From positions 1-34,811 of the forward strand of contig JAWXAT010000052.1 of NCBI GenBank assembly GCA_034439615.1: 34,811 nucleotides of DNA. The letters are read 5' to 3'. Shown here in pieces: positions 1 through 34,811 of this stretch. The notes beneath the pieces are model-generated. The model worked only from the letters and a program-made list of their open reading frames with translations, searched no databases and had not been told where the DNA came from. Source of the stretch: Oligoflexia bacterium (GTDB lineage Bacteria > Bdellovibrionota > Bdellovibrionia > JABDDW01). The number at the start of each line of letters is the position of its first letter. Position 1 is the stretch's first letter. The position numbers and the translations under genes were made by a program.

Positions 1-124
1 AGGTAACGCCACTAGGCGCAGTCCATGTGCCGCCGGAGGTAAAAACTTTCCGCGCCTTTCTTGAGCCCGCATGGGCGTTAAAGCTTAAAAGAAATGTTAA
101 AAATAAAAGAAAAATTATTCTCAT
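1..124 (-). CDS. Partial exported tail-fibre-like protein (N-terminus only)
   Basis: An ATG at 124 is preceded by a strong ribosome binding site (GGGAGG, seven bases upstream) and opens a frame that runs off the left edge. The first 19 residues form a textbook Sec signal peptide: a short basic start, a run of Phe/Leu/Ile, then N-A-H-A before Gly-Ser. The mature part begins with a stretch containing VFTSGGTWTAPSGVT, a motif known at the start of glycine-rich phage tail or receptor-binding domains. The gene starts 12 bases after the stop of the preceding fibre-like gene and so belongs to the same operon. Only 41 residues are visible, so the C-terminal architecture is unknown. Confidence 0.7.
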   Translation of the reverse strand, partial: MRIIFLLFLTFLLSFNAHAGSRKARKVFTSGGTWTAPSGVT

Positions 125-136
125 GACTTTCCTCCC

Positions 137-1468
137 TTAAAAAACAAACCAATCCGTCCCGTCTGAAATGAAGGTGTAGGCACCCCAATCACCGCTTAAA
201 ATTTTGTTACTTGAGAGATTTTCAATTTTTTCAGTACCAGCTCTTGCGATAGTGCAGTTATTCGTTGAAAACGAACCTGCTTTATCCTTCACAATGAAAT
301 AAAAATTTTGAGAGGCCGCAGGCAAAGTTACGGTAACGGCACCGCCAGAAGTATCGACGAGATAAGTTGTTCCAGGTGTAGCGGTTGTGTTTGATGAGAT
401 TGTACTTATTGAAACGATATGAAAAAATCCCGGAACATCTGGGAAATTTATCGTTCTGTCATTTGTGTGGCTTGACGATAGAGTTAAAGTCTTTGCAGTT
501 GTGGCTCCACCTAAACTCCATTTGGCTTGCTTTGTGGTATCACCAACATTTCCCCAGGCCACTGTGCTATCTGAGAAAATTTTATTCGTAAAAGTTTGCT
601 GAGTTGAAAGAACAGCCATAGTGTCGGTGCTGTCTGGGATAGTAATCGTTCTGTCGTCAGTATGACTGGATAAAAGGGTCAAAGTCTTAGCCGTAGTTGC
701 CCCGCCCAGAGACCATTTTGCTTGCTTTGTGAGGTCTGAAATATTTCCCCAAACAACATTTGAATCTGTAAGAATTTTATTTGAAAAAGTTTGTTGGCTT
801 GAAATCACTGCCAAAGTGTCTGTCACATCAGGAAAAGTTAATGTTCTATCATTGGTGTGATTTGATAAAAGAGTAATAGTTTTGGCAGTAGTTGCACCTC
901 CCAAACTCCATTTGGCCTGCTTTGTGGCATCTGTATCATTTCCAAAGCTCACCGATAAATCAGATAAGATTTTATTTGTGAATGTTTGTTGAACACCTAA
1001 AGCAGCAACGGTGTCAGTCGCATCGGGGAGTGTAAGCGTTCTATCATTAGTGTGGCTGGAGGAAAGTGTGAGGGTTTTACCCGTCGTTGCTCCTCCCAAA
1101 GACCATTTTGATTGTTTTGAGGTGTCAGAGACATTTCCAAAACTTGTCGTTGAATCAATTAAAATTTTATTTGAAAGATTCATTGCCTCTATGTTTGAGG
1201 CGAGCTCCACCCAAGCTGTACCATTAAAAACATTCTTTTTATTTGTGGTGGTGTTGAAAATTTCTAATCCCGCTGGCGGTGAGGAGATGGCATCTCGCTG
1301 GGCCTGACTCATGCGAGGGCCAAGAAGTCCTTTAACTGTAGATTTCACCTCAAGAAGAGCTTTTGGTTGAATGGCTGTGCTATCGCCAATTTTCACAGAT
1401 TCAAACCGATCAGCTAGAGCCGGAGGAATCACAAGAAAAATGGTTAATAAAAAACCTATGGTTTTCAT
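137..1468 (-). CDS. Exported tail-fibre-like repeat protein
   Basis: The start is placed at the ATG at 1468, not at the longer in-frame start at 1567. It has an AAGGAG box seven bases upstream, sits one base after the previous stop, and immediately begins a signal peptide (MKTIGFLLTIFLVIPPALA, cleavage before Asp). The mature protein of about 424 residues has a short module with LLGPRMSQAQRDAI and FNGTAW, as seen in tail fibres and secreted repeat proteins. Four tandem 65-residue repeats follow, each with W-S-L-G-G-A-T-T, and the protein ends in a beta-rich C-terminal domain of about 90 residues finishing in W-F-V-F. It is probably a trimeric fibre or adhesin-like appendage. A secretion signal is unexpected for a phage tail part, which normally assembles in the cytoplasm. 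The fibre call rests on architecture and operon position. Confidence 0.75.
   Translation of the reverse strand: MKTIGFLLTIFLVIPPALADRFESVKIGDSTAIQPKALLEVKSTVKGLLGPRMSQAQRDAISSPPAGLEIFNTTTNKKNVFNGTAWVELASNIEAMNLSNKILIDSTTSFGNVSDTSKQSKWSLGGATTGKTLTLSSSHTNDRTLTLPDATDTVAALGVQQTFTNKILSDLSVSFGNDTDATKQAKWSLGGATTAKTITLLSNHTNDRTLTFPDVTDTLAVISSQQTFSNKILTDSNVVWGNISDLTKQAKWSLGGATTAKTLTLLSSHTDDRTITIPDSTDTMAVLSTQQTFTNKIFSDSTVAWGNVGDTTKQAKWSLGGATTAKTLTLSSSHTNDRTINFPDVPGFFHIVSISTISSNTTATPGTTYLVDTSGGAVTVTLPAASQNFYFIVKDKAGSFSTNNCTIARAGTEKIENLSSNKILSGDWGAYTFISDGTDWFVF
392..1171 (-). repeat. Four tandem 195-bp coding repeats in the fibre-like gene
   Basis: The repeat landmark (minus-strand codons for K-W-S-L-G-G-A-T-T and the preceding Lys-Gln) recurs at exactly 195-base steps, near positions 526, 721, 916 and 1111. 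Each unit encodes N-K-I-(L/F), a Ser/Asn-rich loop, the WSLGGATT core, H-T-(N/D)-D-R-T and a short Q-Q-T-F linker. Units differ at many synonymous and some non-synonymous positions, so the array is old rather than a recent slippage product. Confidence 0.9.
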
Positions 1469-1469
1469 G

Positions 1470-1967
1470 TTATGTCTCCTTGGCAAAGCGTTTGATGATT
1501 TGATAACGAATTTTTCCGACGTAGTTTGGGCCGCCAAGCGCGTCACTGACGTATTGAACTTGGCCAAGTGTAGTTATTGAAAAATCAACACCAGATGCTT
1601 CGCCATCGGGATTTGCCCCGTAATCTCGATTTGAAACAATCCAGGTGTCAGAGACTTGCTCATAGAAGGCCATAAGCATTCCACCTACACGTTTTCCAAA
1701 GGTATCGTTTCGTCGCTCTATGGTGTATTCGACTTTGACTTGACGATATAAATCCTTATCAAAGAGAAGCCCTGAAAGGTCAGTAAGAGAGGCCGCATCA
1801 TCAATCGTACCTTGATTTTCTCCGCCGCCTCCGCCAGAGGGAATAAAGTTAGCTTGCACATAGCCTAAAGTGACAAAGTCATCTGCCCCTGTGGGAGCTG
1901 TGGCCGTAGGTAGGAGTGGTGTTTCTGGGCCAGTCGTGAATTGATAGTCTCTTGTTCCCATCACCAT
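1470..1967 (-). CDS. Distal tail / fibre-associated protein, 165 aa
   Basis: The gene starts with an ATG inside the last codons of the upstream tip gene (7-base overlap) and ends one base before the next start, so it is fully embedded in the tail operon. The N-terminal 50 residues contain a short V-T-L-G-Y segment and a penta-glycine hinge, as in phage fibre attachment regions. The C-terminal 100 residues form a compact beta-rich domain with Asp-Tyr-Gly and Gly-Gln-Val-Gln-Tyr motifs, resembling domains in phage tail proteins that end in I-R-Y-x-I-I-K. It has no signal peptide, unlike the two genes that follow it. Its exact role (fibre base, chaperone or small spike) is not resolved. Confidence 0.6.
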   Translation of the reverse strand: MVMGTRDYQFTTGPETPLLPTATAPTGADDFVTLGYVQANFIPSGGGGGENQGTIDDAASLTDLSGLLFDKDLYRQVKVEYTIERRNDTFGKRVGGMLMAFYEQVSDTWIVSNRDYGANPDGEASGVDFSITTLGQVQYVSDALGGPNYVGKIRYQIIKRFAKET

Positions 1968-4138
1968 CCCTCGGCGTTATCTTCAATACCTTTTTGGTCG
2001 TCTAAAATAAGCCCCACGACACGAAGGTCTTTGTTTGTTTCATTAACTGAGAAATTTCTTACTCTCAATTCTTCTGCATTAAATGGAAATCCAGGGAGCC
2101 TTGTTCTTGAAACTTCAAAAATATCAGAGAGAAGACTTGAGAAAAATCTAATGGGACTTGAAAATTTTAAAGTGCCCCTTCGTTCGCCAAAAATAAAAGA
2201 GAGCCTTTGAGCCAGAGTTTGTGCATCACTTGCAAACACATGCAGGGAATCAAAACTTTTTTGGCGACTCACCCCGTGAAGATAAAGGGCGGCGTCACTG
2301 ATAGCAGTTGCAATGTCAAATGTGGCTTCAGGTCTGTTGATATCGATTGGGACTTCACGCTTATTATATTGAACTAAAATATCTGAAGCCATTTCGGTGT
2401 AATCAAATTCATACTGGAGGGAGCCTTCACCAATTTCAACGTCATCGATATTTTGGTTAGCTGCTGTTAAAGGTTTAACTTGAGCAATCGTCCATTTTGC
2501 TTCGCTGTTGACATAAATTTTTAAAAGAAGTGTTTGGCAGATTTTTTCAATAATTTCCCGGTAGGTGGGGAATGCGTCTGCTTGGTTTTCAGGGATTGCA
2601 ATCCCTATCGGATCCCCAATATCTGAGGCTAGGGTTTGAAAGGTAGGGATATCGATTTCATCTTCAGGAATGCCAGCTTGCTTAAGAAGGGCGTAGATAA
2701 TGACACAGCCATTTGACATATTCCCTAAAGAATTTTGGTCAGATCCAAAAGGCACACCTGCAATTGTTTCCTCATTCTGTCTTCCGTAGGCTCTACAAAA
2801 AATTTGATCTGTAGCGGAGAAGGCTCGTGGCATGCCGACATTGGCTTCCATATTACTTGTGAATCTAAAACCCTTACCAGGCATGCCGCCTGAAAGACTG
2901 GGCGTGTATTCGAAATAGTCCCTTACAAATTTTAGTTGGTAGCTAATGTTATCTTGAACGACCGTGACGTTCCCGACAAAACTTCTCTCGATGATATTGG
3001 CAAAATGATTTACGGGGTTCCCGTCACTCCAACCCCCTAAGTGCTCAATAAATAAATTGATCGGGTCAACCGCAGTAATAACGGCATAGGCTTGTGTTGA
3101 ACCTCCTCCAAGTCTTAGGAGCCAAATCGTATCGCCTACATTAAAGCCGCTAATATCCGTAAAAAAGGTCACAGTATTTGTGTTGGTTTGACTCATGTCA
3201 GGATTTCTTAAAACTCCTCCCGTGGTGGGACTTGATGCAATCCCCCAGGCAACACAAAACCATCTATTCGGATTTGGCCCAAGCCCACTTGGAGAAAAGA
3301 AAAATCTTGTGGGAATAAACCCATCCACTCTCCCTAATACTTGTCTTATGGGCCGCCCGAACGCTGCAGGATCCGGCCCCGAGCCAATGCCAGCGTCGTA
3401 AAATTGAATGGGTGGATTATTAAAAGTTCCGGGATAGAGATTTTGATTTCTAAATTCACCATTGAGGGCGTCAAGCTGGTCATATAAATTAAACGTCACT
3501 TGATCGTCTTCAAATACGACATTGTTTCCAATACCACGGAAAACAAGCTGGATATTTAGAGAGGAAATTTTTCCCACCCAGTGGTACATCCGAAACTCAG
3601 CATTTCTAAAACTTTGATCAAAAAGAATTTCGTTAAAAAAATTCTCCGTGTTTGTCGCAACAAGAGAAGTTGAGTGAACGGGTAGAACACCAAATAAAAC
3701 ATCAGAACTTGAAGAAAGAAGTTGGGGAGCCTTTAAAATATACGGCTCAAAGGGCACAACCCTTGACGCCGGATCAAGCGGATCCCTATGCCAGTTAACA
3801 TCAGTGGTTGCGATGTAGAGCTCATAGGCCGCAACAATGAAGGCATCTGAAGTTGTAGGGTCAAGATCGCCGCCGTTATTGATGTAGAGCAGCTTATTTT
3901 CATCATCGTAAAAATAGCCAAAAATGTCTGACGAGAGGGGAATGCTTGAAAGCTTTGTCGCAATGATAGGGCCAATGGTGCTCTTTAAATTCACAGCCGT
4001 CACAAATCCTGTCGCAAAGGGAGCCACATACACAAACGTCCCGTAAGCGCTCCACCCTATGACCCTCTTTTTTGGCGTCATCACCACCAAAAACTGCGTC
4101 TTTTTTGATTCGATTTGGAGGTTTTCGGAATATGTCAA
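1961..4138 (-). CDS. Tail tip / hub protein, 725 aa
   Basis: This is the largest gene after the tape measure and lies three genes downstream of it, the place of the tail-tip or hub protein in siphoviruses. The probable start is TTG at 4138, overlapping the previous stop as TTGA, with a GGGGGTGA box upstream. Residues 1-150 look like a beta-rich attachment domain. The last 250 residues include T-Y-R-E-I-I-E-K-I-C-Q-T-L and a beta-domain-rich tail, similar in style to hub proteins that close the tail tube. I could not place it confidently in a named family such as gpJ. No transmembrane segment or signal peptide is seen. Confidence 0.65.
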   Translation of the reverse strand: MTYSENLQIESKKTQFLVVMTPKKRVIGWSAYGTFVYVAPFATGFVTAVNLKSTIGPIIATKLSSIPLSSDIFGYFYDDENKLLYINNGGDLDPTTSDAFIVAAYELYIATTDVNWHRDPLDPASRVVPFEPYILKAPQLLSSSSDVLFGVLPVHSTSLVATNTENFFNEILFDQSFRNAEFRMYHWVGKISSLNIQLVFRGIGNNVVFEDDQVTFNLYDQLDALNGEFRNQNLYPGTFNNPPIQFYDAGIGSGPDPAAFGRPIRQVLGRVDGFIPTRFFFSPSGLGPNPNRWFCVAWGIASSPTTGGVLRNPDMSQTNTNTVTFFTDISGFNVGDTIWLLRLGGGSTQAYAVITAVDPINLFIEHLGGWSDGNPVNHFANIIERSFVGNVTVVQDNISYQLKFVRDYFEYTPSLSGGMPGKGFRFTSNMEANVGMPRAFSATDQIFCRAYGRQNEETIAGVPFGSDQNSLGNMSNGCVIIYALLKQAGIPEDEIDIPTFQTLASDIGDPIGIAIPENQADAFPTYREIIEKICQTLLLKIYVNSEAKWTIAQVKPLTAANQNIDDVEIGEGSLQYEFDYTEMASDILVQYNKREVPIDINRPEATFDIATAISDAALYLHGVSRQKSFDSLHVFASDAQTLAQRLSFIFGERRGTLKFSSPIRFFSSLLSDIFEVSRTRLPGFPFNAEELRVRNFSVNETNKDLRVVGLILDDQKGIEDNAEGW

Positions 4139-4626
4139 AAGTCACCCCCAATAATGGCAACCTGATAGGGGAACCTGCTTAAAAATTTACCGTCTAAATT
4201 TAGATGCGAACTTCGTTGAATGGGATTTGGCCATGCCCTTTGCCAAGCGATATGAGAGGTCTCAATTCCTGTGTAGCCATTGGCCCACAAAACAAAATAA
4301 AAAGTTTCATCTCTTGGGAGAGCTGGAAGCTGATCAAAGTCAAACCAGATTTCCTTAAAGGCATTGGCAAGAGTGGTGATAGCTGATTTTATTTGAACAT
4401 TTGTTGACGTGTAGACAAGACCACCAGGGCGTCCACCGTTATCTGAATAAATCCTCATCTCAAGGGAGGTAAAGACCGGATCATTATAGAGGATCATAAA
4501 GGTTTTTAAGCCCCTCAAAATAAAGGGCTCCACCCCCTCATCATGAAAAAGAACGGGGGAAAAGACCTGCGGGGAACCAGTAAAATCCCCCGTTTTTAGC
4601 CATTCCCCAAACACCCTTATCCCCAT
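4135..4626 (-). CDS. Distal tail protein, 163 aa, unrecognised
   Basis: The gene lies one base after the stop of the 378-aa tail gene and overlaps the tip gene by four bases, so it is co-translated with both. It has no signal peptide or membrane segment. The sequence has alternating beta-strand character; the stretch with R-I-Y-S-D-N-G-G-R-P-G-G-L resembles beta-sandwich modules of adhesion and carbohydrate-binding proteins, which would suit a surface-exposed tail component. That comparison is by eye only, and the protein is best left as a hypothetical tail protein. Confidence 0.5.
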   Translation of the reverse strand: MGIRVFGEWLKTGDFTGSPQVFSPVLFHDEGVEPFILRGLKTFMILYNDPVFTSLEMRIYSDNGGRPGGLVYTSTNVQIKSAITTLANAFKEIWFDFDQLPALPRDETFYFVLWANGYTGIETSHIAWQRAWPNPIQRSSHLNLDGKFLSRFPYQVAIIGGDF

Positions 4627-4627
4627 T

Positions 4628-5764
4628 TTAGAGCTCCTCCCTTAACTGCATCGAAAAAGAAAAATTATTGGGAGATTCGAGTAAGAAATTGGGATCGCTA
4701 GAAAATTTCACATATCTAGAATAGAAATTCTGAGAGCTACTAAAAGCTCCGTCAGGATCAAGGATGACAAAAAAGGGAACGGAGGTTCCCATCTTTTGAA
4801 AAATATCGTTAAAGACTTCAAGCTCAGAATATGTGAGCCCATTCCAATCAAGAGAAAATTCTTGAGTTTTTTCTCTTACACCTGAAAAAATTTGCCCACC
4901 TTCTGAAATAACCGATGTTGACCTATCAACAAACGATGATTTTAAGGGGAATTGAGCAGCACCACGCTGAGTTGAATAAAAATTCCCAAGATATAAACTT
5001 CCAATTTCAATAAACCCATTGGGGTTTGCAGAATCTTGAATTAAAAGCCTCCAATACCTAAGAGGTGTTGGACTGAGACCCGTCGGATTTATAAGAAGGA
5101 TCGTTTTTTCGTTATAGGTAAGAGTGGTTTCAAATGTGGGGCTTGTCCAAGCGTCAGTGGCATTTGCTTGAAGTTTTAATGTGGCGCTTGAGCTAAATTG
5201 TATGGGAGCGTTTCTTTTTCCAATAAGAAGAAAGCACTGGGGGTTTGTGGAAATCCCTAGATCAAGAGTTAAAAATTCCTTAGTGTGGATTTTTAAAAAA
5301 TCGGCGGTATAGGTAAGAGCCCCTGTCTTATCTGTACTTATGTCAAAGCCAATCACCGACGCTAATGTTGAAAGAACATCTGTATTAATTAATTCAAAAA
5401 TCCCGCCACCACCCAAGCCGTCAGAGGTGACTTTTATTTTCTTAGAAATCAAATCTTGCGTGATCGTGTAAACAGATGCTCCCGCTACCTCAAGAGCCGC
5501 TTTGATGGCGGCCATTAACAAGACCGTAGAAGCATAATTACTCACAGCTATGGTGGCTGTGAGATCAACGGTGGTGGTTTCTCTAAAAATAAGTTTATTA
5601 TTTAAAGAAGTGATCTCCCAAAACCCTTGAGTTCTCCAAACTTTTGACCTGCGCTTTTTATTGTAAACATTCACCGCTGGAAAGCTTGGATTCTCGCTTG
5701 AGGGAATGCCTTGCACCAGAATTTCAGGATCAATTAGGTTTTCAGCTAAGATTTTTACACTCAT
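4628..5764 (-). CDS. Distal tail protein with tail-tube-like inserted module, 378 aa
   Basis: It follows the tape measure with an ATGA overlap, the slot of the distal tail (Dit/gpM-like) protein. The C-terminal half (about 160-378) ends in S-F-S-M-Q-L-R-E-E-L, beta-rich and consistent with a ring-forming distal tail protein. Residues about 50-155 form a separate module that also occurs in the tail tube protein of this phage: an Ala-rich helix, then K-K-I-K-V-T-S-D-G, then I-G-F and T-G-A-L-T-Y-T. The role as distal tail protein is inferred from position; the shared module is directly visible. Confidence 0.6.
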   Translation of the reverse strand: MSVKILAENLIDPEILVQGIPSSENPSFPAVNVYNKKRRSKVWRTQGFWEITSLNNKLIFRETTTVDLTATIAVSNYASTVLLMAAIKAALEVAGASVYTITQDLISKKIKVTSDGLGGGGIFELINTDVLSTLASVIGFDISTDKTGALTYTADFLKIHTKEFLTLDLGISTNPQCFLLIGKRNAPIQFSSSATLKLQANATDAWTSPTFETTLTYNEKTILLINPTGLSPTPLRYWRLLIQDSANPNGFIEIGSLYLGNFYSTQRGAAQFPLKSSFVDRSTSVISEGGQIFSGVREKTQEFSLDWNGLTYSELEVFNDIFQKMGTSVPFFVILDPDGAFSSSQNFYSRYVKFSSDPNFLLESPNNFSFSMQLREEL

Positions 5765-8148
5765 GCTGTTCTAAACCCCTGGCGATTAAGCTGCAAAATT
5801 GTTGAAGCTAGGTCTTTTTCTGAAATTCGTAAATTAACGACGAGCGTTTGATCCGATTGCACCTGTGGCTGAGTGGCAACTTGCCTTTGACTTGCAAGAG
5901 CTGCGAGTTGAGCATCCCGCTGATTTTTATCCACGAGAGTGACGCTTCCACCGCCGCCACCTTTCAAAAGACTTCCAATTAGGGGAATGCTGTTGGGTAA
6001 AATATCTACACCTGGAATTATTCCCCCGCCGAATACACCCTTAGATCCGTTGCCAAGACCTGTGCCTAAAAATCCTCCCTGACCAAAGAGACCTCCGCTC
6101 TCACCGCCACCGCCAAAGATATGGTTAATCCCCTCGGCTAGTCCTTCGATGAGTTTCTTCAAAAATTCGCCTGGGATTTTTAAAAATTCAGTTAGGAACT
6201 GACCAACAATTTGAGGAATGGCTTCGATGAATCTTCCAATCAAACGTGGAATGGCTTTTATGAGAGCTTCAATAATCTTTGGAATGTTTTCGATTAACGC
6301 TCCAATGATCTCAGGGATTGAAGCAATGATTGCAAAAATAAGATCGGGGATGTCATCAACTAGCGCATTGATGATGTCAGGAATTGATTTTACAAACTCC
6401 CTGATAATATTTGGCACTTGCCTTGTGAGCTCTATTCCAAATGCAGGAGCGGCCTTTATAATATTTGAAATAACTTGGGGGAGAGCTTTGGCAAAATCTT
6501 GGACAAACTTTTTAACTTCCTCCGGGCCTTTTGCTAAAAGCTCCAGCAGAGGGCCAACAACTGACCCAGCCCCTGGTAAAAAGAAGTCTGCAACAGCAGC
6601 GCCCGCAGCGGCCACAAGTTTTACCGCTCCTTGAGCACCCTGGCCAATCTGTTGAACAAGACCCGATGCAATTCCAAGAGCCTTATCTAAATTTGTTGTC
6701 CCTTTCGGGGTTTCTACCTGCCCAAAAAGTCCACCCACGGGATTCGCCGATAAAGCTCCGAGAACTTGCTCCCTTTGAGCTTTAGTGAGGGTTTCAATAA
6801 CCTTGATTTGATTTTCAAGAGCTGCGGATCCATCATTTGCGGCCTTTACCTGGGCCTTGCCAACCGCTGCGATTGAATCAGCTAGGCTTTTTGATTTAGT
6901 TGAAATTTTTGAAAACTTATCGTCAACCGTGATGAAAGCATTTTTTGTTCCTTGAACAATGTTTTCAAAACCGTTATGGACTTTTTCTAACCCTTGGCTA
7001 ATAGGGTTTGTGTCAATAGAGTTATTGAAATTATGGATCGCATCGATGCCATTCTTTAAACCTTGATTAAAATCTTCAACGTCGATTCCAAGTTTTTGAA
7101 ATACTTTTTTTCCGAGAACAGTGTTGGATAGAATCTCAAAGGCATGAATGACTTGCTCAACAAGTTCTCCAGGCAATTTAATAAGGGCTCCAATGGATTT
7201 TTGAAGCAGAAATAAGAGCTTTATTACAATATCGGGAAGGGTAAGAAGAGCAACCTCTACACCTCGAATTGTTGTACCAATTCCTCCGATGGTGACGCGG
7301 ATAAAATCAATGACAGGCGCTAGGGTTGCAAATGCCGAGATGATTCCACTTGAGATAAATTTTGTGATGGCAGTCGAATTATTAATAATGGCTTTTTCTA
7401 GAAATTCAAAACCATCTGCTGTTAATTTTAGAAGCCTCAAAATCACAGGGTTTTGAGTAATAATTCGGCCCGCCGCTTTTTCGACATCTTCAAAAGCGTT
7501 GCCGACCTTTTTGAGTCGTCCCTCGTAGGTATTGGCCGCAGCTTCAGCGGCCCCTGAAAACCTACTATTCACAAGGTCAATGGCAGCACCTGCTTGGAGT
7601 TGAGCAGCGGTCAACTTTGCTGTCGCAGGAACAAGACGATTCAGACGTCCTAATTGCCCTTCAAATGTTCGACCTAAAAGCTCTGTCGCACTCTCTAAAC
7701 TTATCCCAAATACGGTGGATAGTTGAACTGACGCCTTGACAAGTTTTTCGGCTTCCGCATTTGAAACATTAAAGGCTTTGGCAAGAGCGACGTTTTTTAG
7801 GATGACATCGTCATTAATGCCCGTTGAGTGCTCTAAACTCTTTGCAAGGTTTTGAAAGTGTTGACTAGCTTCTGATGAAAAATCACCAGCAAGTTTTAGA
7901 GAAGTATTTAAGGCCGTTACTGCTTGCTCTTGTTTTTGAGCTGCCTCTGTTATGCTTTTTAGCCCCTCGATAAGTTCATGTCCTACAAGAACGGCAACAG
8001 CGGCCTTTGCAATTGTCTCTATGACGGCAATACTTTTTTCAATGGAGGAGAAACTTTGAGTAGCATTTTGGGAAAAGTTCTTTATGGCATTTTCAGCTGC
8101 CTGGGTGTTGGCCTTAATAATGAATTCGACTTCATTAGAGCCTGCCAT
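5761..8148 (-). CDS. Tail tape measure protein
   Basis: The product is 795 aa and lies directly after the tail assembly chaperone pair. It sets tail length and probably forms part of the DNA channel. The N-terminal third is helical and Ala/Asn/Gln-rich, with Q-N-A-T-Q-S-F and A-A-V-A-V-L-V-G-H regions. Two hydrophobic stretches lie in the middle. A region of 11-residue repeats built on I-P-x-I-I is encoded at 6190-6395, and a Gly-rich segment precedes the C-terminus. At roughly 1.5 angstrom per helical residue the protein predicts a tail near 120 nm. No lytic transglycosylase or peptidase domain was recognised. Confidence 0.88.
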   Translation of the reverse strand: MAGSNEVEFIIKANTQAAENAIKNFSQNATQSFSSIEKSIAVIETIAKAAVAVLVGHELIEGLKSITEAAQKQEQAVTALNTSLKLAGDFSSEASQHFQNLAKSLEHSTGINDDVILKNVALAKAFNVSNAEAEKLVKASVQLSTVFGISLESATELLGRTFEGQLGRLNRLVPATAKLTAAQLQAGAAIDLVNSRFSGAAEAAANTYEGRLKKVGNAFEDVEKAAGRIITQNPVILRLLKLTADGFEFLEKAIINNSTAITKFISSGIISAFATLAPVIDFIRVTIGGIGTTIRGVEVALLTLPDIVIKLLFLLQKSIGALIKLPGELVEQVIHAFEILSNTVLGKKVFQKLGIDVEDFNQGLKNGIDAIHNFNNSIDTNPISQGLEKVHNGFENIVQGTKNAFITVDDKFSKISTKSKSLADSIAAVGKAQVKAANDGSAALENQIKVIETLTKAQREQVLGALSANPVGGLFGQVETPKGTTNLDKALGIASGLVQQIGQGAQGAVKLVAAAGAAVADFFLPGAGSVVGPLLELLAKGPEEVKKFVQDFAKALPQVISNIIKAAPAFGIELTRQVPNIIREFVKSIPDIINALVDDIPDLIFAIIASIPEIIGALIENIPKIIEALIKAIPRLIGRFIEAIPQIVGQFLTEFLKIPGEFLKKLIEGLAEGINHIFGGGGESGGLFGQGGFLGTGLGNGSKGVFGGGIIPGVDILPNSIPLIGSLLKGGGGGSVTLVDKNQRDAQLAALASQRQVATQPQVQSDQTLVVNLRISEKDLASTILQLNRQGFRTA
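6190..6395 (-). repeat. 11-residue amphipathic repeats in the tape measure
   Basis: Six consecutive segments of 11 residues follow the pattern Ile-Pro-x-(Ile/Leu)-(Ile/Val)-x-x-(Leu/Ile/Phe)-(Ile/Val/Leu)-x-x, for example IPEIIGALIEN and IPKIIEALIKA. The period is 33 bases at DNA level. A regular Pro in each hendecad suggests a stack of short helices or a membrane-active segment rather than a plain coiled coil. Confidence 0.85.
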
Positions 8149-8149
8149 T

Positions 8150-8347
8150 TTATCTCTTCTTTAAACTCTCGGCCTCAAGGCGCGAGATTTCAGAGCTAAT
8201 AATTGTAAACGCCTGCGCCTTGAAGCTCGAAAGACTTTGCCCATCAAACCGATACCCAAGTTTTGAAAGCTGAAGACGCATGTTATATTCCATCAAAAGT
8301 GGGGCTGCTTCATTCACTAAGCTTAATTCCTTATAGGCCGCAGCCAC
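8150..8347 (-). CDS. Tail assembly chaperone extension (gpT-like part of gpGT)
   Basis: This short frame has a GTG at 8347 and lies -1 relative to the upstream 126-aa chaperone gene. Its open frame reaches back through the A-AAA-AAC heptamer at 8377-8371, so a -1 slip there would give a G-T fusion of about 199 residues. Lambda-type phages make the gpGT tail chaperone in the same way, and it always lies just before the tape measure, which starts one base after this stop. An independent GTG start is possible (AGG six bases upstream) but weak. The piece is helical, with A-A-A-Y-K-E-L and M-R-L-Q-L-S-K-L-G motifs. Confidence 0.75.
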   Translation of the reverse strand: MAAAYKELSLVNEAAPLLMEYNMRLQLSKLGYRFDGQSLSSFKAQAFTIISSEISRLEAESLKKR

Positions 8348-8367
8348 TTGTTGCCTGATAAGGATTT

Positions 8368-8748
8368 CTAGTTTTTTGTTGGCGAAAATCCGTTCATCAA
8401 AATTTCAGCAACCATCAGCATTAATGTGCTGCAGTCCTGGTCATGGTGAAGGTCATCAAAGGATTCCAATTTTGTTCCATCGGTCTTTGTGACATCGACT
8501 TTCACATAGTGTTTTTTTGAGAGCTCAAGCATCTTGATAATGGTTTTCCATTTATTATCACCGGGCTTAACTTTTCCGTCGGGCGTGATGTCATAGCCGC
8601 ACTCTTCAATGAATTGAAATTTTTCAACTTGAGTAGGCTTTAGAAGATGAATTTCACCTGCGAGATTTGAAGGACTTTCGATTCCTTCTCGATCTTTAAA
8701 CGCCTTTGGAACCGGCCAAACAAAAGTCCATTTATTTTCATCAGTCAT
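8368..8748 (-). CDS. Tail assembly chaperone (gpG-like), 126 aa
   Basis: The gene is located between the tail tube and tape measure genes, with a good AAGGGG ribosome binding site before its ATG. It is an acidic, Lys-rich cytosolic protein with no membrane segment. Lambda gpG (140 aa) coats the tape measure during tail assembly; position and length fit that role. Its last two codons, AAA AAC, form the second part of a slippery heptamer immediately before the TAG stop, which would let a fraction of ribosomes continue into the gpT-like frame. The call is by synteny and the frameshift signal, as the sequence itself is poorly conserved in this family. Confidence 0.75.
   Translation of the reverse strand: MTDENKWTFVWPVPKAFKDREGIESPSNLAGEIHLLKPTQVEKFQFIEECGYDITPDGKVKPGDNKWKTIIKMLELSKKHYVKVDVTKTDGTKLESFDDLHHDQDCSTLMLMVAEILMNGFSPTKN
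8371..8377 (-). promoter_or_regulatory. Programmed -1 ribosomal frameshift slippery site
   Basis: On the minus strand the last codons of the gpG-like gene read ACA AAA AAC TAG, which gives the heptamer A-AAA-AAC in the correct X-XXY-YYZ phase. Both tRNAs can re-pair one base back. The -1 frame then reads on without a stop through eight codons to the GTG of the gpT-like frame and to its end at 8150. A stop codon directly after the heptamer is typical of efficient sites. No downstream pseudoknot was worked out. Confidence 0.8.
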
Positions 8749-8766
8749 TTTTTACCCCTTTTTGGT

Positions 8767-10272
8767 TTAAACAAAATTCAAATACACTTCACCGGCACCC
8801 GTTGAATCCACATATGCCTCTAAATCAAAATCCACAAAAACAAGGCCATCGTTATCCACTGGCTTAAAACTTGTAACCACCGCTGTCGGAAGATACAGGC
8901 ACCCGCATTTTCCAGGGATCCAGTTACCGCCGGATTTGGTTCCAAAGTTATAAAGAAACCGGGTGTTATCGCCTGCTCTTAAGCGTTTAAATTTGTCGGC
9001 GTCATATTGGTTCATGATGGCCGAGACACTCACCGTTACTTTCCTGTCTTTAATGATGGAGCCTGAGATTCCGCTTACGGCTGTCACATCTTTTATAGAG
9101 GCTTTACTATTTCCAATTTTAAAGCCGACTTTGCTTGCGTGGATCATGGCGGTTGAGGTGTTGTCCCCAATGAATAGCTCGTTATCTTTGGCGGCAAGCG
9201 GGTCAGCATTGTCATAACTTGGGCTGTACGGAGCACCTAAATTTAGTGGGTTATCCGATGTGTAGGTAAGAGCTCCCGTACTGTCAGCAGCTGTTGAAAA
9301 TCCAATTTTTGTGGCAATTGAATTTGCCGTATTTGCACCGGTGTTCCATAGAAGACTTAATGTGGATCCAGTGCTTGTGACTGTGAATTTCCCGGTAGAG
9401 TGAGAATAACTGCAGGTAAAAGTATTTGCGCTCCCCAAACTGTTCAGGGCTGTCTCGATAGCCGAAGCAAGATCAACTGGATCCTTATAAACTTTTACCG
9501 CAAGAGTTATGACTCTGGTTGTCGCGTTATCTAAAAAATCAAGTTTACTTGTGGATGAGGTGATAACGATGGGATCAAAGAAGTATTGAATGCCATCTAA
9601 GGAATAGCTTCCGTTAATCAGATCACCCGCGCCAAAGTCAAAATTACTTTCAGTTACACGCACCCCGGCGATGAGCTCTATTGCTCCGCCGTTAGCTCTG
9701 TAATTCCATATCGAAAGTGTTGGATGTCCTGAATTTAAAGGTTTATAGAGGCAAGCTTTTCCAAGACCCACTCCTGTGCCTGGAGCGTTTAATAAATTAA
9801 ATCCTAAAGTGATATCATCCCCTGAAACGCTTTGAACAACACGGATCGAATATCCATTGACTGGGTCTTTTATAAGAAGGGCCTGGCCCCTTTGAAAATT
9901 TGCACCGATTCCAGATCCAACTTTCACAACTGAAACAGTAGAGGCCGCAACCGTTGGGTACTGGGTACCTGCCAAAACTTCGCTTCCAAAGACAGCGCGC
10001 AAAAGTTGTTTAAAATTTGGAGCCTGACCCTCAACCCCTGAATGTCTGAGGTAGTGACTTATGGATGCCTTTGGTTCCTCAAGGCCAATGATACTTTTAG
10101 ATGGCCCGATTGATGCCTTAATTTCTTTATTTTCAAGATTTGCAAAACTTGGCTCTAAACTAAACCCATCTTGAAGGGCAATAAAATCTGCAGGGGCCGC
10201 TGGCACTACAGGCACACCTTCAGTTGTCTCTTGCATGATGGCCATCACCGAACTTTTATTTGATAATCCCAT
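8767..10272 (-). CDS. Major tail tube protein, 501 aa
   Basis: The gene lies between the tail terminator and the tail chaperones, the invariant tail tube position. The N-terminal region (about 1-110) and the C-terminal region (about 350-501, with S-G-S-I-I-K-D-R-K-V-T-V-S-V-S and a final D-F-D-L-E-A-Y-V-D) match the style of siphovirus tube proteins. It is long for the family because of extra modules: a beta segment around 110-180 and an inserted module around 240-342 that recurs in the 378-aa distal tail protein. The insert probably decorates the outside of the tube. The tube call comes from position and general fold pattern. Confidence 0.8.
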   Translation of the reverse strand: MGLSNKSSVMAIMQETTEGVPVVPAAPADFIALQDGFSLEPSFANLENKEIKASIGPSKSIIGLEEPKASISHYLRHSGVEGQAPNFKQLLRAVFGSEVLAGTQYPTVAASTVSVVKVGSGIGANFQRGQALLIKDPVNGYSIRVVQSVSGDDITLGFNLLNAPGTGVGLGKACLYKPLNSGHPTLSIWNYRANGGAIELIAGVRVTESNFDFGAGDLINGSYSLDGIQYFFDPIVITSSTSKLDFLDNATTRVITLAVKVYKDPVDLASAIETALNSLGSANTFTCSYSHSTGKFTVTSTGSTLSLLWNTGANTANSIATKIGFSTAADSTGALTYTSDNPLNLGAPYSPSYDNADPLAAKDNELFIGDNTSTAMIHASKVGFKIGNSKASIKDVTAVSGISGSIIKDRKVTVSVSAIMNQYDADKFKRLRAGDNTRFLYNFGTKSGGNWIPGKCGCLYLPTAVVTSFKPVDNDGLVFVDFDLEAYVDSTGAGEVYLNFV

Positions 10273-10303
10273 TTTTATTCCCCCTCAAATATTTTGTTTC
10301 ACT

Positions 10304-10717
10304 TTAAAACTGATACACCACTTCAAACGTAAGCCTTAAGGCCCCTATGGGCTTTTCGCCCTCTGAGGAAATTTCAATTTCTGTTTGGTTTAAAATACTC
10401 TCAATGACGTTTCCTCCTAATAGAGGGTCAGTATTTATGACATTTTCAATTTCAAGAGCCACGTCATCGAGCGCGTCATCAAGGTTGCTTGAGGCTTGGC
10501 ATCTCACTTCAATTGCCAGCGAAAGCGTTCGCTTCAAAGGACTTGTCGCCACTGAAATTGGCTCTGAATGTTCTTCTCTTGCATAAACAAGAATCGCCGG
10601 GAGAGGAATCTCCCATAGGGGATTTGCCCTATTGCCAAAAACATTCTGGCCAGCTCCTGTTTGGCCTTTGAGAGCGTTGACTATAAATTCTCTGATGACC
10701 GCACGTTTATGACTCAT
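10304..10717 (-). CDS. Tail terminator protein (gpU-like), 137 aa
   Basis: This gene overlaps the FII-like joiner by four bases and precedes the tail tube, the position of lambda gpU (131 aa), which caps the growing tail and binds the head connector. Visible features fit: an N-terminal helix with R-x-x-I-R-E-F-I-V-N-A-L, then L-P-A-I-L-V-Y, a beta strand L-S-L-A-I-E-V-R-C and a C-terminal L-R-L-T-F-E-V-V-Y strand. No unusual residue or truncation is seen. Confidence 0.72.
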   Translation of the reverse strand: MSHKRAVIREFIVNALKGQTGAGQNVFGNRANPLWEIPLPAILVYAREEHSEPISVATSPLKRTLSLAIEVRCQASSNLDDALDDVALEIENVINTDPLLGGNVIESILNQTEIEISSEGEKPIGALRLTFEVVYQF

Positions 10718-11025
10718 TTTTGCAAGATAAGGATTGCTCCCCCTCCGCCGTCTTCCTGAGATTCGATGATGTTGTATAAATCTGTCCCTATTTGAACTTG
10801 ATCACCGAACGTAGGTTTTGCATCTAGATCAGAAAGCCTTATCCCCAATGTTGGATGAAGGCTTGCCGTCCCAATTCCTTGGCCAGTATTCACTTCGACA
10901 AATTCTTTTTTAAAAACACCCCTAACAACAAAGGGGCTCCCACCATTTGGCATGTAAGTAAAAAGCACGCCAAAGGTGTTAACCCCAATTTTGTTGATAG
11001 AGTCCTCAACATTTGACCAATCCAT
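10714..11025 (-). CDS. Head-tail joining protein (gpFII-like), 103 aa
   Basis: It is a small beta-rich protein three bases downstream of the decoration gene. The sequence pattern matches the FII / phage attachment family: an N-terminal helix, an internal G-I-R-L-S-D-L-D-A stretch, D-Q-V-x-I-G-T-D-L-Y-N-I and a C-terminal strand. FII (117 aa in lambda) sits at the connector and lets the finished tail dock. Its length and its place between capsid and tail terminator genes agree with this call. Confidence 0.72.
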   Translation of the reverse strand: MDWSNVEDSINKIGVNTFGVLFTYMPNGGSPFVVRGVFKKEFVEVNTGQGIGTASLHPTLGIRLSDLDAKPTFGDQVQIGTDLYNIIESQEDGGGGAILILQK

Positions 11026-11028
11026 TTT

Positions 11029-11355
11029 TTAGAATGATCCGTTAAGTCTTACTCGAACCAAGGCATCACCACTTAACGCTGCAACAACGGCCACACCGAC
11101 AAGGGTGTTGCTTGAACTAGTTGTCGTTAAATTTTTTGCCGAATTATCCCAATAAACTTTTGCTCCTTGGGAAATGGCACCTGATGCCTTTGGGAGATCA
11201 AACACTCCTTCAAGTGCCGCCTCAACAGCAGCACCACTAGTGGCATCAAGAGATGCAACCCCAAAAACCGCACCTACAAGAAGACCTGCGCCACTAACAA
11301 CTGTGTAGGGCGCAACCAGAGTGACTGTTTCTCCGAGTTGAATAAAATTTTTCAT
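11029..11355 (-). CDS. DUF2190-type capsid decoration/cement protein, 108 aa
   Basis: This small Ala/Gly/Val-rich beta protein follows the capsid gene, with an AGGTGA ribosome binding site before its ATG. The pattern G-x-x-V-T-L-V-A-P-Y-T-V, G-x-G-x-L-V-G-x-x-F-G-V-A, G-A-K-V-Y-W-D and a final D-A-L-V-R-V-R-L-N-G is characteristic of DUF2190, a family found as capsid cement or head-fibre base proteins next to fused protease-capsid genes. It likely binds the outer capsid surface and stabilises the expanded head. Confidence 0.85.
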   Translation of the reverse strand: MKNFIQLGETVTLVAPYTVVSGAGLLVGAVFGVASLDATSGAAVEAALEGVFDLPKASGAISQGAKVYWDNSAKNLTTTSSSNTLVGVAVVAALSGDALVRVRLNGSF

Positions 11356-11416
11356 AAATCACCTCGCTTTTAAAATGTTTCAAAAAAATTCCTACTAATT
11401 TCGTAAACTTTAGACA

Positions 11417-13372
11417 TTAAGCTCCGACGTTCTTAAAGATCCCGCGATAATCAATGGCCTTTGCTGCCACATCCAGACGGGCCTTCACTTCAACGCCGTC
11501 CACATCAAAACCATTTCTGGTCTCCATATAAACTCCGCGTTGACCGCTCAAATATCCCAGCTCCACGATGTCAATTTGGCCGGTGGCGGCAGCGATGTAC
11601 CAGGCAGTTGAAGAATTTGCGTCAAGCCTCGGCTCAACAATCAAATTGTCAAACTGACCTGAGAAGGGATTTGCGTCTGCGGCTTTTGTAGGACGAATTT
11701 CTTGAGCAAGAAACTTTCTTGCTGTGGTTTCAAGAGCCGCTGGCACAATGAGGGTCACGGGCAAAAGATTTAAAACCTTCCCATTTGGATCTTGTTGGAG
11801 CCTCATCTTGGCTCTTGCCTCAGTGAGTGTGGTGTCACTGATAAATCCGGCTGTTCCAAGATTATTGTGGCTAGCATGGAAAAGGGCTATGGCGTCACTT
11901 AATGCAGCATTGGCTGTCAAGATGGCCCAGACCAAATCACTTTCTAAATCAGCTGCGGCACGCCCAAATAATTCGGGAAGTCTGGTGAACGCTCCGAGGT
12001 CATCGTTAATAATCACCTGACGAGTGATGCCAACAATCTTGGCATAACTTGCTAGTTGATATTTCTCAGCACCCTCACCAATGGTACCCCTTTTTACTTC
12101 CCCATCTTCTCCAACAAGCTCAAGAGCCGGTGCTCCACCTAGCGACACACGAGAGACTTGTTTAAAATCTGGAAGATCAGCCTCTCTCACGATTGGGACA
12201 TATGTTTTGGGCGCTGATTCATAGGCTTGTCTTAGGGTTTTATTTGCAATATTGGCCAACACATTTGGAAAATCAGAGGTGGAATGAAGCGCACGACTTG
12301 AGAGCTCCATTTTTGTAAGCCCACGAGTTCTAACCCCGCTTGCTTCACAAAAAACCCGAGCAATTTCCATCAGGCTCATGCCCCGAAATTCCATACCTTT
12401 TTCAGAGAGCTTAAATTCTTGGGGTTTAAATCTGTGAAGAAGAAATTGCTCTGCCCCTTCCATTCTGGCCTCGCGGGTTTGATCCCCACCCACCTCAACT
12501 TTGACCTGACTTCTGGTTTGGACGGCTTCTTCTTTTTTAGCCCACTCGTCAATGATAAGCTCGCGGGCCTTCTCAACCGTAACGCCGGTTTCAATGAGCT
12601 TATGGGCAAAATCCTCTTCTAATTTTGCAGTCCTTGTGGACTTTAGAATTTCACTCACTCGTTTTCGTTCAACATCGATGGCTTCTGATTTTAATTTCTC
12701 AAGATTTGGCGGGGTTTCAGCCCTGACCTGATTTTCAGGTGTGGGCTTATCGATTTGATTCTCAACCTTAGTTTCTTTTTCCATTTTCCTTACCTCCGTA
12801 AGAGTTTTTTCAATTTCGTTGATAAAAATGCACTCGTTGATTTCATTTTCTTTAGCCCTTAGACCTGCTCCGCTGTCTGCTCCTACGGGAACAAGGGAAA
12901 TTTCCATCGGCTCCCAATCTGTGGCGAGATATGTGGGAATTGATTCGTTATCCCCTTGAGGTTGGCGCTCGTATTTATAAACGGCATAACCAACAGAAAT
13001 GTTTTTCAGGATTCCGTTTTTCACATCATTAAAAATACTTTGAACATCTTCCCTGTCAGAAAATCTCACCAGCGCTCTGCCTTCAGAGTTTTGAAGCCAC
13101 GCTTTTTGAACAACTCCAAGCACAGAATCCAAAGAATACTGATCATGCACCGCTAGGAAGGGAGCAGCTCCGCTGTTAAGTCTTTCAAGCCTTACATTTT
13201 TGGGATCAAGCGATAGGGTTTCAAAAAACGGGTCTGAGAAAAAAGGACATCTTTTAACGGGAGCCCCGGTACTCCAGACCACCTCTACTGATTTATTTTT
13301 TTCATCAATCGTTGATGGTTGAAAATCAGCCCTCAATTGCATTTTTGGAATTTGAGTTTTACGGTTAATCAT
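11417..13372 (-). CDS. Prohead protease - major capsid protein fusion, 651 aa
   Basis: One frame joins three parts. Residues 1-175 are an HK97/U35-type prohead protease, with the catalytic His at 76 (A-V-H-D-Q) and the catalytic Ser at 126 (N-I-S-V-G-Y), followed by the typical E-I-S-L-V-P. Residues about 175-310 are charged and helical, like the scaffold delta domain. Residues about 335-651 are an HK97-fold capsid domain with G-I-T-R-Q-V-I-I-N-D-D and F-H-A-S-H-N-N motifs, as in gpT-like capsids. The protease presumably frees mature capsid protein by removing the first two parts, so all three are made in equal amounts. The start abuts the portal stop without a gap. Confidence 0.88.
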   Translation of the reverse strand: MINRKTQIPKMQLRADFQPSTIDEKNKSVEVVWSTGAPVKRCPFFSDPFFETLSLDPKNVRLERLNSGAAPFLAVHDQYSLDSVLGVVQKAWLQNSEGRALVRFSDREDVQSIFNDVKNGILKNISVGYAVYKYERQPQGDNESIPTYLATDWEPMEISLVPVGADSGAGLRAKENEINECIFINEIEKTLTEVRKMEKETKVENQIDKPTPENQVRAETPPNLEKLKSEAIDVERKRVSEILKSTRTAKLEEDFAHKLIETGVTVEKARELIIDEWAKKEEAVQTRSQVKVEVGGDQTREARMEGAEQFLLHRFKPQEFKLSEKGMEFRGMSLMEIARVFCEASGVRTRGLTKMELSSRALHSTSDFPNVLANIANKTLRQAYESAPKTYVPIVREADLPDFKQVSRVSLGGAPALELVGEDGEVKRGTIGEGAEKYQLASYAKIVGITRQVIINDDLGAFTRLPELFGRAAADLESDLVWAILTANAALSDAIALFHASHNNLGTAGFISDTTLTEARAKMRLQQDPNGKVLNLLPVTLIVPAALETTARKFLAQEIRPTKAADANPFSGQFDNLIVEPRLDANSSTAWYIAAATGQIDIVELGYLSGQRGVYMETRNGFDVDGVEVKARLDVAAKAIDYRGIFKNVGA

Positions 13373-14866
13373 TTATGCTCCTCCGGCGGCGGCGGCTGCA
13401 ACGTTAATCGGGCCGCCAGCTTGTGAAGTTTTACGAGGATCAGAATCAAGAATAAGTCCCAAGGAATCTAAACGCTGATTGTCCTGGTTCATTTCCTCAA
13501 ATTGTTGCTCAGGGTCATATCCCTGCTGACGAATGGCCTCGCTTTGCGTGAGAAGACCTGAGCGGATGGCATCCCTTGTAGCAGAGACCTCTTTTGCGGG
13601 ATCAATCATCTCCCGCCTAGGTGGAGTCCATGTGGCAACAATGCCCGTTATGTCATTCCCTAAAAGGCTTGCTGCCTCTAAAAACCACTGCCATATGGGG
13701 TCACAAAACCTCGGGATGATTAGGTTCCAACGCCATTGTTCAATATTTCGCTGAAATTCAAGCCAGCCCATTCTTCCAGATGAAAAATTCACCTGAGACA
13801 AATCACCAGTAAGTGCTTCATAGGGGATTCCAAAACCAATCGCTATAGCGTGAAGGGTAATGCTAGAGAATTGCGCGTAATCGGAAAGCTGTGGAGGGTT
13901 GGGAAAGGTTATGTCTTTCCCAGGTGGAAGAGCTTCAATAGCACCAGGTTCAATTTTATCCCCTAAACTTGTTTGAGCCGAAGTCAAATCAACGGGTGTT
14001 TCAATATCTCTTATAAATGCCGCAAAGCAGGCCGCAATTTTTTGCCTGACAATCTGAGCATCTTCAAATTCGTCAAAGTCCCTTAATTTAAGCATAATGG
14101 GGGCGCTCCAAGGAACGCCTCTCACTTGACCGGGCCTATCTACCCTATAGAGATGAAGAATTTCAGAAGCATCAACACGGGATGATTGAAGGCCAAAACT
14201 TGTAACCAGAGCATTGTTTCCCGGATGCTCCTTATATAAATAATAAGCAACACGCCTCCCCAACACATCAAACTCGATGCCTTGAATAATATAATTTCCA
14301 GAATTCGATATTTTTCCTTCACGGAATGTATCGATAAAATCAGGCTCTAAAATTTGGAGTTGAAATGGGACTGTCGTTTTGTCTTGCGAGAATCGTCGTC
14401 TGCGTCTGACAAGAACTTCTCCGCTCTCAGCGATGGTCCTCATCACAAGTGTTTGAAGTCCGTAGAAATCATTCACTCCGTCAGCATCACACTCTGTTGT
14501 TTCTGCCCATTTCTTCCAAAGCCCCGATATTTTTAAAGACTGATTTTGGTTTTTACTTTTTGCATTTGGGATAATACCTGTGCCAATGGTGTTGGCTGAA
14601 ATTATTTGAATGGCACGCGAAGCATAGGGATTATTTCTAACAAGGTCTCGCGATCTGTCTCGAAGGCGCGGTAAAATGCCATGTGTTTCTGCATTGGCCG
14701 AAGTGTTAGAAGTAAGCCAGCCGCCAGTCCTGTGACTTGAAGTGGCCCCTTCATATTTTCTTTTTGAGAAATCAGATAAGGTTTTTTCTAAAAGCCTGGC
14801 TCTCGCTCGCCTCACACCGACTGTGGGACTAACAAAACTTATGGCTTTATCGAGAAAATTAGCCAT
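13373..14866 (-). CDS. Portal protein, lambda gpB family, 497 aa
   Basis: The dodecameric portal forms the DNA entry vertex and docks terminase. Family signatures are visible: R-D-R-S-R-D-L-V-R-N-N-P-Y-A near residue 70, N-T-I-G-T-G-I near 95, and G-I-P-Y-E-A-L-T-G-D followed by N-F-S-S-G-R in the C-terminal half, all typical of lambda-type portals. Length compares well with lambda gpB (533 aa). The C-terminus is Ala/Gly-rich. The gene overlaps the gpW gene by eight bases and abuts the protease-capsid gene. Confidence 0.92.
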   Translation of the reverse strand: MANFLDKAISFVSPTVGVRRARARLLEKTLSDFSKRKYEGATSSHRTGGWLTSNTSANAETHGILPRLRDRSRDLVRNNPYASRAIQIISANTIGTGIIPNAKSKNQNQSLKISGLWKKWAETTECDADGVNDFYGLQTLVMRTIAESGEVLVRRRRRFSQDKTTVPFQLQILEPDFIDTFREGKISNSGNYIIQGIEFDVLGRRVAYYLYKEHPGNNALVTSFGLQSSRVDASEILHLYRVDRPGQVRGVPWSAPIMLKLRDFDEFEDAQIVRQKIAACFAAFIRDIETPVDLTSAQTSLGDKIEPGAIEALPPGKDITFPNPPQLSDYAQFSSITLHAIAIGFGIPYEALTGDLSQVNFSSGRMGWLEFQRNIEQWRWNLIIPRFCDPIWQWFLEAASLLGNDITGIVATWTPPRREMIDPAKEVSATRDAIRSGLLTQSEAIRQQGYDPEQQFEEMNQDNQRLDSLGLILDSDPRKTSQAGGPINVAAAAAGGA

Positions 14867-15068
14867 CCGTCCCCTTAGAGGTTGTCATGTAAAATCTGTT
14901 TCCCTCGCCGGACTTGATAACGCCTAGGTCTTTTCGCATGAGATCTCTGATCCTGAGCATTTCGTCCAAGGATCGATAGATGACTTCTTTATCAGCGTAC
15001 TTAACTCTCAATGCCCCTTGAGAAATGGCAAGTTCAAGTGCTGTAAGCTGGTCAGACGTGTAGGACAC
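14859..15068 (-). CDS. gpW-like head-tail joining protein, 69 aa
   Basis: This protein plugs the head connector and keeps packaged DNA in place before tail joining. It begins at a GTG at 15068, with AAAGGA upstream. Length is almost identical to lambda gpW (68 aa), and the pattern fits: an N-terminal helix with L-x-x-L-E-x-A-I-x-x-G, then V-x-Y-x-D-(K/R)-x-V-x-Y-R-S and a second helix. It lies between large terminase and portal, exactly as W does in lambda. Confidence 0.85.
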   Translation of the reverse strand: MSYTSDQLTALELAISQGALRVKYADKEVIYRSLDEMLRIRDLMRKDLGVIKSGEGNRFYMTTSKGTDG

Positions 15069-15175
15069 ATTTTTCCTTTGAAATATGTTTCTTTCTTCCT
15101 ATTTTGCGGAATATTTGAAAAATATTTCAATTGCTCATTAGTGCCCTAGTCTTTAGTGGATAAAATTTGAGAGTT

Positions 15176-17059
15176 CTACCAGAAAGAACTTTTCTTTTTG
15201 GAAACCGGATTGACCTGCTCATTGTTACCCTGCTTGAGATTTTTTATTTGAACGTATTTACTTAAAATTTCATTCCACTGAGATTCACTAAACCGATCCA
15301 TCCCAAAAGCATTGGCCGCAGCTCGTGCGTACACCCTGCAATCTAAGGCTTCGTTTCTATCTCTGATTTTTTCCCACTCATATTTTCGATAGCCACGGAT
15401 AATTTTAACAACGAGCTGCTCACCCGTTAATTGTTTGAAAAACTCATCACCATATTGCGGAAAATGACAAAACCCTGGCGGGAATTCACCGCCGTCATCA
15501 ACAGGTCGATCAAGCCTCAACCAAGAATAAAGCTCATTTTTGACAATACTTGAACCTACGGGCCAAACTCTAAAGCCACGCTTTATCTTTCTCCCGAGAA
15601 CAGTGACATCCACCGTACTAGGTTGGCCCACCATAAGGGCCGCGCCATCTATCCCTTTCACAGCCATAACCCGATTCATGGGATGCTTTCTTGCCCAGTT
15701 ATAGACGTGTTGGGTGTTAAAGCCTGAATCTACCGCAAGCATTTGAATTTTTAATGAGTAATGCCCCGATTCATGGAGCCATTCTTCCATAAGAATTTTA
15801 TCAAGTTCTTTCCAAGGAAGTTCAGTTGCACTATCGCCAGAGATTACTCGATAATCGATAGACCACGATTGTTTGTCCTTTCCCCACGCGACGACTTCAA
15901 CCTCAAGTCTATCTTTTTGAACGTCGACACCTGCAGTAAGAAAAATACCAGGAGCGGGGATTTTATTGATGGCATAAGTTTCACGCCTATCATAAAGCCT
16001 CTGCCAATCAGGAGCGTCGCCTTTATCTTTCCAAGTTTCCCCAAGAACGGTGTTAATAAAACCTTTTAGCATTTCAGGTTTACTTTGGGATTTTTGCCAA
16101 AGCTCCACAGCCTCTCGCCAGGAAAACCACCCCAGAGGGCTATATAGAGAATTAATGTGAAAACCTGCAACCCTGCCCGATCTCACGCCAGGGGTTTCTG
16201 CTCGCCACTCGCCTTTTAAAAACATTTGGGTTTTGTGGTGTTCTTCAATATCCTTTTCACAATGCTCACAAATATAGACAACTTTTTCTGGCTCATTATC
16301 AGGCCATTTGATCTGTGACCATTTTAGAAATTGGAATTCATTGCAATAGGGACAAGGCACAAAGTAACGCCTTTTATCACTGGCATCGTAGGCAGCTTCG
16401 ATGCGGCTCCGGCCCGACAGTGTCGGAGTTGAAACTAAGAAAACTTTTTTCCTAGCAAAGCTTCGAGTACGAGCTCTGGCCAATTCTACAGGCTCACCTT
16501 CACCATCCACATCCCCTGGATAAGCATCCACCTCGTCTAAAAATAAATATCTAACTGGCATTGACCTTAAACCCACAGCAGAGTTTGCTCCCGTCATAAC
16601 CAGTCTCCCGCCAGGAAAATCTTTTTCTAAAATGGTGTTACCGGAATCTCTTGAACGAGCCTCCTTAACTTTACCTTTCAGTCTTGGAGATTCTTCAATC
16701 AGAGGAGCAATACGCTGCTTTGAATTTCTCTTTGCAAGCTCTACTGTTGGTTGTACGGCCATCATAGGACCAGGGGCATGATCCATAATATAGCCCATCC
16801 AGTTGTTTCCTGCTTCTGTCCCCCCAATTTGAGCGCCCTTAATAAAAACAACCTCTTCAACCATTGACGATGATGAGAGGCAATCCATGATTTCTTTTAA
16901 ATACGGAGTGCGACTTGTTCGCCACTGGCCTGGTTCTGAAGATGACTTTTGAGATAAAATGCGATGAGTGTCAGCCCACTCTGAAACAGTCAATATTGGA
17001 TCAGGAGTAAAGCCTTCCCAAAATAATTCAGAATAAATCTGCTTATCGTCTGTTTGCAC
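15176..17059 (-). CDS. Terminase large subunit, GpA family, 627 aa
   Basis: This is the packaging motor and headful/cos nuclease. The start is GTG at 17059 with GAGGAA nine bases upstream. The ATPase part has a Walker A-like loop V-F-I-K-G-A-Q-I-G-G-T-E around 71-82 and Walker B Y-L-F-L-D-E-V-D at 171-178. A zinc ribbon follows (C-P-Y-C at 236-239, C-E-H-C at 264-267), typical of GpA. The nuclease acidic residues are visible at D379 (G-V-D-V-Q), D444 (A-V-D-S-G) and D573 (A-L-D-C-R). Length is close to lambda gpA (641 aa), and all catalytic positions are present. Confidence 0.95.
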   Translation of the reverse strand: MQTDDKQIYSELFWEGFTPDPILTVSEWADTHRILSQKSSSEPGQWRTSRTPYLKEIMDCLSSSSMVEEVVFIKGAQIGGTEAGNNWMGYIMDHAPGPMMAVQPTVELAKRNSKQRIAPLIEESPRLKGKVKEARSRDSGNTILEKDFPGGRLVMTGANSAVGLRSMPVRYLFLDEVDAYPGDVDGEGEPVELARARTRSFARKKVFLVSTPTLSGRSRIEAAYDASDKRRYFVPCPYCNEFQFLKWSQIKWPDNEPEKVVYICEHCEKDIEEHHKTQMFLKGEWRAETPGVRSGRVAGFHINSLYSPLGWFSWREAVELWQKSQSKPEMLKGFINTVLGETWKDKGDAPDWQRLYDRRETYAINKIPAPGIFLTAGVDVQKDRLEVEVVAWGKDKQSWSIDYRVISGDSATELPWKELDKILMEEWLHESGHYSLKIQMLAVDSGFNTQHVYNWARKHPMNRVMAVKGIDGAALMVGQPSTVDVTVLGRKIKRGFRVWPVGSSIVKNELYSWLRLDRPVDDGGEFPPGFCHFPQYGDEFFKQLTGEQLVVKIIRGYRKYEWEKIRDRNEALDCRVYARAAANAFGMDRFSESQWNEILSKYVQIKNLKQGNNEQVNPVSKKKSSFW

Positions 17060-17528
17060 GCACTAATTCCTCAAGAGCCCGTGTGATTTCTTGACTTAAA
17101 AGCTTATGAACCTTGACGGGGTCTGGTTCCCCGGCAAGCTCATTTGAAATTCGATTTGGAATATTTAAAAGAGCATCCCTGACAATTCGAGCAACTTCAA
17201 ATGCCTCAAGCTTCACCTTCTCGGCATCAATAAGTTTTCCGGTTTTTTCTTCAAACTCTAGTTTTGCAATTCTTGCTTGATATGTCTCTCTAACAGCACG
17301 CGCTTTGAGATAACTTTGACTTGACGAGGAATCCTCGCCCTCATTATTTCTTTGCTTTGAGGGGTCAGTTGTTTGTTCCCATTCTTTATCAGCCGTTATC
17401 GGATTAATTTTAGGATTTCCGTCTTTATCTTTTGTGGCAGAAATTCTACCCATCTGAATCGCTTTTTGAACCGCCTGGTGGGTCACCCCTCTGTGCCTGG
17501 CATACTCCCTTACACCTAAGAGCTTCAT
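17043..17528 (-). CDS. Terminase small subunit (Nu1-like), 161 aa
   Basis: The DNA-recognition subunit of the packaging enzyme overlaps the large subunit by 17 bases. The N-terminal 45 residues form a winged-helix or MerR-like DNA-binding segment (Y-A-R-H-R-G-V-T-H-Q-A-V-Q-K-A-I). A polar linker rich in Ser/Asn and Glu follows, then a helical C-terminal part (E-T-Y-Q-A-R-I-A-K-L-E-F-E) that probably binds the large subunit. Lambda Nu1 (181 aa) has the same arrangement. The start lies four bases after the methyltransferase stop, suggesting translational coupling. Confidence 0.85.
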   Translation of the reverse strand: MKLLGVREYARHRGVTHQAVQKAIQMGRISATKDKDGNPKINPITADKEWEQTTDPSKQRNNEGEDSSSSQSYLKARAVRETYQARIAKLEFEEKTGKLIDAEKVKLEAFEVARIVRDALLNIPNRISNELAGEPDPVKVHKLLSQEITRALEELVRANRR

Positions 17529-17532
17529 TTAA

Positions 17533-18819
17533 TTATTTCTTTTTTTTAACAAGAGGCGCAGGCACCGTTTTACCTGGCATTAGAAGCACCGCCTTTTGGC
17601 CCGTGAATTTTTCCCACCGAGCAATAATCACGTCGCAATACTTGGGATCAAGCTCCATGAGCCTTGCTTTACGTTTTGTCTTCTCAGCGGCGATAAGCGT
17701 TGAACCCGAACCACCGAAAAGATCTAAAACAATACCATCTCTTTTACAGCTATTTCTAATGGCGCGCTCGATAAGTTCCACTGGTTTTTGTGTCGGATGA
17801 ACATACTCTGACGTATTCCCTCGGCTCATCTCCCAAACATCTGATTCGTCTTTTCCCCCAAGCCACTCACCGTCACAATAAAATATAAATTCATGCTGGG
17901 GCCTATAGTGAGACATCCCAAGGCCAATAGATTTTTTATTCCAAACAATGCAGGCTTTTGGTTTAAGGGAACTTTTAATCAGGGCCTTTTCAAATTCCGA
18001 AAATGTGCGCCAGGTAAAACAAACGTACACCCCAGCACTTGGTTTTTTAAAGGTAACACCACACTGAATGGCCTCTTGAACAAGTTTTATTAGATCAGCG
18101 CCCACTTTATCGTCATTAAGAATCATGCCGTGAGCTTTGATTTTCACAATCCCATTTTTATCAAGGACATGATTCCCAGGCTGCCTTCCCCCGCCATAAC
18201 TCATCCCATATGGAGGATCAGTAAATACAAGGTCAGTTTTTTCTCCACCCATAAGATTATGAACGTGACTCATGTTTGTAGAATCGCCACAAAGAAGACG
18301 GTGATCTCCAAGCTTAAAAACTTGTCCTAGTTTTGTTTTAGGAATTTTTGGAACCTCTGGCACTTCGTTTTCACTTGTACCGTCGGCTCCCGTATCTTCT
18401 TCCCCGTCAAGAAGTTCATCGAGTTCCGAATCTTGAAATCCCAAAACCGATAAATCAAATCCATCAAGCTCAAGAGCTTTTAATTCTTCTGATAGTAAAG
18501 TGTCATCCCACCCAGAATTTAAAGCGAGGCGATTGTCTGCAATGATGTAGGCACGTTTTTGAGAAGGAGTGAGATGATCTAAAACAATAACTGGAACTTC
18601 TTTCATGCCGAGAATATTCGCAGCCATCAATCTTCCGTGACCCGCGATGATTCCGGCTTGCGAGTCAACTAGGATTGGATTTGTAAATCCAAACTCTTCA
18701 ATCGAATTTGCAATTTGTTTTATTTGATCTTCAGAATGCGTACGGGGATTTTTCTGATAAGGTTTTAGCTTTTCAATTTCCCAGACTTCAAATTTCTTTG
18801 GTAGTTCTACTGATTCCAC
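17533..18819 (-). CDS. ParB-like domain - DNA methyltransferase fusion, 428 aa
   Basis: Residues about 10-135 match the ParB/sulfiredoxin-type domain of phage proteins, with G-I-I-A-G-H-G-R-L at 56-64 and D-N-R-L-A-L-N. Residues about 165-420 are a beta-class amino-methyltransferase: catalytic D-P-P-Y at 201-204 precedes the AdoMet-binding F-G-G-S-G at 368-372. Such enzymes methylate adenine N6 or cytosine N4; the target site cannot be read from sequence. The start is GTG at 18819 with GAGG five bases upstream. Position directly before terminase suggests protection of the phage genome from host restriction or marking of DNA for packaging. No restriction nuclease accompanies it, so it is an orphan methylase. 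Confidence 0.9.
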   Translation of the reverse strand: MESVELPKKFEVWEIEKLKPYQKNPRTHSEDQIKQIANSIEEFGFTNPILVDSQAGIIAGHGRLMAANILGMKEVPVIVLDHLTPSQKRAYIIADNRLALNSGWDDTLLSEELKALELDGFDLSVLGFQDSELDELLDGEEDTGADGTSENEVPEVPKIPKTKLGQVFKLGDHRLLCGDSTNMSHVHNLMGGEKTDLVFTDPPYGMSYGGGRQPGNHVLDKNGIVKIKAHGMILNDDKVGADLIKLVQEAIQCGVTFKKPSAGVYVCFTWRTFSEFEKALIKSSLKPKACIVWNKKSIGLGMSHYRPQHEFIFYCDGEWLGGKDESDVWEMSRGNTSEYVHPTQKPVELIERAIRNSCKRDGIVLDLFGGSGSTLIAAEKTKRKARLMELDPKYCDVIIARWEKFTGQKAVLLMPGKTVPAPLVKKKK

Positions 18820-18835
18820 TTTGCCTCATTTTATA

Positions 18836-18854
18836 GGGTGGCTACTGGCTACCC
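18836..18854 (-). promoter_or_regulatory. Imperfect palindrome and possible promoter before the methyltransferase
   Basis: GGGTAGCCAGTAGCCACCC on the minus strand can pair as GGGT/ACCC plus GC/GC with one mismatch. It lies 17 bases before the GTG start. It is followed immediately by TATAAA and preceded by TTGGGT with 15 bases between them, so it could be an operator within a weak promoter. The TATAAA box is very close to the start codon, which weakens the promoter reading. Confidence 0.25.
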
Positions 18855-18906
18855 AAAATTTTCCCTGTCACTAGAAAAATGCCGGGCGCTCCCCACCCGT
18901 ATTTCA

Positions 18907-19506
18907 TTAAGCCGAGGAAGGACCCGTGGCCCTTACCCCTTCGCGCTTAGAGTAAAATTCAAAGTCTCTTTCAAAATTCTTTCTAAAACCGTCAAGCATG
19001 TAGTCATTGAGCTCAGTGAGTAGGCTGCCTTTTTTAAGCTGCTCCTCAAGCGCACTAGAAAACAGCTGACGAATGGGCAGGCGTTCATTACCCACACGCT
19101 CAAAGATTCCTTTTTTGCCAGACTTAAGTGTGATTAAGAATCCCGTGGGCACGACCTGCCTTACCCCACCAATGAGTACAGACACGCCCTTTCGCGGGCC
19201 GCGTGATGTTTGAATGGTCACCTTTCGTGGTGTGAACTGCACAAGGGGAAAGCCCTTATCAAATATGCGAAGGGTTCCGACCGCCCTTGTCTGCGTGGCC
19301 TTAACAACATTTAATCGCTTTGAAATATCTTTTTGTTTAAGGCCGAGCTCATCACTCAGGCGCTTCTTCACGCGTGTTCTAAGTGAAATCATGGTGGTGT
19401 TGATCGCGTGAACACTCGCCTTCTTAATAACCGTGACGGCCTTAGCCTGTAATAGGTCTTTTAGTTTTGCGGTATCAAAGGAAACTTCAATCACGGACAA
19501 CCTCAT
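18907..19506 (-). CDS. Minor tail protein Z-like, 199 aa
   Basis: Length, composition and motif order match lambda gpZ (192 aa): an N-terminal helix with a basic stretch around residues 45-70, a beta segment with L-V-Q-F-T-P-R-K-V-T-I, then V-S-V-L-I-G-G, F-L-I-T-L-K-S-G-K-K-G-I-F-E-R-V and a final I-R-Q-L-F segment. In lambda, gpZ lies with the FII and U genes and helps connect the tail to the head. Here it is upstream of the methyltransferase and terminase, far from the other connector genes. It overlaps the 80-aa gene by 20 bases. Confidence 0.75.
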   Translation of the reverse strand: MRLSVIEVSFDTAKLKDLLQAKAVTVIKKASVHAINTTMISLRTRVKKRLSDELGLKQKDISKRLNVVKATQTRAVGTLRIFDKGFPLVQFTPRKVTIQTSRGPRKGVSVLIGGVRQVVPTGFLITLKSGKKGIFERVGNERLPIRQLFSSALEEQLKKGSLLTELNDYMLDGFRKNFERDFEFYSKREGVRATGPSSA

Positions 19507-19729
19507 AGCTTGCGGTTGCCATTCCGAGGTCGCTTAAATATGTGTGGATCACGCGCCCGTGGATTCTTAAGGCTTCAACGATGTGATCAGGGACACCGTT
19601 ATTGATGAGCTCTAAGAAATATTCCTCAAGCGCATCGGCGGGCTCAAGAGATGGGTCAAACTCAATGACATTTGCATAGCGGATTCTCATTCTCCCTAAA
19701 GCATAGGGTAAACGCCATGAGGCCCGCAC
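19487..19729 (-). CDS. Hypothetical protein, 80 aa
   Basis: This small acidic protein lies between the ParE-like toxin and the gpZ-like gene and overlaps the latter by 20 bases, so the two are coupled. The first start is GTG at 19729; an in-frame ATG at 19690 has AGGGAG only one base before it, too close to be convincing. The predicted structure is helical, with a central P-A-D-A-L-E-E-Y-F-L-E-L and a final S-Y-E-V-V-R-D. It has no membrane segment and no family I recognise. Its coupling to gpZ suggests a structural or chaperone role, which is inference. Confidence 0.5.
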   Translation of the reverse strand: MRASWRLPYALGRMRIRYANVIEFDPSLEPADALEEYFLELINNGVPDHIVEALRIHGRVIHTYLSDLGMATASYEVVRD

Positions 19730-19766
19730 CTGCTCATTGATGCCCTAATGTTGGAGAAAGGTGAAA

Positions 19767-20084
19767 TTAGGATTCTTCGCTGTCTTCTGCGGCTTCATCA
19801 TTTGCGGTCACCAACAAGCGATGACCTTCAAATACAGTAAGAATTTCGATGTGCTTCGAATAAACTTGGTAAACAATTCGGTAGGATTTTAACAATACCT
19901 CGCGAATCTTTTTTTCTTCAAACTCTGGAACGATTCTCCCAGCAAAGGGATGGGAAGCAGCCTGCTCAGTCTTCTTTTCAATTTTTAAAATCCACTGCTC
20001 GGCACCAGCAGGATTGTCTTTTGCAATAAACGCAGCAATTAAATCAAGATCCTCGCGAGAACGTGCAGACCAAATTATCTTCAT
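19767..20084 (-). CDS. ParE/RelE-family toxin, 105 aa
   Basis: The second gene of a type II toxin-antitoxin pair overlaps the antitoxin by ATGA. The fold pattern is clear: I-I-W-S-A-R-S-R-E-D-L-D-L-I-A-A-F-I at the N-terminus, H-P-F-A-G-R-I-V-P-E in the middle, then I-R-E-V-L-L-K-S-Y-R-I-V-Y-Q-V and I-L-T-V-F-E-G-H-R-L-L. The H-P-F/G-R-x-V-P-E and Y-R-I-V-Y elements are the ParE branch signature; ParE toxins poison gyrase, while RelE members cut mRNA, and sequence alone does not settle which applies. The C-terminus is an acidic extension of about ten residues. Confidence 0.88.
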   Translation of the reverse strand: MKIIWSARSREDLDLIAAFIAKDNPAGAEQWILKIEKKTEQAASHPFAGRIVPEFEEKKIREVLLKSYRIVYQVYSKHIEILTVFEGHRLLVTANDEAAEDSEES

Positions 20085-20374
20085 TTTTTCTTTTTAGTTC
20101 CATATTTAGCTTTTAATTCACCCATAACTTCCTGGTGGCTAAAAACTCGACCAGCTTTTACATCGGCCAAGCCTTCTTGAACAGCTTCAATAAACCGGCC
20201 ACGTTCATTTAAAGAATCGAATTCTTCAGGTGTAACTAGAACAGCAGCGGGTTTTCCGTTTTGAGTAATAACCACAGGACAATGGGATTCCTTAAGCTCA
20301 CGTAAAAACTGCGAGGCATGAACTTTAAAATCTCCCAGAGCAACAATATTTTTGGCAATTCGAATAGGTTTCAT
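20081..20374 (-). CDS. Phd/YefM-family antitoxin, 97 aa
   Basis: The first gene of the TA pair. The N-terminal half has the Phd DNA-binding pattern: F-K-V-H-A-S-Q-F-L-R-E-L, P-V-V-I-T-Q-N-G-K-P-A-A-V-L-V-T-P-E-E-F. The C-terminal half, ending in a Lys-rich tail, would wrap and neutralise the toxin. Upstream lies a strong promoter overlapped by two direct repeats, so autorepression is likely. The pair interrupts phage operon order and would act as a maintenance or anti-phage cassette in the lysogen; that role is inferred. Confidence 0.9.
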   Translation of the reverse strand: MKPIRIAKNIVALGDFKVHASQFLRELKESHCPVVITQNGKPAAVLVTPEEFDSLNERGRFIEAVQEGLADVKAGRVFSHQEVMGELKAKYGTKKKK

Positions 20375-20409
20375 ATTAGCACCTCATGTTTGGATCTAAA
20401 TTCAGACTC

Positions 20410-20447
20410 AAGTATAGACCTGTATTACGGTCTAAGTCAAGACCTGT
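20410..20447 (-). promoter_or_regulatory. TA promoter with paired operator repeats
   Basis: The minus strand has TTGACT (20440-20435), an 18-base spacer and TATACT (20416-20411), about 37 bases before the antitoxin ATG. A direct repeat ACAGGTCT-NN-ACTT covers 20447-20434 and again 20423-20410, exactly 24 bases apart. One copy overlies the -35 box and the other the -10 box. This is the expected layout of an operator for a TA complex that represses its own promoter. GGTCT/AGACC half-sites also pair as inverted repeats between the two copies. Confidence 0.72.
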
Positions 20448-20463
20448 TTAGCCGACCCCACAA

Positions 20464-20742
20464 CTATTTTAAATCATTCAAGAATCTGAAAGGTTCCTTT
20501 TCCTTCTTTTCCGCCAGAATCGCATGCGCCTTTTCGACCACTTCTCTCAGCTGATTGCATTCGGCATAAAGGATTTTTTCCCGAAGTCGCACCTCATCTT
20601 CAATTTGCCTTAGTCGCTTTATCTCTGCCTCCAAACGATCAATCTCTTCATAGGCCGCTTTCAAACCCGAAGTCAAAGTGGAATTATCAACCGAAAGAAC
20701 TGGATCTAAAATCAATTTTGCAAATCCATTTGCCTTATTCAT
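20464..20742 (-). CDS. Small coiled-coil protein, 92 aa
   Basis: The third gene of the replication block overlaps the loader gene by four bases. Residues about 28-80 form a continuous amphipathic coiled coil (E-E-I-D-R-L-E-A-E-I-K-R-L-R-Q-I, then L-R-E-V-V-E-K-A-H-A-I-L). The protein is highly charged, with no membrane segment or enzyme motif. No family was recognised. A role as a replication accessory or small dimerising regulator is possible from position alone. Confidence 0.6.
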   Translation of the reverse strand: MNKANGFAKLILDPVLSVDNSTLTSGLKAAYEEIDRLEAEIKRLRQIEDEVRLREKILYAECNQLREVVEKAHAILAEKKEKEPFRFLNDLK

Positions 20743-21326
20743 AACAGCTCCAGATGGTCGCGTGATTTTGCATGACCAGTATTTTCATCGTCGGAGCCGT
20801 CGATAAGTTTTTTTGTTTCACTCAACAAATTCCGATCACGAGCGTTTAACAATGGCGCTTGATTATCAAGACCGGCAGCTGCCCTTTTTAGCGAAGCCAA
20901 AGCAATATCTCGCAGTTGCGCTTGGATTATCGGTGTGTTTTGAACGGTCATCGTGTGACAAAGACTATTCCAGCCACCATATCGCTCCACCGCACGCCAG
21001 CCAAGCTCGCCAATGAACTTGCATGCCTCTGTAGGATTCACCCAACCGAATCGATTCACAGCTTGCAGAATTCTTCCCGCCGCCTCTCTAGCTTCAGATT
21101 CAAAATCAGTTGGAGGTAAAATTTGATCTAAAATTTCTTTGATCGAGGGAAATGGATCTCGCGTGCGACGAGTAGTAAATATTTTCTCAAGCGCCTGACA
21201 GATTTTCTCATAGCCGTAGGGCGCAAGGTAGCTGTCATAGGCTCTAAAAATCATCGTATCAAGATCGAAACTACAAACCTTGGCTAACACAGTAAGCTTC
21301 TCGAAAAACTGCTTTTCATAATTCAA
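20739..21326 (-). CDS. Putative helicase loader (P-like), 195 aa
   Basis: The gene follows the initiator with an ATGA overlap, as lambda P follows O. It is a mostly helical protein with E-K-I-C-Q-A-L-E-K-I-F-T-T-R-R-T-R-D-P-F-P-S-I-K-E-I-L in the first half; this pattern occurs in phage replication proteins that recruit the host DnaB helicase. There is no Walker A motif, so it is not a DnaC-type ATPase; lambda P also lacks one. The assignment combines gene order, size and the N-terminal pattern. Confidence 0.6.
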   Translation of the reverse strand: MNYEKQFFEKLTVLAKVCSFDLDTMIFRAYDSYLAPYGYEKICQALEKIFTTRRTRDPFPSIKEILDQILPPTDFESEAREAAGRILQAVNRFGWVNPTEACKFIGELGWRAVERYGGWNSLCHTMTVQNTPIIQAQLRDIALASLKRAAAGLDNQAPLLNARDRNLLSETKKLIDGSDDENTGHAKSRDHLELL

Positions 21327-22237
21327 GCCCCACTCCCATGTTTCTCCTGCCAGTACTCCTGGAGTGCCGAAACATTGTTGTCCATTCGCTCATTAGCCCT
21401 AGCTGAAACGGAATTGACTTTTCTCCCTGTGGCCCATTCAGTTCGAAGCTTCTCCGCATGACTGAGCATCAGACCCACGCCATGACAGTTCTTCTCGTAC
21501 TGAAAATCTCTATGGGTTAAATAAAAAGCTGCGACCTGTGGCGATTCTTCTCGGCCAAGCCTGTCAACAAACTGAGAGAGTTGACCTCCGACCTTGGCGT
21601 TCCAAACAGGTTCTTCTCCATATTTTGTCCTGTAGGCTTCTTTGTACGAACACCACGTTGCCTTTGTCTTTGGCTCCTCAACTAATTCCAAAGAAATTGG
21701 TAACTCAGGCGGCGGAGCGGTTTCATCAGAAACCCCCGGCGCTAAATTACTAGAAGCAGAATTTGAGAAAGAGGTAGAGGTAGAGGAAGAAGAAGAGAAA
21801 GAGGAAGAGGGTTGCGTTTGCTTACGTTTGGTTACACTTTGCTTACTTTTGCTTAAGCTTTGGTTACTTTTGGTTACAGTTTGGTCAACCTTTGCTTGAC
21901 GCTTGCTTGGCCAACGCTTATTAGCACTGGCTGCTCCTCCTTTTTTTGCCGCCTCCTGTCGTTCCACATACCAGGAGAACTTCTCCTCCGTTCCCCGAAC
22001 GTAGACATAGTCACCCCGGTCATCGGCGAACTTCACCTCAAAGACGGCATCAGGCATGCCCGCCTCAATCCAATGTTTTTTAGGGATAAGTTTTTTATCA
22101 AGAGACCAGAACTTCTGCGCCAGTTTCCAAGCGTTCGTCATTACACCATCCGCCTTGAATTGACAGCCAAGTTTAATCGCTAACTGCGCCCGGCGGTTAT
22201 CACCCCAATATTCATCCTCAATATTCAATCGCGCCAT
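21323..22237 (-). CDS. Putative replication initiator (O-like), 304 aa
   Basis: The first visible gene of the prophage operon, with AAGGGG before its ATG. Residues 1-115 look like a winged-helix initiator domain (Y-W-G-D-N-R-R-A-Q-L-A-I-K-L-G, then W-K-L-A-Q-K-F-W). Residues about 115-175 are a low-complexity linker: three seven-residue units such as VTKSNQS, then a Ser-rich run. Residues about 180-304 form a helical C-terminal domain with T-W-C-S-Y-K-E-A-Y, probably the loader-binding part. The linker DNA carries iteron-like repeats, so the origin probably lies inside the gene, as it does in lambda O. Confidence 0.7.
   Translation of the reverse strand: MARLNIEDEYWGDNRRAQLAIKLGCQFKADGVMTNAWKLAQKFWSLDKKLIPKKHWIEAGMPDAVFEVKFADDRGDYVYVRGTEEKFSWYVERQEAAKKGGAASANKRWPSKRQAKVDQTVTKSNQSLSKSKQSVTKRKQTQPSSSFSSSSSTSTSFSNSASSNLAPGVSDETAPPPELPISLELVEEPKTKATWCSYKEAYRTKYGEEPVWNAKVGGQLSQFVDRLGREESPQVAAFYLTHRDFQYEKNCHGVGLMLSHAEKLRTEWATGRKVNSVSARANERMDNNVSALQEYWQEKHGSGA
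21765..21877 (-). other. Candidate replication origin: iterons plus polypyrimidine tract
   Basis: Minus-strand bases 21877-21815 are three 21-base units, each made of two copies of an (A/T)-rich decamer with core TAA(C/G)CAAA. The six cores are spaced 10 and 11 bases alternately, close to one helical turn. The core falls in two different reading frames (V-T-K or L-S-K in one, S-N-Q or S-K-Q in the next), so it is conserved as DNA rather than only as protein. Directly downstream, 21811-21765 is a 47-base pyrimidine strand broken by only two purines, a plausible unwinding element. A degenerate extra unit may lie at 21900-21878. Confidence 0.6.
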
Positions 22238-22439
22238 ACACTTCCCCTTATCAATGTTGTTTAAGTTTCAAAGTTAGTTTCGAGGGCAAATTATGACTAC
22301 GCGCCACCATAGGCGACATTGACTTGGCCCGAGGAAACGGGGTATGAGAAGCTTTTGGGTTGAAGAATGGGCGTTGTGCGCCTTTGGGCTATGATTTTGG
22401 CTAGTAAAGGGGAGTGAAACCCTGCCGGAAATGCCACAT

Positions 22440-22516
22440 GGCCCCGTAGCTCAGTTGGATAGAGCAACAGATTTCTAATCTGTGGGTCGCATGTTCGAGT
22501 CATGCCGGGGTCACCA
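22440..22516 (+). tRNA. tRNA-Arg (anticodon UCU)
   Basis: A complete 77-base cloverleaf with encoded CCA. The acceptor pairs GGCCCCG with CGGGGTC (one G-U). The D-arm runs GCTC...GAGC. The anticodon stem ACAGA/TCTGT holds the loop TTTCTAA, anticodon TCT reading AGA. The T-arm is GCATG-TTCGAGT-CATGC. Its 5' end faces the prophage. Confidence 0.95.
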
Positions 22517-22544
22517 CTTTTATCGCGCACAGTTGGCCAAAAAG

Positions 22545-22566
22545 TTTCCCCCAATTTTCCCCCAAT
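22545..22566. repeat. Tandem 11-bp repeat between the two tRNA-Arg genes
   Basis: TTTCCCCCAAT occurs twice head to tail, followed by one extra C, within the 160-base spacer between the tRNAs. On the minus strand the same DNA would encode K-I-G-G-K-L-G-E, a pattern reminiscent of integrase C-termini that end in tRNA genes. That link is speculative. Confidence 0.6.
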
Positions 22567-22676
22567 CTTTTTGTACAAAGTTATACATATAAGTACAAAT
22601 GGGCTAAAAATGGTTGACCCTACCTTAAGGGCAAAAGTAGTATATTTATTAATGAAATTAAAGGCTTGTACGATCT

Positions 22677-22753
22677 GGTCCGGTAGCTCAGTTGGATAGA
22701 GCAACGGCCTTCTAAGCCGTAGGTCAGTGGTTCGAGTCCACTCCGGATCACCA
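22677..22753 (+). tRNA. tRNA-Arg (anticodon UCU), second copy
   Basis: A second complete cloverleaf of 77 bases with encoded CCA. The acceptor pairs GGTCCGG with CCGGATC (one G-U). The anticodon stem ACGGC/GCCGT holds the loop CTTCTAA, again anticodon TCT. It is identical to the first tRNA through the D-arm but differs in the acceptor, anticodon and T stems, so it is not a recent duplicate. Confidence 0.95.
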
Positions 22754-22860
22754 ATTAAACTATTGAAATGGTTATTCTCGGGTATAGGAATATGGTTATG
22801 AATAAATTATCATAGAGAACTACCCCACAAAGACAAACAAATCTTGAGACGGCTAACGAA

Positions 22861-22989
22861 ATGTACAAGGCCGCGTTTATCATTAAAAAAGAACGATTTG
22901 CAAAGTTGAATCCTGGTATTTCTGAATCTGAGCTGCATCAAAAAACTATCGATTATTTTCGTAAGCTGTCTGAGAACAAATCTTGGTAG
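22861..22989 (+). CDS. Small protein coupled to nucleotidyltransferase, 42 aa
   Basis: An ATG at 22861 opens 42 codons ending in TAG at 22989, overlapping the TTG start of the next gene by seven bases. The product contains A-F-I-I-K-K-E-R-F-A-K-L-N-P-G-I-S-E-S-E-L and I-D-Y-F-R-K-L. It resembles the short proteins of about 50-80 residues often found just before DUF6036/AbiEii-like nucleotidyltransferases. The frame stays open upstream to a TAG at 22813 without an ATG, GTG or TTG, so either the protein is short or its 5' end has been lost. The ribosome binding site is poor. This recognition is from memory of the family, not from a search. Confidence 0.45.
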   Translation: MYKAAFIIKKERFAKLNPGISESELHQKTIDYFRKLSENKSW

Positions 22990-23528
22990 GTCCACTTGAG
23001 GTTCTCAAAGATATTGTGGATCGATTTGAAACCGCTAAAGTTGATTATTTTTTAGTCGGTTCACTAGCCGCAATGTATTATGGTCGTCCAAGGTTTACCA
23101 ACGATGTTGATTTAGTTGTTCATATAAATCCCACGCAGATCAACGAGTTTGAAAAACTATTTCATATTGATGACTACTATTGCCCACCACTTGAAGTTTT
23201 AAAAGATGAAGTTCTTCGGCAAGGCACATTTAATCTTATTCATCAAACCAGTGAAATAAAAATTAATATTGTTCTTCGAAAAAAAACTCCATTTTCAACT
23301 TCAGAATTCAGCAGACGAAATTTAGTAAAATTGGCACCTGATTTTGAAGTCTATATTGCAACACCTGAAGATGTCATCATCAAGAAACTAGATTTTTACA
23401 GAGAAGGTGGTTCTGAAAAATATCTTGTAGATGTTAGAGAAATACTAGCAGGTACAGAGGTTGATAAAATTTATCTTAATAAATGGATCATGCAATTAGG
23501 CCTGCTACGTGAATGGGAGAAAATCTAA
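22983..23528 (+). CDS. AbiEii/DUF6036-like nucleotidyltransferase, 181 aa
   Basis: A cytosolic enzyme of the DNA polymerase beta-type nucleotidyltransferase superfamily. The diagnostic stretch is F-L-V-G-S-L-A-A-M-Y-Y-G-R-P-R-F at residues 23-38, followed by T-N-D-V-D-L-V-V, giving the G-S and D-x-D motifs. Later P-E-D-V-I-I-K-K-L-D-F-Y matches the catalytic-domain end seen in the DUF6036 and AbiEii groups. The only possible start in frame after an upstream TGA is TTG at 22983. Several such enzymes act as toxins that modify tRNA or other RNA; the tiny upstream gene would then be the partner. The substrate is not known. Base composition is lower in G+C than the prophage. Confidence 0.82.
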   Translation: MVGPLEVLKDIVDRFETAKVDYFLVGSLAAMYYGRPRFTNDVDLVVHINPTQINEFEKLFHIDDYYCPPLEVLKDEVLRQGTFNLIHQTSEIKINIVLRKKTPFSTSEFSRRNLVKLAPDFEVYIATPEDVIIKKLDFYREGGSEKYLVDVREILAGTEVDKIYLNKWIMQLGLLREWEKI

Positions 23529-23591
23529 CTCTACAACAGACAAGGTGGTTATATGCAAGTAGGCAGCCATAAAGGGGGGGATTAATTAAAG

Positions 23592-23633
23592 TTTAACGAT
23601 ATACATATATAAAATATAATACTGTAATTACAG
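23592..23633 (+). promoter_or_regulatory. Candidate promoter and palindromic operator for the 108/85-aa pair
   Basis: TTTAAC (23592-23597), a 17-base spacer and a perfect TATAAT (23615-23620) lie upstream of the pair; the -35 box is only a half match. One base downstream is a perfect 12-base palindrome CTGTAATTACAG (23622-23633), around the expected start of transcription. Two further TATAAT hexamers lie at 23639-23644 and 23646-23651, so the exact promoter is uncertain. Confidence 0.5.
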
Positions 23634-23679
23634 ATAGTTATAATATATAATGTATAGGATATTAAGGAGTTGACTCTTC

Positions 23680-24006
23680 ATGAGTGACAAGCCAAAGCAT
23701 TATTCGTTAAAAATTTTTGTTAACAATCATAAAATAAGTTCTGTTCTTATAGGCCGTCATTATCTTCTTAAGCACAGCTCCTCTATGAACGACGAGATTA
23801 TTTTGCAATTGGTGATGGCTTTAGATGAAGGAACCTTCCCTGTTGATTCGACTGTAGACGGTATTGAATATTTTGTTGCCGATGTCGAAATTGGAAATCC
23901 CAATAAGGTTTATAGAATCATTTGGCTTTTTGAAGGTGAGTTTTTAGAGGTGTTAGGAGTGATTAATGCTTACAGAAGAAAGAAAAAGAGAGGTCAAAAC
24001 AAATGA
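23680..24006 (+). CDS. Putative toxin of a toxin-first TA pair, 108 aa
   Basis: The gene begins with ATG and an AAGGAG box ten bases upstream. The product is a small alpha/beta protein: a beta start, H-Y-L-L-K-H-S-S-S-M-N-D-E-I-I (two His), a strand G-I-E-Y-F-V-A-D-V-E, then Y-R-I-I-W-L-F-E-G and a final G-V-I-N-A-Y-R-R followed by a basic tail. The Y-R-x-I-W-L and N-A-Y-R-R elements are reminiscent of RelE/BrnT-like or DUF4258-like toxins, but I could not assign a family. It overlaps the RHH gene by ATGA and has a palindromic operator upstream. Toxin function is inferred from size, order and partner. Confidence 0.7.
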   Translation: MSDKPKHYSLKIFVNNHKISSVLIGRHYLLKHSSSMNDEIILQLVMALDEGTFPVDSTVDGIEYFVADVEIGNPNKVYRIIWLFEGEFLEVLGVINAYRRKKKRGQNK

Positions 24007-24260
24007 AAACTAAGAAAAGTAAACTTGAGACTTTATCAAAGAAACAAATAGAGAATATCACTGAGAAGGTTGAGAAACGATCAGATATTCCCTTGGTATC
24101 ATCTAAACAAGTAAATATGCGCGTTAACAGTGAACTACTTCAACGCATAAAACTTTTAGCAGCCGCTCAGAGACTGCCCTTCACTACTTTCTTAGGAAAA
24201 CTGATTAAAGAAGATGTTGATCGACTTTGGAAGGTTTTCAAAAAAGTTAGTGGTGACTAA
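24003..24260 (+). CDS. Ribbon-helix-helix (CopG/BrnA-like) antitoxin, 85 aa
   Basis: Residues about 36-75 match a ribbon-helix-helix DNA-binding domain: V-N-M-R-V-N-S-E-L-L-Q-R-I-K-L-L-A-A-A-Q-R, then P-F-T-T-F-L-G-K-L-I-K. The basic N-terminal arm (residues 1-32) would lie on the toxin. Unusually for simple type II systems, this gene comes second, as in BrnTA and HigBA. It likely represses the promoter through the CTGTAATTACAG palindrome. No other gene is in the operon. Confidence 0.78.
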   Translation: MKTKKSKLETLSKKQIENITEKVEKRSDIPLVSSKQVNMRVNSELLQRIKLLAAAQRLPFTTFLGKLIKEDVDRLWKVFKKVSGD

Positions 24261-24526
24261 ACCCAACCCTTATGGCATGTCGGATAACCTTTTTTGCGAT
24301 AAAATCTTGGCCGGTTTTATCTATCAGGTATAAGAGTTAAGGCTTTTTGATTCCATCATATGCTGGGCTTGGGCCGACCATAGTGCCTGGTGAGTCTTGC
24401 TAAAGACCAATTTTTTTCCAAGCGAAGTCTTGCCAGATTATTAAAAATGCCATCTTTTTGAGACAATTCATCAATAATTTACGCCTACTCATTACCTAAA
24501 ACACATGATTTTCCGATACTTAATTG
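24261..24526. other. Intergenic region with a 9-bp hairpin
   Basis: About 265 bases without a credible frame separate the TA pair from the cyclase. A hairpin at 24298-24321 pairs GATAAAATC with GGTTTTATC (one G-U) around a six-base loop, but no U run follows it, so it is not a convincing terminator. No promoter or ribosome binding site for the cyclase was found. Confidence 0.5.
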
Positions 24527-26080
24527 ATGAGAAAAGCACATTACATTTTTGGAATAGGTACCGCGATTTTCATACACCTTGCGGCTATACCTATTTTATC
24601 AATTTACGGTGTGCATATTTGCCCCGTACTTAATAATTTAGGCTTTCTTTTTGGCTGCAAATTTAATGGAATATTTTCGATCTCAGTTTTAAGTATCAAT
24701 GCCTTGTTAACAAGCGTTGCATGGCTGGTATTTTTAAAACAATATAAAAAAAATCCAGTGCGCACAGGGTTTATTCGTTACTTTCCGTTTTTTATCTTGA
24801 TAAGTCATTTCACATCTTTTGTGGTCGCAAATTATTTTTTAAACGCTTATTTAGAAAGTCTGCAAGTTCCGCAGCCTACTTTAGATAAAATGAATATCGC
24901 CTTTTTCTACACAGCAATCTTATTAGGCGTTTTACAATCAAGTATCATCGATTGGATGGTACAAGGTTGGCTAAGAAATCACGCATCTACAAAAGATATT
25001 AATTTCTCAACCACTAAAGAGGCGATACTTGGCCTCACAACACGCTGGACTTTCAGTCATTTCTGGAATGCATTGCCAACGATGGCAGTCATCGTCGTTA
25101 GTTGCACTTATATCTATGCAAAATACACAACACTTAGCGAAGATTTTGAAATTGATGCTGAGACATCTTTGATGCTCAAAGCTGAAACATATAAAATTTT
25201 TGCATTAGTTGTTGCGTGGTACATGTTGATTAAAACTTTTACATTTTTAAAAGAAAAACGACTTATTGATTCAGTTCACAAACATCTTGATGCCCTTTCA
25301 AATCTTAACCCTCATTACTACTCACCCACTATTGCATCTGGTTTTTGGGAAAGTATCTTTAAAGCCCTAAACCAAACGACAACAATCATTGAGCAACGCA
25401 CAAGACTCATGCAAGGCCTCACCTCTTATGCGACAAGTTCAGTTGTAGATCGCGTGCTTAGTAATAAAAAACTTGAGATTCATGGTGAGCTTAAAGAAAT
25501 AACACTCCTTGTTTCTGATCTTCGTAACTTCACACAAATGTCAAATTCACTTGCCGCTGAAGACGTAGTTAAGATTTTAAACATATATTTTGCAGACATG
25601 CTTGAAGTGCTTACATTAAACGGTGTCACAGTAGATAAGTTTATTGGTGATGGAATCTTAGCATACATCGATGAACCTGATTTGAGCATTGAAGCTGCAC
25701 ATCAAAAAGCAGTTACCGCTGCATTGGGTATGCATCTTAAAATTAATGAAACTAATAAAAAATTTAAAGAACTTGGACTTCCTGATTTACAAGTAGGTGT
25801 AGCCGTTCATTCGGGCAAAGTAATCTTAGGAAGTATTGGTGCAAAAGAAAAAATGCAGCATACTGTTATTGGCGACGCAGTAAACGCCACTGCACGACTT
25901 GAAAGTTTATGTAAGGAATATGATTCTGGTATTGTTATTTCAGGAGCAGTTTTTAATTCAATTACTCAAGATGTAAAATCAAAGTTTACAGATTTAGGAC
26001 TTCAAGAAATCAGAGGTCTTAAAAAACCCCTACACATCTATGGTGTTCTAAATAAAATACTAAATAAATTAGCCGCATAA
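24527..26080 (+). CDS. Membrane-bound class III adenylate cyclase, 517 aa
   Basis: It makes cyclic AMP from ATP at the inner membrane. ATG at 24527 is preferred over the TTG codon just before it; no clear ribosome binding site is seen. Numbered from that TTG, six hydrophobic segments lie near residues 7-30, 52-71, 86-108, 124-145, 182-200 and 224-242. The catalytic domain occupies about 320-505. All key residues are present: metal Asp at 332 (V-S-D-L-R-N-F) and 376 (I-G-D-G), substrate Lys 372, Thr 447 at the adenine-specificity position (H-T-V-I-G-D), and Asn 454 and Arg 458 for the transition state. A six-TM sensor without a HAMP domain suggests a direct membrane signal. It is convergent with the next gene. 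Confidence 0.9.
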   Translation: MRKAHYIFGIGTAIFIHLAAIPILSIYGVHICPVLNNLGFLFGCKFNGIFSISVLSINALLTSVAWLVFLKQYKKNPVRTGFIRYFPFFILISHFTSFVVANYFLNAYLESLQVPQPTLDKMNIAFFYTAILLGVLQSSIIDWMVQGWLRNHASTKDINFSTTKEAILGLTTRWTFSHFWNALPTMAVIVVSCTYIYAKYTTLSEDFEIDAETSLMLKAETYKIFALVVAWYMLIKTFTFLKEKRLIDSVHKHLDALSNLNPHYYSPTIASGFWESIFKALNQTTTIIEQRTRLMQGLTSYATSSVVDRVLSNKKLEIHGELKEITLLVSDLRNFTQMSNSLAAEDVVKILNIYFADMLEVLTLNGVTVDKFIGDGILAYIDEPDLSIEAAHQKAVTAALGMHLKINETNKKFKELGLPDLQVGVAVHSGKVILGSIGAKEKMQHTVIGDAVNATARLESLCKEYDSGIVISGAVFNSITQDVKSKFTDLGLQEIRGLKKPLHIYGVLNKILNKLAA

Positions 26081-26087
26081 TCTCATT

Positions 26088-27473
26088 TTAAAACGAATAT
26101 TTTGCTTCAAAAAATACTGAATTGTATGTACTTGATGTACCAAGTGCTCGATCACTTGGGCCACCATAATAATCAACACCTAATGTTGTTCGAAAAAGAT
26201 CAGTCCACGCATATGAAGCTTTGGGTCTTATTAAATAATCACCACCGTTAAAATAGCGCATGTAAAAAATTTCAGCATCAAAGTGATTCTCATCATTTGC
26301 ATAACTCAATCGAAATGTTGCACCAGGTTGAGATTGCTCTTGATAACGAAAAATTAATGCATTGGTTTGAGCAATCTGGCGATTAATTGAACTTGAAATC
26401 AAATCTGCACCAGTTGTTTGATCAATAGCTGTGTATTGTGGATAATATTTGTATAAAAATTGCCCTTGGATTCTAAAATCATCACTCACGGGGCGCTCTA
26501 CTCCCCACGCTGAATTAAAATGTGTGGGCTTAATCAAAGTATTTGCCCCATCATTATTAGGTGTACGAACATAAGCCCCTTCGCCGCGATATATCCATTT
26601 GCCACTGACATAAGAACCATCCGCCCCCAAGGCATTGATGCGACTAAAACTCTGAGATAGGTTTGTTACAATCGGTGGCATAACAGTGTGATTTATTTCT
26701 TTTAAATAAGGCCTGTGATCCCAACCTGAAAATGCACTAATAGAACTATCCCAACTATCTCCTGTATAGGTAAGTTTAGCTGCGACTTCACCATTTGCTA
26801 AGATCGGATCCGGAGTTTCTACACCACCAACAACGACCTGTGCTGGAATCACATCAGGCGAAATCAGCCATTTTGATTGTGCAAAATAGGGCATCCAAAC
26901 TAAGGTGACATTCAATGGAGAACGGCCCTCCTCAGGCGTCCATGACGACCACAGCCCAGTACTTGCAACACGTCTGGTTTCATCATCAGCAACTAGATAG
27001 CTATAATCTTTTGCCGATAAAAAATCAGTCGGATTAACAACATCAGATTTACCCCATGAAATAATTTGCCTACCCGCTTTTAGCTCCCACCCCATATTTG
27101 TGTAATGGCCATAACCTTCTCGAATTGTATTTCTTAAATGTGTACCGGCTTTATCGCCAGTGAGCCTAGAATTATTTCCGTCAAAAAAATCTCCCTGATA
27201 AATCAGGCGTCCAGATAAATTATCATTTAACTGACCATCTAGTTGCAGCCATGCTGATGTTGCAAATTGATTAAATGTTTTAGGCGCAATGTTTTTTTGA
27301 TAAGGGAAATATATATCGGTAAAAAATTTTCCTGATGTGGATAATTCAAAATGTGATTCTGAAGCAGATTCTAAATTAAGGCCTTCATGACTATGACCAA
27401 CTGAAATCCAACTACAAGTTGTCATCCAGAATGCAATCAATACTAATGACACTAAAGACTTAATCACCATCAT
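26088..27473 (-). CDS. Beta-barrel outer-membrane protein of the exporter operon, 461 aa
   Basis: The last gene of the four-gene operon overlaps the LolA-like gene by ATGA. A hydrophobic N-terminus (residues 4-25) is a signal peptide. The mature protein shows alternating strands with aromatic girdles, such as G-R-L-I-Y-Q-G-D-F-F, E-L-K-A-G-R-Q-I-I-S-W-G-K-S-D and F-D-A-E-I-F-Y-M-R-Y-F, and it ends in Y-S-F, the barrel assembly signal. The G-R-Q-I-x-x-W-G pattern resembles the DUF1302 family of barrels. Coupling to an ABC exporter and a LolA-like carrier suggests that it receives or exports the same cargo. Cargo identity is not visible. Confidence 0.8.
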   Translation of the reverse strand: MMVIKSLVSLVLIAFWMTTCSWISVGHSHEGLNLESASESHFELSTSGKFFTDIYFPYQKNIAPKTFNQFATSAWLQLDGQLNDNLSGRLIYQGDFFDGNNSRLTGDKAGTHLRNTIREGYGHYTNMGWELKAGRQIISWGKSDVVNPTDFLSAKDYSYLVADDETRRVASTGLWSSWTPEEGRSPLNVTLVWMPYFAQSKWLISPDVIPAQVVVGGVETPDPILANGEVAAKLTYTGDSWDSSISAFSGWDHRPYLKEINHTVMPPIVTNLSQSFSRINALGADGSYVSGKWIYRGEGAYVRTPNNDGANTLIKPTHFNSAWGVERPVSDDFRIQGQFLYKYYPQYTAIDQTTGADLISSSINRQIAQTNALIFRYQEQSQPGATFRLSYANDENHFDAEIFYMRYFNGGDYLIRPKASYAWTDLFRTTLGVDYYGGPSDRALGTSSTYNSVFFEAKYSF

Positions 27474-28330
27474 TTATCACGCGCCAAATTTTGAGGCGTA
27501 AATATGGAATCAGAAATACCCACATTCACTTTTGCTTGGCTAAAATGCAAAATAGTATAGCGATTATTTTTAACATTCTCCATCTTGATATGATGGGTCA
27601 TCCATTTATGAAGTTTGATATCGACCTCTTTAATTTCACTTGCACTCATTTTTTTCCAAAGCAAACCTGCTAAATCAAAATACTCTGATTTAGCAGACAT
27701 ATAATTATCCATTCGAATCCATGAAACAATGCGCGAGGCACCTGTTCGCTCTTTCACTTTATCAGCAATCAAAACAGTTTCAATGACAGCGCATCGAATG
27801 CTAGTAGCCTCTGGGCAATCTTCTTCTTTAAGCATTTTATAGGTGTAATCATCAACATGTGGAGTTGCGATGTCTGAATATGAGAATTCTGACCCCATGA
27901 AACTTCCACTTTGTTGTTGGCTTTCAACTCGCCGTATTTTTTTAAAATTAGGCAAATAAATCTGAACATCAGTTTGATCATTTTCATGTTCTAAAAATAA
28001 AATCCCCTCACCTCTTACTTCCGGAGGAAAATGAAATCTTGTTAGCGTATTAAAACGAATATTATCTTTTTGAAGTTTTCTCCACCACGTGAATTCTTTA
28101 ACGCGCTCTTTAGATTTTCCACCACCGGTTGTAAGCACTGCTTTTGATGTGACGTCTTGAATCTTTCGAGCGTCTTCATTTTTAATCATTATCTCTTTTG
28201 CAGAAAGTGCAAATGCGCTTTGCACATCTAACAAAACACATATCAACGTTAATGCAGTAAAAACACAATGTATTAAGTTACCATTTTTCCAATTAATGTT
28301 ACTCACGTTAACGTTTCTCAATTTATTCAT
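27470..28330 (-). CDS. LolA-like outer-membrane lipoprotein-sorting protein, 286 aa
   Basis: A periplasmic protein with a long N-terminal extension, a hydrophobic signal segment around residues 20-42 (A-F-A before L-S) and then a domain of about 240 residues. The stretch I-Y-L-P-N-F-K-K-I-R-R-V followed by G-S-F-M-G-S-E-F-S-Y at 124-151 is the hallmark of the LolA-like / lipoprotein-sorting family (PF17131-type) often found beside exporters. Its half-barrel binds acyl chains. It overlaps the permease stop by eight bases (ATGAATAA) and the barrel start by four. It probably carries lipid or lipoprotein between permease and barrel. Confidence 0.85.
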   Translation of the reverse strand: MNKLRNVNVSNINWKNGNLIHCVFTALTLICVLLDVQSAFALSAKEIMIKNEDARKIQDVTSKAVLTTGGGKSKERVKEFTWWRKLQKDNIRFNTLTRFHFPPEVRGEGILFLEHENDQTDVQIYLPNFKKIRRVESQQQSGSFMGSEFSYSDIATPHVDDYTYKMLKEEDCPEATSIRCAVIETVLIADKVKERTGASRIVSWIRMDNYMSAKSEYFDLAGLLWKKMSASEIKEVDIKLHKWMTHHIKMENVKNNRYTILHFSQAKVNVGISDSIFTPQNLARDK

Positions 28331-30920
28331 ACTCTAAGGCCTCTCTAATTTCGAGACGTGATGCACGCCACGCCGGATACACACCGGCAATCAATGTTAT
28401 TAAAACTCCAGCGCCAATAGTGGTAGCGATTGCAGACCAAGGGAATGAAAACTTAATAATCCAACCCAAAACCTGAGAAAGTGATGTTCGAATCCACATT
28501 TCAGAAATCCATGCACCAAAACCAACTGCGACCAGGGCCCCAAAACCCCCTTGCACCAATGCTTCTTGTAAAATCATATTCATCATTTGACCACGTGACA
28601 TACCTACAGCACGCAACATTCCTAATTCTCGTGTTCGCTCAATAACACTGATCATAAATGTATTTAAGAGGCCCAGAAGTGCAACCAACAGTGCTGCCAT
28701 TTGTATTGCGTATGTGTAGGCAAAACTTTCATCAATACTTCGATTAATGCCCTCTTTAAGTTCTGAATTTGAGGTGGTCATCAAATTTAACGACTGGCCA
28801 AAACGCTGATCAATTTCTTTTCTAATAAGTGCTGGGTCATATCCGGGAAGTGCCTTAATACCAAAACCATCAACCAAAGAATCATTCCATAATTTTTTAT
28901 ACATTACTCGGTCGATATAAAAAATGCCTTCAGGAGACGCAAAATCAACTATTACACCAGCAATTTGAAATTTATGTTTACCAGTAGGAGTATTTAATTC
29001 AATCACATCGCCAGTTTTTTTCTTAAAATGCATGACGAAATTCTCAGAAACAAACACAGTGGGAGTTTTAGAATGAAAGAGCTCGCGTCCTGCTTCTTCA
29101 ACGTTTCTATCTTGTACATCAAAAACAGAATACTTCTCATCAGGGTGCGGCTCATCATATGCTTTTAGCGCTAATTGCTTACCTTCATACTGAAGATGAA
29201 TAAAACGTATTGCATAGGTGCCCCCGTGTGGACCTTTTTTAATACCTTGAATATCTTCTAAGTTTTTTCCAATGTCTTCGTGAAGAGGTTGAACTTCATA
29301 GGTAATTAAATTTCCGTTTGATGCCACGAGAAGATCGACGTGCAAAACTCGGCTAAACCAACCCACAATGGTCGATTTAAAACTCACGTTCATTGATGCA
29401 ACAATAATAACTAAAATAAGACCAACAATAAGTGTTGTGACATTACTCCCCGTGCGTTTTGGATTTCTTAAAAGATTATCATAAGCAAGACGCGTGACTG
29501 TGCCACCCATACGTATTGCAAAAGAACGAAAAAGAAATATTAGCCCTGCAACCACCGTTGGCCCGACCAATGCTGGCCCAACCATTGTTGAAACCTGATT
29601 TAATATTCTTAAAAAATCAGATTGGTTACGCCACTGATAATTAGATGAAATCGTGAGAAAAATAAGTAACAACAACCCCGTGACAAGTGAAAGTGTAAAA
29701 ATATTTTTCTTCGCTACTTGTTGACTAAGTTCTGATTTTCGCATTGCCTCAAGGGGTTGAATATAAGTTGCTCGAAATGAAGGGATTAACGCCGCAATAA
29801 ATGAGGCTCCAGCACCTAGTATAATTCCTAAAATCATTTCCTCTGAACCAAACACCACTTTCGAAGACTTAATGGGCATCATGTACTGATGCGAAAGTGA
29901 AGTTGTCACAGTCTTTAGTAATATTGTCGAGAGCCAGCGCCCCAACCAAACTCCGCCGAAGGCTCCAACCACACCCATAACTACCGCTTCTGAAAGAAAT
30001 AAAATTAAAATACCCACACGTGTCGCACCGAGGGCGCGCAACGTACCTATTTCTCTTCGGCGCTCAGCAACAGATATGCTTACCGAGTTTGTTACCAAAA
30101 AAAGCCCGACCAAGAGTGCAAGAAGACTAAAAAATGAAAGCATCACTTGGTAACTCTTAACCAACCTCTCCATGCCTTCAGATTGACTGCTGGGTCTTTG
30201 CACATCAAACCCGGGGCCCAAGCTCTCGGTAATATTTTGTTTCACGACTTCAAGATCAATACCGTCTGTGGGAATAATATCTATGCGATCTGTTTTATTT
30301 TCTTTTCCAAAAGTAACGCGCGCGCCATCGATATCCATTATGGCAAGCGCTCCACCGTAAGCACGTGCTGGGCCTTCGGGAGTTAAAAGACCGCGCACTG
30401 TTAGTTTTCTTTTTCCACGAGCAGTTGCAATTTCAAAAACAGAATCCATTTCAAGGCCATGAGACTTTGCAAATGCATGGGTTAAAATAATGCTGTCAGG
30501 TTGATTAAGAAACACTAATGGATCTTCAATTACCTCTTCATCAGTAGTTTTATAAGTGCGCACCCCTTGTTCTTTAAGTAGATCGACACCTAAAATAACA
30601 AGCGTTTCATTTGAAACCTTTGTACCAGCGAAATAGGCGTGCGCCTCAATCATAGGTACGGCATGCTTCACACCTGAAATTTTTTGAAAAATATCTATTT
30701 TATCTTCAGGAAATCCTGTTTCACCGGCTGTGATTGATAATTGTGCTTTGCCCGCAATCGCATCAATACTTTCTTTAAATGAAGCAAGTGTTGAGCGATT
30801 AATAATTTCTATTGCGATATAAAGTGAAACACCAAGACCTACGCCAATTGTAGTGAGAAGAGTTCTTCCAGGCCTGTTTAATAAATGTCTTAAACCAACA
30901 AACCTAAATAAATTACGCAC
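28323..30920 (-). CDS. FtsX-family ABC transporter permease (two FtsX domains)
   Basis: An inner-membrane mechanotransmission permease. A GTG at 30920 is preferred: it overlaps the ATPase stop by eight bases, has AGGG nine bases upstream, and begins a typical FtsX start; an in-frame ATG at 30980 would overlap the ATPase by 68 bases and has no ribosome binding site. One TM segment, a large periplasmic domain, then a three-TM block with R-R-R-E-I-G-T-L-R-A-L-G-A, are followed by two extra TM segments and a second copy of the layout with R-T-R-E-L-G-M-L-R-A-V-G. Two FtsX domains in one chain of about 865 residues resemble the YbbP type. Such permeases usually extract lipids or lipoproteins, or drive periplasmic proteins, rather than pumping solutes. 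Confidence 0.88.
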   Translation of the reverse strand: MRNLFRFVGLRHLLNRPGRTLLTTIGVGLGVSLYIAIEIINRSTLASFKESIDAIAGKAQLSITAGETGFPEDKIDIFQKISGVKHAVPMIEAHAYFAGTKVSNETLVILGVDLLKEQGVRTYKTTDEEVIEDPLVFLNQPDSIILTHAFAKSHGLEMDSVFEIATARGKRKLTVRGLLTPEGPARAYGGALAIMDIDGARVTFGKENKTDRIDIIPTDGIDLEVVKQNITESLGPGFDVQRPSSQSEGMERLVKSYQVMLSFFSLLALLVGLFLVTNSVSISVAERRREIGTLRALGATRVGILILFLSEAVVMGVVGAFGGVWLGRWLSTILLKTVTTSLSHQYMMPIKSSKVVFGSEEMILGIILGAGASFIAALIPSFRATYIQPLEAMRKSELSQQVAKKNIFTLSLVTGLLLLIFLTISSNYQWRNQSDFLRILNQVSTMVGPALVGPTVVAGLIFLFRSFAIRMGGTVTRLAYDNLLRNPKRTGSNVTTLIVGLILVIIVASMNVSFKSTIVGWFSRVLHVDLLVASNGNLITYEVQPLHEDIGKNLEDIQGIKKGPHGGTYAIRFIHLQYEGKQLALKAYDEPHPDEKYSVFDVQDRNVEEAGRELFHSKTPTVFVSENFVMHFKKKTGDVIELNTPTGKHKFQIAGVIVDFASPEGIFYIDRVMYKKLWNDSLVDGFGIKALPGYDPALIRKEIDQRFGQSLNLMTTSNSELKEGINRSIDESFAYTYAIQMAALLVALLGLLNTFMISVIERTRELGMLRAVGMSRGQMMNMILQEALVQGGFGALVAVGFGAWISEMWIRTSLSQVLGWIIKFSFPWSAIATTIGAGVLITLIAGVYPAWRASRLEIREALEYE

Positions 30921-31638
30921 GAGGGGTTTCCCTGTGCTCCTCAAGATTTTCAGATCGTGTATCAGATTCGATGTGACCATCGCGCATTTTAATTAAACGA
31001 TTTGCATAAGACGCAGCCTTGATATCGTGTGTGACCATGAGTACCGTGTGACCACGCTGAATAGACATAAGCTTTAAAAGTTCTAAAACCTTAGCACCCG
31101 TTATTGAATCTAAATTTCCTGTAGGCTCATCTGCTAAAATCAGTAAAGGGTCTGTCACTAACGCGCGAGCAATGGCCACTCTTTGCATTTCTCCACCAGA
31201 AAGTTGATCAGGTTTATGATCCATACGATCTTTAAGACCAATAAGCGTTAATAGATCTTGAGCTTTTGGAGCTATTTTTTTCATTGGCTGTTTATCTAAC
31301 AAAAGTGGCAAGGCCACGTTTTCAAGAGCTGTTAATGTGGGTAAGAGATTAAAAAATTGAAAAATAAAGCCCAACCGGCGTCTTCGAAACGCTGAAAGTT
31401 CGTTATCACCATAGGTCTCAATTGCTTGGCCGTCGAGAATAACGCTACCTGAAGTTGGCCGATCTAGACCTCCCATCATATGCAGAAGTGTGCTTTTCCC
31501 GGAGCCACTTGGCCCCATGATGGCGGTAAATTGTCCACGATTGACGGTAAAAGAAACACCTTTAAGGGCTTCAACTTGCTGTTGGCCCCTTTGATAAACT
31601 TTTTTGAGATGTTTGACCTCAAGAAGTTGCACGGCCAT
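30913..31638 (-). CDS. ABC transporter ATP-binding protein (LolD/MacB/YbbA type)
   Basis: The cytosolic ATPase of the exporter. ATG at 31638 is preferred over the TTG codon just before it. All motifs are intact: Walker [10 protein letters not shown] at 42-50, Q-loop Gln 94, signature L-S-G-G-E at 146-150, Walker B L-L-I-L-A-D-E at 165-171 with catalytic Glu, and a switch His in V-T-H-D. Its length of 241 residues and the E-P-T-G-N-L-D after Walker B are typical for LolD/MacB-type ATPases that pair with FtsX permeases. It starts the operon and is divergent from folE across about 80 bases. Confidence 0.93.
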
Positions 31639-31717
31639 CAATTTCCCATAGCGCCTCCCTCAACACAACTTTAAAAAGACTCTTTTTGATGCCTTCAATC
31701 TATGGTAGGAACATCCC

Positions 31718-32338
31718 ATGAAAAAGAAAAAATCAAAGACGCTACTAGCCAAAACATCTGTGATTTCTGAGAGCGATCTCACACATTTAAGTGACAACAT
31801 ACGCGATGTTCTCAACCACATCGGAGAAGATCCCAAGCGTGAAGGCCTTCTAAAAACCCCTGAGCGCTATGCTAAAGCCCTTGCTTACCTCACCAGCGGT
31901 TACGCTAAATGCCCCAGTACAGTTCTCAATGGCGCTATCTTTCACGAACAGTACGATGAAATGGTCGTCGTTAAAGACATCGAAATGTACAGTCTTTGCG
32001 AACATCATATGCTTCCGTTTTTTGGTAAAGTTCATGTGGCTTATATTCCAAACGGGAAAATTGTAGGTTTAAGTAAAGTCGCACGCATGGTCGATGTATT
32101 TGCCAGACGCCTTCAAGTTCAAGAACGATTAACCACTGAAATTGCACAAACACTTGTTGATCTGCTTGAACCTCGAGGAGTTGGAGTCGTAATTGAGGCC
32201 AAACATCTTTGTATGATGATGAGAGGTGTTGAAAAACAAAACTCATCAATGGTGACAAGTTCCATGCAAGGTGTCTTTAGAGACTCAGACGTGACACGAA
32301 AAGAATTCTTAAGCCTGATAAAATTTGGACAAAATTAA
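31718..32338 (+). CDS. folE: GTP cyclohydrolase I (FolE), 206 aa
   Basis: It converts GTP to 7,8-dihydroneopterin triphosphate, the first step of folate and pterin synthesis, in the cytosol. A TAGGAA box lies seven bases before the ATG. The zinc ligands Cys94 (S-L-C-E-H-H), His97 and Cys165 (H-L-C-M-M-M-R-G-V) are present, as are E-D-P-x-R-E-G-L-x-x-T-P-E-R near 37-50 and G-L-S-K-V-A-R at 117-123. Length is slightly under the E. coli enzyme (222 aa), with a Lys-rich start. It stands alone and is convergent with the next gene. Confidence 0.97.
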
Positions 32339-32355
32339 AAAACTACGTATTTTTG

Positions 32356-32760
32356 TTACTTACCTACATTGTACGAAAATGTGCGGCCTAACTCCCAGAC
32401 GGTGTTGCCAGTATGCATATCGATAAGATCATACTGAACAACGACACCTCCACCAGCAACTTCATCCATAAAAATTTCTAGGCTAAATTTTCCGTTATCG
32501 TGGGTTTGAAGATTTAATGGCTTAGTAGCGTAAATATTTTTAAGTCGTTCTGATGGAGAAATAAGTAATATTTTTTGCAGATTTCTAAAACCTGGATGCA
32601 AAAATTTTGTTTTTTCTAATTTTTGAAGATCGCGCTCCCAGCCGGCCATAAAATTTTGGTTTGCATACCGAGGATCTTTAGATTGCCAAGTGCGGTAAGC
32701 ACCCGAAAACCCAAGACCAACACCCGATAAGATGAAAATGAGTGCGATGAGTTTTGTCAT
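32356..32760 (-). CDS. Small exported or membrane-anchored protein, 134 aa
   Basis: The N-terminus has one hydrophobic segment (residues 3-21, I-A-L-I-F-I-L-S-G-V-G-L-G-F) with a basic start, so it is either a cleaved signal or a membrane anchor. The remaining 110 residues are soluble, mixed alpha/beta, and end in V-V-V-Q-Y-D-L-I-D and W-E-L-G-R-T-F. No family is recognised. It lies between folE and the porin-like gene; the terminator at 32806 separates it from the latter, so it is transcribed on its own. Confidence 0.6.
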   Translation of the reverse strand: MTKLIALIFILSGVGLGFSGAYRTWQSKDPRYANQNFMAGWERDLQKLEKTKFLHPGFRNLQKILLISPSERLKNIYATKPLNLQTHDNGKFSLEIFMDEVAGGGVVVQYDLIDMHTGNTVWELGRTFSYNVGK

Positions 32761-32805
32761 ATATTTTTAATTGTCGCCTATAACTGAATTATCTCAAAAT
32801 AAAAA

Positions 32806-32829
32806 CCCCATGTCCTTTCAGACATGGGG
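32806..32829 (-). terminator. Rho-independent terminator of the porin-like gene
   Basis: On the minus strand a perfect nine-base stem CCCCATGTC/GACATGGGG with a six-base loop is followed by TTTTTATTTT. It lies about 58 bases after the stop of the 495-aa outer-membrane protein. Confidence 0.93.
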
Positions 32830-32887
32830 CGTATCTATAGTCTAGTTTACAAGTTGAGCCTATCCGAGCACGCAACTTACTTCTAAA

Positions 32888-34375
32888 TTAGAAGTTGTAC
32901 TGAGCTTGAGCCAATAACTGCCAAGCGTTTTTTCCAACTGATGCAGCGTAAGTAGCTGCTGCAGTAGGAGCACCGGGTGTAAAGTAGTTACCCAACATAA
33001 CGTAGCTGAACTGACCGAGCATGGAGAAACCATGACCGTAGTTATGCTTCATCCAAAGATCAATCTCTGTACCAAGAGCTTTGTCTTTGTTGGTTATTGC
33101 ACTCACAGCAGCTGCGTTAGTATTAAAGCTTGTTCCTTGTAAGCCTTGTACTGTGGGACCAGATTTATCACTTGTGCGGCTGAGAAGATTTGCTTCAATC
33201 CCTGCCACGCAATTTTCATCAGGAGCTACAGTTAAACCAAGACGGATATTGGTTAAGTTACCAAAACCAAAAATGTTAGCGCGTCCTACACGTCCGTAGG
33301 TATCAGCGAATAAAGGTTGATACTCTTCGTTTTTATCGCCTGAACCAGTAGCAGTTACATCATCGCCACTGTCCATGTGATAACCAGCATACAAACGACC
33401 CTTCATGAATTCAGGAAAGTTTGCTCCGACTTCGAGATCATACATTGAACCACCGTAGCTCATATCTGCAGCACCGGCAGTTTGTGTTTTTTGTTTACCT
33501 GATTGCATAGCAAGATCAAGTCGGTAGTCGATAATAGCAACATCACCTTTAACATGAGCACCGTACGTTGTTAAATTGTACGCGCCCTTTGGAGTGTGTG
33601 TACTTGTACCAGCAGTGTTACTGATACCAGGAGCAAATGATCCGCCATTTGCAGCAGGTGCAGCACCTATTGCATCACCATTAACTTGTATTACGAATAC
33701 ATCAGCAGCTTTCAAAACATCGGGAAGATTTTTGAATGAAGCATGCAATACCCAAGCATTAACTTCAGCATCAGTAGTATTTGATACTGCTGCTACTGAA
33801 GTTGCAGGTAGAATTGGTGTAGCGATACCCGTTTCTACTAGCTTTGCTCCAGCGAAATCAAGATCGAGGAAATCCCAGCTAAAACGAGCTAAAGCACCGT
33901 CGAATACATTGGGAGATCCGCCCCAGTCACCTTTGGAAAGAACTAAACCTGCACCATAGGCAGCAGTTGAACGACCAGCTTTTAGGCTAACCATGTCTGA
34001 AACTTTCCACCATAGCCAAGCTTCACTCATTTGCACGCCATTAAGACCAGTTAGACCTGTTGTATTATGGGCACCCAATGTTGCAGCACTATTTGGGTTG
34101 GTTGTAACATTAACGTTTGAACCCCAAAGTGCAGTGTGGATCAAGTTGAAGTAAGCTTGAAGCTTATCACTTGAAACTGCATTGATGTGAAACTGATTGC
34201 GCTGCTCAAAGCGTTGCTCTGAGTGAGCACCGTTAGCAACGAAAGTACCATTTTGTGTTAAACCGTAACGTTGGCGAAGTTCGCCACCGAATTTAAATTC
34301 TGTACCTTTGTCTTGAGCATTTGCAACGGTACCTGACAAGGTAGCCACAGCAAGTACTGCTAGTAATTTCTTCAT
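32888..34375 (-). CDS. Porin-like outer-membrane beta-barrel protein, 495 aa
   Basis: A clear signal peptide (M-K-K-L-L-A-V-L-A-V-A-T-L, cleavage after A-N-A) follows a strong AGGAG ribosome binding site. The mature protein has alternating strands from F-G-G-E-L-R-Q-R-Y-G onward, aromatic residues at strand ends, several long loops rich in Ala/Gly/Thr/Asn, and a C-terminal A-Q-Y-N-F. The stretch D-M-V-S-L-K-A-G-R-S-T-A-A-Y-G is typical of porin-like or alginate-export-type barrels. The strong translation signal and terminator suggest an abundant protein. A weak promoter candidate, TTGATT-18-TAACAT, lies at 34548-34519. The transported substrate cannot be deduced. Confidence 0.85.
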   Translation of the reverse strand: MKKLLAVLAVATLSGTVANAQDKGTEFKFGGELRQRYGLTQNGTFVANGAHSEQRFEQRNQFHINAVSSDKLQAYFNLIHTALWGSNVNVTTNPNSAATLGAHNTTGLTGLNGVQMSEAWLWWKVSDMVSLKAGRSTAAYGAGLVLSKGDWGGSPNVFDGALARFSWDFLDLDFAGAKLVETGIATPILPATSVAAVSNTTDAEVNAWVLHASFKNLPDVLKAADVFVIQVNGDAIGAAPAANGGSFAPGISNTAGTSTHTPKGAYNLTTYGAHVKGDVAIIDYRLDLAMQSGKQKTQTAGAADMSYGGSMYDLEVGANFPEFMKGRLYAGYHMDSGDDVTATGSGDKNEEYQPLFADTYGRVGRANIFGFGNLTNIRLGLTVAPDENCVAGIEANLLSRTSDKSGPTVQGLQGTSFNTNAAAVSAITNKDKALGTEIDLWMKHNYGHGFSMLGQFSYVMLGNYFTPGAPTAAATYAASVGKNAWQLLAQAQYNF

Positions 34376-34641
34376 TAGTTTCGTCTCCTCTTGGTTGACA
34401 TTCTTTAATTGTTTATTTCGTAGCTGTTTTTATTTTTTGTTAATTTCACACGGGCCCATAACTACAGAATTACCCACACGAATACCAGCAAAAATTAAAA
34501 TCGTTTTAATCACCCCCAATGTTAGGAACGCATTGAGTAAAAAATCAACTTCTTTTTTTTCACACTTCACGCGCTGCAACACAATCTACCGATTGACTCG
34601 AGTGCACTGCGCAAATAAGATATGTCTTTTGCAAATATAAT

Positions 34642-34719
34642 CGGGGTGTAGCGCAGCCTGGCTAGCGCAACTGCTTTGGGAGCAGTGGGTCGCTGGTTCG
34701 AATCCAGTCACCCCGACCA
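34642..34719 (+). tRNA. tRNA-Pro (anticodon UGG)
   Basis: A complete 78-base cloverleaf with encoded CCA. The acceptor pairs CGGGGTG with CACCCCG, and the C1-G72 pair is typical of bacterial tRNA-Pro. The anticodon stem ACTGC/GCAGT holds the loop TTTGGGA, anticodon TGG. The T-arm CTGG-TTCGAAT-CCAG is standard. Confidence 0.95.
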
Positions 34720-34811
34720 TTTTTCAAAAAATGTTGCTTGAATGTTGGAGTACGGCCTCAAATAGACTTTCCACAAATGGGCCAAAACTTAATTGGCGTG
34801 ATATTATTAGC

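Follow-up and report, generated by a model that had tools for sequence, protein, structure and literature searches.

A phased iteron array within the initiator gene of an integrated tailed prophage, a probable replication origin

That a replication origin can be placed centrally within the initiator gene is already textbook knowledge for lambdoid phages. Gene O of these phages carries four iterons (six in Stx phages) and an AT-rich tract mid-gene (PMC7466680). Within the open-access literature, no published account was found of a one-turn iteron design in an initiator linker, nor any literature on the domain DUF6291; DUF1376 is mentioned in five papers, none of which links it to both phage and origin of replication. 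Short direct repeats spaced at 10-11 bp are also a property of parC of plasmid R1, where they are bound by ParR.

The DNA analysed here, termed the window, is a stretch of 34,811 nt from an Oligoflexia bacterium. Its minus strand carries a phage initiator gene with an array of short repeats in the segment encoding the interdomain linker, and the array is, judging from the sequence, very probably the replication origin of a tailed prophage. The features are, in the direction of transcription:

21323 to 22237, minus strand: initiator gene (open reading frame; phrog_11527, E 2.2e-33), 304 aa, comprising N-terminal domain, repeat-bearing linker and C-terminal helical domain
21902 to 22237, minus strand: N-terminal domain, probably DNA-binding, codons 1-112, ending in KKGGAAS; 35% identity to relative L154
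21817 to 21909, minus strand: initiator-internal array of nine TAASCAAA-like units, mean spacing 10.6 bp
21869 to 21876, minus strand: exact core TAACCAAA
21859 to 21866, minus strand: exact core TAACCAAA
21848 to 21855, minus strand: exact core TAAGCAAA
21838 to 21845, minus strand: exact core TAAGCAAA
21827 to 21834, minus strand: exact core TAACCAAA
21817 to 21824, minus strand: exact core TAAGCAAA
21765 to 21811, minus strand: pyrimidine tract directly after the array, 45 of 47 positions pyrimidine, with a pure run at 21782-21811
21335 to 21670, minus strand: C-terminal helical domain, codons 190-301, pLDDT about 97, common to phages with many N-terminal domains
20739 to 21326, minus strand: next gene, overlapping the stop codon of the initiator; from its position a candidate helicase-loading partner; L156 has a homologue at the equivalent place (E 2.9e-24)

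An earlier note on this DNA described six copies of TAA(C/G)CAAA spaced 10 and 11 bases in turn, and all six are exact, on the minus strand between 21817 and 21876 (CDS starts 361, 371, 382, 392, 403 and 413, 0-based). The spacing of the cores thus alternates between 10 and 11 bp, and their codon phase between 1 and 2. Three degenerate copies, CAAGCAAA and TGACCAAA with one mismatch each and CAAGCAAG with two, prolong the array in phase to 21909, such that the nine units follow at steps of 11, 11, 11, 10, 11, 10, 11 and 10, at 330-420 bp downstream of the initiator start codon. Order-3 Markov copies of the window (60 runs) gave at most two exact cores per comparable span. A search for the core elsewhere in the genome, also suggested in the earlier note, had a divided outcome. 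Lone TAASCAAA cores are common genome-wide (371, vs 455 for the reversed word), but the 3.0 Mb genome has no other place where neighbouring cores are separated by 2-3 bp; thus it is the array that is unusual and not the word.

The earlier note also stated that the core is read in two reading frames and that selection appears to act on the DNA, and recoding tests support this, as do the relatives described below. With each of two codon models, 200,000 synonymous recodings of the array peptide yielded no more than four cores, as against the six observed, and the linker of the window gene holds 24 repeated 8-mers where 2.1 are expected from recodings. Spacers between the cores vary while the cores are exact. 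Serine codons are AGY in six of six cases in or just before the array and TCN in 13 of 14 in the adjoining tract (P 1.8e-4). This switch, together with the recoding result, indicates that the DNA itself is constrained. A low-complexity protein as the source of the repeats was ruled out by synonymous recoding. A close relative of the window's exact array was not found, so synonymous conservation was tested in relatives only.

The array is followed directly by a tract that the earlier note gave as a 47-base pyrimidine strand; the tract is present at that length, but two A residues interrupt it. Its pure run of 30 nt is the longest purine/pyrimidine run in the window, and with two interruptions permitted the longest tract of 47 compares with a mean of 19.6 in synonymous recodings. 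The tract region is 58% AT and moderately unstable (86th percentile for instability). A strongly AT-rich unwinding element was looked for beside the array and none was found, and no DnaA box is present in the prophage part of the window.

Additional information can be garnered from the two domains that border the linker. The predicted structure of the C-terminal domain is confident and all-helical. The C-terminal 120 residues of the initiator share 37-41% identity with homologues annotated as 'replication protein' or 'primosomal protein I' in the Pseudomonas phages F116, phiAH14a and Medea1 and the Erwinia phage Pavtok, and the conserved motif WxxYxxAY...AEKxRTxWxTG is present in the window protein. 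The best PHROG for the initiator, phrog_11527, is of unknown function. No Pfam or NCBIfam family covers the initiator or the product of the next gene. The N-terminal domain is probably a DNA-binding domain, to judge from its sequence. In the predicted structure of the initiator it is a low-confidence helix-helix-hairpin, winged-helix-like; a further model of this domain, built from two sequences, was poor (pLDDT 47). A PDB fold search returned no meaningful match; in a viral structure library, helix-turn-helix phage proteins of similar layout were matched with low overall TM-scores. Direct tblastn in phages and plasmids found no relatives of the N-terminal domain, and a first scan of genome contigs with the whole initiator protein likewise found nothing.

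Relatives sharing the C-terminal domain were gathered by scanning viral and genome contigs with that domain, i.e. they were chosen by protein and not by repeats. Their N-terminal domains vary widely and their linker repeats differ from one another, and the repeats stay in the linker whatever their sequence. Repeated 8-mers exceed synonymous recodings in the linker of 39 of 47 non-redundant homologues (1961 observed vs 246 expected) and in the C-terminal domain of two of the 47 (60 observed vs 51 expected); part of the linker excess could derive from recent duplication. Synonymous-site conservation in homologous genes, a check named in the earlier note, was measured in 38 F116-like initiators. 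The iteron linker reaches a synonymous codon identity of 0.96 and a second repeat block 0.95, vs about 0.70 elsewhere (N-terminal domain 0.72, spacer 0.68, C-terminal domain 0.70), which is direct evidence that the linker DNA is under selection in these genes.

Relatives by the N-terminal domain display the same layout. In L154, units of the TCAACC/TGACC type (TCAACCAGGGC, TCAACCCAGGT, TGACCAAGGT and TCAACC) lie at 10-11 bp and are followed by a 45-nt pyrimidine tract. L236, a more diverged relative of the same phylum (weak N-terminal match, E 5e-4), carries four GCCAAA units spaced 11 bp, with a pyrimidine-rich stretch after them. Between the window gene and these two the peptides differ and the DNA layout is kept. 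In viral sequence, the pattern CAAAN(2,3)TAASCAAAN(2,3)TAASCAAA was found in 97 stretches, compared with 43 for a reversed control. After deduplication, 30 of 78 matches fall within open frames and have a GG motif shortly before them, vs none of 38 controls. The pattern-selected arrays extend beyond the matched bases at 11-bp steps, and several belong to DUF6291 or DUF1376 genes. TAASCAAA arrays were also seen outside long open frames in viral contigs L025, L030, L032, L061 and L062, possibly as stand-alone origins or centromeres.

Since the pattern set had been chosen by DNA, nine DUF6291 genes were taken by protein alone. An earlier periodicity test with a fixed TAASCAAA-like core failed in seven of these nine, because their cores differ. 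A core-free lag test was applied to twelve genes, i.e. the nine plus the window gene, L154 and L236. The excess of self-identity over recodings is greatest at lags of 10 and 11 (mean z 2.3 and 1.9; other lags at most 1.2), with individual signals ranging from weak (z 1.5) to strong (3.6). A peptide repeat would not account for the signal, neither lag being divisible by three. In the DUF6291 genes, as in the window gene, the periodic stretch follows a KGG motif. In two DUF6291 records, dnaB or a primase/helicase gene comes directly after. The window protein itself has no Pfam match to DUF6291 or DUF1376 at E 0.1.

The genomic surroundings are those of a phage. The initiator is surrounded by terminase, portal, head and tail genes, with host genes beyond tRNA-Arg genes, so the element is an integrated prophage. 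A viral contig of IMG/VR is identical over 5083 bp. The prophage is bordered by two tandem tRNA-Arg (TCT) genes (22440-22516 and 22677-22753) that are only 77% identical; the first of them possibly belongs to the phage or marks the attachment site. A duplicate of a tRNA-Arg end, which would mark the other prophage end, was sought and not found. Within the prophage, a Phd/YefM antitoxin and ParE toxin pair (19767-20374) lies between the replication and packaging genes, and a ParB N-terminal domain fused to an N4/N6 DNA methyltransferase (17533-18819) adjoins the terminase genes. A tail-fibre-like gene contains three 195-bp direct repeats (435-1124), about 70% alike. Just past the tRNAs are an AbiEii-like nucleotidyltransferase and a CopG-type antitoxin with its upstream partner gene (22983-23528 and 23680-24260). 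A predicted tRNA-Ala (AGC, 31812-31902), which overlaps the opposite-strand gene for GTP cyclohydrolase I, is probably spurious.

A helicase-loading role for the gene next to the initiator is a candidate assignment made by position, the product having no recognised domain. The homologous initiator of L252 (1975-3372) is directly followed by an IstB/DnaC-type ATPase, which makes the O-P logic plausible; at this place most relatives encode a small protein from another family, one of unknown function. The labels 'O-like' and 'P-like' given to the two genes in the earlier note hold by position and layout only; no homology of either gene to lambda O or P was found.

Initiators often autoregulate. 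The array could accordingly be read as an operator at which the initiator binds its own gene and regulates transcription of the replication operon, with no replication start there; when filled, an array this far into the gene could block elongation. The normal site of an operator is the promoter, however, and across homologues the repeats lie well inside the gene, in the linker, whatever their sequence. An adjoining pyrimidine tract would not be expected either, and a purely regulatory array is improbable.

The repeats could instead be the by-product of a disordered linker rich in Lys, Ser and Gln, or the outcome of a recent microsatellite-like expansion. Linkers are tolerant and of low complexity, and tandem duplication likewise yields identical codons. 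Cores in alternating frames at 10/11 bp are, however, not something that a peptide repeat can demand, spacers differ where cores are exact, and recodings fail to reproduce the array. With the lag 10 and 11 signal recurring in unrelated genes and F116-like linkers conserved at synonymous sites, both versions are highly improbable. One-turn direct repeats are typical of partition centromeres such as parC of R1, but segregation of a plasmid-like prophage by the array is scarcely credible, given that it lies in an initiator homologue, that the prophage is integrated and flanked by host genes, and that no ParM/ParR or TubZ/TubR pair was found in those genes of the window that were searched, the prophage being truncated on its left by the contig end.

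The recoding tests and the relatives thus support the proposal of the earlier note that iterons inside the initiator gene form a candidate phage origin. For such an origin, binding, wrapping, opening and helicase recruitment may be envisaged as follows. The N-terminal domain would bind the repeats. With units spaced by one helical turn, molecules bound one after another would all lie on one side of the double helix and could assemble cooperatively into a nucleoprotein complex. The assembly would strain and open the adjoining DNA, for which the strand-asymmetric pyrimidine tract or its immediate vicinity is the likeliest site, and the C-terminal helical domain and the product of the next gene would then bring in the host replicative helicase.

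A single design could tentatively be extended, at somewhat less than even confidence, to phage initiators in very large number: a DNA-binding domain that can be exchanged and that ends in a KGG-type motif, then, within the same gene, its own matching iterons at 10-11 bp, a strand-asymmetric tract and a helicase-recruiting domain. DUF6291, DUF1376 and the window domain would be related origin-binding domains that read variants of the core A(A/G)(C/G)CAAA. Recognition domain and origin would travel as one cassette, so that origin specificity could be changed by a single recombination. If this is true, the origins of many uncharacterised phages could be read from the initiator linker, and two Pfam domains of 'unknown function' (DUF6291 and DUF1376) would gain a testable role. 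The cassette would likewise be a clear model for the swapping of origin specificity among phages, and one-turn iterons a simple system for DNA opening by one-face assembly of an initiator.

Among known systems, parC/ParR of R1 shares with the window direct repeats about one helical turn apart, but the window array lies inside an initiator gene and has no recognised partition genes with it. Genes for DUF6291 (PF19808) and DUF1376 (PF07120) proteins have 10-11 bp repeats immediately after an [N/A]GxKGG-type motif, with the TAASCAAA core in some members; many members differ in having other cores (AACCTAA, AACCCCAA). The proteins of phrog_11527 and the replication proteins of F116, phiAH14a, Medea1 and Pavtok share the homologous C-terminal domain and the presence of linker repeats, whereas their N-terminal domains are unrelated to that of the window and so are their repeats, TCGGAAAAATATCCGA-type in F116 and GGTAGGTTCA-type in Pavtok. 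With oriLambda the window shares iterons mid-initiator gene and an initiator gene followed by the gene for a helicase-loading partner (a candidate in the window). It differs in an initiator without detectable homology to O or P, in nine units spaced at one helical turn (10.6 bp) where those of lambda are at about two, and in a pyrimidine tract where lambda has its AT-rich tract. The best reading, by analogy, is that the window origin would follow the same principle as oriLambda, but with a non-homologous initiator and one-turn iterons.
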